A DNA stretch of 64,000 bases from Choanephora cucurbitarum. Taxonomy: Eukaryota > Mucoromycota > Mucoromycetes > Mucorales > Choanephoraceae. Positions 1-64,000 of this stretch are shown piece by piece. The DNA lies in contig JAIWNI010000011.1 in NCBI GenBank assembly GCA_025331435.1, positions 124,001 through 188,000 on the forward strand, written 5' to 3'. The position numbers were made by a program, and so were the translations under genes. The notes beneath the pieces are model-generated. The model was not told where the DNA came from, did no database searches, and saw only the letters and a program-made list of their open reading frames with translations. The stretch's first letter is position 1. Every line of letters starts with the position of its first letter.

Positions 1-1065
1 GTGCTCTTGACAGGTATTTCTTTCAAACCAGTCCAAATGATGTGACCTTTGGCATCTTCTCTAATAGTGATAGGTGATTTTTCATGAGCAGGAGCAGGAT
101 TTAGCAAATCGATTAGCTCCTCATTATATATTTCAATAAATGAGACATGCACTGTATATCTTGTTGCCTTGTCACTTTGCGGTGGTTCAGAAGAAGTAGG
201 AGGTATATTTGAACCACGACGAGAAATAGTAGAGGCTGGCTTTAGTTTTGCACTTGGGCCAGGTTGTTTAGACATTCGTGACACAAAGCTAGTGCCAGTT
301 GTTGTAGACAAGAGTGATGGAATGCGCCTAATCCCTGAATGAGTACTGCTGCTTTTGTTTGATGACTGACTTTTCTCTATCTGTTCAAACAAAGCAGACA
401 TCGCACGAGGAATGATGCCTATAACCCTTAGTTAAATATCATATTCCATTTGTCTAATTTGGTGTTACCTTCTTGTTCTGGATTCGAATTTTTTTGGCTG
501 TCCAGTGCTGTTCCCATTGTATAAGTCTTTCCAGAAGATGTTTGTCCCTATATGTTAGAAGAAGAGATAAATACATTTCTATTTTAGACTTCAAAATCAA
601 ATATCTGTTAGGAAATCTTACATAAGCTAAGATAGTAACATTATAGCCTATAAGGTATCTGCGTGAGTTACACTGATCTTTGTATGGTTGTTTGTTTGTT
701 TGTTTGATATTTACCATCCAAAAACCTGTCAACTAGTTTCGATCCAACAGCTGAAAATATATCCTTCTGACTGCTTGAAGAATCAAATACATGATCGAAC
801 TGAAAGGACTTTTGATGAGGAATAATGGCTACTGAATTTTCGAATGTTTTTATAACATCAGAATCAGTTGAATTCGAAAATCGAGGTTGAGCTTTATCCT
901 GCCGTGTTAAAGGCCGTACTCGTAAAGCTATTATTTAACATGAGTCATACTGAACTTTGTTTCCGTCTTTGAGAAAATGTATTGTTCATACTTACCCACT
1001 TGAACTGCTGTTGATTGAGAGCTCTCGGTAATAGAGTTGCATGACATTGGTGTGGATGCAATCAT
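1..1065 (-). CDS. Kinesin motor protein, N-terminal part (runs off left edge)
   Basis: Microtubule-based motor ATPase. Five exons can be read on the minus strand: 996-1065, 715-927, 622-647, 469-547 and 418 to the window edge, with phases that join cleanly (268 codons visible). The start ATG at 1065 is followed by a short lead and the ALRVRPL strand that opens the kinesin motor fold. Further on come FDHVFD, the nucleotide loop GQTSSGKT (exon 4) and the family signature FIEIYNEELIDLL (exon 5). A low-complexity Ser-rich insertion lies between the P-loop and that signature. Subfamily is uncertain; the motor resembles kinesin-4 (KIF4/KIF21) more than conventional kinesin. The 26-base third exon encodes only about nine residues and would be missed by many gene finders. 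The stalk and tail lie outside the window. Confidence 0.9.
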
Positions 1066-4000
1066 TGTTTTAATAGCATGAATTTTAAGCTTTGGCCCGA
1101 ATAAAAACTTAAGAAATTATGAAAGAGAGAAAGTGTGAGGAAAAAAAATAGTTTTCAGATTTTCCCTTAAGATTAGGCTTACTGCTCAATATTTTCTTTT
1201 TATGGAATCAGGGGTTATTGGATGTCAAGGAGGTTACTATTGGTATCAATGGACACTGTTTATATAATAAAAAAAAATAGAGATAAAGGAAAAGGGAGCT
1301 TGTCAATAAGTGTTTTTTTTATGCACTGAATTGGTTGACAGGCAAACAAAAACTATTAGTTAAATATATGGTATGCAAAAATGAGTGGTATATGGTCTAA
1401 GCAGAAAGGAATGTGATGAGTCTTAAGAAAGATGTATATGCTTTAAGACATAAAAAAGAAGAAGAAAAGACAATGAAGATAGAAAAGTAGATAGGTGTTA
1501 AAAATAGTTTTAATTTTTAATATTTTGTAACCTGTTACACGCTTTTGTTTTAAGAAAGCATTTAAGCATTAGGAAACTGATCAATTCTTATTGTAACATT
1601 GTCATATAATAATTATAAGGGTTGTACTACTTTGAAAACCTTCCTCGTGTCTCTGGCAAAACTGATACTGCATCTCAAGCTTGTTTCTTAATTTAAGCTT
1701 TGTCCTCTGCATGGATAAAAGATATGCATATAAAAGATGTTACTAAGAATACACCTTTTCCTGAAACAGATTGTACAAGAAAAAACTCAGATTGCTCTAC
1801 CGAAAAATTCGAATTGCACTAGTATGCTGCCATCAGCTTTCATAAAGATATGCTACCCAATCAAGTGTCAACTAAAAGTATAAAGGAGCTCAAATAATGT
1901 AAGGGGGCTGAAGTAGGTACAACCTGCAAAATGCTCACAAAGACAGAAACAGCTTAGTCTAAAGCTATTTAGTTCCTAGACGGCTGACAATTGTCAATCT
2001 CTGCTAATTTGATGATTGTGTTTGAGAAGGCCTTTTGTTGGAAAGGTTGAAGCTGCTTGTTCGGTAAGAAAGTCAGCGAACTTGATTCCTGCGCTTCATT
2101 TGCGTAAGAAAAAGAGCGGTAATTCTCATCAAATCGATAGTGATGTTGATAAACTCAAAAGGACGGATGAGAAATGTTGTTCAGATATTAGTTAGTTTAA
2201 TAAATGAAGACGGACGTGCCATCTTCTGTATTTCACAAAACCAGGTAGGACATTCAAATATGCATGATAAATGCTTGCTCATCATGAGTCTTTACAAGCT
2301 CATAACTTGTGCAATAGGAAAACTGTCAAAAGTCATTACAAGAAAAAGCAGTATATGCCTTTAAATTTAGGTTAGTGTTGTCAAAGCTTGAGCTTTAAAC
2401 TCGGCTTACAGTAATGCATGTACTATCACACAGCTCTGTAAGTTTAAGGTAACAGTGATTCTTCAAGGTATGAATAGGCTATAAAGTAATATGTGCTGCC
2501 TTGTAATATCTGTTCACATGCATGGAAGGCTCAGTTCTAAAACGAGATAGCAGTAACCAGTTATGGGTGATACTCCTATACATGTCTCAGATCGGATTGA
2601 GAATCTAATTGTTAATTAGGGATATAAATATGTAGAGGACGCGTTCTACATTTCTGCGAACTCAATCCTAGTGAGTAATTTTGAGAAAAGTTTGAAAGAG
2701 AAAGGCCGTTGAAGGAGATAAGTTAGTGTTTGTGGCCATGTCCATTTCCAAAATCTTTGTGAAATCCAACTGTGTTCTAGCTCGAGGATACCGACATATT
2801 TGAATAAAGAGCCACTCTAACATTGCAGTCTTTGGTTCTTGAACACATAACCGAATTTTTGATGGTGTAATCTTTTTCTAGAAATAGTATGGAAGGAACC
2901 AGACTTAATTTTTGTGTGTAATACTAACAAAGCTTCACGGTTCTTTTTTTGATTTGTGTTGTTTTCGGAATTATGATCACGTTTTTCTTTTACTTTCTAG
3001 TTAAGGCAAAAAACGACATGCAGATCATTATAGTCAGAATATCAGTTTGCCTTGTCGTCCCCTAAAGCTTAAATAAGATACAGCCTAAATATTTAAATAG
3101 CTTCCTTTTTTCTTTTTAGAAGAAAGTTATTAAAAGGGGAAGACTTAGAAGGTGCGGTATGCTTCCTAATCTTTCAACTGCAATTTATATTTTGACCTGA
3201 ACAAATTCCGATAAATTCTCACAAAAAATCAAGTAGAAATTGAAGATTGATTAGTAAAATTGTACTAGTGTTGGCGTTCTTTTTTCTGCAAGTTATTTTA
3301 TGTGCTCAAAAGCAAAAGGAACCCAAGTAATCCTGTTAAGTTCAAGGACGCAATGGTATATTGAAACAACCATGGTAGGGTCAAAATAGTTATAGCCATA
3401 CAATAAGATTAGCATAGGTCTATATACTAGTTTGTTGAATTTATATGGGATTTAGTTATCCCTGAACATTACATATTAGTTTGTCTATTACACAAAAAGA
3501 AAGTAGTAGCTGATGCTATATATGACCTATAATAGAGCTTCTACGCATTTGCCATGACAAATATATGCGTCTCATCCAAAGCGACTTTCATAATACAGCA
3601 GAAATCTAAAACGAGATAAGAATTAAGAACACGCCGACTTGAAAAAAGCAAAGACGCAGCGGTTAACCAACAGCACTTCAGGAGCGTAGCACTGGTAAAT
3701 CTAATCGTAAAAAAAACGAAAGCAAATGATGTGATGGCAAGAAGGCAACTATAAAATATCATCTTTGTTATAGTCACCAAATTCGGTGGCCTAACAATCA
3801 CTGCCCCAATATCTGTTTTGCCAAGTCATTCGATTATTCAATAATTAGAACTTTGTTCAGTACATCTTAAAAACCCATCTTATATTTCAGTTCGAAATTG
3901 AGTCTTACCTTTACTCACTCTCACTTACTACTTGTATGATACAATAGAGATCAAGCAGCTTTTGATTATGTAAAGTTATAAATTAGGCCATGAAAACGGA

Positions 4001-5378
4001 GAAGAGTGCTACATAGCTGGTGGCTCATATATAGCAATACAGAGCTAATCAGCAATAACCATATTTGTTGACTTATATATTGTTTGTCATAGATAGCCAT
4101 TTTGTTCTTATAAAAACCTTGAAGAAAAGTCTAGGTTAACAAAATCTTTTCTTTGTGAGATTGGCATTTTGACAGTATGAGTAGTTCATTTCGTGGTCCC
4201 TATTGAATACCCATAAGGAAGTGTATACTGTTGTCTGAAAACAGACTACTCTTCCACCTGCATGATTTTTTTATTCTTGCTTTGTTTGCCTGTTTTGTTT
4301 TTTATCCAACACCTACTTCAATAGCAGATGCCTTTTGTGCCTTTTTTTTTTCCTCTGTTAATATATAGTCAAGCTAATTATTACTAGCTCATTAAAAATG
4401 CATTAGCCTTTCTTAGCTCCCTAGTGTTATCTAACTTCTCTTGTTATAATCATCCGATAGTGTTTCATGAATCATACATTTGTTATCCCTTTCCTTGATG
4501 TGTTCCACCTTTTTTTTTTCTTCCAGAATTTTGTCTGGTTCATTAGTTCTTTTTTGCTTGACTATCTTTGTTGCTATTCGAGCTACTCCAACCCGGTAGA
4601 GTGTATGTCTTTATCATGACCAATAAGATTTATTTCCTCTCAAATTTTAAATCCAATTGTCGCATTATAAGCGACATACTTCTTTTACTTCTACTAACAA
4701 GAAAGAAGGATTTTACTTTGCCAGGTTTCTTTTATTATGAGGGCAGCCCTAATGTGAGATCAATAGTTATTGATCTTAATTCAGCATGAATAAGAGTAAT
4801 TTGAAAAAGACCACGATATTAAATGTGATTTTAAGGCTTTCTTTTTCGATGCTGGATATAAAGCCTAAGGTGTTGTATCATTGGATCCAGTCGAAACTTT
4901 AAAACCTTGTGTCATTAAGCGTCAGTGTTCATTTCCTTTTACTCCCCTGATTTCTGTCCCGAAGTCGTAGTAGTATAATTGATCAAATGAACCAACCTAT
5001 TCATGAGCTCAGCAGACTCACATAGAAATGGATATGATGGGTTCATGAGACCAAAGATACGTACTCGTATCTAAACAATGAAACCTTGTTTCTACATTTA
5101 GTAAAACTGTAAATAATTTTATCCCCTTAGCATTTCCATGGGTCATTTGAATGCATCATAATTACCATTATCTCTAAAGGGTCAAGTATCTTTTCAGAAA
5201 AAAAGGATAGGTCGGAGAAGCATGAAAATTGCATCATTCAATGCTCAAAATACATAATTGTCATTTTTCCCCTCCTTTTTTAAAAATATAAAGCTATCAA
5301 ACTTGCTCTCTCTTTTGTTTTTTGCTTTAATTGTCTTTATTCTTTTGCACTTAGACATAGACAATAGACTTACAAAAA
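1066..5378. other. Gene-poor intergenic stretch, about 4.3 kb
   Basis: No convincing gene, RNA gene or terminal-repeat structure was found. Short open frames (for example 2140-2364 plus and 3541-3801 minus) show no recognisable motif, and no intron chain extends them. The 5' regions of the flanking divergent kinesin and AEC-transporter genes must lie at its two ends. It is unusually long for this window, where spacers are mostly 0.1-2 kb. Confidence 0.6.
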
Positions 5379-6854
5379 ATGTTAGAGCTTATTTTGGCAT
5401 CCTTACAGGTAGATTATACATTTGTATTTATATTTTGTATTGTAAGCTTATATCATTAGAGTCCATCATACAAGTGATGGTGATAGTATTTATTGGCGCA
5501 ATCTTATCGAAATTCGGCTATATGGAAAATGACAAACAAAAAGTAAGATTGCCACATATTGCATGCTATTTTATATCTGATCAAGAAATATATTACAACA
5601 ACAACAACAACAGTGGCTTTCAAGACTTAATCTTACATTCTTCACACCTTGTCTGCTCTTTTCCAATATTGCCTCAGTCATTTCTGTAGAACGCTTGATA
5701 GATTTTTGGTCCATTCCTGTCTTTTATGTACTTTTTGTTTCAATCTCTTGGACGATTTCCTATATTGTTTGTTCCTTGTTTCGAGTAGAGAATCATCATA
5801 AACGATTTGTTTCTGCCTGTGTAATGTTTTCAAATGCAAATTCATTGCCTGTAGCTATCATCGCCAGTTTGGCTGTATCAGAGGCAGGCAAAAAATTATA
5901 TTGGGATTCAGATGATTCTCAGTCAAGCATATCAGCTCGGTAGGCATTTTTTGGGGAGAAGGTTCATTTGGAACACAAGTCTAACTCATTGTCGTTCTTT
6001 CTTTTTATGCTGAATCACTTTCCTTAAAAATCAACAGTGGTATATCTTACGTGCTATTTTTTGGCTTATTTGGAAACATATTGCGATGGTCATATGGATA
6101 TAACTTGTTACAGCAGAAAAACGAAGAAGATAGTGATAGTGTTGATACATTGAGAAATTCACAGGATGAGGAATCTGTTTTGTCAGAACGGTCCAATCGT
6201 CAATGCTATGGTTCAACCTCATCCAGCAGTTCAGGTAGCCATGATACTATGGTCTCTGATCATTCAGTAAAGTTGTCAGATGCATCAGTTAGTCTCAAAA
6301 GCCGACTTCTAAAGCTACTTCAATCGATCCAACAATGCATGTCACCACCTTTGTATGCAGCACTACTTGCTCTCTTTGTAGGCCTTATACCATCCGTGAA
6401 GCATGTATTCTACAAAGGCTTCCTGCATCAAACTTTTACAAGAGCCATTGATTCATGTGGCAAAGTGTCTGTGCCTCTCGTACTTGTCTGTTTAGGCGCT
6501 CAACTAAAACATATACAAGAGACGCAACCATCTCAAGACAGGAGAAATCGCAAACCTGTATTTCTGTCGATATTTGTTCGTATGGTCTTGGTCCCTCTTT
6601 GTGTACTTCCACTTGTCTTTGCATTTCATAAATGGGGTGGCGTCTTCTCCAAATTGGCAGAAGATCCCATCTTTACTGTAAGTATGGTGATAGTAGGTTG
6701 TACACCTACAGCTATCAACCTAGCACAAATCACACAAGTAAATGGTGCATTCGAACAAGAGATGCTAAACGTTTTGTTCTGGAGCTATGGCATTTTCTGT
6801 ATCCCTATTTGTACATTGGTGGTCTTCCTAGCCTTGTGGATGGTCAGTGCCTAG
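5379..6854 (+). CDS. Auxin efflux carrier (AEC) family membrane transporter
   Basis: Predicted 417-residue polytopic membrane protein of the AEC family (PIN-like permeases; yeast ECM3 and relatives), probably a transporter of an organic anion or related solute. Four exons: 5379-5408, 5462-5542, 5614-5939 and 6038-6854. The first exon is only 30 bases (MLELILASLQ) and joins SIIQVMVIVFIGA, giving the usual first helix of the family. The stretch LTFFTPCLLFSNIASVIS is the typical second AEC helix. N- and C-terminal blocks of roughly five helices flank a long acidic and Ser-rich cytoplasmic loop (about residues 160-225), as in fungal members. The C-terminal block contains the family-like segment VGCTPTAINLAQITQV. 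The substrate cannot be told from sequence. Confidence 0.88.
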
Positions 6855-7017
6855 TTAAGGACATTAATTCAATAGCCTTTCCTCGCCTTCTTTTATTTAT
6901 TTGTTACTCCTATATCAAATATGTTATCTACATTTATTTCATCACCTTTTTGTATATATTTCTTTGGTTATCCTATCTTATGTAAATATTATTGTTTTTA
7001 TTATATATGGTTCTTCC

Positions 7018-8095
7018 TTAACTATTATTTCCAATGAAATAACTGGGTATCCAATATGAATCTTTATCACCAAATCGATCAAGCCATGCAATACCATCTT
7101 GAAGTAAATGTTGCTAATTTTTTGTTTAATATAAATGAAACCAAATCCCATAGTATCAACTTACTGTTGCAGTTTCAATTCTCTCTATGGTCCATCCTAA
7201 TTGGCTTCTGATCATCTCATGATCAACATAGCCTGTTTTCTACAAGAAACACATAAATGCTTTAGTCAACAAGATACACAAAAGAGTCTTACCTGTGCAA
7301 GCAATAAGAGAGCTGCCTGGTCTTTATCAAGTTCTTTAGGCACAGAACGAACGAGTTTCCTCTCACCAATCTGCAGCACTTCATAACCGCCACTCAGAGG
7401 TGTCAATGTTTTGATGGCTCTAGTAATATCATCTTCTGAAATCTGTTGTTGTTCTTTGTTCTTGCCATAGTTTCCTCCTCGCATGGTTTGTACGCGTCGC
7501 ATAATTTCGCTCAACTCAGTTAACCCGCCATCATTCGCTCTGCTTAAAATGCAAGCTTCAATGATTTGAATTCCAAGCTCATAATAAAAATCACCAACAC
7601 CTAATAAGTCTGCCCAAAACCCCTTATTTGCTTACAAAAAGAAAACAAAGCATTAGTTATTTCTGATAGATTCGATTTAAACAGCAATAAAAAGACTCAC
7701 AGGCTAAAGGGTCTACTCCAATATTAGCACACATGCGTTGAAAGTGAGCTCGGAAAGTAGGATCCTTTCGAATATCTTTGCGATGTTTTTGTGCAAATTC
7801 TTGTAAATTGACTTTAAAGACTTCCATTTGCTTTTGAAGCTGTATGATAATTCCAAATGATGTAAGAGTAATGTACATATGATAGAATGGCTCGAGTATT
7901 GATTATCTTTATTGTTATCGTTCGTCTTGTATTACCTGTTCAAGTTCTTTAGCTGCTAAAGAACTACCAATTTGCTTATAGTCTTGCTAAAGCAAACAAA
8001 CAGTTATATGGCTATATTGAGCTATAAACGTCTTATTTACTTACTTCTGTGCGCTTCCTATAGTCAACTTTTGCGATGCCTACTCCTCTCCTCAT
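7018..8095 (-). CDS. SNF8: ESCRT-II complex subunit SNF8 (VPS22/EAP30)
   Basis: Component of ESCRT-II, which sorts ubiquitinated membrane proteins into multivesicular bodies at endosomes. Six exons (8045-8095, 7936-7986, 7701-7839, 7293-7630, 7165-7239, 7018-7113) give 249 residues, the usual SNF8 length. The start MRRGVGIAKVDYRKRT is characteristic of the family. The N-terminal coiled region (LAAKELEQLQKQMEVFKVNLQ, interrupted by an intron) is followed by tandem winged-helix domains, with LSEIMRRVQTMRG and ISEDDITRAIKTL in the first and GWTIERIETA and DGIAWLDRFGDKDSYWIPS in the second. The neighbouring FAR1-like gene lies 78 bases upstream on the same strand, so the 5' leader must be short. 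Confidence 0.95.
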
Positions 8096-8173
8096 CTCAA
8101 GCTCAGAAATAAAATAAAAAAGAAAATGAGATTTTCGCAGTTTTATTTAAGAGATAATTATTAGATATACATT

Positions 8174-8761
8174 TCAGAGAGGTGTAGAAATCACTGCTTG
8201 TTCAATGCTCATTTGCTCTTCCGGTTTCAATTGGAAAGCATCAGTTGATTCTTGCTTTAGTTGAAAAGTTGCCAGTGAATGGCCTTCATCTGTATTGTCT
8301 TGGTACTCGCGTCTTTCTAACCTGGCTACCTCAGCTACCAAATGCCGAACAACGTCTTCTTCTATCGTATTTTGATCGATCAATGGGGACTGTGTTTGAT
8401 CGCCTGTTTCATTTTGAGCTATTCTTTTCGTTCTTTTATTAAATGGTCTTGGCTCATGGTTGTGAGGGTTTTTAGGAACGCGTATGAACCAGCAATCATC
8501 TTTCTCAGTGATACGGATAGAGTATTTGCAGCCTACTTTGATACTATCACGTTTCTTTGGATGTGTGGTTGATTTTTCTTTCCAAGTAACTCGGTAGTGG
8601 CCACCTTGTACACAACCTAGAACAATATGCCTTGTTCCTTTACTGGGATCGAGTTGAGATGTACGTCTACTGAGATTGTAGCCTTCAGATGTAGCTAGCG
8701 ATTTGGCATATTCTTCTGCTTCTTGAAGACTCGAAAGTTGTGCCAAGTTTCTCTTATTCAT
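8174..8761 (-). CDS. Stand-alone FAR1-type zinc DNA-binding protein
   Basis: Intronless 195-residue protein. Residues about 15-110 form a FAR1/WRKY-GCM1-like zinc domain: a GCVQGGHYR block, then VGCKYSIRI, and the ligand pair in NPHNHEP. This is the fold found at the N terminus of Mutator-like transposases and of their domesticated descendants. No transposase core, SWIM finger or terminal repeats accompany it. The C-terminal third (RHLVAEVARLERREYQ) can form a short coiled coil and has two similar Gln/Lys-containing blocks (FQLKQEST, FQLKPEEQ). Its tight spacing to SNF8 suggests a settled host gene, most simply a transcription factor. Which genes it controls is unknown. The FAR1 assignment is firm; domestication is inference. 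Confidence 0.75.
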   Translation of the reverse strand: MNKRNLAQLSSLQEAEEYAKSLATSEGYNLSRRTSQLDPSKGTRHIVLGCVQGGHYRVTWKEKSTTHPKKRDSIKVGCKYSIRITEKDDCWFIRVPKNPHNHEPRPFNKRTKRIAQNETGDQTQSPLIDQNTIEEDVVRHLVAEVARLERREYQDNTDEGHSLATFQLKQESTDAFQLKPEEQMSIEQAVISTPL

Positions 8762-9462
8762 CCTTTATGCTGTTTGTGTGTGTCCGAAAATATAGGTTAA
8801 GTGATGTATTTTTTATGTTAAGTGATGTGTGTGTATGAGAGAAAGTGGGGGAGAAATTATTAGTGCGCCTTTCCTTTTGCAAGTTATTACAAAAAAAAAC
8901 AGTCCGAAAAATCAAAAGTTTCCAAAATCCTGAATTGCAACAAATCATAGAATCAATCTAAAAGAGGGAGACAGAGAGGGGAACTTTGTCGTAGCTGTCC
9001 TAAGAAAAGAGAGCTGTTTTACTCAAGATGCATAAACGACCCAATTGTTGATCTTCTTATACTCTCTTTCCCTCTTTTCTGAGATAGTCAAACACTCTTT
9101 CGGATAAAATTTATCCCACAACAAATTTGGACAAATTATGTAGGAATCTAACTGAGTTAGCTACTCTCAACTTTTATTTATAAAGGCCATGAACAGATAA
9201 ATATGTACAGCGCTTGGTTAAAGTTCAGTTCTTGGACCGATTTGAGCAACACGTCTATATAGCGTAGCAATGATTCAAATACTAGATAGAAAGATGATCT
9301 TGAAGTTTTTTTTTGTTGAACAGAACATCAAGATAAAAGGCAGCTAAGAAAAGTTTGAATCACTGACAATATAGTTTTAGAAACTAGCACTTTATTTAAA
9401 ATCTAGAACTGTAGCTTTATTGAGTTTATTCTATGAATTATACAGAAAAAGAAATATAGACT
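8762..9462. other. Intergenic spacer, about 700 bp
   Basis: Contains the upstream region of the FAR1-like gene (minus strand) and the 3' flank of the hydrolase gene. AT-rich with several A/T runs; no further gene or repeat seen. Confidence 0.5.
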
Positions 9463-10395
9463 CTATGAACAAAATTTATGTATCTGCTTATATACTGCTT
9501 CACTTTGATCCAAAATCACCATATGACCTGAGTTGGGTACCAAGACAAATCGGCTTGAAATGTTGTTCTGGCGATTAGTTTTATGCAATAATTCCATCTC
9601 GGGTCTTGTTAATGAATCCTGTTCAGGCATGAGTAAAAGCATAGGTAGACGAACCCTGGGTTTGTAAGCGATAGGTGGATTCGTAGGGCTAGGTAACTGC
9701 AAGGCGATATTCACCATAACTTCATAAAGAGCTTTGTCAGATATCAATTCCAGAGCGCGTGCAGTTTCAGTTTGTCCCCTTTTGGTAATCGAAGATTGAA
9801 CAATAGCCTGCTTGCTCCATTGAAGGTAGTCCAAAGTAGCTGTTCTGTCCCGGTAAGCCTCCCAACCTGATCGCTCTATCTGCATACCTGGAACAGCTGA
9901 AGCCATCAACACTAGCCCTTTCAATTCTATGTTGTTCCATTTATAGTTGGTCTTTGCCTTTTCCTCTCCAAACATCAGAGTAATCATGCCACCCATAGAT
10001 AGACCGCCTACATACAGCGAATGGGTTTTTTTAGAAGTGTAATGCTGCTGAATCACGTGTGTCAAAACTTGATCCACATCCTTTAGAACATCGCCGAAAT
10101 CAAAGGTGACTGGCTCTTCCTTAGAAATAGGCTGAGATAGACCATGGTATCGGATATCCATCAACAAGACGCGGTAACCTTTCTTTACAAGCTTTTGAGT
10201 TACGTTATCATAATGATGCAAGTCGCCACCAGCACCGTGGAGCAGAAGAATAAGTGGCTTTGATTCTCTGTTGTTAAGACCTAGTACTTCATAATTGAGT
10301 TGCATATTGCCTGACTCCAATAACGTAGCCATGCTATTGAGAGCAAACGACAAGATTGATAATACAAGAATTAGTAATCTACTCTTTCTTTGCAT
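9463..10395 (-). CDS. Secreted or lumenal alpha/beta hydrolase
   Basis: Single-exon 310-residue alpha/beta-hydrolase-fold enzyme. The first about 23 residues have a basic start and a hydrophobic core, consistent with a signal peptide or anchor. Visible fold landmarks are the oxyanion-loop LLLHGAGGDLHHY, the nucleophile elbow GLSMGG (Ser), a likely acid in MPEQDSLT and the catalytic His in NSGHMVILD near the C terminus. The complete Ser-Asp-His set suggests an active esterase, lipase or similar enzyme. Substrate specificity cannot be assigned. The frame is uninterrupted from the ATG at 10395. Confidence 0.88.
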   Translation of the reverse strand: MQRKSRLLILVLSILSFALNSMATLLESGNMQLNYEVLGLNNRESKPLILLLHGAGGDLHHYDNVTQKLVKKGYRVLLMDIRYHGLSQPISKEEPVTFDFGDVLKDVDQVLTHVIQQHYTSKKTHSLYVGGLSMGGMITLMFGEEKAKTNYKWNNIELKGLVLMASAVPGMQIERSGWEAYRDRTATLDYLQWSKQAIVQSSITKRGQTETARALELISDKALYEVMVNIALQLPSPTNPPIAYKPRVRLPMLLLMPEQDSLTRPEMELLHKTNRQNNISSRFVLVPNSGHMVILDQSEAVYKQIHKFCS

Positions 10396-10677
10396 GGCGA
10401 CTCAGGCTACTTTATGATTATGAGGACTGTATTGTCTTCTTCCAGTATTCTATCTGCTTATTTCATAAAATAATATATAGAAATTGGACATCCTTTGTTC
10501 TACCAAAAAGGCAAGTGATACAGATATCTTTTTGCCTTTATGACAAAGAAAAAGAGATAAAGGGGCGGGGGAGCACAAAACATCGATTTCTTCTGAGAAC
10601 AAATGCGCTATCGAAAAAGGAGAGTAGAAGGACTTACAATGTGAGTCATTTGAATAGCTAAAAGTTTATTATGATGT

Positions 10678-11141
10678 TTATCCAAGGCTGATGTCTTGAG
10701 AAGAGTTGAGTAGCATCTCGATTTGAAGCTGAAGGGCATAAGACTGATTAAGCATACGCTTCAGTTGGTCGTTGACACGAGCAGATTCCTATTTCAGGGT
10801 CTTTTTAGACAACGCTTTACTACTTTATCTATGGGGCACAATACCTCTTTTAGTTCAGCATTTTCTTTTAATTTTGTCTCTCGCTCCGGTAATTTAGCCT
10901 GTAAGTCTTGTTCGGTTAACTGGTTGGTGTCTAACCATTCTACTGTTGACTTGAACGCAGCCATTAATTGCTCGTATTCTTTTCGTAATTTCTGAAGCGA
11001 TACAAGATCAGGCTCGACAGTGAGAGATGATGCTGATGCTGATGATACCGCTTCTATGATCTGTAGCATCACTTGTCTCAAAGTTGAAAGTGTATTTAGC
11101 CCGTTATCAGCATAGTTATAGACTTCGCTTGCTTTAGACAT
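10678..11141 (-). CDS. Small coiled-coil protein, possibly Mediator subunit (Med30-like)
   Basis: Two exons, 10845-11141 and 10788 down to 10678, separated by a short GT-AG intron, give 135 residues. If the intron were read through, a stop would follow soon. The protein is almost all helical. An N-terminal segment (NGLNTLSTLRQVMLQIIEAV) is followed by a heptad-rich stretch (SLQKLRKEYEQLMAAF) and a C-terminal helix (NDQLKRMLNQSYALQLQIEM). This layout, and the NEL...LK-rich final helix, resembles Mediator subunit 30, which would link transcription factors to RNA polymerase II. Similarity is low and other small Mediator or coiled-coil proteins remain possible. Confidence 0.6.
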
Positions 11142-11263
11142 TCTTTTCTTTTTCTTTGTGTGTTTTTTTAGTATAACACACTCTTTTTATTGAAAGAAAA
11201 AAAAAGAATCATAGTACTAAGTGTCACAGAGAATGACTCCTTTTTTCAGACTGCATTATTTCT

Positions 11264-12299
11264 TTATTTCTTTCTAATCACAGTAATACCATCGAAAATG
11301 GGTAAAATAGTACACTCTACTCTGGGATCATTTGCAACGTGTTCATTGAAATGATGGACTTTTGCAGCCATCTTCTTAGTGTTCTTTGAGCCTTCTGCAT
11401 AAGTGTCTTTAGTTACATTACATTCAGGTACCAATTTATGAACTTGACCAAAGAAAAGTACTATCGTAATACGTGTTATTCTTTTGTTGAGAGCATTGTA
11501 GGAGTTGAATTGCTTACCATTATCAACAAGCAGAACGCCTTGTTCTGACAACATATCATGCTCCATAATGGCATCAAAATATCTTACATAACCACCTTTA
11601 TCAGCATCTATTTTTTTTTGAAAGAACAGTCAAATCAAATCATCAACTAAACATAAGTTGTTCTTTACCCATAAAAATGAAATCATATTGAACTTTTTCT
11701 TTAGCTAATTCATGTAAGCTTAAAAAAATTAGCTTTATGTTACACTTTCTTTTTTGCATGCAAAATATATATAATTTTTTTTTATTTTACCTTTCAAGAG
11801 CAGGCCCTTGCCTAAATTCAATCAAATTTTGAATGTTAGCAGATGCTACATGTCGTCTTGCAACCTCAATGTGCTTTTCTTCAAGTTCAAGTGAAGTGAT
11901 CTTTGAGTTGGGTCTTAAAGCCGAAGCCATAGCAACAGCAGAATACCCAGTAAAGCCACCAATTTCGAGTACTCGATTGGGTCTCAACATAGCAACCAAA
12001 TCTTTGAGGAACTTTGACTGAACTTGGCTCACCATCATATGCGATTTGTCTATTTTGTTTTTAGTTTCTTCAGAGATCGATTTCAAAGCATCCTGAAATG
12101 GCTGTTTGAAAGCTGTGCTATACATATCGCAGTATTTCTCTTCGTTGAGTCTGAGTCGACTGCCGAGATCACTATATTCTCCTGTCATGAGTTCGATCGT
12201 ATGATGTCTTTTAAGTATATATTGATGAGAAACGACTCTAGCTCGATTAAAAAAATTTACAGCGATAAATTTTGATGCAGCTCTAGTTGAGATATTCAT
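11264..12299 (-). CDS. SAM-dependent O-methyltransferase (caffeoyl-CoA/catechol type)
   Basis: 281-residue class I methyltransferase of the O-methyltransferase family 3. Four exons: 11791-12299, 11669-11718, 11518-11607 and 11264-11460. The SAM-binding motif I is VLEIGGFTGYSAVAMA, motif II is ITSLELEEKHIEVARRH, and the metal/active-site strand FIFMDADKGGYVRYF is rebuilt across two introns. VDNVLFFGQVHKL is likewise restored by removing an intron. These residues match the Mg2+-dependent catechol or caffeoyl-CoA methyltransferase group. The first about 30 residues are basic with few acids (STRAASKFIAVNFFNRAR), so a mitochondrial targeting peptide is possible. The natural acceptor is unknown. 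Confidence 0.9.
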
Positions 12300-14156
12300 T
12301 GTGCTGTGTTCCTTGTTTTTTCCTAAGCAATTTTATGAAAGAGAGAGAGAGAGAGAGAAATAGAGGAAAAAGAGGGAAAGAGAAAAGCAGCGATAAAACG
12401 TTCAAAATATTAGCAAACAAAGACTAAGAAACAAAAGAAAAGGAGATATTTATACTGCAAGCACTGTCAACAGTCAATTCTTTTGTCTGCTTGAGATGAT
12501 AATACTACAAGATGACAACCTGTTTCAACATTTTGTAATTCATCACAAACCCACTTTATATATTTGGTAGTAGAGCTAAAAGCTTTTTATGTCGTAAATG
12601 ATTCCTTTATGCAAAAGCTATTTAATGAAAAAGCTTCCTATGTTTGTGCCCGAGCTGTGTCAATAAAGCCAATCTTCTAATTGATCGATCCGCATACGAA
12701 TATAATTCCAAATAAACAGTGCAGTCAGCTAAATTGAAAAACTTTTTCAAACTAATAACCAGACGGATGGCCTAATTGAAGTAAGCTTAGTTTACACAAA
12801 CAAGTTAAAAAAATCTGTTGATTTCTGCGAGCTTATGGTCGGTGCACGATTAAACTGCATCTCCTGAATAGAGCCTTTCCAAGAAATACAATTTGGATGC
12901 ACTACCAATCCGCTAATGGAGATTAAAATCAAAAGAAGAAACAGTGCATTGTAAATCGGATTGCATCTTGCGATCGTTGATTAAGATAATGTAAGCAAAG
13001 TTAGGGATCATTATGGCAGTTTGCCAGCAATGACTAAAGACTATCTTATTAAAGACGAAACTGAGTTGTTTTGTTTATATCCAAGAAGACTATACGCATA
13101 AGTTGATAAGCACACAGATAATACGTTGCTTGAATTTCCTTTTGCTATTCTTTTGTGAATTAGATATGGCACCTTAAATAGACAAACTTGGTCCTCGGTA
13201 TTTTAACTTATATTTTTTTATGATCAGCCCAATGTACCTAGGTACATTGGCTACTGTAACTCTATTAAGCAGAGCAATTCATCCGAGTGACTTTAGCTTT
13301 TTCGGTAGAATCTATAACCATAACTAATGACCCATTAAATGGTCGGGGCACAAACTTACTTAGATGTTTTGCTAGTGGGTCACCTTTAAGAGTGGGTTAG
13401 TAGCTTCGATAGATGTGAAGTAACAGCTAGGAGGAAGAGGAGTTTTCCTCTTATTTTTCCATTTTATCTATTGTCAAAAAACCTTTAAGCACTTTGACTG
13501 ACAAGACATATCAATTAGAAAAACAAGAGTTGGAGCAGTTCTTAAGATTATTAGAACTTACTAAGAGCTTACTTATGAGAATAGGATCTAATCTTTGCTT
13601 CTGGTGAACTATGATTGAAATGAGTGTTTAGACTTGTATCTTTCAAAACTGATAGTTATCAGTTTGACTCTGATTTTATTTTGGAAACAGTGCATAGTGC
13701 TCTCTATATCCCTTAATGGCTGTATTATGAAGAGAGAGATAGTGAAGTTAATTGGTCGCTTGTAATTTTTTCAAAGTATAGAAAGCTTGCAAGCCAGGAG
13801 TATCTCACTTGATTGATGTGCTGTAATCAGCGTTATATGATGTTATTGTGTTGAAGTTTGTGAAGATTAAGTTATTCGAAAAAGATCTAAACCATATATT
13901 TTGCTAAGAGAGGAGAACTGCAAAGATGTTCTTTATTTTGTCATAGTTTGTTATCACATTCCCTTTATGTTTACAAACAAAAAAACAGTGTCTGTATTTG
14001 AAGTCGATCATGTTATAAAAGATACGCCAGGCTATTCTTTTGTATGTTTTATATTATCATACTCAAATGCAACGCATTTTTATTTTCTATTTACAATATT
14101 ACATCAACAAAAAAAAAGAGTTCTAATAAAAAGAAAAATAAGGGAATGAAACTAAT
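12300..14156. other. Intergenic stretch with GA repeat and a palindrome
   Basis: About 1.9 kb without a recognisable gene between two minus-strand genes. It starts with a GA dinucleotide run (about 12340-12358) upstream of the methyltransferase and contains a perfect 22-bp palindrome at 13229-13250. An open frame at 13901-14149 has no recognisable motif. Confidence 0.55.
13229..13250. repeat. Perfect 22-bp palindrome
   Basis: Two 11-base arms around a central TAG/GTA core read identically on both strands (core gtacctaggtac). It stands alone in non-coding DNA. Length and style recall the 22-bp palindrome inside the terminal repeats of the transposon at 44-48 kb, but the sequences are different apart from an aatg/catt pair. 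Confidence 0.8.
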
Positions 14157-16439
14157 TTAAGTGCTTGCCTCTTGTTGTCTCTTTAAACGCTCGAGTCTCC
14201 ATTTCGGTCCAAATTTCAATAAGATTACAATTGATATTCTTGACACAAACAATATTGAAGAAATCATAGTGAAAAACCATCCAACGCCCATTTTGGATAT
14301 CGCAGGTTCTACAATCATTACAGCGCCAGCACCCAACAAACATCTGAAATATAAACGAAAAAAAAATTGAGTCAATATTCTTCTCCAAATAACCTTTTTC
14401 TTCTTCTTCTTTTTTTTTCTAACCTTGTCAAGTTGTTTGCAGCAATAATAGCGGCCGAGTTTTTAGGAAAGCAGTCTACCAGAAGTGTGTTACAGGCATT
14501 AAGAATGCAGGTTGAGTTATAAGATACTATCACATTTGATGTTAGTTTGATGGAATAATATATTCACTGAATCAATGCTTACAAATAAAATTGATGACAA
14601 GTGGTATAGCTATATGAACTCTCTGGTGTAAGCACCAACCATAGACAACCATAAATATATTGAATATGATTCCCCATATCCAAGTGATTTCCATTCTAGC
14701 TTTTTCGATTGGGAATTCGGGGTCGATCTTTGCTCTAAAATTTTCATTTAAAGTTACATACTCAAAGTCAGCATTTTCTATAGCAGTAGACATCTGTTCC
14801 TCAAATATTTTCGTATACACCGTACCTCTTTGCATATTCTTCACTGAGATTCATTTGGTTTGATATCTTTTTGAATCGCCAATTAAGGACCTTGCCTGAT
14901 GTGAAGGAACCTATAGTAGCACCAAGACCACCTGAAAGGAAGCAGAGACCAATTTGGAATACATTCAATTTGTAAATATCAGAAAACAAACTTGTCAAGC
15001 TGGTAAGTACACAATAAAGACTAGCGTATTGCATTGAGTTGTAAATTAATAGAGCAGCGACGTCCTTTTCCTTGAGGTAAGTAAGTGATTGGAATGGATT
15101 AGGGAACTTCCATTGTTTTTTATCGCTTTGATTCTGATGGTTTATCTTCAGGTCATTTATACAATCTGGCTTCAATATACCACTATCGCTGTTGCTGACA
15201 TATGTTTGCTTCTCATCAATTCCTTTATTGTTGTTGCTGTGATTGCCTGCTGTTGTATCAGATGACAAGCTTAAACAAGATTGGTCTGAGAGTTGATTTG
15301 ATTTGGTTGAGACAGTAGATCCTTCTATCATCTCTTCCTCAATGCCTTGACGTTGATCAGTCTTCTTTTCTTTGTTTTGGTTCTTCTTGTGTCTCCAGTA
15401 CTGAATAGGTGTAGGATTGGCATAACCTGTTCCATTTCCGACTAATGATCGAAGTGTTTCGGGAAGGCAAAAGATTTGAACAATCCAAAGACCGAGTGCC
15501 ATAATAGCCAAGACCCAAAAGACCCATCTAAGGCAAAAAAAAAATAACACAGATAAGAACCTTAATTTTGAGACAACAACAAATATATCAACATTTCTTG
15601 ATTTACCTCCAACCCAATTGGTAACTCAATAGACCACCTAGATTTTTTTGGAAGAAAATAAGTAACAAATCGCACTTAGTAATGTCTAACTTACCTAAAG
15701 GTGGACCCAGACAACTACCCAACATAGAGCCCATAGTATAGATACCCATGTAACCACCTCGTTCAATAGGAGATGCAATGTCACCAATAGTACCAGCTCC
15801 TACAGCTACTGCTGAACTGGTTCCAAACGCTTGAAGCATTCTTAGCGACAAAAGTGTTGCGTAATTCTCTGTGTTTGCCAACCCGATACAAGCCAATGTG
15901 TAAATCATGAATGTTGAGATATAAACAGGACGACGGCCCCAACTATCAGCTAGACTGCCCCAAAACGATGGCGAGATACCTTGTAGAATCATGTATACAG
16001 TAACTGTGGTGCTGACCATACGTTCGGTGATATGCATGTCCTGACCGAAAGAAGGAAAAGCAATTGTTAAATTAGCTTTAAGTTGTACGTATACGCATAA
16101 GGATATACTTACTTCTTGGATCAGAGTGAGTGCTGGAAAATAGATGTTGGCCGAGAATGGACTGAAGAAACAAGAGATGGAAGCAATTAGCACAATTACC
16201 ATTTTCTCATTTTTGCTAAAAACGGAATATGGCTCATAGAATGAAGAAGAGGCAGTACTGTGTCTTTTCGGACTAGCTATAGTAGGACTGAGTTCATCCG
16301 GTAGTGTATTTTCTGTGCTTTGTGCAATGATTTCGGTCGAAGAAGGTAAATTTTTTTCATCTATTGATTTGTTAAAGATACTATTGGATTCAGGATGACT
16401 ATGCTGATGATTATTGCTAAAATCTGTATTGTTATGCAT
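14157..16439 (-). CDS. MFS transporter, DHA1 drug:H+ antiporter-like
   Basis: 615-residue major facilitator protein in seven exons: 16113-16439, 15695-16040, 15607-15637, 14826-15527, 14583-14734, 14424-14526 and 14157-14343. About 70 hydrophilic N-terminal residues precede the first helix. The inter-helix motif WGSLADSWGRRPVYI (motif A type) and RMLQAFGTSSAVAVGAGTIGD (motif B/C region) are clear. A long Ser/Asn-rich cytoplasmic loop separates the two six-helix halves. DPEFPIEKARMEITW and NTLLVDCFP in the second half match fungal QDR/FLR-type DHA1 exporters. The likely role is proton-driven export of organic cations, drugs or polyamines across the plasma membrane. The third exon is only 31 bases, and most exon joins fall inside codons. 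Confidence 0.9.
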
Positions 16440-18693
16440 TACTGCAAATATTATAATGTGTGCTTTTACGAATAAAAAAAAAGAGAAGAGAAAAGAGATG
16501 AAAAAGCGAAAGAAAGAGCGAAGGAAGACAGATATTTATGCTAAGCTTAAGAATATTCAAAACAAAAAACTACGATTAGCAATTACGTGATATACAAAAT
16601 CTGTTGTATCCTCCAAGGGGCTAATTCAAATATGAAAGCATTGTTGTCTAGATTGTAGACCTAAAATGAAGTCCAAGGGAAGAAGTTAAGGAATCAAGCG
16701 TAAATAGTGTGCAGTTGCTATGCTTTCTAGTTTTGGCTATCAAGCCAATCAAGCTATTAAGCAGTACAGGATTCGTCATGGAAGCATATTGAAGTTATTA
16801 TCTCTTGGAACTTCCGGAGTCTCATTAAAAAGTTTTATGTCATGAGCGTTCTTTGAGTATATTTTTTTCCTGATTTTTTTGTTTGTAATTTTATAAAATT
16901 TCATATGAGAGAAAATCTATTTTATGCTAGGGCCTAAAGTTTAGAAAGGTACAAGCGCGGGAGTAATCAAGATAGTCTGATCGGTAGACCAAACGGACTG
17001 AATTGCAGTGGGTGGGCCCAGGCTTTAATGCATTTATATTCCTGGTTGCCGAGTTACTAAACAGATTTACCAAGAACCAGAAAAAAGTATCCGCCCAAAT
17101 TGCGCTCTCATAATTTAGTAAATTTGTTTGTTTGCAAACAATCTGTTATTTTAAGGTTTGTTTAAATGACTTCATGCAAACAAACAGCATATCTTTTTGT
17201 TATCTCGCTTCAACAAGCTCGGCAAGTCTCTCTTCTATAGAGAAAATCTATTAGGGACAGCAATATCTAAAAAAAAACCATAATGTCGTAAACAAAGTAA
17301 CTGCTTCTATGAGCATTAGATAAGCGCATTTTTGTTTGACTAGTTTATACGTTATTTGTATAAGTACTATTAAGCAAAATTCTACAAGTCTGCTTGTATT
17401 CCTGAGCCATAGTCTGACGGGTAGACAGGTAGCCTTAATCGCTGAAGCTTTCGCTGCTGCTTCGCTATTAGCTTATTTAATCTGCCTTGGCTCTTTACAG
17501 AAATGAAATTTCTTTTATGCATGTTTGGTAACACAATCCCTGGACGATCTTTATTTGTCGTACAAGTGAACACTGAGAGGGCAATTTTTTTATCGAAAGT
17601 ATATTCTATTTCTAACTATTCATGCTTTCTCAATTATACAAAACCAAATCTAGTCTTTAGTTATGTTTAAGTGAACTGCTAATTGTTAGAAAGCAGGACA
17701 AGGAGTTGCTTAGCTGGATGCATCAAGCGGCTCCCAATCTTTCTTACTTCCTTCTATTTGCATCAATCCCTCAAACATGCTTTTTTTCTTGGATTGTTTG
17801 TTTATGAACAGCTAAATTCGCAGTGCCATCCAAGCCCTTGTGTAAGAAATCATTTTCATATGTCTTTCGCGCATATCAAGAGGAAAGAGCTGTATATGTA
17901 TTTTGTAGTATTAGGAAAACTAGATTACATATGCCAATATATGAAACTTTACAAACTAATGGAAACAATTGGATGAACTGTGCTTAGTATAGTAGGGATT
18001 TGCAAGCAACAAAAGAAGCCGGAATATAATGGCATAAGGTTAACTATCCCTTTGTTTATGATCGTATGGTTCATTGCTACAAAGTACAAAATATAAGCTC
18101 ATCAAAGTCTGTTTTTGTAGTGATCGGCAATGGTTATCACAGCTTATGTGGACTTGGCTTTTGTCCATCCTGTTTTTTCTAAATGTATTGTTGGTTGTTT
18201 TGTAAAGAAAGCAAAGATCTAAGGATATGTGCAGTCATGCTTTTAGGGGAATAATCGTTCCATATAGAAAGATTTCTTCTCATAGCAGCCACAGTTATGT
18301 TTTTGAGTGGTCTTGGAAAGTGGTAGCTCCCAGTCGAAATCAAGAAACCTATACTTCCTACTCAAAAATGAAGAGGACTAATTATGTGACATGCAGACTA
18401 TTTAAGGAATTAAAATACACTGCAGTCTTTGAGCAATCGGACTTCAAGTAGCCTTAATAAGGATCACATAAAGCAGTTTATTGTTATCATTAAAAATAAA
18501 TGACTCAATCATTTATAAATCGTGCTCCCTTTGCGTTATCAAAAAGAAGAGACCTCTTCATGAAATTGCTAGAATAATAGACACACGAAAAGCAGTCCGG
18601 TTATGCAAAAAGCCACTTCCTTGCTTGACATTTGCAATTGCTTATTTTTTGACTTTTTTTTTCTTTCATTATTTTACCTAATACTCAGACACT
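16440..18693. other. Intergenic stretch, about 2.25 kb
   Basis: Lies between the divergently transcribed MFS gene and HAS1. No complete gene found. A 63-codon minus-strand frame at 17382-17573 looks protein-like (rich in Lys/Arg, ends in PVYPSDYGSG) but is isolated. Frames at 17683-17976 and 18227-18451 show nothing recognisable. Confidence 0.5.
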
Positions 18694-20418
18694 ATGGTGG
18701 GCGCCGTTGTAGAAAACAAGAAGCGTAAGCGCTCTCACGCTGATAAGAGAGCTAACAAGAAGAAGCAAGAGGTTTCTAAAGGTGAAGCTAAACCTGTACA
18801 GGAAGAAAAAGAAGTTGAAGAAGAAAAGCCAGCTGAAGGTAGATTATAAGGAACAGAAAACGAATCTCCATAGATGCTAAGAACTTTTCTTTTTCTTTCG
18901 AGTAGTAGCTGAAGAAACTGTTGACTTGAATTTCGAAAGCCTTGATTGTCATGAAAACACAAAGAAAGCCATCAAGGACATGGGCTTTACTCAAATGACA
19001 GAAGTTCAAGCAAAGACTATTCCTCCTCTTTTGGAAGGCCGCGATGTTTTGGGTGCCGCTAAAACAGGCTCTGGCAAAACTGTTGCTTTCATGATTCCTG
19101 CTATCGAACTTTTGATCCGTAACAATTTCAAGGCCAGAAACGGTACTGGTGTTATCATTGTATCTCCTACCCGTGAATTGGCTATCCAGATTTACGGTGT
19201 TGCTGAAGAATTATGCAAATATCATCAACACATTACACACGGTATTGTCATTGGTGGTTCAAACAGAAAGACTGAAGCTGATAAGCTCGTAAAGGGTGTT
19301 AACCTTTTGGTTGCCACTCCTGGTAGACTCTTAGATCATTTACAGGTAAAACTGATGAGTAAAAAAAAACAAAGAGAATTTGGGAAACTAATATCACTGA
19401 ATGACAGAACACACAAGGTTTTCTATACAAAGGTTTGCAGACACTTGTAATTGACGAAGCTGATCGTATCTTGGATATTGGTTTCGAAGAAGAAATGAAG
19501 CAGATTGTTAAGATTTTACCCAAGAAACGCCAAACTATGCTTTTCTCCGCAACACAGACCACCAAAGTATCTGATCTTGCTCGAGTATCATTAAAAGAAC
19601 AACCTATTTATATCAATGTCGATGAAAAGAAAGAGACTTCAACTGCAGATGGATTAGAACAAGGATTTGTTATTGTCGAAGCTGATATGCGTTTCTTGCT
19701 CTTGTTCACTTTCTTGCGCAAGAACCAAAAGAAGAAGATCATTGTGTTTTTCTCCAGTTGTAATGCAGTCAAGTATTATGCCGAGCTCTTGAACTACATT
19801 GATTTACCAGTCATGGAATTACATGGTCGTCAAAAACAACAAAAGCGTACAGATACTTTCTTTGAATTTTCTAAAGCTGAAAAGGGTATTTTGTTGTGTA
19901 CAGATGTAGCAGCTAGAGGTTTGGATATCCCTGCTGTTGACTGGATCGTTCAGTTTGATCCTGCAGATGACACTCGTGATTATATTCACCGTGTAGGCAG
20001 AACTGCTCGTGCTGGTGGTAAGGGTAAGAGTTTATTGTTCTTGTTGCCATCCGAATCAGGCTATTTGAAGCTTTTGAAGGAGGCCAAGGTACCATTAAAT
20101 GAATTCCAATTCCCTACAAAGAAGATCACCAATGTGCAAAGCCAGGTAAGATAAAAAGAAGAGGCTTCTTTAGCCTATTTTGAAAATGAAAGTAACAAGG
20201 ACTGATTTTGTTTTGTTTAGCTTGAGCAATTGATTGAAAAGAACTTCTACTTGAACCAATCAGCCCGCGATGCATTCAGATCTTACTTACAGTCATACGC
20301 TACATATCACAACAAGAGAATCTTTGATGTTGACAATCTTGATTTAGCTAAGATTGCCAAATCATTCGGCTTCAAGGTACCTCCTAAAGTCAACTTAGCC
20401 ATCTCTAGCTCCAAATAA
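18694..20418 (+). CDS. HAS1: DEAD-box ATP-dependent RNA helicase HAS1
   Basis: Nucleolar RNA helicase needed for 40S and 60S ribosome biogenesis. Four exons (18694-18838, about 18906-19345, 19408-20145, 20221-20418) give about 506 residues, the family length. A Lys/Glu-rich nucleolar-type N terminus leads into the Q motif ([16 protein letters not shown]), Walker [26 protein letters not shown], the DEAD box in [30 protein letters not shown] and [27 protein letters not shown], restored by splicing, is typical of HAS1. The acceptor before exon 2 is a run of three in-frame AG sites, so isoforms differing by one or two residues are possible. THI6 follows on the same strand 291 bases downstream. 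Confidence 0.96.
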
Positions 20419-20709
20419 TCCACCTTTGCATATCATTACAACTCAAAACAATAGAATAAAACTCTTATGCCCCCATCATATGTCTCTATCTATTTCTCTC
20501 GAACTACATACTTCCATCTGCATTCCCATTGAATGCTTGACAATGAACACGGAAGCTTGTTATTGTGATGAAGATAGCACTTTTTATTTCAAAAAATCTT
20601 ATAGTTGTAGCACAATTGTCGGTATTAACAAATTTGGCAAACCAAAAAAAAAAATAGATGGGAAAACCTTTTTTCTTCGCTCTTCTTTTTCTTCATCCTA
20701 GCATTTCTA

Positions 20710-22344
20710 ATGTCTATCAAAAAAATTGACTATTCACTCTATCTTGTCACAGACAGATCCCTTGTCCCCGAAGGAAAGACATTTCTTGGACAGATAGAGC
20801 GTGCACTTGAAGGAGGTGTTACTATTGTTCAACTGCGTGAAAAAGATACAGATACTGGTCCCTTTATTGAACTTGCTCACCAAGTCAAAGCATTAACACG
20901 TAAATACGGCGTGCCTCTTATCATCAACGATCGATTGGACGTGGCTCAAGCAATTGATGCAGAGGGTGTTCATATCGGTCAAGATGATATGCCATTGACT
21001 CAAGCACGTCATATCTTGGGCCCCAAAAAGATCATCGGTGTCTCATGTAATACGGAAGAAGAAGCTGCTATTGCAATTCGTGATGGTGCTGATTATCTTG
21101 GCATCGGCGCTGTTTGGTTCACTTCTACCAAGAAAAACATTAAGGAACCCTTAGGTGTGACAGGTGTTCAAAGTATGTTCATTATTATATTGTAAGATCT
21201 TGACATCTAAGAGTTGACTGAGATTTTAGGAATTTTAAAATCAATGGAAGCGAATCCGGTTCCTACCGTTGCCATTGGTGGAATCAGTGCTCAAAATGCT
21301 TGCGAGTTACTTGAGGGTTCTAGTACAGAAAAGCTTTATATAGACGGTTTAGCTATTGTATCTGCTATCATGGCTGCTGAAGACCCTAAGGTTGCTTGTG
21401 AAGAGCTTGTTCAATTGATAAAGAAAAGCTTCCGCACGATGGGTGTCAGATCAATCAGTTCAGCTGACCAAGTCATCGAATATGCAATTCGGGCAGCAAT
21501 AAACATCAAGAATAAGACGCCTATGATTCATCATATGACAAGTAAGTCATGTTGACTAAAAACAACTTTTTATAGACAATGTATTAATTATATGTAAGAT
21601 TATGTTGTTATTAACGATAATGCTAATGCCACCCTTGCTGTGGGTGCATCTCCTATTATGTCAACAAATAGTCAAGAACTTGAAGATCTTGCTGCAGTCA
21701 ACGGCGCCATGCTATTGAACTTGGGCACATTGAATGATGTTAACCTTATGATTTCAGCAGCACAAGTCAATGCAAGTCATAAAAACCCTGTCATCCTTGA
21801 TCCTGTTGGTTGTGGTGCCACTCAGTTCAGAAAAGAGACTACTGCGAGATTCTTAGATGAATGCAATTTAACTGTCATTAAGGGAAATGCAGGTGAAATT
21901 TTGTCTTTGGCTGGTCTTGGTGGCAGATCAAGAGGTGTAGATTCTGTGGGTACAAATGATGAACAAGTCATGGTGGACGCTGTCAAACGCTTAGCTAGAC
22001 AAAACAATTGTGTTGTAGGCCTTACTGGACCTGTGGATTACATCTCAGATGGTGATCATGTCTATGCCATTGAAAACGGTAGCAAGTACCTACCTTTGAT
22101 TACAGGTAGTGGTTGTCTGGTATCATCTGTTGTGGCATGCTTTGCTGCAGCAAATCGTGATAATTACTTGCTGGCTACAGTTGCAGGTATTCTGACTGTG
22201 ACAGTAGCATCTGAAATGGCTGCTAAACGCTCCTATGTGAACGGCCCTGGTACTTTCCGTGCTGCCTTAATTGATGAATTGTACAACTTGACCAATTCTC
22301 CAGCACTTTTCAGAGATTATGCTAAAATCCGTATCATCTGTTAG
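20710..22344 (+). CDS. THI6: Bifunctional thiamine-phosphate synthase / hydroxyethylthiazole kinase
   Basis: Joins the two thiamine precursors and phosphorylates the thiazole alcohol, as in yeast THI6. Three exons (20710-21172, 21212-21541, 21599-22344) encode 512 residues. The N-terminal about 225 residues are a ThiE barrel: YLVTDRS, VQLREKD (phosphate and pyrimidine contacts), PLIINDR, GVHIGQDDMP and GVSCNTEEEA. The C-terminal half is a ThiM-type kinase: HHMTNYVVINDNANATLAVG, NLGTLND, DPVGCGATQFR, VIKGNAGEI and the catalytic-Cys loop TGSGC. Both activities look intact. The stop is 110 bases from the stop of the convergent Arf-GEF gene. No TPP riboswitch was recognised in the short leader. 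Confidence 0.96.
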
Positions 22345-22454
22345 TATGTCTACAAAGAGAATTTCTGCTTTACTTTATAGAAATAAACCCTTTTCGTTGC
22401 ATCTTAGTCTAAAGTTATCTTGTAAAATAAAAAACAGAGAAGGAAGCTTTATTG

Positions 22455-25400
22455 TTACAAGGAATTAGCTACTTTCTGCTTAATCTCCAAAATTGTATTC
22501 AAAAATTCGGTATCACTAAAAGAGAGAGAGAGATAAAAAAAATATACACATTAATCTCACAGTTTCAACCAAATCTTGAATTAGTAACTTACTTTCTATT
22601 ATCAGAATTAGCAGATGACAAGTTAAAGATACCTGCCATCATTTGCTCTGCTACTGCCTGGGTGACAGTAGGTGGGAAATCGCGCAATAGGCGTAGACAT
22701 TTCAGGATTTCATCCAACATCACATTTCTGCCTGCACTACAGATACATAATCGTAACATGCCTACAACTGTTCTCTCAACCACAAGCACACTTTGTTTTT
22801 CAGCGAAATCCAAAATGCCAAATATGTATTCAGTTGCATAAGGCCTAAAAAAAAAAGAATGTTTACATATCTCTCTCAAGTTTCTTGATTGATAAAAACT
22901 TACCATAGCTCTTCAATTCTATCTGCATTTCGTACAGTGATTGTGATCATGAATTCTAAAAAGAGAACAGTGGCTGGATCATAAGGAATGGTAACTGTAG
23001 CTTTCTTCATCACTTCTGTATCATAGCCCACAGATCGAATGGCTTTTGCTAGACAGATCAGTGTCTCGGTATGAAGTGTGTTGATGTCTGTAAACAATCC
23101 TTCCAGTTTGCATGCTGTCACACAATCCACTGCGCACATGGTGCTCTCAACTTCTTCATCTGTTGGATCGCGGTAGTAAGTCTCATCACTTGAATAAGGC
23201 GACAAAAGATAAGATGACAGCGTAGATAAAAGCGAACCGTCACGACGATTTGTTTGTTTAGCAGGTTTGGGACTTTTGGGCTTCAGAGGGATGCTTGTGG
23301 TGCCTGACAAGAAGTCCTCTACCTGTAACATAGAGCTAGGAAGCAGGGAATTCAAAAAGAGATTACGTATAATCTGAACAATCTTGAACCAACTCTTTCT
23401 CAACGAATCCCCATGTCGAGTGACGATGGCAAACATGACAACTGCAGCCAACTGACCCTTATAGTTACGACCAAAGCGAACGGCAAGCTTGCTGACCACA
23501 TACTTTTGACCTGCTACATCCACAATAGGATCAGGTACAGATGTATTGTCGTTTGCATTATCCAGCAAGCCTGTCATAGTAGCCAAGTTGATGATGATAC
23601 TGTCAAACACACTATGCAGTTCAAAATGAGCGGCCAAGGAGGCGCAATGACGGAAACCGGTGATAGCCTTTTGTAAAGTATCGTCATCTTGAGCTGTGCT
23701 AAAGACATAAGAAATGGCGGCCACGATGGGCTTCCAACTAGACTCAAAGATGGCTTTATCGTAACTGGATGTGTTGCATTGGATGAACGGGCCTGATGAG
23801 GTCGATCGATGTTGGAGTTGTTTCCAGGCATAGTTGAATCCCAATAGACCCTCATGTTCCTCAGGCATCAGAATTTCATCTTGCTGAATGGCTTCATAGA
23901 TAGCGCATAGATAGTCTCTAGGGAAGTCGCCCTTGTTGTTGACACCACTGACATTACGAATGTATTGCTCGAGAGACATACGTGATTGACGTCTGACTTG
24001 TGGATTGTGTTGATCTGTATTGAGCATGATGACAGAGTAAGCCAATACTTCTGCTGCTTCTATCGTGCTGATCTCTTTAGGTCCATATTCAAAGAAAGTG
24101 GCTGCAAATGACTCAGTCACACGCATGATCTGTTGTGATTCACCGGGAAGACGGAAGGTCTCTAATACCATGCGCATGGCTTCATCGATACGTTTACCGG
24201 TAAAATCAAATTGATGCATGTATGTCTTGAGTGTATCAAAGTTTTCTGGTTTTCCAAGATATTCACCCAGTGTCTTTTTGTCTAATTGTTGTGTGGATCT
24301 TAGGAATTGCGATAGACTAGTGTTGATACTGCCGTCTTCATCTGCCTCAATCACTTTGTTTTCAATGAGGAACTGAATTCCTTTCTTGGGTGATTCGTTA
24401 AATAGTCGTGATCCTCTCAGAATCAATCTCTTTCTTGTTTTGCATTCTAATAAGTCTTGTACAGATGTCAATTCCTATCGTAAATGATTAGACAAAGGCC
24501 GAATCATTATAAGCTTAAAGAAAAAGCATAGCCTATACTTTTCTTACACATACAACATAATCATCATCTGAATTCTAATGAAATAGTCAGCCATGGCACT
24601 TGTCACTAAACCCTTTGCTTTCTTTTTTTTTACCTGTTCATTTACTCTCTCTACCATATGTCCAACAAAAACCAATAGTGTATCCAAACATAGCACATGT
24701 GAATTCATTAATGTGTAGCTCTGAGGATCAGGGAATGAATTCTATTCTCAATGAAGGTGAGACATAGTGCATGACAAGATGATGTATCTGCTTACCTTGC
24801 TTAAGAATTGAATGAGTTCTTCAAAAAGATCACCACAAGTAAGGTTACAGTCATAATTGTACCACAGATCCACCATAAAAGAGGGTCTTCTGGCAGAATA
24901 CACTAAACTCTCCAAGAGCAATTCACGCACTTCAGCCGAAATGACCATCTGATCTGATGGATAGTTTTTGCTATGGCGAGGATAATCTGTTGATTTACCA
25001 AGAAACATGTTGGGTGAATGACTTCTGCCTTCTGCTGTTGTACTGGCATCCAGATCACTTCGAAAGGGCACAAAACTGATATTACCATCCTCATCTATAT
25101 CGACAGAGACATGACGGCTGCCAGCACCTGAGGGAGGTGAGAGTCGTTCGATTAAGAAGAAGATAAAGAGCTCCTGTTGCAATTTGAGATGAGGTCGCAT
25201 AGTATCAAAAACAGTGGAGATGACGCGTAAGGAGAGAGCCAGTAAAGGTGTAGAATCTGTCTTGGCTAGCTGAAAGACATACTTACAGAAATCATCTGTG
25301 ACAAGTGTGCGAAGAGATTCAAAACGTCCAATGCTTTGACCTCCCACTTCAAATGCGACATTCAAGATACTTAGTGCCATTAACCGCATGGAGTCAGTGT

Positions 25401-26894
25401 GTTTGTGTTCATGTGGATTCAACAGAGAAATCAAGACACGAAGTAATTCTCGAATAGCAGGTAAACCATAAGCTCTTAAAGAAGTAGGTTCAGTAGCTTA
25501 CAGAAAGAAAGATCAATACTATATACAAATCAATCAGAAATCAACTAGTCTACCTGTGATGCCTGTTTCTTCCTTTGAATCTTGTTTTGTTTCTTCCTCC
25601 TTTTCTTCTTCTTCTTCTGGAACAGGTGAATCGACAAAGGATGCTTCTATGATAGCCTCTTGTTCTTTTGCTTCAGCTGACTGAGGTACTTCTGGAATAG
25701 GTGACTCTATAGGTTTAGGTGTACTCATATGAGGATCAGCAGATTCTTCAGTGCCATCATTAGGTGATTCAACAAACTGCCATTCATCCTCTAATCCCTT
25801 TAACCTAAACAATCCCTAAAAAGTGAATACACCAAAATAACACACATGTCGGTTTCACACTCTCACCTTTCAAAAATAGCAATCACCATATTGATCATGA
25901 CATGTTCAGCAGATCTTCTAAGCATTTCTTAAGAGAAAATAAATGATGGTTCCTAAAACACAAGACAGTAAGGACCTACCACTCAATCTCATCTGACAAC
26001 ACATGCTGAGACCTGTTTCCATCATTTCACACACAGCCTCATCACTAAGGACTTGTCCGCATTCACTTGTGATTGCCATTTGAAGTACTTGAAGCATTCT
26101 GAGTAACACTAGTTCATCTGAAGCTGCATCTGAGGCTTCGAATTTACAATGTGTTGCAGCAGAAGACAATGCATTCATAGCAGAGGCCACTCTAGAATTA
26201 GAAATGCCTTGTACAAGAAACAATCAGACTCAGTCTACATATCAATTTCAATCCAGGCAAGTTACCTATAATCCCATAATGCAATAGTTTTTCTACACTT
26301 CCTAAAGCAGTACCAGCAATAGGACCTGTTGTATTTCCAGAGCGAATCACTTCAAGAAAAGGATTTAGCACATTGACTGCATCCAAATCCTTAACATCTA
26401 AACAAAAGAAACATGGTATGTATAAGATATGCACGCTATTCTCCTTTGTTTGTTCTTACCATCCACTGTTTCAATGTAATTCTTTAGACTGTTGAATCCT
26501 TCCATCAAAGGGTTTTTCTGAATGATCCAAATGTTAACCACCAGCCTTTTCTTTTTTGTTTATTGCTCTACCGTTACCTCTTTTACGTTAGAATCTTTCA
26601 TGTTCATTTGTGCATTACGCAGTCCCATAGTGTTGCCTAGAGTACCCATTCTTAATCCGGTGACACCTACACCAGACCAGCGTGCATTTTTACGCATAGC
26701 ACTTGTCACAGCTATTGAAATGCATAAATATCTATTGCATCCTCAATCCATAGAATATTACCGATAATTTCAGCGTGAATAAGCTGAGACCATGATAATT
26801 CTGATTTAATGCGTATCTCTTTTGTTTCCATGCTCTGTAAGTCTTTATTGTTTGTGCCTGAATGAATACTCGATGTTGAATCTGATGAGGCCAT
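22455..26894 (-). CDS. Sec7-domain Arf guanine-nucleotide exchange factor (Gea/GBF1 type)
   Basis: Activates Arf1-family GTPases at the early Golgi for COPI vesicle formation. Twelve exons add up to 1,226 residues: 26762-26894, 26587-26711, 26460-26517, 26266-26397, 25980-26207, 25867-25927, 25554-25804, 24796-25496, 24634-24741, 22904-24474, 22593-22844, 22455-22515. The N-terminal DCB and HUS helical regions precede an acidic linker (about residues 255-310). The Sec7 domain starts near FNESPKKGIQFLIEN and carries the catalytic glutamate in LGEYLGKP and the second motif VIMLNTDQHNPQVRR. An HDS-like helical region follows. The protein is shorter than yeast Gea1 (about 1,400) and much shorter than GBF1, because it ends soon after the first HDS region. 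An AATAAA signal lies a few bases past the stop. Confidence 0.92.
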
Positions 26895-27152
26895 AAGAAG
26901 AGGAAATGTGGTCAATGGGTTGTCTTTTTTGTTCTTTTACACAAAAAAAAATTAAAACTTTGAGTCGAACTTTGGCTACACACACACTCTCTTTTTTTTT
27001 TGTATGTAAAGAAGGAAATGAGCTTTACTTGTCGTGAGTAAAAAGAAAAGAGAGAAAAAGAATAGCATTTTTTTTTTGTCTCCTAAACTCCAATAAAAGA
27101 AAACTCAGTCAACAAATCAGGATGTAACAAGAGTTGGATTTTTAATTTTTTT

Positions 27153-27771
27153 TTAATCCACTTGAATATGCATAGGTGCATCTGTGCTTAGGATATGAAT
27201 AGGCCTAGGTTGGTCATTGATCAGATCATTTGCCTGTTCTATAAGGGAGGGACCAGGTTGATACCAAATTCGATTGAGTTCAGTCAAAATGTCTCCCAGA
27301 CGAACTCCGCTGGCTACTACAATACGGCATAAGTGAGAAATCAGTTGGTCTTTGCTCTCTACCCTTGGTCTGATTTCCACCTTGACTTTTTCATGAATAA
27401 AGTCAGTGGCTACAAATGAACTCAGATAGCTAAAAAGTGATTGATCAGGGTCTGAATAACTCTGAAGATCAATCACAAGCTCAGTATGGGTCTGATAAGT
27501 CAATGGTCTTCCCTGAGAGAATAGGTTGTTTTCTAATTGAATGTCTTGATGGTTTTCTATCCATTCAAGTATCTGAGGTCTTGTTCCATAAAATACCCAA
27601 CGACTGGTATTGTCTGAACTACCCACTGTGATCTTTTTGTTGAGGAGAGGTGGTGTAATGATACGTGCACCTTGACCTTCAATATCTATAACAATGGAGT
27701 GTTCTATAAGTCATTAAGATACGCACAATGCAATCCTACTTGCCTGTTTCGTAACCGAGTTTGATAGACAT
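27153..27771 (-). CDS. Conserved-looking protein of unknown function
   Basis: Two exons, 27744-27771 and 27153-27703, give 192 residues. The intron appears to be of the rarer GC-AG class: exon 1 ends ACAG and the intron begins GCAAGT, the usual context for such sites. A GT donor two bases further in would lead to a stop. The spliced start reads MSIKLGYETEHSIVIDIEGQ, with alternating beta-strand character. The rest is mixed alpha/beta with a helical C-terminal half (SHLCRIVVASGVRLGDILTELNRIW). No signal peptide, membrane helix or known motif was recognised. It lies head-to-head with the membrane protein gene at 28341, about 570 bases apart. Confidence 0.65.
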
Positions 27772-28340
27772 GTTATAATGAAGAAGAGAGTGAAAAGAAA
27801 ACGACAGGTGAGAAAAAAAAATAAAAGAGAAACAGAAAAGCATAAATCATTGTACAACTTATCATAACAAACAGGCCATGTTTTTTTTCAATTAAGACAA
27901 TAGCAATCACTTTTCACTCAATTAGCCACTTGTCTATCTTTGTTGCTACCCTTTATGAATTAGCGTAGTGGTTACTTTTTTTTTCCTCTACTCAATATCA
28001 AGAGATGCTTTTAAGTTTCCTTAAACAAATGGTATGTTACTGCAGTCTATAGGGTTCACATTCTTTTCGATTTCTACCATCACACCATACTGTCTTTCTT
28101 TCCCTCAGTCTTTTGACGTGCATACTTTCTTACTTGCCAATGAGCGAATTGCCTATTGTTTCTCTCTGTACACACTCTCTACCTTCAAGAAGTAGTAGAC
28201 ACAGTAGGACAAACCAGATCTGAAAACCCCGAACAAGGTGGGACTTGTTACTTTGGCATGATAAAGCTCGGCTCCAATTTTTTTTTTGGAGTTTCTGTTT
28301 ATTTTTCTCTTTTGTCCCTTCCTTTTTTTTGTTTTCTTTA
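27772..28340. other. Divergent promoter region, about 570 bp
   Basis: Shared 5' region of two divergently transcribed genes. Pyrimidine-rich tracts occur on the plus strand, just before the ATG at 28341. No gene or repeat seen. Confidence 0.5.
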
Positions 28341-29348
28341 ATGAAAGGCAAACTTGTAATTTTATACCTAATTCGATCTCTTCTTTTACTGTTGAGTCTT
28401 GCCACTCTTGGTTGTCATGTCGGTATGTTAAAAAAAAAAAGAGCGGATCGAAAATGATACGACAATTGACTATTTTATGATAGCACAACTTGGTTTGTTA
28501 TCTAGAACATCAAATACAGGAAATTGGTGGCCAGGCTATATTCCAGTAAAGTAACTCGCTCATTTTTATATTATTTGCGTACTGAATATGGAGTGCAGTA
28601 TACACTTTACTATGTCGGGTCCATAGTATCGATTTTATCAGTTACATTTCTATTGATTTTTAGTTTGATGTCAAAATCATTATGGAGTGATCGAATAGCC
28701 AGTCTAATCAATCTATCTCTATGTATTGCTGTTGCTGTCTATACCTCGCTTAAGTCAGGAACTGTACCATGGACAGGATCTGTGTCAAGTTCGTTTGATT
28801 CATCCATGCAGGGCTATGTCAGCTATTGTTCAAGTTATTCAGATACTGTCTTGTCCAATCGTTGCTGTAAGTAACTTGTAGCTATAGAATAGACATAAAA
28901 GATAGAAAAGCTGATAGGTTCCTTTATAGGGTTAACCAATGGTACTTGGCTAGGTATAATTATCATTGGCTTCCTATGGTTGATATTGGCACTCTATAGT
29001 TTCATTCTCAAGAACTCTGAAATCTACGATGAAGATTATGATACCTATGATTTCAAGCAAGATGTTCCTATGGCCAACACGCATCCTTTAATGAACCAAA
29101 GCAGTATTCAGTCTACAGGAGGGCATTATTATGTTCAACCCAATCCATACATGATGTCATCGGGAACACATCCCGTCAATAACTACTACAATCCAACGTA
29201 TTATCCAAGCCCTACTAGTCCAGTATCAGCCACCAGTCCATTCTCCCCTGAAGAAGGCTATCAAATACCACGCAGAGTATCTAAGACTTACCTGGAAGAA
29301 GACAATGTTACATCAGAAACTGAAAGACACCCACCACATTCGAAATAA
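28341..29348 (+). CDS. Four-helix membrane protein, MARVEL/SUR7-like
   Basis: Four exons (28341-28422, 28484-28545, 28599-28866, 28930-29348) give 276 residues. Helix 1 is in exon 1 (LVILYLIRSLLLLLSLATLGCHV), followed by a short extracellular WWPGYIP loop. Helices 2 and 3 are GSIVSILSVTFLLIFSL and ASLINLSLCIAVAVYTSL. A Cys-containing loop (YCSSYSDTVLSNRCW) precedes helix 4 (WLGIIIIGFLWLILALYSF). The C-terminal about 105 residues are cytoplasmic, rich in Tyr, Pro and Ser. The arrangement matches fungal MARVEL/SUR7-type cortical membrane proteins. Exons 2 and 3 require removing a 53-base intron that reads openly in another frame, so naive translation gives a wrong product. Exact family is uncertain. 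Confidence 0.75.
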
Positions 29349-29442
29349 GGTGCGGAACTCTAAACAGACTAAACTGCCAAACACCTTTATTTTTCAGTGT
29401 ATAATCATGCTGGCATTGTAAAATGAAAAATAAAAGACAAGT

Positions 29443-29483
29443 TTCTCTCTCTCTCTCAATGCTTTAATGAGAGTGAGAGAGAG
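29443..29483. repeat. Hairpin between convergent genes
   Basis: Arms 29443-29458 and 29468-29483 are CT- and GA-rich and pair over 16 bp with one mismatch around a 9-base loop. It sits between the stops of the membrane protein (29348) and the Rab gene (29694, opposite strand). It may affect 3' ends of both transcripts, or may be a chance result of CT/GA repeats. Confidence 0.5.
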
Positions 29484-29693
29484 GCGTTTTAGCTGATACA
29501 CAAGTGATACCTTACCATGGCTAATTATGGATTTATTTACACGTACAAGCTCAACTTTATTGTGGTTTTGACCAAAAAAAAAACAACTGAAGGCTAGGTA
29601 TGAGCAACATCATCTTCAATAAGCCCTTACTTTCAACACTGTATTCACTATATTTAATCATTGAAGTGTGTAGTAAATCAATATAAAATGCCC

Positions 29694-30705
29694 TTAACAA
29701 CAATTTGATTTCTCATTCAGTTTCTTTTGACTTCCTTCTTGTTGAAATGAAGAACCTAATGTGTTTGTCCTATATAGGTCTTGATCATATAGCTTCTTGA
29801 CTAAGGTCTGTGTGATATCAAGAAAGATATCTTCAATAGCTAATGAATACCATGTCAATACAGTATCATTGATATATACATATGACTCTCTTTACCACCC
29901 GCTTGATCGTTTTTAGCAGATACTTCATGTACACCACTCACCACAGCTATCTTCAATTCATTACAGTATTTGATGACATTAGTAAATGATACTTTGCGCT
30001 GTGCTTCTAGGTCGATTTTGTTGCCAACAACATGAATGACTATATCTTCAGTCATATTCTTGCTTAATTCTTTATAAAGAAAATTAAGTTTTGCTGACGA
30101 TGTTTATTTTTTTTTTCTTTACCTTCTATCCATGAAATCAACTCTGTAAAACTTTCTTCAGATGTTATGTCATACACTAAAATAGCAGCAGATGCACCTC
30201 GATAATACATTGGTGCCATTGATCTAAACCTTTCTACAGAGTACCTTTATTAAACTATGTATTTCACTCACTCTCCCAAGAAAAAGAAGATCTTTACCTT
30301 GTCCAGCTGTATCCCATATCTGTAATCTCACACTACAATCATCTACTGTCCTAATTCATCAAAAAATAAAATAAATAAATCATCCTATCACACTCTTCTT
30401 CTTATTTTCCTTACAATTTCTTGGTCATAAATGCCGCACCGATGGTTGAACTATTGTTGGGTGAAAAAGTATTTTTGACATATCTAAGTGCAACAGATGT
30501 CTTTCCAACACCTGTTTATTCAGAAAATATAAATCACTAAGTTACAATGAGTGATCCTATAATTCAACAAAAAAAAAACTCCCCATAATAAGAAAAAGAG
30601 AGGATCAACATGTCTCATGAACACTGAAGAGTAAATAATAATAATAAAAAATAGATGCGAACCTGTTCTTCCTAAAATCACAACTTTGGCTTCCAAGGTA
30701 TTCAT
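29694..30705 (-). CDS. Rab-family small GTPase (Rab5/21/22-like)
   Basis: Membrane-trafficking GTPase, probably endosomal. Six exons (30663-30705, 30415-30511, 30298-30350, 30123-30233, 29896-30069, 29694-29839) sum to 207 residues. The P-loop GRTGVGKTS spans the first intron. Effector region [12 protein letters not shown], switch [21 protein letters not shown] (split by an intron), NKID and EVSAKND are present. The C terminus ends in NCC for geranylgeranylation. STIGAAF and the MAPMYYRGA stretch place it nearest the Rab5/21/22/24 cluster; the exact member is not certain. The donor of intron 1 (GTTCGC) is weak, but phase and the restored P-loop support it. Confidence 0.9.
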
Positions 30706-32473
30706 GTTTGAATGATGCTTAAAATAAGAGGATGGATTAGATAACTGTTGGTCTCTGTAAAGAGAGAAGAAAAAAGAGTACAAGATATTATATAGAAAGG
30801 CTTCTTGTTTCCCCTCCCTCTTTCCTCTTTTCAAAATAGGTGTTCAATAAAAAAAAAAATTAAGGAAAAGAAAAGAGAGAAAATAAAATAAAATAAAAAA
30901 AATAAGGGTCATGTAACCGTTTCCGGAATGGAGATTCTCTTTTTCTTTCTTTCGTTCTCTCGTTACCGCACAAATTAAGTGTGTTACTCCATTTTGGCTT
31001 CAGTTAACTTTATGCTGTGTCAAAAGACAGAAGAGTGCTTTATTCGGTATGTATTCTTAAACAAAGAAAATAAGCATTTTCATAAAGTACGAAGGCATCA
31101 GATAAGAAAAAAAAAAAAGAAGGATTAGAGGAGAGAGAACAGCACTAACAAAAAAAAGAGCCGTTGCTTGTCCTTAATTGACCTTGAAATTAAAGGAGGA
31201 GACAAAGGGCACTTTAAACTTTAATATAGCTTATCCATCCTATTTCTTAAAGAAACGTTTATTGATTGATATTATCTAACATGGTTTGTATTGGTAGACA
31301 GCTCTTTTTTTTACTTCAAGTAATACTATCTAGTTCTCTGTTTAGCCCAAAGAAGAAATAAGATTTCCAAAGAAAAATAAAAAAGGGGAGGTTTTAGAAA
31401 AATAAAGTTTTGATCTAAAAAGAGTTTTCTTATTCTTGTAATGCCAGAGATGTATAGCTATCTTCATTTGTTTGCAATTACTATTATGAAAACAAACTAT
31501 GTGTAAGCAATGCCTACAACAAGGCGTTCTGTAGCAGGAGCCTGAGTTTTGCCCTTTGAGTCTGCTGAGATTAGTTTCTATCAGTCCAAAGGAAAAGATC
31601 GACAGAATTAGTTGACCCAACTGTTATGATTGGTAGTTGAAGGCAGGTGTGATATGTATGCTGGTTAAATAGTTTCAACACTATTGAGATTAAATATCGC
31701 GCAAGACCTTTTTCTTTTGATAGGGATGCTCAATTTTCTTAATATAATGAAGATATGAACCTAATAGTATCATCTAAAGATACGATACACAAAGCCTTAA
31801 CAAGACATGATAACATTGACGACCAGAGCTTGTTTAGTTAAGGAGCGAGCATCTACTGGCTGACCAAGAAAATTATAAGCCTATCTTGTAGTCAGAATGA
31901 GAGTTGGTAGTATACAAGTTTCGAATGAGAATAGGCTTTGTTCAAAACAAACTACATGTTTGAGGCGGATAAGATGTACTTTATCTTCAAAGTCTTTTCT
32001 TGCGAGATAGTTCAATTCTTAAGCAGCATTACAGCATATCAGTAGTTGAAGAAAGTACAAAGATACATTCTATGGAATTTCAGCTATTTTTTGTTTGCTT
32101 GACTATGGAAATGAAAGGAAAGCTGCCTTTTTATTGCTTCCCTTTGAATGGATCAACACAATCCCATTTGATTTACGAGCACAGACTGATAGAAATAATT
32201 TCCTAAACTGATTTGATCCAATCAGATTCATTTACACCTATTTTTATACCACTTAAGGAATTTTCTTTCTCTTTCTTTTCTTTTCTTTCTTTTTCGACAG
32301 CTCTTTTGATTCCATTGTAAGTATATTATCACAAGAGTACACGAAAACACGCAAGAGGCTTGTCTTCATTTGACTCTAAAGTCGCGTCTTGCTTTGTGCA
32401 ACTTCAAATGATGGAAAATCTGCATGTAAAGAGATCGAGTAGTGATTAACTCCCTCTTTCTTTTTCTTTCAAG
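30706..32473. other. Intergenic stretch, about 1.8 kb
   Basis: Lies between a minus-strand Rab gene and the plus-strand FoP-like gene, so it holds both 5' regions. Purine-rich A/G tracts around 30840-30900 and 31100-31140 are prominent. Pyrimidine-rich DNA lies about 200 bases upstream of the FoP-like ATG. No gene or repeat recognised. Confidence 0.5.
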
Positions 32474-33109
32474 ATGCCATACAATCACACTCGCAAAGTT
32501 ACCAATAATAATAACAACGGCAACAACCGTTCTGTCTCTTATGGTCAAGGTGGATTGAATGAACGGTAATTTTGTTGACTCTATTTCATACATCACATTG
32601 TACTGATGCGTCTCATTAGATTCAGTCAACTGGCTCAACGTTCAACACCACAACACGTCAATAATAACAATAACAACAACTCAAATAACTCAAAAGCCAA
32701 ACCAGGCACAGCTAGCGTTTTTAGTCGTCTTCGTGGAGCAAAGCAAGATACACCTCGTGCTCGCGCAAAGAGCATTCAAAGTAGACTAGGCAAGACAGTG
32801 AATGGAGGTGTTCAGAAACGTGGTACCAAGGCTCCAGTCAAGGGTACAGCCACAGGTCGTGCTGATAAGCGCACACAGGCTTCCTTAAAGAAGGGTGTCA
32901 AGGCTCAACAACAAAACAAAAAGAATGGACCTCAAGACAAGAAGAAGCAACAACAACAAAAGAAAAAGCCATTGACAGCAGAAGAACTGGATAGAGCCAT
33001 GGATGCTTATATGATGAAGGATCCCAAGACTGCACAAGCTAAACTTGATGCTGAGATTACCAGTTATATGGATGAAGCTAATGATCTGCTTATGGACGAA
33101 CCATTATAA
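32474..33109 (+). CDS. FoP/CHTOP C-terminal duplication protein, probable mRNA export factor
   Basis: Two exons (32474-32565, 32620-33109) encode 193 residues. The protein is basic and of low complexity: Asn-rich N-terminal part, Arg/Lys/Gln-rich middle, then the C-terminal motif PLTAEELDRAMDAYM and a following helix (AEITSYMDEANDLLMD). That motif is shared by Friend-of-PRMT1/CHTOP and by the C-terminal box of ALY/REF/Yra1, where it contacts the TREX helicase. There is no RNA-recognition domain here, which favours the FoP/CHTOP type. Likely role: nuclear mRNA export or chromatin-linked RNA binding. Arg residues in the middle could be methylated. Confidence 0.8.
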
Positions 33110-33899
33110 AACATACGTGTAGAAAAAAAAAAGGAAAAAAAAAGTATAGGACAAAAAGCCTATCTTTACAATATATATAATCTCTCTCTCTCTCTCTCTC
33201 TCCTTCTCTGTGCATCCTATTACAAGAGCAAGCCATGTTAATAAATAGCCTCAGTTATCTTCTGAAACACAAGTACACACACACACACGCACACACACAA
33301 AGGCATACAGACACACAAAAAGACAGCTGCGGCGAGCACATAGACAGCCAAGGAAGCCAAAACGGTTGTTTCTTTTTTCTTTTATATTTTTGTTCTTTTG
33401 TGTTACTTGGCTCCTTGACTTGATCCGACTTAAGGCAATGAACTATGACAACAACAACGACAACAAGAACAGGTGATAGTAAGCGGCTGGAGGGTGAAAA
33501 AAAAAAGAAAGAGAGAGAGAGGGAATGGGTGGATGAGGACAATAGCTTATGGAGAGAGAGGGAAAGAGAGAATGAGGATTGTGTTTAGGTTGGTATATAG
33601 CCATTTCTTTGAGATTGTTTGTATGAAGAATGGAGGGAGAATATTGAAATAAAAGCTAAGCAATGTTTGTGTATCTTGCACTGAAAACCCAATTTAATTC
33701 AAAGCATTGATTGTGTTATAGTCTCCTCTTCTTTACCAAAGGCCAAAGTCATGTTTTTTACTTGCAAAATAACACTGGAGATGATCCTCTAAGAGAAAAA
33801 AAAAAGAGACTCAAGAAGAAGCTGTCAGCAACAAACAAGGGGGGGGGTATTTCTTTACTCAGTTGTGTGTACAGATTTTCATATTAGTCATTTATTTAT
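33110..33899. repeat. Intergenic with CT and AC microsatellites
   Basis: Between convergent FoP-like and Rab11 genes. It carries a TC run at 33181-33203, an AC run at about 33273-33299, a GA-rich tract near 33508-33570 and a G run near 33840. Open frames across it are low-complexity artefacts. Confidence 0.75.
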
Positions 33900-34903
<1,004 letters not shown>

Positions 34904-35547
34904 ATCTAAAATTAAGATAAGAAAAAAGTTAAAAAAAAAGAGAAAAAAGAGAGGCAAATAGGGCTGAAAAAAAAATCCAATTTAAAATGATCTTTCCTTT
35001 TTTGCTGGAATCTGAATCCCCGCAATAGTTGATTTTTCCAATTAGTATCGAATCAATATGAAACTAGAATCTGCATATTGTTTAGTGTCTCATTTGCATA
35101 TGACATCTTATTCCCATTTCTGCCTGTATTCGAAGAAGAAGCTAGATTGTTTCCTTTTTTTGTGCGACTTAATGCATGAACTCAAATAACAAATAACCAG
35201 GCTGTTGCTAGTCTTATTAATCAAAAAAAAAACCTAGTTGTGATAGAATAGCTCAACCACCAATGAACTGAAGCATTCAAATTACTACACAAAAACTTCA
35301 AGAAATTATCCAGCAACTCTCTTACTTTTTGTCTTATTCCGCAAAAGAGCTCCTTTCTAGAAGACCCATATGTTTTTCTCTTTCTCTATGGTGATAATAA
35401 TCTACTTTAGTTCAATGGATTTATTTGGATTTTACAATCTTACTTCTTAGGTGGCTTTGGACTGAGATAGAATTCCAACAAGTAGAATTATTCAAAGCAT
35501 TTTTTTCTCTCTCTTTCTTTCTGTTACCCACTTCTTTCCTCTATAGT
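34904..35547. other. Divergent promoter region, about 640 bp
   Basis: Shared 5' region of the divergent RAB11-like and CTU2 genes. Pyrimidine-rich stretch immediately upstream of the CTU2 ATG. No other feature seen. Confidence 0.5.
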
Positions 35548-37189
35548 ATGAAGACTTCTGACAAAAAGTGTTGCAAGTGTAAGACTGCTGCTGCTACTGT
35601 ACTTATAAGACAGGCCTGCTATTGTCAGTAAGTTGATAGTTTCTTTCCCTTCTTTCTATTACTGCGCTTCTGATCAGCTGTCAAACGATAGGTCTTGTTT
35701 TATTTTTGTCTTCATCGGTAAATACCGCTCTATCTTGCTTCGTTTGAAGGACAACAACAGAAAGAACGGAAAGGTCTTGTTAGCTTGTTCTGGTGGTCCT
35801 TCTTCTATGTAAGCTTATTTTTTTTAGGTACGATAGCACAAACTAACCTATTTGTATTTAGTGCGATGTTGAATTTGACAAAGAACTTTATGCGTATTGT
35901 GCCTACCGAAAAGAAAAAGATTCAACTGATTCCTGAGGCCATTGTATGCCATATTGACGAAAGCAGCTTATTTGAATCTACTGTATGTGTGCGAAATATA
36001 TTTGAAAGCAATCATGAACTGATGAGATGGTCTTTCTCTATAGTCTGGCTTTTCTGAGAAGCTCGAAAAGACAATCAAAGAGAAATACTCTGAATTCGAA
36101 TACTTTAGTTATCGACTTGAACAAGTATTTGGATCCGAATTCACAAAGAGCAATGAATTCAACAAAATCCTCAAATCAACTTCTGGAGGTGTAGAAAATA
36201 GAGATTACGAGCACTATGTTCAATGCATCCAAAAGACTTCTGATAAACCATTAGTAGAGCAGTTGAAGCAACTTTTCTCTAGTATCAAAAAGACATCAGC
36301 CAAAGAGGATTTATTATGGAACATGAAGATGGCTATGTTGGTTCATGTGGCCAGACGTGAAGGGTAAACGCTGAGCATATTTTTCTTTTTTTTTTAGTTC
36401 TCTGGCTCATGCTTGTATTGTAGTTGTATGTATATATTTATGGCTGATTCTGCTACACGTCAAGCTATCAAAATGATCTCCATGACCAGTAAAGGCCGTG
36501 GTTACAGTTTGCCTTTAGACATTGGTGTAGACAATCAACAGAGCTTCTCTGATCTATGTATCATGAGACCCATGAAGGATATGTTGTCAAAGGAAATTGG
36601 GTTATACAATCATTTCTTCAAGATCGATTCATTCGTGTTACCACCCTTCAACTTTGGCACCATGATGCCTGGCAAGACTTCAATCGAACGGTTAACAGAA
36701 GAATTCATTGTAGGCATTGAACGTGAATTTCCTTCAACTGTCAGTACTATCTGTCGTACTGTTCTCAAGCTATCACCTTCAGCTGATATGGACTTTAAGC
36801 GAACATGTGCCATGTGTCTTATGCCTATTGAGGCAGGCAATGCTGAGTGGAGAAGACATATCACAGTGACTGATGTCAGTGAAGCTACAGGACAAGAGAC
36901 AACTCAACAAAAACAAGATGATTGTTGTAGTTCAAATGCTGGTGGCTGTTGTGGTGGCAGCAACAGTAGTTGCAGTAGTGATGACAATGAAAAGTTACCC
37001 AAGACAGATCTGAACCAATTCTTATGTTACAGTTGTCAAGTGAACTTGAAGGATTATCAAGCTGAATCAATTGAATCGTTACCACCTTATATCAATGAAT
37101 CTGTTTATGATCAAAGCAGAGATAATCGGTTACTGAGTCAAATCAAGGGTTTCTTGATTGAAGATGATGATGACGAAGAGCAGCAATAG
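35548..37189 (+). CDS. NCS2: Cytoplasmic tRNA 2-thiolation protein 2 (CTU2/NCS2)
   Basis: Partner of CTU1/NCS6 in the 2-thiolation of wobble uridine of Lys, Glu and Gln tRNAs, the last step of the Urm1 sulfur-relay. Five exons (35548-35627, 35692-35808, 35862-35982, 36044-36363, 36424-37189) yield 467 residues. The N-terminal CCKC and the CYCQSC pair (restored by splicing) resemble the zinc-binding start of the family. VLLACSGGPSSIAMLNL is the degenerate PP-loop and GCMYIFMADSATRQA the second family block. CAMCLMPIEAG and FLCYSCQVNL near the C terminus form another zinc site. A Cys/Gly-rich insert (about residues 375-400) is low complexity. Its stop is 243 bases from that of the convergent downstream gene. 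Confidence 0.93.
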
Positions 37190-37378
37190 ATTTGTATTTT
37201 GTATTATAGAATAAAACTAATAAAACAACTTTACTTTAACTGCTTTTCTTTATTTTTTTTATGTATATGCATATACATGAATTGTGTATCTTTTCTTCTT
37301 CTTTATAAGTATATGTAAATTACTATGTCTAGAGATGAAAGAAAAAGAAGAAGAGAGAGAGAAAAATGATATATATAT

Positions 37379-37402
37379 GTATGTGTGTGTGTGTGTGTAT
37401 GT
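37379..37402. repeat. TG microsatellite
   Basis: Short run of TG units flanked by TA steps between the convergent CTU2 and glycosyltransferase/lyase genes, close to both 3' ends. Confidence 0.8.
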
Positions 37403-37432
37403 ATAAGAGAAATAGAGTGCAAATAAGATAAT

Positions 37433-40243
37433 TTAAGGTGCAGAGTTAAAGACCCAGAAGGAAGGTATACCTAAGCGTCCTTTTACTTCGTCATCATGCA
37501 TCACCTTAGCAATATCTTGCTGTAAATCAAACAAGGCTGGTTCTTGGTTCAGCGCGTCCCATCTATCACCGAAATCAGCCAAATGTTTAGCCATCCAGAT
37601 ACGGTCGGCTTCTGTTCTACTCTGAACTGATTCATCAATCCTTGTCTTGGCATGATGGCTATGACTGAAAGCAGCCTGTGCTATATAGGCTAAGGGCTGC
37701 AATCTTGATTTGACAAAAGCTGCATCAGCTGCTGTAAGTTGAGAGAGTGCGTCCAAATATTTTTTGAGATGAGCCACAACAGAATGAGAAATCTGTCCCT
37801 GATTGGCTGCTGTGTAATGCCAAATGTCCTTAGCAATACCTGCATTTTGAATACCGCGCGCTAACAGGGTCCAGTACTGCAAATTCAAGGTCTCATAGTG
37901 AAGCATGGCCCGCCATTCAGTTTGTTGATCCACTTTCGTGTTACTAGCCAACAATCGTCCACGTGTAGAACTTTCTTCGTAGGGCTGAGATCCATCTTCT
38001 TTGAATTGTTTACCGATGCGCATACGACAACGATTTGCCACCCGCAAAAAGAGTCTTACATCATCTGTAAAAGCCGCCATTGCTGTAATTTGAAGGTCGT
38101 ACAAAACGCCACGATGATCTGTCATCTGAGCCAAATGAATCCCTGTCGGCGAAGTTACCAGGTATTCTAGGAATTCTGCAGTGATCGCCTGTAAATCGAT
38201 GTATTCTTTGTGTGTCAAAGCTTGCATATGTCTCAGCATACGAATACAATCCAACAAGGCTGAAACGTCTGTCTTTGTCAAATCGGAGGTGTTGAGGATA
38301 CGATTGTTGCTGTATTTGGGCACCACATGAGAGATACGACTAAGACTAGGGAAGTAATAGCCCTGGTCAGATAGAAAATCAAGCAAATGACTATCATCTG
38401 GGATACGACGTGCTGAATTGTATTCATCTTCATCTTCCACAGCGTATTCGTTAAGGAAATGAACACGAATAAGATTGGCAGCGCCACGACCATATTTTTC
38501 GTTACCAGTAAGATAATTAGCCATGGTCAAAATAGTTACATTTTGAGACAAGGGTCCTAATTCATCCTTTTCTGGAACAGAATCAAATGGAAGACCATCT
38601 TCTTTGTCTGTAGCAGAAGAAATGGGAGCCAATCGCTTATGACTCTCTTCCAGAATCCTGTTGGCCTTTTCTTCCAGCTGTTCAATAGCACTACCAACAT
38701 CTCCGCGTTTCATCCAGTAGTCATATCGTACCTGATTCATAGATTTTTCATTGAACAAGAACAGTCTATCATGGTGGAATTTGGTACGAGCAATACTTTC
38801 GTCTAAACTGTCCAAAGATGATTGAATGGCCATCAGTCGGTTGAAGGCACGAATGGAAGAAGCTTCTTTCTTGTTTTCTTCTTGAGAAGGATTACCAGAG
38901 AACAAACGGAATACCCAGCCAATGTTTTTAAAGTTGCCTTTGTCCTTACTATAAGGGCGTTCAGTGGGCTCCCATGGAACAGTAGGTCTGTTGAGTCGGC
39001 GGTTTTCGAGTGCACCTAAGCGCCATAATAATTCAAGCTAATGATAGATGAATACACACTTTTCTTGTCTTTTTCCATCTTAACCTACCTTGCTTCTTCT
39101 ACCATAACGCATATTGAGATTGTATTCTTCAGTAGAATCGTGGCGAAAGATAATTTGGGGTTCTTCTGGTGTCTTGGGTCGTTCATCTAGATTGTTCAAC
39201 AAGACTGAATTGTTCAAGAGACGTGTCATGGGAACAACAAAATATTTGACATCTTGGCCGTATCTATCCAATTGCGACCTGATTTCCTCAAAACCGTTTC
39301 TACTAAGGTAACAATTACCATCGAAAGGCATAATCCATTTTGCATTTGGTATACTTCGTCCATGTTCAATCGCTGTATTACGACCACCGTTCTGCGTTTG
39401 CATAAAGAATATTGAATAAACACGAATTCTTCTGATTTTCTTTTAATAAGAAAAAGAATAACTTACATTGTTCATGGCATAAAGGTTTTTAGTATGATAG
39501 GTATAATCAAGTGCACGAAGCTTTGATACTTTAGAAAACCGACGATAATCGTCAGAATGAAGAAAATCTGCATCTGGAAATTTCTCTAGCTGAAAGTCCA
39601 GTTGTTCATATTCTTGTTGAATGAATGGAACACGAATGTATTCCATGTTGTAAGAGTCTAGTAGTCGAATGATAGTAGCCTCATTGACAGGGTCGATAAT
39701 ACGGTTGAGCAAGAAGATTTTGCGAGTATTAGGGAAGCTGGGTTCATGGTCCAGAATAAACTGTAAGTTGGACAGTGTCTGTCCTTCTTTGTGGCGTGGC
39801 GGAAGATCGTTGCCGATGATACGGTAAAGGATGATCTGATCTCGCACAACAGATGGTGAGGACATGAGTGGGTTTTCTTTGATGTTCCATCTAGGTTGCG
39901 ATGAGTCCTGCTTGATAAAGCGAAAGAAAGGCACGTAACCAAAGATGAACAAGAGACCCGCTATAACAAGAAATAGCTTGAACCACTTGTGATAGAGCAA
40001 CGACGAAGAGAGAAACAGACTTTGGCGTCTGCTGGTATTGTTCGTATTGAATTTCTTGTCTTTACTGTTGTTATAGAAACCCTTTTCCCTTTTTGAAGAG
40101 GAAGAGGAAGGACCCAAATCTAGCGAAAGCATTTCTGGGGCAAGATAGGCTTGACTTGATTTTCTATGTTTGGTGATATGTTCTGAGGAAGAAGTGGAAG
40201 AAGAGCTGTTATTTACATCATGTTTCAAAAAGGGTGGTAACAT
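37433..40243 (-). CDS. Type II membrane protein: glycosyltransferase-like plus alginate-lyase-like domains
   Basis: Three exons (39467-40243, 39089-39391, 37433-39037) encode 894 residues. A Ser-rich cytoplasmic start is followed by one membrane helix (about residues 84-102, FKLFLVIAGLLFIFGYVPFF), then a lumenal GT-A-like region: ILYRIIGNDLPPRHK, FLLNRIIDP, and after the first intron NGGRNTAIEHG and WIMPFDGNCYL, where DGN may replace the DxD metal motif. The C-terminal about 430 residues resemble the alginate-lyase (PF05426-type) alpha/alpha toroid: ANYLTGNEKYGRGAANLIRV, then TDHRGVLYDLQITA where active lyases have an Asn-Asn-His-Gly turn. The His is kept, the Asn is Asp. Likely Golgi enzyme for uronic-acid-containing wall polymers; that role is inference. 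Confidence 0.78.
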
Positions 40244-43200
40244 TTTCGTTGTCGACTTTTTTGGTTTGATTTCTGTAAGCTAAGCTAAGCTTTTTTTTTT
40301 TTTTACTTAATGTGCGTATTAAATGTTTATAAATAGAATAATATTTTGTGTGTGTATGTTTGTCTATAGAAGTAAGCTCTCTCTCTCTGTTTTTTTAGAG
40401 TCAGAAAAGAGGGAAAGGAGGAGAGGGAGAAGAGGAGAAGGGCGAGAGGGGAGAAGTAAATAGGCTGGATCGCTTTTATTCCTTTCCCGTGTTTATAGAA
40501 TTGGAAAAAGAGAAAGAAAGAAATAAAAGTCAGAATATAGATCGAATCACTAATAATAATCTTTAACAAGCTTAAAAAAGAAAGCGAGAAAACAAGTTGA
40601 GCGATAAAAATAAATCTCAAATTAAATTATGCGCTCCTTTTTAAAACAGAGATGAAGATCCGCTTATAAAAAAGGGGAAAATTTCTTTTTTCTCATTCTA
40701 GGCCATTGTACAGAAAACAAGGGCATTTTCATTTAAAAGAAATCTGTTTCTCTTTCATTACCTTAGACAATGCATACAAATAAAGCAATTCTGCGCTTGT
40801 GATTTACCTGATAGACGAGTTGGGCTGCTTTATTAAACACTTCAAATTAAATAACCCGCTCTTTCGTCCCATTTCTTTTTTGCAATTCCGCCAAAGCGCA
40901 TAAGTTTGTGCTTGCCCACTTTGTGGAAGCTATATTTTCCAGCAGAAATGAAAAGGTTTGGCATGGAAAGCATACTTGTTACAAGAAGTTGAAAGTATTG
41001 ATTTCAGCTAGAATTGCTGATATGAGGGCTAAAACTCAACATATGAAGCAAAAGAGGACAATTCAATCGATGCATGGGTAATAGGATAGAGAAACGAATA
41101 TGTACATGGCTTACAATGAAATGGCTGTATTCAAAATCATACAGGCTGTTACAAGCTACAAAAGAAAAAAAAACAATTATACTAAGCAAGGCCAAACTTC
41201 CAGTTAAATGAACATAGAATGAAAATTTAAGTGCTATAGACTGATACAATAGAAGCATGCATGTTGAACCTCAGAACGAAATAGTAAAAGAACCAGTCAA
41301 ACAATCACCCAAAGCGCACAGCATTCTTGCTAAATATATAAATAAGACCGGTATGGTGCACCTTGTACTTCGCCAAAAGAGGTACATTCATCAGATAATT
41401 GAAAATAAGATTCGATCAGAGCTTAATTTTAAATGCAGTACTAGATCAACCTCTTCAACTGTCTTCTTCTTTTGTTTGTTTCATAATTTACGAATGCAAA
41501 GATTCTCAATTGGTATTAAAGATAGTAACTGGCAGTTTTCTCAAGCAGCGTTGATAGAGCTTGTATCTCTCAAATGGCTCGTAGAAGACCATTTAAGAGA
41601 CAATGTGCATAGTTGTCGACATTTGTACATAGGTATTGGTTGAAGGAAGAAAATTCTCTCTTTCAAGTAGGGGATTGTTGTATTCTTCTGTTGACCATCT
41701 TATTGGTCCTGTTTGTTAGTCTATTCATATCAACTGAGCCCTTTGTTTGGTGACAAGAAACACCTAGGCCGGGGTGCTAAAAAAAAAGTATTTCTTGAAA
41801 GCAACTCAAACAGAGGCAATTTGCATAAGACAACCTGTAAGTCGTTTCGGGTCGAGTCAGCTTCGATTACATAATATTGCTTTTTTTTTTTTCTCTACGG
41901 TGTACGACTACCTGTGCTTCGAAAAGCCATCTACTGTTTCTTCAAAAGGGGAAACTTGGTAAATACGTTGTAGAGCCTTCACTACAATCGCTTTATCAAA
42001 ATTTTTATCGAGTTAGTCGAAAACAGGAAGTTGAGACATTAGGCCGAAATACTATGAGAACTCACTGCAAGATTAAATTTACAAACATTGCTGCACGTTG
42101 TTTCCAGAGCATAAGCAAGCGTCAAAGCTACAGAAATTACACTGCCATTGTTATCTGTCAGGTATCACTGATTGCTTGGGTGTAAATAACAACACTCTTT
42201 TGAATTGCATCCCAAAAGAACATATTAGCAAGGCTCTTAACAACAGAGCATTGAATATTGATTGAATACAACCTCAAGACTGTATGCAAAATCATAGACA
42301 GTCTACAGCGAAGAAGGTGTCAAAGGATTTGTTTGATTTTCTTTAAATGATCTGTTCTTTAAGCGCTATTATTGCTGTGCGAATGTTTTCATTATCAGGT
42401 CAAAGCCTTTTGTACTTGTCGGCTCACTTGAGAACAAAATCAAAAGCTTGTTGGCGACTACTACAGACCAACTTGTTATTCTGATTATTACGCAAGGTTT
42501 GTCATAGTTTAACAAAATTGCAAAAGCTTATCAAAGAGATATGAATTTTTTGGGATATATCTGTCCATCAGCGTGATTACTTTGTCTAAAGAGAAAAACG
42601 AGTATGCGAAAACATGAACCTCTAACCATGTATTCAATTGGATTATATAATCGAAAACTGCTTATAGACAGATCAACATGGTATGATGTCATTAACAATT
42701 CCACTTCAAAGCCCAATGCTGATTTGCCCGATATGTTAATGCCAGGAAGCATAGCAGGTGGTTAAAAGAAATATTCAAATGAGCAGACATCCAGGATCAT
42801 AAAAAATTGAATCAGTTTTTAAGAACCCAATTTGAAAAAGGCTTTTTGAATTACAAGCAGTACAAGAAGATGATTCAAGCGTTATTTAGTTTTATCTACC
42901 AAAAGACTAAAAAAAAAAGAGTGATGGAAGTCAAGAATGTATGGCCTTATTTGTCAACACATTGTTAGATATGTACTTGTGTGATTTGAAAGCAATATAC
43001 GGCATATTAAGTAGAGATGATTAGAATACTCGCGGAGTATTTTCAAAAACCAAAGAAAACATTGATAACAATAGTTCAGTAAGCTACTCTATCATTAATT
43101 ACAAGAATAGACTTAAAACTTTGATTTTCTTTTGTAGTGTAGACATATTCAACCTGCTTGACATGCATTAGTTAGACAAATTCAAGTTTATTACCAGAAT

Positions 43201-43966
43201 AAAACAAAGATGATAGTTTATTGATATGCGCTCTTTATATAATTGGATGCCTCTAATTGTTTTGCCCTTAAATACAACTACTCTGAGCGACAGGCATCCT
43301 TAACGAAAACTTAACGAAAACTTATCGAAAATCAACTCTGTGTTAACGCGTTACAAAAAGCTTTTGAGTCTTCAATGCCAAAAATCTAAGACTGGTTGAA
43401 TTAAACAAAAGCAAGCCTAGTAATTTATTCTTCGATTCGAACGAAAAAGAGCATCTACTACCCTCTTGATGGGACATACTATTATATCACCCTCTAATCA
43501 TCTGCAAGCCTTTTCGGATTTTGTAAACACGTAGAAAAGCTTACAAATGATAGGTAGGTAGTGAAAAAGCTACGCTTTTGCATTACAACAGGCTAACATA
43601 TATAAGCCCTGCTTTACGTTTTCTTTGTACGCCAAACGAAGCCAATTTCAGCTGCGATTGGCAACAGCTACAGCCAACTTAATCTCTATTGATTTTTTGC
43701 AGGACTTTCCATATTCGGACACAGCAGAACGCGTTTTTGGAAATGGTCGCGTATACAAAAAAAAAGAAAAAAGGGAGATGAGGTTCGAATGAAGAAATCC
43801 TACTGTAGTTGTTGACGACAATCTGACTATTGCAAACCGTCTCATTCTAACCACAAATCATAGATTTTTTTCTTTATATTTATCTTTATAGTCATCTCAT
43901 ATTGACAACTTGTTTACCGATCACATATGGCGTAGCTTCAAATTATTTTCTTTCTTAAAAAAAAAA
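40244..43966. other. Gene-poor stretch upstream of the transposon, about 3.7 kb
   Basis: No complete gene found. It begins with the 5' flank of the glycosyltransferase/lyase gene. Frames at 41257-41643 (128 codons, plus) and 42531-42752 (minus) are longer than expected by chance in AT-rich DNA but show no recognisable family. A short tandem of cttaacgaaaa-like units lies near 43303-43330. Near 43599-43606 a TATATAAG box precedes a 54-codon plus-strand frame (43628-43792). The last few hundred bases were probably the original promoter of the CK1-like gene at 47837. Confidence 0.45.
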
Positions 43967-44062
43967 GACTAAAGTTCCGCGCACCAAGGTTTCGCACCAA
44001 GGTTTTGTCAAATGCCTACGTAGGCATTTGAACAGCCAATAATATTTGAGCATTTTTGGTGC
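43967..44062 (+). repeat. Left terminal inverted repeat of MULE
   Basis: 96 bp, identical to the reverse complement of 47693-47788. It contains a 13-base direct repeat (cgcaccaaggttt, twice in tandem with one base between copies) and a perfect 22-bp palindrome at 44009-44030 (core cctacgtagg). These are plausible transposase binding sites. Confidence 0.95.
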
Positions 44063-44125
44063 CTGAAGTTTTTTTTTTTTGCTTTTTCGAATTAAACCTT
44101 TTTTTCTTTCTGTTATTTTTCTATT

Positions 44126-47027
44126 ATGAACTCTCAAGTATCTTTAGACAACTCTCAACTTACCGTTACCGATTCTCAAATAAGACGAATGACGACTAGT
44201 GACACTGTCACTTGTGACTGGGATGATTTTAGTGATGCTGAATCGCTTGTTTTTGACGAAACTAGAGAGGAAAGCGAATACGAAGTTGAATCAACCGTCG
44301 TTGCCGAATCCTCCAACAACATGAAGGAAGAATTTGGAAAAGTCTTCTTTGTAGGTGCCAAGTTCAGAAGCTCAGACGAGGTTCGTGATAAAGCACAAGC
44401 TTTGGGCAAAGAGTTCAATTGCCCAATCACCACTGCTAGAAGTAGCAAGAACAGCTACATTGTTTTGCAATGTAGACATGGCGGTACTTACAGAAAGGCC
44501 AAGAAAGTCGAAGCCGACGCTGAGAGAGAAGAAAGCTCCGAGAGTATGTGCTGCATAGAGAATTATAAACGAAATGGAGTAGCTGAATCAAGCGATTGAC
44601 TGGACTCCTTTTTCATAGATACGAACGAGAGTGGACGACGCTATCAATCTGGTAGAAAGCGATGCCCTTTGCGCATCTATGCGTCTGTAGGACGCGATAC
44701 TGAGAGGCCCTGGGAGGTTCGCCAAGTCACTCTTGAGCATAACCATGCTCTTAGCAGTGACTTGTCAACCTATTCGGTCTTCAGGAAGCTTCTCCCCGAA
44801 GATTTCGAAGTGGCTTGTAGCATGATGAAGAAAGGAGAAACTCCTAAAAGTGTTTTGAAGGTAAGATGAGCTTCTTTATGCTATATATTTTTTATACAGC
44901 TATGTTCATTTCGACGATGTTGCATTTGAGAGATGAATATCTAGTTGATGGAATGTCTTTTAACACAAAATAAAAGAGGAAATAAAGAATAAGTGATTTG
45001 ATTTCATATCCTTTTCTCGTCTTGTATTATTTTTGCTGCTTCAGACCAGATTCTTTTACTTTTGAATTCGATAGAATTCCATTTTATTCTTTCATTTGTC
45101 AATACTAATATACGCACATCTTACTAGTTGTTGGTAGAAAATCAAGTTGATAATGGCATCACATTAAGCGATTTGCATAACATTCAGCAACGCTTCTGCA
45201 ATGACCAGTTTTCTGGTATGGCTGAGTTCATCTCAGATTTGGAGCAAACTGGACATCAAGTACGTACCAGAGTGGACAGTGATGATAAGGTGAATGCTGT
45301 CTTCTTCATGCATGAGCATGGAAGGGATGAGCTCAGACGACTCCCTGAAAGTGTCATCATTGATGCAACATACAAGACCAACAGCCACCGCATGGTGTTG
45401 CTCAACATTGTTGTTGCAGGCACAGTAGCTTCAGAGTATCGCCGAAGCCAACTTGCAACCATCCATGTTGCTGGATGTTGGATGAGAAAGGAGACTACCG
45501 AGTCTTATGAGTGGGCCATGAAGCAACTGAGAAGCATTGCCTGGCCTAGTGGAACTGATCCCAGTCTTCTTCCTGACAACTTTGTCACTGATAAGGATCA
45601 AGCCTTGATGAATGCTATTAAGGTTGTGTTTCCTGAGTCAAGACACATTTTGTGTTATGTGCACATTGTGCACAACTTTTTGAAAAGACTCATCAAAAAC
45701 ATGAGCAAGAAAGTTCAGCTTGGTAATTTAATATTGAATTTTCTTATGAGTAAAGACAACTTATTTTTGCATTGCTCTTCTTTGTAGACAAAGAAAGCCG
45801 CCCTTTGCTGGAAAAGCGATTCAAAGCTATTATTCACAAGATAGCTTTTCAATCCAACACCAAGGAAGCATTGATAGGCTTCAAGAATGAGTATGATGCA
45901 TTTGTCTCTCAAGATAATCTTTGCGTTGATAAAGGCAAAGAAATGAAAACATATCTTGACAGGTAATGTGAATGAAAATAAGTTTTAGAGCATTTAGCAT
46001 GAAATTTTCTCACGTTCAAACTTGTATAGCATGATGGCCTTTCGTCGTCATTGGGTTGGCTATTATGTCAACACCTACATGCATATGGGCAATCGCACGT
46101 CCAACAGAGTCGAAAGTACTCACAGTGGCATTAAACGCCACAACAAGACATCTTCTGGTTCGCTTGGCTTGGTGACCAAAAAAATTCGCGAATGGGTTGA
46201 AGGAAGAGTGAGTTAATTGTTACAATTGTGTCTGGATCAAGTTTGGTTAATTCGCGTTATTTTCAAATACAGGAAAGCTACAGAAACAGACAAACTGTGC
46301 GTGAGTCTTTGTTTGAAACGATCTTGAAGGACAAGACTGGCCATGAAATTGATGACAAGATGAGCCAACTGAGAGGCAGGATTACCAGCTTTGCCTTTGA
46401 TCGTATTCGTTTCGAATACATCAATTTGATGGACAACAAAGCTGATCCTGATCATGTCTCTCATGTGGATCCTACTACGGGTAAATGCCTTTGCGAATTG
46501 CGTAGAGCATACCGTCTTCCTTGCAGACATCGAATTGCGAGATATGATGGTCCTATTCCATTAGCTGCCGTTCACAGAAGATGGCACATTATGTATCAAA
46601 ATGGCAGAGGTTAGTAGATTAGAGTACAGAGTATCAAACAAATGTCTAATATCCTTGTTTTAAAGTTGCTACTATTGCTGAAATGACAAATGCCAGCAAG
46701 GAGCATAATCATGAAGAGCATGAAGTCAGAAAGCCTGTAGAGGTACAGTTGCAGAAGCTGCAATATATCAATGCAGACTTAAGAACTGAGGGAGAAAGAA
46801 TCGGCTTAGAGGATGAGCTTAGAGCAATCATAAGCAAATATTCTGATGACAAGCAAGTTGAGCGCATCCTTCCTCCTCCAATAGTATATGACATCAAAGG
46901 TCGTCCTAAAAACACTACCCGAGAAAAAATTGCTTTGGAGAGAGAGATGGACAAAATCGCTCAACTTGCCAAACAAGAAAAAGCAAGTCAAAAAGAAGTT
47001 GCCCAAGGTATTGATGCCAAAAACTGA
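44126..47027 (+). CDS. MULE transposase (FAR1-like zinc, DDE core, SWIM finger)
   Basis: Seven exons (44126-44543, 44619-44860, 45128-45722, 45788-45962, 46030-46207, 46273-46609, 46666-47027) give 768 residues, all in phase. An acidic N terminus leads to a FAR1-type zinc region: VLQCRHGGTYR, then after the intron KRCPLRIYAS and the EHNHAL ligand pair. The transposase core supplies the expected acids in VIIDATYKTN (about residue 299), FVTDKDQALM (about 375) and NRVESTHSG (about 505), with ILCYVHIVHN between. A SWIM zinc finger CLCELRRAYRLPCRH lies near 608-622. The tail carries GRPKNTTREK, a common MULE ending. It catalyses excision and insertion of the element. The last exon may instead splice to the OTU frame (see next entry). 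Confidence 0.92.
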
Positions 47028-47045
47028 AATTAACATAGACACTAA

Positions 47046-47621
47046 ATGGTTGAAGTAGTCCGCCTAGCCATTCCAATTCCCAAAGGATTGAGTGCCAAGC
47101 AAGTGACAGGCCACTTCAATCCTTCGCCTGATGGTAATTGTGGCTATAGAGCAATTGCCTATGCCATTTTTGATAATGAAGCCAGTTTTGGCAATGTCAA
47201 GCATGAGATGCTTTTATGCTTGAGAAAGAATGAACAATTCTACCGCCAAGTTTTTGGTAGCTCTCCCTCCGCCTCTGAAGTTCTCTCTGGTACATTTGAA
47301 AGTATCCAAAGCAAGCTTAGCAACGACGCTTCAGCAGGTATAACTGATAATTGGTTCCAATTTCCCGAAATGGTCCAATTAGCAGCAGATACCTTTAGCA
47401 GAGCTATTGCTTGCTATACGCCCGACAATCAAAGTACTACATTCGTTCCTTATTTTTCCCCTCCCTTCCCTGTTCGCCCTATTCCTTTGCAACTCTACAA
47501 CAGTCATTTTTACATTGTAGAGCTCAAGCCCAACTCGAAGCCAAGATGGCCAAGAACTTACCCAGGACACTCCTTTAACTGCAAAAGACACTCTTTAGAA
47601 GACTTTTCGCTCATTTATTAA
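47046..47621 (+). CDS. OTU-family cysteine protease domain carried by the MULE
   Basis: 191-codon frame within the transposon. Catalytic features of an OTU deubiquitinase are intact: PSPDGNCGYRAIAYAIF with Asp-Gly-Asn-Cys (Cys at about 32), and the His of LYNSHFYIVEL (about 154). As an independent gene it would start at the ATG 18 bases after the transposase stop, which is tight for a eukaryotic gene. Alternatively a GT-AG intron at 47008-47058 (51 bases) removes the transposase stop and joins ...EVAQ to VRLAIPIPKG in frame, giving a 949-residue transposase-OTU fusion. The intron length and frame fit the other introns here, so fusion is favoured. The role may be processing or protection from ubiquitin-dependent turnover; this is inference. 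Confidence 0.85.
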   Translation: MVEVVRLAIPIPKGLSAKQVTGHFNPSPDGNCGYRAIAYAIFDNEASFGNVKHEMLLCLRKNEQFYRQVFGSSPSASEVLSGTFESIQSKLSNDASAGITDNWFQFPEMVQLAADTFSRAIACYTPDNQSTTFVPYFSPPFPVRPIPLQLYNSHFYIVELKPNSKPRWPRTYPGHSFNCKRHSLEDFSLIY

Positions 47622-47692
47622 CAAAAAACATATGATATGAATAAATTTTGCCACCTTTAGTTTCCTTTTTTTACAATTTATTTTGAATTCAT

Positions 47693-47788
47693 GCACCAAA
47701 AATGCTCAAATATTATTGGCTGTTCAAATGCCTACGTAGGCATTTGACAAAACCTTGGTGCGAAACCTTGGTGCGCGGAACTTTAGTC
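47693..47788 (-). repeat. Right terminal inverted repeat of MULE
   Basis: Exact inverted copy of 43967-44062, with its palindrome at 47725-47746. It ends TTTAGTC and is followed by nine A residues, then the short remaining leader of the CK1-like gene. Confidence 0.95.
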
Positions 47789-47836
47789 AAAAAAAAAGAC
47801 CTGAAAGCTGGTTTTCTTTTTTTTTAACCCTATATT

Positions 47837-49428
47837 ATGCACTTGCCCAAGAAGATTTGTGACCAAAGATACACTCTTGGAGAAAGACTGGGTAGTGGTT
47901 CATTTGGTACCATTTACAAAGGTGAGAGTTATCTCAATGTCTCAATACATAGTATAACTCATCTCCTATTTAAGTTACCGAAATAACAACCAACAAAGAA
48001 TATGCAGCTAAGATAGAAGACAAGAGCGAACATTCGCGTCAGATAAAAGAAGAGCGCGAAGTCTACAAAAGTCTGCCTTCCGATGCAACAGGCTATTTGA
48101 AGATGAAAGAGTATTGGTCGATTCCCAGTTCAATGTATCGATGTCTCATCTTGACACTTGTTGGCAAAAACATCGAGAGCTTGATGAAATCACAACCTAA
48201 AAGAAAACTTTCGTTAAAGACAGTGCTTATGTTAGGCATTCAATTAGTAAGTGTCTTGGGAGAAAGAAAAAAAAAGCATACTACTATTCTATAACTAACA
48301 ATTGCTGTAGATAGATCGTGTTGAGACACTTCATAATGCTGGTAAGATATAAACTCAAGTTTCTTCTTTGCTATATCTAATATCTTCAATAGGCTTTGTT
48401 CATCGCGATATTAAACCAGACAATCTTGCTATGGGCTTAGGCGATGATTCACCCACATTGTTCATGCTCGATCTCGGTCTTGGAAAACGATATATATATG
48501 GCAATAAGCATATCGATCTTCGAAAGGATAAAGGCCTGACTGGTACAGCCCGATATGCGAGTATTCGTTCACATAAAGGTTATGGTAAAGTGTCTACAAT
48601 AGTGTCTTCTCAAAACTACCTGTCACGAATAGACCTAACATGTTAAATTATTAGAACTTTCACGACGAGATGATATGGAATCAGTTGCTTATGTCTTGAT
48701 CTATCTACTAAGAGGAAACCTTCCTTGGCAAGGTTATCACTCGATGTATGGAAAATCAAAATACAGGCAAATCTTAGAATCCAAACTAAGCACATCCACC
48801 AGTACACTCTGTTTCTCGATGGATCCTGTCTTTGGGGAGTTCTTGGATTATACCAGAAAACTCGATTTTACCGAAAAGCCTGATTACGATAAATGGCGAA
48901 ATACCTTTAAGTCACTGATGGAAAAGAAGAATTATGAGTTTGATTATATCTATTGTTGGACTGTAAAGTATTTGCTTTTTGCTTTTTTTCTTCTAAAGAG
49001 ACTCATTAGTTTCTTCTTTGTATAAATAGTTACCTACCGATAAGGCTTATCTAGACAAAGAGGCAGCTAAGGAAAAAGCAAGACAAGAATTAATTAAGGC
49101 AAAAGAAGCCAGACTTAGAAAGCTAGCAGCAGAGAAGAAGCGAAAGGAGAAATTGAAGAAGAGAAGAGTCTGGGCACCCAACTTCAATGATGATCTGTTT
49201 CCTTCAACTATGCCACTACAGCAACGTCGTGCGCTTATTGCTCAGCATATGCAAAAGGGACCTTTGTTCAGTAGTAGTCCTTCAGCAGAAATGCCATTAG
49301 AGACATTCAATCCTTTCTATACAGCATATCAGCCTAATCCATATCTAAATCCATACGGTTTACCACCTATTAACCCTATGCCTATACACCCAATTACGCA
49401 TGATCCCAATTCAACGTATTTGTTCTAA
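47837..49428 (+). CDS. Casein kinase 1-like protein kinase
   Basis: Six exons (47837-47921, 47975-48246, 48311-48341, 48393-48584, 48655-48962, 49030-49428) give 428 residues. CK1-clan features: glycine loop LGSGSFGTIYKG, catalytic Lys in YAAKIE, HRDIKPDNLAMG, GTARYASIRSHKGYELSRRDDMES and LRGNLPWQGY. Two things are odd. The metal-binding triad reads DLG (LDLGLGKRY) instead of DFG. The C-terminal tail has a very basic Lys/Arg/Glu helix (about residues 305-330) and a Pro/Asn/Tyr-rich end. The kinase core otherwise looks functional. The third exon is 31 bases. The MULE ends 48 bases before its ATG, so little of the native leader remains in place. Confidence 0.9.
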
Positions 49429-49987
49429 TAAGTTTTCTTTTCTTATTTTCTTACAATGAATCATTGACTCTTTTTGATCAATGTTTTTTTTAAATCATTA
49501 GCTTACCTACTTTGAATAAAGCTTATGTAAGTTTGGTTCTATCAATACAAAAAAAGTGCAGAATCTAATTGATTTTAATAGCAATCTTCGTGGGCACAAG
49601 CTATAAAGAGACTGATGCCTGAAGTTCAAAATGGAAAGCGCCCAAAAAGACAGTACACGATTGCTCATCTTTAAATAAGACTCTTCGAGGGATGAATCAC
49701 AATAAAATGTTGTCAGTCTAATCTCTATTTTACTTTCAGAATAGATGTTTGTGTAATCTTGTATACTCTGAGAGAAAAACAAATCTTATTTTGTTCGCTG
49801 TGTGACATTCTAGAGATTTACTTCACTGTTAGGCTAGTGCGACATCAATTTGTACCATCTCTTTCAAACTTTGAACAATAAATAGCATACGCTCTTTTTA
49901 TCTTTTATCCATATTCTCTTTTCTCTCTTTATTACCACTCTCACACTCTCCAATCCTTACATACACTCCTTATCCTTCTCACAAGAA
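49429..49987. other. Intergenic spacer, about 560 bp
   Basis: 3' flank of the CK1-like gene and pyrimidine-rich leader (about 49890-49980) of the next gene. Nothing else recognised. Confidence 0.5.
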
Positions 49988-50416
49988 ATGAATAATACGA
50001 AATCATTAAAACGCAAATTGACAACAAAAAATGTTCAATTTGCTGCAGAGATCACTGTGCTGGAAACATACTCTGCTGATGAATATGACCGCTCGACTTT
50101 TGTCTCATCACCTACAGTATACAAAATTAATCCTAGATTAAAGCCACCTCAATTGACCTTGGATATCCCTTGCTTAATCCAAGATAACGAAGACACTGTC
50201 TCCAGTGCAGAAAACAGCCCAAATTCACCGCCTATTCTCGCTTTAGTTGATCACTATTTCTCTCCACAGCAAAGAAAGAAGAAAAAGGTACAATTGTCTA
50301 TCAACACAAGCATCTGTTCAGATCCTTTATTTTTCTCTGGTTTGTCGACAAACTACAAAAATGATACCATAGAAACTGACGCAAATGATTTTTTGGTGCC
50401 TGCTTCTGCTATATAA
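49988..50416 (+). CDS. Small uncharacterised protein with PP1-docking-like motif
   Basis: Single-exon 142-residue protein, mostly disordered. The N-terminal KNVQFAAEITVLETYSADEYDRS contains K-x-V-x-F, which fits the RVxF-type docking motif of protein phosphatase 1, followed by a TYS-x-x-EYDRS stretch that looks like a conserved short module. The middle is Ser/Pro-rich and there is a basic RKKKKVQL cluster near residue 97, with a second KKVQL. No enzymatic domain. The upstream CT-rich leader supports a real gene. It could be a PP1 regulator or scaffold; this is inference from the motif alone. Confidence 0.6.
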   Translation: MNNTKSLKRKLTTKNVQFAAEITVLETYSADEYDRSTFVSSPTVYKINPRLKPPQLTLDIPCLIQDNEDTVSSAENSPNSPPILALVDHYFSPQQRKKKKVQLSINTSICSDPLFFSGLSTNYKNDTIETDANDFLVPASAI

Positions 50417-52005
50417 GACACCTGAAGTTTGTAACACAATATCCATATAAAGGGTATTACAATGAGCCCTAGAACTTACATCTTTCTCTCTATTATGGGT
50501 TATTTATTTTTAACACATAGATTATTTATATATACATACAACAGAGAGAAAACAACGCCTTCTCTCTCTATTTTTTGACAAGATATCTTTAGTCTACAAT
50601 AAAAGCTATTTGTTTCTCTTTATTTCCTTCTCTTTCTTTTTTGGATATATACTGTATGAGAAGCCTTTCTTTTTTATTTCACACTGAGAGTAGCTGAGAT
50701 AATAAAGCGCTATAAGAATAAAATTGCTGTAGTTTGCAAAGATAAAAATAACACAAAAATTCATCTATTGTCAAGACAAATAAACGTGATTTCTATGAAA
50801 CTTCTAATACAGCATTTAATTTAACTTGTTCTCCTCCTTTAAAGGAATGAGTAAGCTTCTTTTGTTTAATTGGAAAGCAACAATGAATTGATCAGCAAGC
50901 AGCCAAGTTCACATGCACCTTTATTATTGTTTACCGTTACACTCCAAATTGAACTTTATTAATGAGAGGGAAAGTGGTCAGTGTACGATTTGATTGTCTA
51001 TGTTGCCTTCTTCTGATTGAGTCTATTAGGCAGTATATCATTTGCACTCATACAAAGAACAATAAAAAGAACAGTATATCTTTCCTTTGCTTCTGGTTAA
51101 CTTTAGATCCCAACTGTCACTTATAAGGCTGTAGATAACTTTAAACATGCTTTGTAATCACCATTCCTTAAAGTTTAGTACTCTGAGATAACTATTTAAG
51201 ATAGATTGACGTGCTTATTTTAGATGTACTAAAAAAAGATCAAGATGTATATATAAAAAAAAAGCGTTCTCGAAGTGCCGAAATAACCAAAGATGATCTG
51301 ATTGGATTATGTAGAATGACAACCAAATAACTTGGCCCAACAAAAAGAAAAGATTCTCTTTGGAATACAACCAGAAGAGAATGGAATACATCCAAGCGTT
51401 TAAAGAAGCTGTAGTCTAGTTTAATTATTGTTTCTCATTTTTTTCAAAAAAAAAAATCTTAAAACAACTCCTGCTCTTTGTTTCAAAATGATATTGCATC
51501 TCAGTAATGAAAGCTAAGAAACAATTCAGTCAAGCATATCCCTTTTTTTTTTTTCTAAGCTGCTCTCTCTAGAATCAACGTGGTATTAAGTTGCCTTGAA
51601 ATAAACTCAGCCTGTCATATCTCGATGCTATAACTGAAATTAATCAATCCAATGATCATGCAATGACTAAATCATGACTGTTAAGCAGTCATTCATATTG
51701 CCTTTATAAACCTTGTCACTGGTCAACAACCTATCTCTCGAAATAAGCTTACTGACTCTTCCAGAAAAGTGAATAACAGTGATTGACAGTAAAAGATAGA
51801 TCAACATAAAAAAAGAAAGCCATTTCAAATGCCTATAGTGAGGAACCATCATTATGGAATGAAAGAGAAAAAAAGAGAGAGAGAATGATTGGCTTTAAAA
51901 TTAGACAACCAACAGAAAAGACTCCATTTTTTAACACTGTGCCTCCTCTATTCTTTATTTTTCTTTCATTTTTATCGTTGCTGTCTTATTGAATATAAAC
52001 AAAAT
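50417..52005. other. Intergenic stretch, about 1.6 kb
   Basis: AT-rich, with scattered T runs. The minus-strand frame at 51667-51852 has no recognisable motif. The 5' region of the NAD kinase gene lies at its right end. No repeat or RNA gene seen. Confidence 0.5.
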
Positions 52006-53977
52006 ATGCCATTGACTGTTGATACTGAGACTTTAAGGCCAGAAAAGGCTGTACAGGATTTACGTGCCTCTCGTCCAGACTGTCTTTCCAATACAGCTGA
52101 GGCTGTACGTGAAGTATCAAAGAAAATCGGTAATTCAACACACACACTCTCTCTCTTGTTCTTTCTTTAACGCGTTCCTGTGCTAGGAAAGGCCAAGGTC
52201 AAATGGGATAATCCAAAGACAGTCATGATAATCACAAAACCAGGAGACACTTCCTTGATAGACTTCACTCGAGATCTAGTACTTTGGTTCATGAGATCTT
52301 CAAAGGCCTTTGAAGGTGTAAAAGTGTAATTACAACTTTATTATGAGCATCGTGCTGCTGTTGACCCCTCTCTTCCATAGTTATATAGATGAGAAACTAA
52401 AGAATGCAAAAAAGTTCAAATACAAAAAGGTCTTAAAGGTTTATCCAGAAACTCATGAACGACTTCATTTTTGGACACCCGAGTTATGTGCAACACAACC
52501 TAAGATGTTTGATTTTGTTGTCACTGTAAGAGAAGAAGAAAAAACAACCAACATTCAATTGATCCTTGCTTTTCTTCTTGTTAGCTTGGTGGAGATGGTA
52601 CTGTATTGTTTGCTTCTTGGTTGTTTCAAACATATGCCCCACCTGTTATTTCTTTACAGTTGGGCTCACTTGGGTTTTTGACACATTTCGATTTCGAAAA
52701 ATTCGATCTTTATCTCACCCAAATCATGGAGAGTGGTATGCGAGTCAACCTGAGAGGCAGATTGACCTGTACTGTCTACAGAAGAATAGAAAACGAAGCA
52801 GATTGTGAAAGTAAGTCAGTCAAGTTACGCAACGTCTTGCGTGATCCAGTTACCGGCAAACTCAAAGTGGGTGATTGGTGCTCTGAAAGCAAAAAGAAAA
52901 AGTTTGGAGAAGTAGATGGCGAGGACTTTGATCATCAGGATGAATTGGCTGAGACAAGACAGATGCCCTGTTTTACTACAGTACCTGTAGAGAAATACCA
53001 AGTCATTAATGATCTGGTGGTTGATAGAGGACCAAGTCCATACATGAGTTTATTGGAATTGTTTGGAGACAACAAACATTTGACAACTGTACAAGCAGAT
53101 GGTTTAGCTATTTCTACGCCTACTGGTAGTACAGCTTATTCGGTATGGATATCTATATGAAGCCAAGAAAAAGAAAGACTTAGTTTGTGTATCTATAGCT
53201 TTCTGCAGGCGGTTCATTAACTCATCCTGATATCCATGCTACCCTGATTACACCCATTTGTCCACATACACTCTCTTTTAGACCTACTCTAGTACCTGAT
53301 TCTATGGAATTGCGTATCTGTGTTCCTTACAATTCAAGAAATACAGCTTGGGTCAGTTTTGATGGACGTGGACGAGTGGAATTAAAGCGTAAGTATTTTA
53401 CCATAAACAAAATGACAAGTTATTTATGATATTTGTTTAAATAGAGGGTGATCATGTCAAAGTGACAGCATCTAAATACTCATTTCCTACAGTCTGTAAA
53501 GACGATCAAACGACTGATTGGTTCAATTCACTCTGCAAATGCTTACATTGGAATAAACGTCAGCGCCAGAAATCGTTTGCAATTGTAGAATCAAATTATG
53601 GTGTTGCCAAAAGCAATTCATCTACACCCAAAAGTAGTTACAGCAATCTATCTATGACCCTTAATAACGATACCCACCGAAAGACTTCGACAGCCAACTC
53701 AAGTCGCTCCTCTTCTCCTCCTTTGCAAAAGAGATCACCCAATCATCATCATGAAGGACCTTTTTCAGATAGAATTCCAGATGAAGTATTTGCTATGTTT
53801 ATAGAAGATCATATGCAAGAGGAGATGGATGATTTGGATGACGATTATACAAGTACAGATAATGGTGCTATGTTTGATATATCATCTGATGAAGATGATG
53901 CATCTACAGTGGAAGATTTCACTGGTTGGACAGATCAAGAGATCCTTAGTGCACGTATTCAAACCACATCACATTAA
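52006..53977 (+). CDS. ATP-NAD kinase
   Basis: Phosphorylates NAD (or NADH) to NADP(H). Six exons (52006-52129, 52187-52325, 52381-52525, 52585-53142, 53199-53388, 53445-53977) give 562 residues. The GGDGT motif (VTLGGDGTVLFASWLF) is rebuilt by splicing, followed by LGSLGFLTHF, NDLVVDRGPSPYMS and the glycine-rich PTGSTAYSLSAGGSLTHP, also rebuilt across an intron. A Lys/Asp-rich insert (about residues 270-320) separates the first blocks from the nucleotide-binding sheet. The C-terminal about 170 residues are disordered, Ser-rich and acidic, as in fungal cytosolic UTR1-type enzymes. No mitochondrial presequence is evident. The stop is 196 bases from that of the convergent kinase. Confidence 0.95.
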
Positions 53978-54173
53978 ATTAGTATGTCTAAGTTATGGAT
54001 TTCTTTAATTGTATAAAATAGTACATGAATGTATCAAAAGAGGGGGAATATGCAGTATCAGTATAATGTAAATGTATATGGATATAGATGTTATGTATGC
54101 ATGTTGTATAGAAAAATAAGAAAGTGAGGAGGGAAGAGATAACTTTTATGGATAAAATCAGGCTATGCATGCA

Positions 54174-56600
54174 TTAGCGTCCAATTTTTCCATCTAAAGC
54201 CATGACACCAGCTACCCAACCACCTGCCATTTTGAAAACTGTATTTGATCCTTGTGATTTAGAGAACCTCAAGTTGATTCTGTCGACCTTCTTTTTATGG
54301 GATTCTATCTCAATCGTAAACTTAGCCATGCCCTCCTTATGCTTTCGCTTATTCATTTGTTGTTGTGGCTTTGTGATGGTTGCTGTTTCATCCAGAGAAT
54401 GACGAGGCTTGCTTCGACCAAAGAAGGAGGTAGTCATAGAAGATGTGAGCTGCGATATCAAGGGGAGTGACAGACGCTTATAGTGGCGTGTGCTAGATGT
54501 TTCATCTGTTGCTGTACTGCTCGTTTGACTTTGTTTCCGGCTTTGTCGACTAGATACTGGGGGCGGCATGGGGGCTGCAGGGGTAGCTGAAGTAAGCGTG
54601 GTTGAAGAGGTGGTGCTGTTGGCAGATTTTTTAGGTGCACTTCGTAGTGTAAGTACGCATTCCAGTAAGACAGGAGAGCGCTGAACATAAGTGATACCCA
54701 TCAGCTGACAAGTCTGCTTTAGGAGCGCCATGATTTCTCGAGTACATCTCTTTTCAAACAATATACTATCGTTTTCGATAGGCATGTCATGTCTATCTTC
54801 TATCATACTGCTCGAGGCACTTGAGGTGGAAGATGTAAGGGAAGGTGGCCGGGATGGCGTGTTGTTTTGGAAACTGCCGATTTGAAAATGATAAACTCGG
54901 TCTTTTCTGATGCGATGGACCATGTCTGCCAAAGAATGAGTGCTCTTTTGACTCAGAGAGAAGAATGCCTTTAAATCAGGTGAGTGGAGGTCCCAACGTT
55001 CAACTGACTTGACTCTTAAGCGTCGAGCACGCGATCTGATCGACTGCAATAATTCAGATCGTAACAGTTCCACATTTTGTATGTGCTGACCTGCTGATAT
55101 CATCGAATGTGTTGATCCCGACTTTGTAGTGTAATAATTGGAAGGATTGATAGGGTGATAGATTACTGTTCGCTTTACTTTGTTTGGATTCTGAGCATCA
55201 AACTCGAGATCTCTCATGAACTGTTTACGGTTCTTCTCTTCTCTTAACTCCTTTTCCTCCTCAGCTGCCATTGTTTCCTCATAGATGGTCTTGGGTGAAT
55301 TAGAGAGGGGACATGACATCTTTCCGTTATCTGTCAACCAAGGATCATCTTTTAGCACCTGCCTTAATGTCATTCGTTTTCGTCTGTCTACTTGAAGGCA
55401 TTTTCGGATGGTTGCCTGTAAATCTGGACTTAACGTGCTTGGCATAGGGAAATTACATTTGCATACATCCCTTTTTAATTCCCCTACAGCTGTTAACGTG
55501 GCAAAGAAAAAGTTAAAAAAAAAGAAAAAAATGGAGTGAAGAAGGGGAAACAGAAAAAAAATAGGACAATGTCAGTGCATGCTAACATGGGATTTTCTCA
55601 AGAAAAACTTACTGTGTGCATGCGCAAATGGTTCAAACCCAGCAGTCATGCGAAACAAAGTAATGCCGAGACACCAACAATCTACTTCAGGACCATAGTA
55701 CTTTTGACCTGTAATGATCTCAGGACTGTAATAGAGCATAGAACCTAATTTAACGAAACAAAGGAGGTGAATAAGATGGGCTTCATAACTCATATTGAAT
55801 TTATATTACCACATATTGTACGCAATCGTTGAAGGCCATATCGATTTCCTAATCCAAAATCGGCCAATTTCACTTGTCCATCTGATGTAATAAGGATATT
55901 TGGCGTCTGTTGAGTTATGATTTTTGTTTAGAAATCATATAATCTTAACCTTATGTGTTTTTTTCTATAATATGTACCTTTAAATCACGATGCACAACCC
56001 ACTTACGATGACAAAAATCTACGGCTGTAACTAGCTGTCTAAATAGCTGACGCGCTTCGTCTTCGTCTAGTGCTCCATTATTCTTTTTTTGCAAGTATTC
56101 GTCTAAATTGCATCCAGGTACGTATTCCATCACAAGGAACAATGAATCACAGCTTTCATATGTTTCGTTTAATTTGACAATAGATTCATGCTGTAAAATT
56201 TCCATTAAACTGATTTCTCTCACTAGTCTTGACATCACTCTGTAATCGTGTGCTTGTTTATCAATGATCTATGGAGAGTCTGGTTTAGTTTCTTCCTTAT
56301 TTTTTATAGTTTTCTGTTATTCTTTACTTTAATAGCAACCTGTTGTTGGGTCTCGAGATGATATGCCAACATAACCCGACTAAATTTACCACTTCCTAAA
56401 GGTTTCATAAACTCATAAGGACCAATACCATTTAGGCAGCTATCCTGATTATTCGCAGTAATGGTTAATGCTGTATTTGCTGATGACTGCCTTTCAACCT
56501 GAGGCTTTTTATTGTTGACTTCTGCTATTCCATTTTTTAATTCTTTATTTGATTTCTGCTGTCTTCCAGATGATGCATGTTTTTTAAGTGAAGCAATCAT
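54174..56600 (-). CDS. CAMKL-type Ser/Thr kinase with C-terminal KA1-like domain
   Basis: Five exons (56328-56600, 55978-56268, 55810-55906, 55613-55744, 54174-55489) give 702 residues. After a Lys/Gln-rich lead the kinase domain starts with YEFMKPLGSGKFSRVMLAYH; VAIKIIDK (restored by splicing), HRDLKTPNILI, ADFGLGNRY and CGSMLYYSPEII complete an active-looking catalytic core. A long linker with poly-Ser/Thr tracts follows. The last about 60 residues (KFTIEIESHKKKVDRINLRF, then VFKMAGGWVAGVMAL) resemble the membrane-lipid-binding KA1 domain of KIN1/MARK and CHK1-like kinases. It probably belongs to the SNF1/AMPK-related branch acting in polarity, morphogenesis or checkpoint signalling. The start at 56600 was chosen because it directly precedes the domain without the hydrophobic frame upstream. 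Confidence 0.87.
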
Positions 56601-57699
56601 ATCATAAAGAATTAAGTCTTTCAACAATAACGAAAAAAGTGATAATTTGTTTGTACAAAAAAGTAGAAAAGAAAAGCAGAAGAAAAAGAAGAAAAAAATA
56701 CGTAGACCAAATATATATAAACAAGACAAAGCCTTCAAAGTCAGGATAGTTTTCAACAAAAAAAAAAGCAAGGAGAAAGTATAAACAAATCTAACGTGAT
56801 AAACAAAAAAAAAAAAAGAAAAGATCGACTTAAAAGGCGGTTCTTTGTTTACTAACGCTTGAGCAAAAATAAACACTTGGATGTTGCATTTATTCAATAA
56901 TTTGAATTAGACAAGCAAATTGAGAACAAAGATATGTAATGAGCGTTTTCTTTTTTTTTAACTTATGAATTCTTACTCTATCAAATACAAAAACGTTTTT
57001 TTTTTGCTCCTATTTTGACCCTCAATTTGTATTAAAAGAATTGATAAACCGAAATGATTGTAAATCGTCCAATGTTTGTTTGGAACAAAACTTAATGTGT
57101 AGCACAAAGGAATGGCGGATAGCGCTAAGGAGGGGACGCTTATAACTATCTTTTATCATTTTTGCAAGTAGAAAAAAAAAGGCTATGCATTTATTTGAAT
57201 TGGGTATTATGAAACACGCAAGTAAACATCTTGAATAAATTATAAAAATGGGAATATTATACGTTTAGACAAACCCGTTTTGACATGTTAGTGGCAACTT
57301 CCCTAACTGCACCATGCAGTTCTTCTCTTTCTTCCTTTGCCACTCCTAACTTTTGGTTTTTAGTGTGTTTCTGTCTTTTTTTTTCTTTTCTGCTCCTCAA
57401 ATAGAAAGAAAAAGAAACCTTCATAATTGCTCCTTATTTTTTCTTGCCTCCTCTTTCATTTTGATATGGTATGTTTCTTCACAATCTGGAAACACATGGT
57501 TGTTGTCTAAAGTAGATAGGTTTATCATTGTCACGATGTCAATGAACGAAACATACTGACTACTTTGGGAGAAGTTGAATTCATTCATGTACCCAAATCT
57601 GATAGTGAAAAAAATAAAATGGGAAATATAATAAGCGTTTATAATAAATTTAAATGTGTATCATGGTGAATATATTAAAGAAAAATCAAACAATAGTAA
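56601..57699. other. Intergenic stretch, about 1.1 kb
   Basis: 5' flank of the CAMKL kinase and 3' flank of the KRE9-like gene. Rich in A and T runs. The plus-strand frame at 57353-57559 is low-complexity. No gene recognised. Confidence 0.5.
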
Positions 57700-58680
57700 T
57701 TAAAGAGACAAAGCAATGGCAGCAACAGCACCCATGGCAAGAGCAGCAGCGCTAACAGTGTTGGAAGAGGCACCACTGGTTTGTGTAGAAGCAGCTTGAG
57801 AAGCAGAGGCGGAGCCAGAAAGAGCAGCAGACTTAGCACCAGAAGCAGAAGCAACGGCCTTGTTACCAGAAACGGCAGCGCCAGAAGTAGCAGCAGCAGC
57901 AGCAGCAACTGTACCAGAAGCAGCACCGGAAGCAGCACCAGAAACAGCACCGGAAGCAGCAGCAGCTTGGCTTACAACGGCTATTAAAAAAATGTAGTGA
58001 GCATGATGTTGATGTTTCTAAGAAAAAAAAATCTTGTTCACTTACAAATAGGCTTAGAGCTACCATTACCAGTGAATGAGAAAGCAGAAGAGTAAGCCCA
58101 AGTACCAGTAGAAGCTTGGCCGATACGAATAGAATATTGACCAGAGGCAAAGTCGTTCAAAGGATAAATCTATTAAAACAATTGGTTATATATTTTTCAT
58201 TTAATATATGTGATACATTGTTTTGTCATACATCGTATTTGAGAGCGTTACAAGCAACAGGTGTGGCAGGATCAGTAATTTGAGCAACAATGCTAATTTT
58301 AAAATCAAAATGTTGGTCTGTATTTCATCTTTCTATTGTATAATCTCACTTACTTGGCATTCTTAGCATCACCACTCAACAAGTAAATATCACACTTGAG
58401 GTTAGCTTCGGCATCAGTAATAGTCCAGGTAATGTTACCATGACCGCCAGCAGTCTACGATTCAATTAGTTTTCTCTGCCATTCACAGTTCAATTTCAAT
58501 CACTTACCCAAGCAGAAGTAGCCCAAGGGGTGACAACCTTTTTTGAATAAAAAAAAATTAAAGCATTAATTCCCATTGTATCTATTTTTTTTTTTATTTC
58601 ATCAATGCATCACATACAGTAACAGCAGAGACTTGAGCGACAGCGACAGCGGCAGCGGCAGTGAGAAGAGAGAACTTCAT
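57700..58680 (-). CDS. KRE9/KNH-like secreted, GPI-anchored cell wall protein
   Basis: Six exons (58618-58680, 58508-58537, 58354-58454, 58232-58292, 58046-58169, 57700-57980) sum to 219 residues. A signal peptide (MKFSLLTAAAAVAVAQVSA) is followed by an Ig-like domain of the KRE9/KNH1 N-terminal type (PF10342): VVTPWATSAWTAGGHGNITW, CDIYLLSGD, YPLNDFASGQYSIRIG and YSSAFSFTG. The next about 70 residues are Ala/Ser/Gly repeats, a likely O-glycosylated stalk. The hydrophobic tail (ALAMGAVAAIALSL) fits a GPI-anchor signal. Presumed location is the plasma membrane or wall, with a role in wall glucan organisation by family analogy. Opposite-strand frames across the Ala/Ser repeat are artefacts. Confidence 0.88.
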
Positions 58681-59227
58681 TATATAAGGAAGGTGTTGGG
58701 TTGTAAAGTAAAAAAGAAAAAAAGGGAAGGGTATTGAAGAAAAGAGAAAGAAGGGAAGAAAAAAGAGATCATCCTTAAAAAAACTCTTATGAGTTGGTTT
58801 TTATCTTTGATTCTTGTGACACATTGAAAGCACGTTGTAGATGATCAGAATAAGAATAAGATTCTCTGTCCCCCAATCGTCTACTTGTTCTCTATCATTT
58901 CTATCATGTCCCTACACTCCTGTTGAGTAGGTTCTACAAAAGACATTTGACTTAATCTATAGGTGGACGTTCCGTTTCCCTTTAAGAGGAGAAATAACAA
59001 TGGTCAATTGAGTTGTCTTTGCTTAATTAGACTGACTCTTGGTCAACGTCGTACACACACATACCGAAATTGAGCATATTATAGGCATGCCTATTGCACT
59101 GTTCAATAGACGGATTTGGGATTGGTGTGACATGAGTTTGAAATGGTGAGCAGTAATGTTCAATAAAGTCTAAATAGACAACCATCTGAGCTTTTTCTCT
59201 CCCGAAACTTATTTTTGGAAATGAACA
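58681..59227. other. Intergenic spacer, about 550 bp
   Basis: Upstream region of the KRE9-like gene (minus strand) and 3' flank of the OB-fold gene. No feature recognised. Confidence 0.5.
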
Positions 59228-61628
59228 TCAAGAAACCACGGTTTGATCAATTTTTTTTACCTCTTCGCCTCCATAGAACTTGCAATTGCTTGTTCCGTCA
59301 TCCAACCGCCATTCGATCCAAGCTTCCGAACCGTTTTCATTTGATATATCTGTCATACTTGGTTTTGGTCTAAAAATATGTGTCACCTCATTTCCAATTA
59401 AACTTCCGCAAAACTTGCATTCTAATTCGTTCCTGGAACTCTTTGGTAGCAAACAAGAACTGTCTAATTGCTCAAGAAAAGGAAATTAATTCTGTCTATT
59501 TCTTTTTTAGACGTTAGACTGCCTTACGCGCTAATGTGGTGATTCGGTCTCCTAAAGAGTAATCAAGGAAGTCTACTTTCGGAAGGGCGCTACTAGAGAG
59601 TTGAGTGTATTCATCACTGAGAATCAACTGCTCTTTGTTATTGCGTTTTTGATAAAGCTCCCATCCAACAATCATGCCTTCCACTTGAAAATGGTCAATT
59701 TTTGTTTCCTTTGCATGCCAAAGAGGTGTAATCGATCGAAAAGATGCACTGGACAATAGACAGGTGAGTGTAGAGACTATTCAAATCAAACTGTAAATCA
59801 ACGAGCTTGTTTCATTAAAAGAGAAAACTTACTGTTGAAAATTCTTGTACCACACACTGCACTGCCGTTGACATACCAAATCTGCTTGTTGTTCACCATA
59901 TGTGGATCCGAAGTGACAAGATTGTCCAACAAGATGTATTGACCGATTCTCAGTTTTCTTGAGCTACGTCCTGCATCTTCCCAAAGCGTAATATCTATCG
60001 TACCTGATATACCAAAAGTAAAAAAAGAATTTCGAGTTCATAAAAATAGAATCCACGTGTGATGGCTGATGGTTTACCTGTTGAATCAGCAATCCTCAAA
60101 GCATATCTGTCCATTCTCTGCTGTTCTGCCTGTCCTTTGTTCTTATAAAAAGGATTCTATCATGTTCTGATTTAAAAAAAGAAGAAGATAGGATACACAC
60201 AACATGACTTACGTTGTTTGCCAGTCCTATAACTTTGCCCATCAGAGTGACATTCAACATACAATAAGTTAGATGGTGAACATGTATTCTGGTCAAGTGC
60301 TTCGAGCAATCCATAAATCCCTATCGTTTATGCATTTTATATATTGCGCATGAGAGACAGATAGGTTATACACATTTACCTCTTCGTCACGTTCTATCAA
60401 TTCCTTTTTCAGACTTTCTGAGTCTAAATGACTAGATTCACTGACAATCATGCTTGTCAGATTCAATTTTGCCAATCCTGCCTCCTGTGCTTCTTTTTCA
60501 GGCATAAGAAAGATCACAGTCTCACTGGAGTATTCAAAGACAATCTCATCATCTCTCAGGGGTTTTTTAACAAGAGTTGGATTGTGGAGCCCAATATAGT
60601 CATTCCGTTTAAAGATAGATGCCAACTGTGTCTGGTGATCATACAACGTCAAGACAACAGGTGTGCAATCACTGCTCATATCGACTAAAAAAATTTCAGT
60701 TTTCTGAAGTTTGTTTTCTTCTCCTATTGCATTGTTGGTCATCGTCTGGACAGTCATCTCTACATGAATGACTTTTAGCCAGAGACGAATAGCCTGTGTA
60801 TGCATAGTTTTGATCTTGTCAGGAAACTCTTTTTGAACAAACTGCTTGTCACTTTTATCGAGCATAATCAAAAGCAACTCTGTTGGGGGTATAAGTGCCA
60901 CTCGATAGCGTCTAGAGAGTGTGATTTCACTATGTCGGCTGTTGATAGGTGTGTTTGCCTTAGGTGGACAGATCATGCGGATCATACGATCGGTAAAGAA
61001 ATGAGGGTCGTCTGGATAACATATCCATTGACTAAACTTTGGGTGCATATAGATATCTAATTCTCGAGGTCCTGAATCATCGCCAACCACGATCTGATAA
61101 CAGTTGGCAGCTGCAATGTAACTCCATGATTTTGTTTTTACTGCCAATATAAAAGTCTCTGAGGAATTGCAATCATAGACAGCCTGTATGGTGTTGAAAT
61201 CTAGGTTTTAACGTAAACGTCAATATTTTGGGTCTAGATCGCATTCTTCTTCCATTCTACCTTTATCAAATCCTTTGAGTCGTTTAACGAATGCTTTTTC
61301 CCACTATAAGCAGAGTTTAGTATATGTTGCTGACATTACAAAGCAGAGAAAATAGGCTATCTACCTTCATTTCAAGAATAGATAGTAATGCTGCATCTGT
61401 TAAGCCAGTTGGGTAAGCTGATAAGGTTTCGGCTATATTCACAGCTATCCAAGACCTAAGTAATATCAACATAGTTTACTCAAAAATCAGCTACAAAAAA
61501 ACATACCAAGGAATATCGGTAGCTTCGTTGACGGTACTATTGCTAGGAAGGTAATCAGCTTTCTTTAAAAACAAAGCACATAGTCGACTTTGAATATCGC
61601 GCACAAGTTGATCGAACTCTCTTGTCAT
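59228..61628 (-). CDS. OB-fold, zinc-containing protein (possibly Shieldin-2/RPA-like)
   Basis: Nine exons (61507-61628, 61365-61455, 61261-61303, 60380-61200, 60213-60320, 60078-60156, 59833-60003, 59528-59776, 59228-59463) give 639 residues in continuous phase. The N-terminal part is helical and then mixed alpha/beta. Residues about 410-500 look like an OB fold: CMLNVTLMGKVIGLANN, YALRIADSTGTIDITLWEDA, RIGQYILLDNLVTSD. A second beta-rich block follows, and the end carries a zinc-type CKFCGSLIG with a preceding SSC and a later NCKFYGG. Successive OB folds with a zinc element recall RPA1 and the C terminus of Shieldin subunit 2, both single-strand DNA binders. This assignment is tentative. 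An in-frame upstream ATG at 61736 would add a hydrophobic stretch and was not preferred. Confidence 0.65.
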
Positions 61629-61853
61629 GTCAAGAGCTATATAAAGAAAAAAAGTTAGAAAAAATAGTCCATGCATAAAGAATTGTGTTTGTTGTGTGAC
61701 CATTTTTTCTCTACTCATTTTGAACCCTAATCTCACTTCTAATGTGTTTTTTCATTTGTTTTATTTACAAGATACTAAAAAGGAATTACAATAAAAAAAA
61801 GAAATCTATCCATATATGATGAAGAAATGCAATTATGAAGCTAAACACAGAGC

Positions 61854-62469
61854 TTATTCTTCCATTTCCATGTTTTCGGCCTTGGCCTTCTCTGACTTGA
61901 TAGCTTGCAGTCTCTTCTTTGCTTCAAGAGGAGCCAATTCAATGTTTTGGTTGACAACACGGATATCATCTTCCTTCTCCTTGTCTTTGTTGCCGGCCAT
62001 ACGGTTCTTATAGAATGCACGTTCACGCTTAGCACGAATTTCTTGAACACGCTTCATAGCCTTGATTGTAGTGGCCATCATGTTACGGTCATAACGAACA
62101 GGAACATTACGGCGCTTTTCAAATTCAAAGGTAGAATCCTGTGAAAGCAATCCCAGAAAAAAAAAAGAATTAGATCCAAAAGTCCAGATGATCTTCAATC
62201 CTGATTCTACTTACAATGACCATTTCCTTTCCACTGGCCTTTCTGAAAGCCTTAGTCCAGCGAACCTTACGAGGATTACGCTTCATCTTGAAGTTCTTAT
62301 GACACTTTGATCTACAGAAACGAAATGTCTATAAAAAGGGGAGAATGAGTCCAAACTGTCATCGCCGATAGTATGTTATAAGTGTTACCTTGCTATCGTT
62401 ACGCACGAACATAGTGCCATGTCCTGGATAGCAAGGACCAGAGCAGAAGTAACAACGAGTAATATGCAT
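61854..62469 (-). CDS. RLP24: Ribosome biogenesis protein RLP24
   Basis: Placeholder homologue of ribosomal protein L24 that recruits the AAA-ATPase Drg1 to cytoplasmic pre-60S particles. Three exons (62389-62469, 62215-62328, 61854-62138) encode 159 residues. The zinc ribbon [18 protein letters not shown]...[12 protein letters not shown] has all four Cys. [20 protein letters not shown] is the conserved basic block. The tail past residue 65 ([18 protein letters not shown], then a Lys/Glu-rich helix ending NMEMEE) distinguishes RLP24 from RPL24. All family landmarks are present and length is normal. Confidence 0.95.
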
Positions 62470-64000
62470 AGTGGTATATGTAAAATTAAGGAAAAAAAGT
62501 GCTGTATCCTTAAATTGCGGAAGAAAAAATATAACTCAAGCATCAGCCACTGAGGTTCGAGAGACTGCTTATCATTTTTCCTTTTTTGGACTCTTCTTCC
62601 AGGTCCTCAATGAGTGCTTTCTTAACGAGAATTTAAAACAGCTTGTTTAAATATAAATAAAAACGAGAGAACCACACGAGATTTATATGTAAAATTACCG
62701 AAATTGCAATTTTTGGACGCTAGCACTAATTCCACAAGGAAGTCAAAGTGCTGTTTGTCAATGGAGAAACAATTATGGTACTACACATTTGAGCAGCAAT
62801 TCTGTTTTCATCATATTAAGAATACGCTTGTAATTTGAAGCTAAATCGACATAATATTCGCACGAAAAAAGAAAGAGAAAGAGAAAGAGGAAAACAAATA
62901 TTCGATCTCTTATTGTAATGAATATACAGTGGTCACTCGATTTAAGAGTATGCTCAATATGAGAGTGCATTTCTCAAGAACATACACACTCTTAAGCGGT
63001 GCGACTATTTTAAACCTATATTTTTAAGGTCTTGATCGATTTTTACACTTTTCTTCTAAGGTGAGATAATCAAGAGGTAGCAGAGAGATAATTTATTAAC
63101 AGGATAGCAGGCAAAGAGAGAAAAAGCAGCTTCTCATCAAAGAGATGTAACAACTAAAGAAGCTTATCCGTACTTGACTGAGTCAGTGCATTGGCTGTTG
63201 TGTGAATAAGGGTACAGATTGTTTATCTAATTACTTGCAGGTTCAGATACTAGATCTATACTTTTTGTGGGACAAGTATCATAAGAGATATATGTAAACA
63301 TAAATAATTCGAAAAACAAAAACTCCTGTCCTTTCTGTCATATAAGCTTCCAGAAGCGCATGCCTGTTCCATCTGAATTCAAGTGTATGACTGTGCATAA
63401 ATAATCAAGTCAAGATGGCTTGCTTCGAATACTTGCTTTCCATAGAATGAGCGGAAAATCAATGCGCACTGACCAACCTATTTATGGTTGGACAAGTACC
63501 ATTGTAATTTCTGTTTTTTTAAAAGGAGTTTAATGCGGTAGCCATGAAACCAAAATAGCACAAGAAAAATCCTTGTTCTCAATTCTTTTCTTTGCGTGCT
63601 ATCTAACAATTGTGCTAATCATAGGATTTGCCTATTTGTTACGTATGTATGAAAGATTTGGGCGTCGCTAGAAAAAGGAAATAAATGACAACTGTTGAAG
63701 CAATAGTAAAAGTAGTGGGTATCTACAGTACAACAAAAATTTCCGAATCTTGTATCAACCAAAGGCTCTTCTTGTAATTCCAGAAGATCTAAAATTGAAA
63801 ACATAGCCTTTTTCTTTTAACTTAATGGTAATTTTTTTGTTTGTTTTGCATGTACCTGAATAAGACACAGTTAAATGTGTTTGTTGCCCAATCATTATTT
63901 GCTAAAGTGATACATAGAAATCGTGATTGATCAAATATTGGATTGAGTCGATAGAAGGACTCTGCATATTAGCTGATCCTTGAGGGTATCATACATAAAA
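62470..64000. other. Right-end stretch without a recognisable gene, about 1.5 kb
   Basis: Begins with the 5' region of RLP24. No coding region, RNA gene or complete repeat found. A segment beginning CAGTGGTCACTCGATTTAA at about 62928 looks like a pogo/Tc1-type terminal repeat but no partner end is present. The short minus frame at 63619-63804 shows no known motif; a gene may continue past the window edge. Confidence 0.45.

Follow-up and report, generated by a model that had tools for sequence, protein, structure and literature searches.

A complete and probably autonomous Mutator-like DNA transposon with a predicted OTU-type tail in Choanephora cucurbitarum

The window analysed here is a stretch of 64,000 nucleotides from Choanephora cucurbitarum. 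It contains a complete Mutator-like element (MULE) of 3,822 bp at positions 43967–47788, and sequence comparison makes it very likely that this is a recently transposed and probably autonomous DNA transposon. The initial annotation had proposed a MULE that is complete and recent and a plausible candidate for an active autonomous element, and this proposal is now backed by near-identical dispersed copies, by target sites of their own, by paralogous sites without the element in the case of the copy on contig C112, and by selection on the protein. From the copies and the element-free paralogous sites we infer past mobility.

Table 1 Features of the element and its surroundings in the window, and differences of the other aligned copies from the window copy
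Feature	Position	Strand	Remarks
Left target-site duplication, read as 8 bp (AAAAAAAA)	43959–43966		A-run flank, length not measurable at the site
Left terminal inverted repeat, 96 bp, perfect	43967–44062	+	44063–44067 extend the repeat with one mismatch
24-bp perfect palindrome TCAAATGCCTACGTAGGCATTTGA in left repeat	44008–44031		Candidate transposase site
Exon 1	44126–44543	+	Transposase start, N-terminal FAR1-like region
Exon 2	44619–44860	+	Remaining FAR1-like zinc ligands
Exon 3	45128–45722	+	MULE DDE domain, D299 and D375
Exon 4	45788–45962	+	
Exon 5	46030–46207	+	Catalytic E505 (presumed)
Exon 6	46273–46609	+	SWIM zinc finger
Exon 7	46666–47007	+	Linker
Predicted intron 7	47008–47058	+	51 nt, three in-frame stops
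Exon 8	47059–47621	+	OTU-type cysteine protease domain (predicted)
Right terminal inverted repeat, 96 bp, perfect	47693–47788	-	
24-bp perfect palindrome TCAAATGCCTACGTAGGCATTTGA in right repeat	47724–47747		Same palindrome as in left repeat
Right target-site duplication (AAAAAAAA)	47789–47796		
Start codon of casein-kinase-1-like gene	47837–47839	+	Neighbour, outside the element
Copy on C332			1/3,822 differences
Copy on C292			2/3,821 differences, plus poly-T length change
Copy on C343			18/3,821 differences
Copy on C112			64/3,820 differences
Copy on C302			102/3,781 differences
Copy on C356			120/3,805 differences
Copy on C314			76/2,642 differences; 1.2-kb deletion
Copy on C308			157/3,768 differences
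Copy on C182			183/2,875 differences; truncated element

The inverted arms (43967–44067 and 47688–47788) are 101 nt long and 99% complementary. As first annotated, their outer 96 positions match without a difference (96/96), which gives the element the long terminal inverted repeats of a MULE. A perfect inverted match of this length inside less than 5 kb is beyond chance expectation. Each repeat contains the same palindrome, with a repeated CACCAAGGTTT motif just outside it at both ends of the element. The initial annotation had called for a search of the genome for the ends and for further full copies. At two mismatches or fewer, the 20-bp core of the palindrome has 20 occurrences across the 33.4-Mb genome, all of them in end sequences of this family, and a reversed control gave no matches. 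The family has at least 20 end sequences, this number being a lower bound, and ten copies were aligned using the window copy (on C13) as the reference.

Among 19 aligned ends the palindrome is perfect in eight, has 18 to 22 of its 24 positions symmetric in nine, and is lost in two (the right end on C314 and end a on C157); no compensatory change is seen among them. It is conserved among the recent copies, and its function is putative. A genome-wide search with the palindrome core for small non-autonomous derivatives found no swarm of short copies. Scanning the window for bacterial-type promoters and for Rfam families yielded nothing of use. There are one or two copies of CACCAAGGTTT per end, a difference of 13 bp (window 43967–44007; C302 and C308, left end; C356, right end), and on C356 the number is unequal between the two ends of the same copy. 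Two ends on C14, and single ends on C182 and C295, have a relic-like appearance.

The gene is predicted to consist of eight exons (44126–47621) with GT/AG borders, which encode 949 codons without a stop; the claim that the exons join in phase is thus borne out as a predicted open message. The Pfam MULE domain PF10551 is found at 5.9e-19 (68.8 bits against a cut-off of 27.6), and together with D299, D375 and E505, which we take to be the catalytic acids, it marks the protein as a MULE-type DDE transposase. All of the DDE, FAR1, SWIM and OTU residues pointed out in the initial annotation could be located by motif, their roles being assigned by eye. The FAR1-type ligands are presumably C116, C155, H180 and H182, the SWIM ligands are taken to be C608, C610, C620 and H622, and we assume the OTU catalytic residues to be DGNC 787–790 and H912. 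In Pfam, the query scores E 0.013 for FAR1 (16.7 bits against a cut-off of 28.1; the relative P0013 reaches 27.7 bits) and E 0.028 for Otubain, both below cut-off, so that these two assignments rest on motifs and on relatives, and that of OTU also on the predicted fold.

The whole message is open in five of the ten copies (C13, C332, C292, C343 and C302). In the C112 copy the frame shifts close to the end of the OTU domain, and a stop follows at 935. C157, C295, C354, C317, C212 and C179 carry relatives that are more distant. Near-identity between copies could be produced without transposition, by segmental duplication, haplotype contigs or assembly error, and the assembly is indeed split into 357 contigs. 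The surroundings of the copies make this most improbable. The 5-kb flanks of six copies show no match between copies at E 1e-5 (one 40-bp match is internal to the flanks of C332), the right 1-kb flank of the window copy matches only itself in the genome, and the five youngest copies each lie between their own direct repeats. Assembly or haplotype duplication is rejected on these grounds. In addition, when the flanks of the C112 copy are joined without the element, they match sequences on C46, C327 and C288 at 92% straight across the join, with a one-A difference in the A-run; on this comparison, the three are paralogous sites that lack the element. For C356, no element-free site matching the joined flanks was found in the genome. 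It is worth adding that C327 and C288 carry the same 170-base stretch (148–317 on each) at equal distance from the contig starts, and that the two agree at 353 of the first 450 positions, which may reflect a subtelomeric repeat.

The target sites have been further analysed. Perfect border repeats are present in five of the eight copies that retain at least part of both ends, these being A9 at C13 and C332, T8 at C292, AAAATAAA at C343 and TAAAAAAA at C112. C356 has T7, and none was seen by eye at C302 and C314. The initial annotation allowed a 9-bp duplication. At the window site the A-runs do permit nine, since ten A stand at the end of the left flank and nine at the start of the right one; however, C343 and C112 show 8 bp, and as the ninth base differs at both of them, a duplication of 9 bp is ruled out. 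The 8 bp at C343 and C112, and at least 8 bp at C13, C332 and C292, lie within the range of 8–11 bp given for MULEs in the available text of PMC6446971.

All five perfect sites have at least seven A, or at least seven T, in eight bases. The frequency of such near-pure 8-mers is 1.9% in the remainder of the window, 1.3% in the 5-kb flanks around the five copies and 3.2% in the nearest 500 bp of these flanks. At the highest of these background rates, five out of five would occur by chance with a probability of 3e-8, for a test chosen after the sites had been seen. The five youngest insertions are in near-pure A or T runs, far from chance.

The right end of the window element is 48 bp upstream of the apparent start codon of a neighbouring gene. 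We presume the product to be like casein kinase 1 (CK1); for one piece of an exon the match to the Pfam kinase model has a value of 4e-4, which does not reach the cut-off. The element probably interrupts the promoter region of this gene. The C343 insertion is about 30 bp upstream of the apparent start codon of a short secreted-looking protein. Two cases being so few, they are no more than a hint of promoter targeting. The scan for genes near insertions covered seven of the listed ORFs, three of which end short and two of which were trimmed to a start codon.

The element may be a recently silenced relic, which moved not very long ago and is now inert, with its high identity reflecting too little time for decay. 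This reading, which we consider rather unlikely, overlaps with the preferred one on past movement and departs from it on the present. It would account for the five of the ten aligned copies that are not open and for the low copy number of the family; C332 and C292, however, depart from the window copy at 1 and 2 positions over 3.8 kb, and their messages are open.

With codons containing gaps or stops skipped, frameshifts ignored (including that at the OTU end of C112), and C314 and C182 partial, dN/dS against the window copy is 0.23 for C112 (transposase 0.27, OTU 0.18), 0.32 for C302, 0.27 for C308, 0.22 for C314, 0.44 for C356, 0.59 for C182 and, on the basis of few changes, 0.45 for C343. 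The OTU part gives 0.28 for C302, 0.36 for C356 and 0.41 for C308. The other nine copy pairs range from 0.26 to 0.67, with those above 0.5 involving broken copies. C332 and C292 each differ from the window copy by one amino-acid change and no silent change, so that the closest copies leave the function of the window protein unproven. Comparison with the diverged copies indicates that the transposase and its OTU tail are under purifying selection, and the pattern as a whole fits selection on active source copies followed by decay after insertion.

MULEs are abundant in this 33-Mb genome. There are at least 87 MULE-domain matches, at least 81 of them above the Pfam cut-off, and several lie in stop-free frames of 700–1,006 residues. 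A second family, apparently intronless, is represented by a 980-residue open frame at C279:252600–255900, in which SWIM-like and OTU-like motifs can be seen by eye. The same MULE-domain score recurs on C279, C155, C246, C303 and C337, and these five matches suggest another young family. The statement in the initial annotation that few fungal MULEs are this intact is therefore unsupported, given the 980-residue open-frame MULE and the further long stop-free frames of the same genome.

The OTU part is probably the C-terminal tail of the transposase, joined to it through predicted intron 7. The GT/AG borders of this intron are kept in all nine copies that hold the region, and its removal would take the stops out in frame. 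In the annotated Mucor proteins P0014, P0017 and P0018 a single chain holds the transposase followed by the OTU part, and in the second MULE family the two parts apparently read through without an intron. These observations argue against two products, in which a transposase of 768 residues would end at the stop at 47027 and an OTU protein of 191 residues would be made on its own from the ATG at 47046. Such an arrangement is improbable, although at least one in-frame stop separates the two parts in all nine copies, the ATG is in place, and the close database proteins P0002 (191 aa, 97%) and P0008 have their start there, as would be expected of ORFs called mechanically. The domain combines a predicted OTU fold with the catalytic Cys and His, in a model with a mean pLDDT of 57.7 from the second alignment (47.4 from the first). 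Foldseek gave no match to this model at E 0.001, and the best E for the OTU query alone against the PDB was 0.17. No Pfam OTU model scored above cut-off on the query or in the nine relatives scanned, four of which match an OTU or otubain model at E ≤0.1, all below cut-off. A role for the OTU as passive captured cargo is unlikely, in view of its dN/dS below 1 and the presence of the tail in relatives and, apparently, in the second family.

A homology search with the whole protein found one protein (citrus) among 4,845 candidates, and a search with the core found 17 among 5,022. The fungal relatives are from Mucor, Rhizopus and Phycomyces, in keeping with the early-diverging fungal host first suggested, and the remaining named ones are from plants. 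The Mucor transposon proteins (P0014 and P0018 of M. lusitanicus, P0006 of M. circinelloides, and P0010–P0013, P0016 and P0017 of M. saturninus) are 34–57% identical to the window protein in local alignments, with the FAR1-like N-terminus, DDE, SWIM and OTU regions in the same order where present, but the annotated models are partial or rearranged. The plant MULE/FAR1-related proteins P0023 (Bidens) and P0021 (Glycine) are very divergent, at 23–24% identity. P0023 has an otubain-like end (Pfam 9e-4, below cut-off) and no match in the PDB at E 1.

Compared by description only, the MULE-Mucorales group (Dupeyron et al. 2019) resembles the window element in its Mucoromycota host, SWIM finger and single ORF, but its recorded duplications are of 10 bp, its ends of 40 bp, and no further motif is listed for it (PMC6446971, Table 1), whereas the window element has 8-bp duplications, 96-bp ends and an OTU tail. 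The presence of an OTU in a MULE is not new, as it is already on record for Hydra, where MuDR-6_HM (group 14) is listed with an Ovarian Tumour gene (PMC6446971, Table 1); this element, again likened by description only, is cnidarian and has no terminal repeats listed. Among the open-licence papers listed, no report of an OTU domain in fungal MULEs was found, the related records being the Hydra MULE (PMC6446971) and a Helentron protease. Partial texts of PMC6446971 and PMC5225508 give duplications of 8 bp, or 8 or 9 bp, for Spectre (aphids) and Muta1 (mosquito). Unlike the window element, Spectre has a C2H2 finger (PMC6446971, in part) and Muta1 a FLYWCH finger, with no apparent target preference in the portion of PMC5225508 available. 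MuTAnT of Medicago is likewise a MULE with a strong preference for a simple AT-rich repeat, but excerpts of PMC4486113 give its target as (TA)n, with 9-nt duplications where readable. A few active MULEs are named in excerpts of PMC5225508, the fungal Hop being one of them, and excerpts of PMC8647823 describe expressed MULEs in Rhizophagus.

The window element is a known kind of element, and what sets it apart is its 8-bp targeting of A/T runs and its selected OTU tail. We propose that the FAR1-like N-terminus would bind the long ends, where the 24-bp palindrome and the repeated CACCAAGGTTT motif may be its contact sites, and that the DDE domain would excise the element and reinsert it by cuts staggered by 8 bp, with a preference for A/T runs. 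In fungi, A/T runs are often open promoter DNA. The putative OTU tail would most likely trim ubiquitin off the transposase itself or a host partner. A broader proposal, which we put forward tentatively and regard as somewhat doubtful, is that the transposase-fused OTU deubiquitinase is functional and maintained by selection in a MULE lineage that is widespread (in Mucorales, and possibly plants and Hydra), and that it may act in transposition itself, either making the transposase more stable or removing ubiquitin from chromatin at nucleosome-poor targets in A/T runs. The selected tail raises a testable question: does a transposon bring along a deubiquitinase of its own so that it can move? For work on how MULEs transpose in fungi this family is a natural test case, being low in copy number, with young copies that are intact, ends that are defined and target sites that have been measured.
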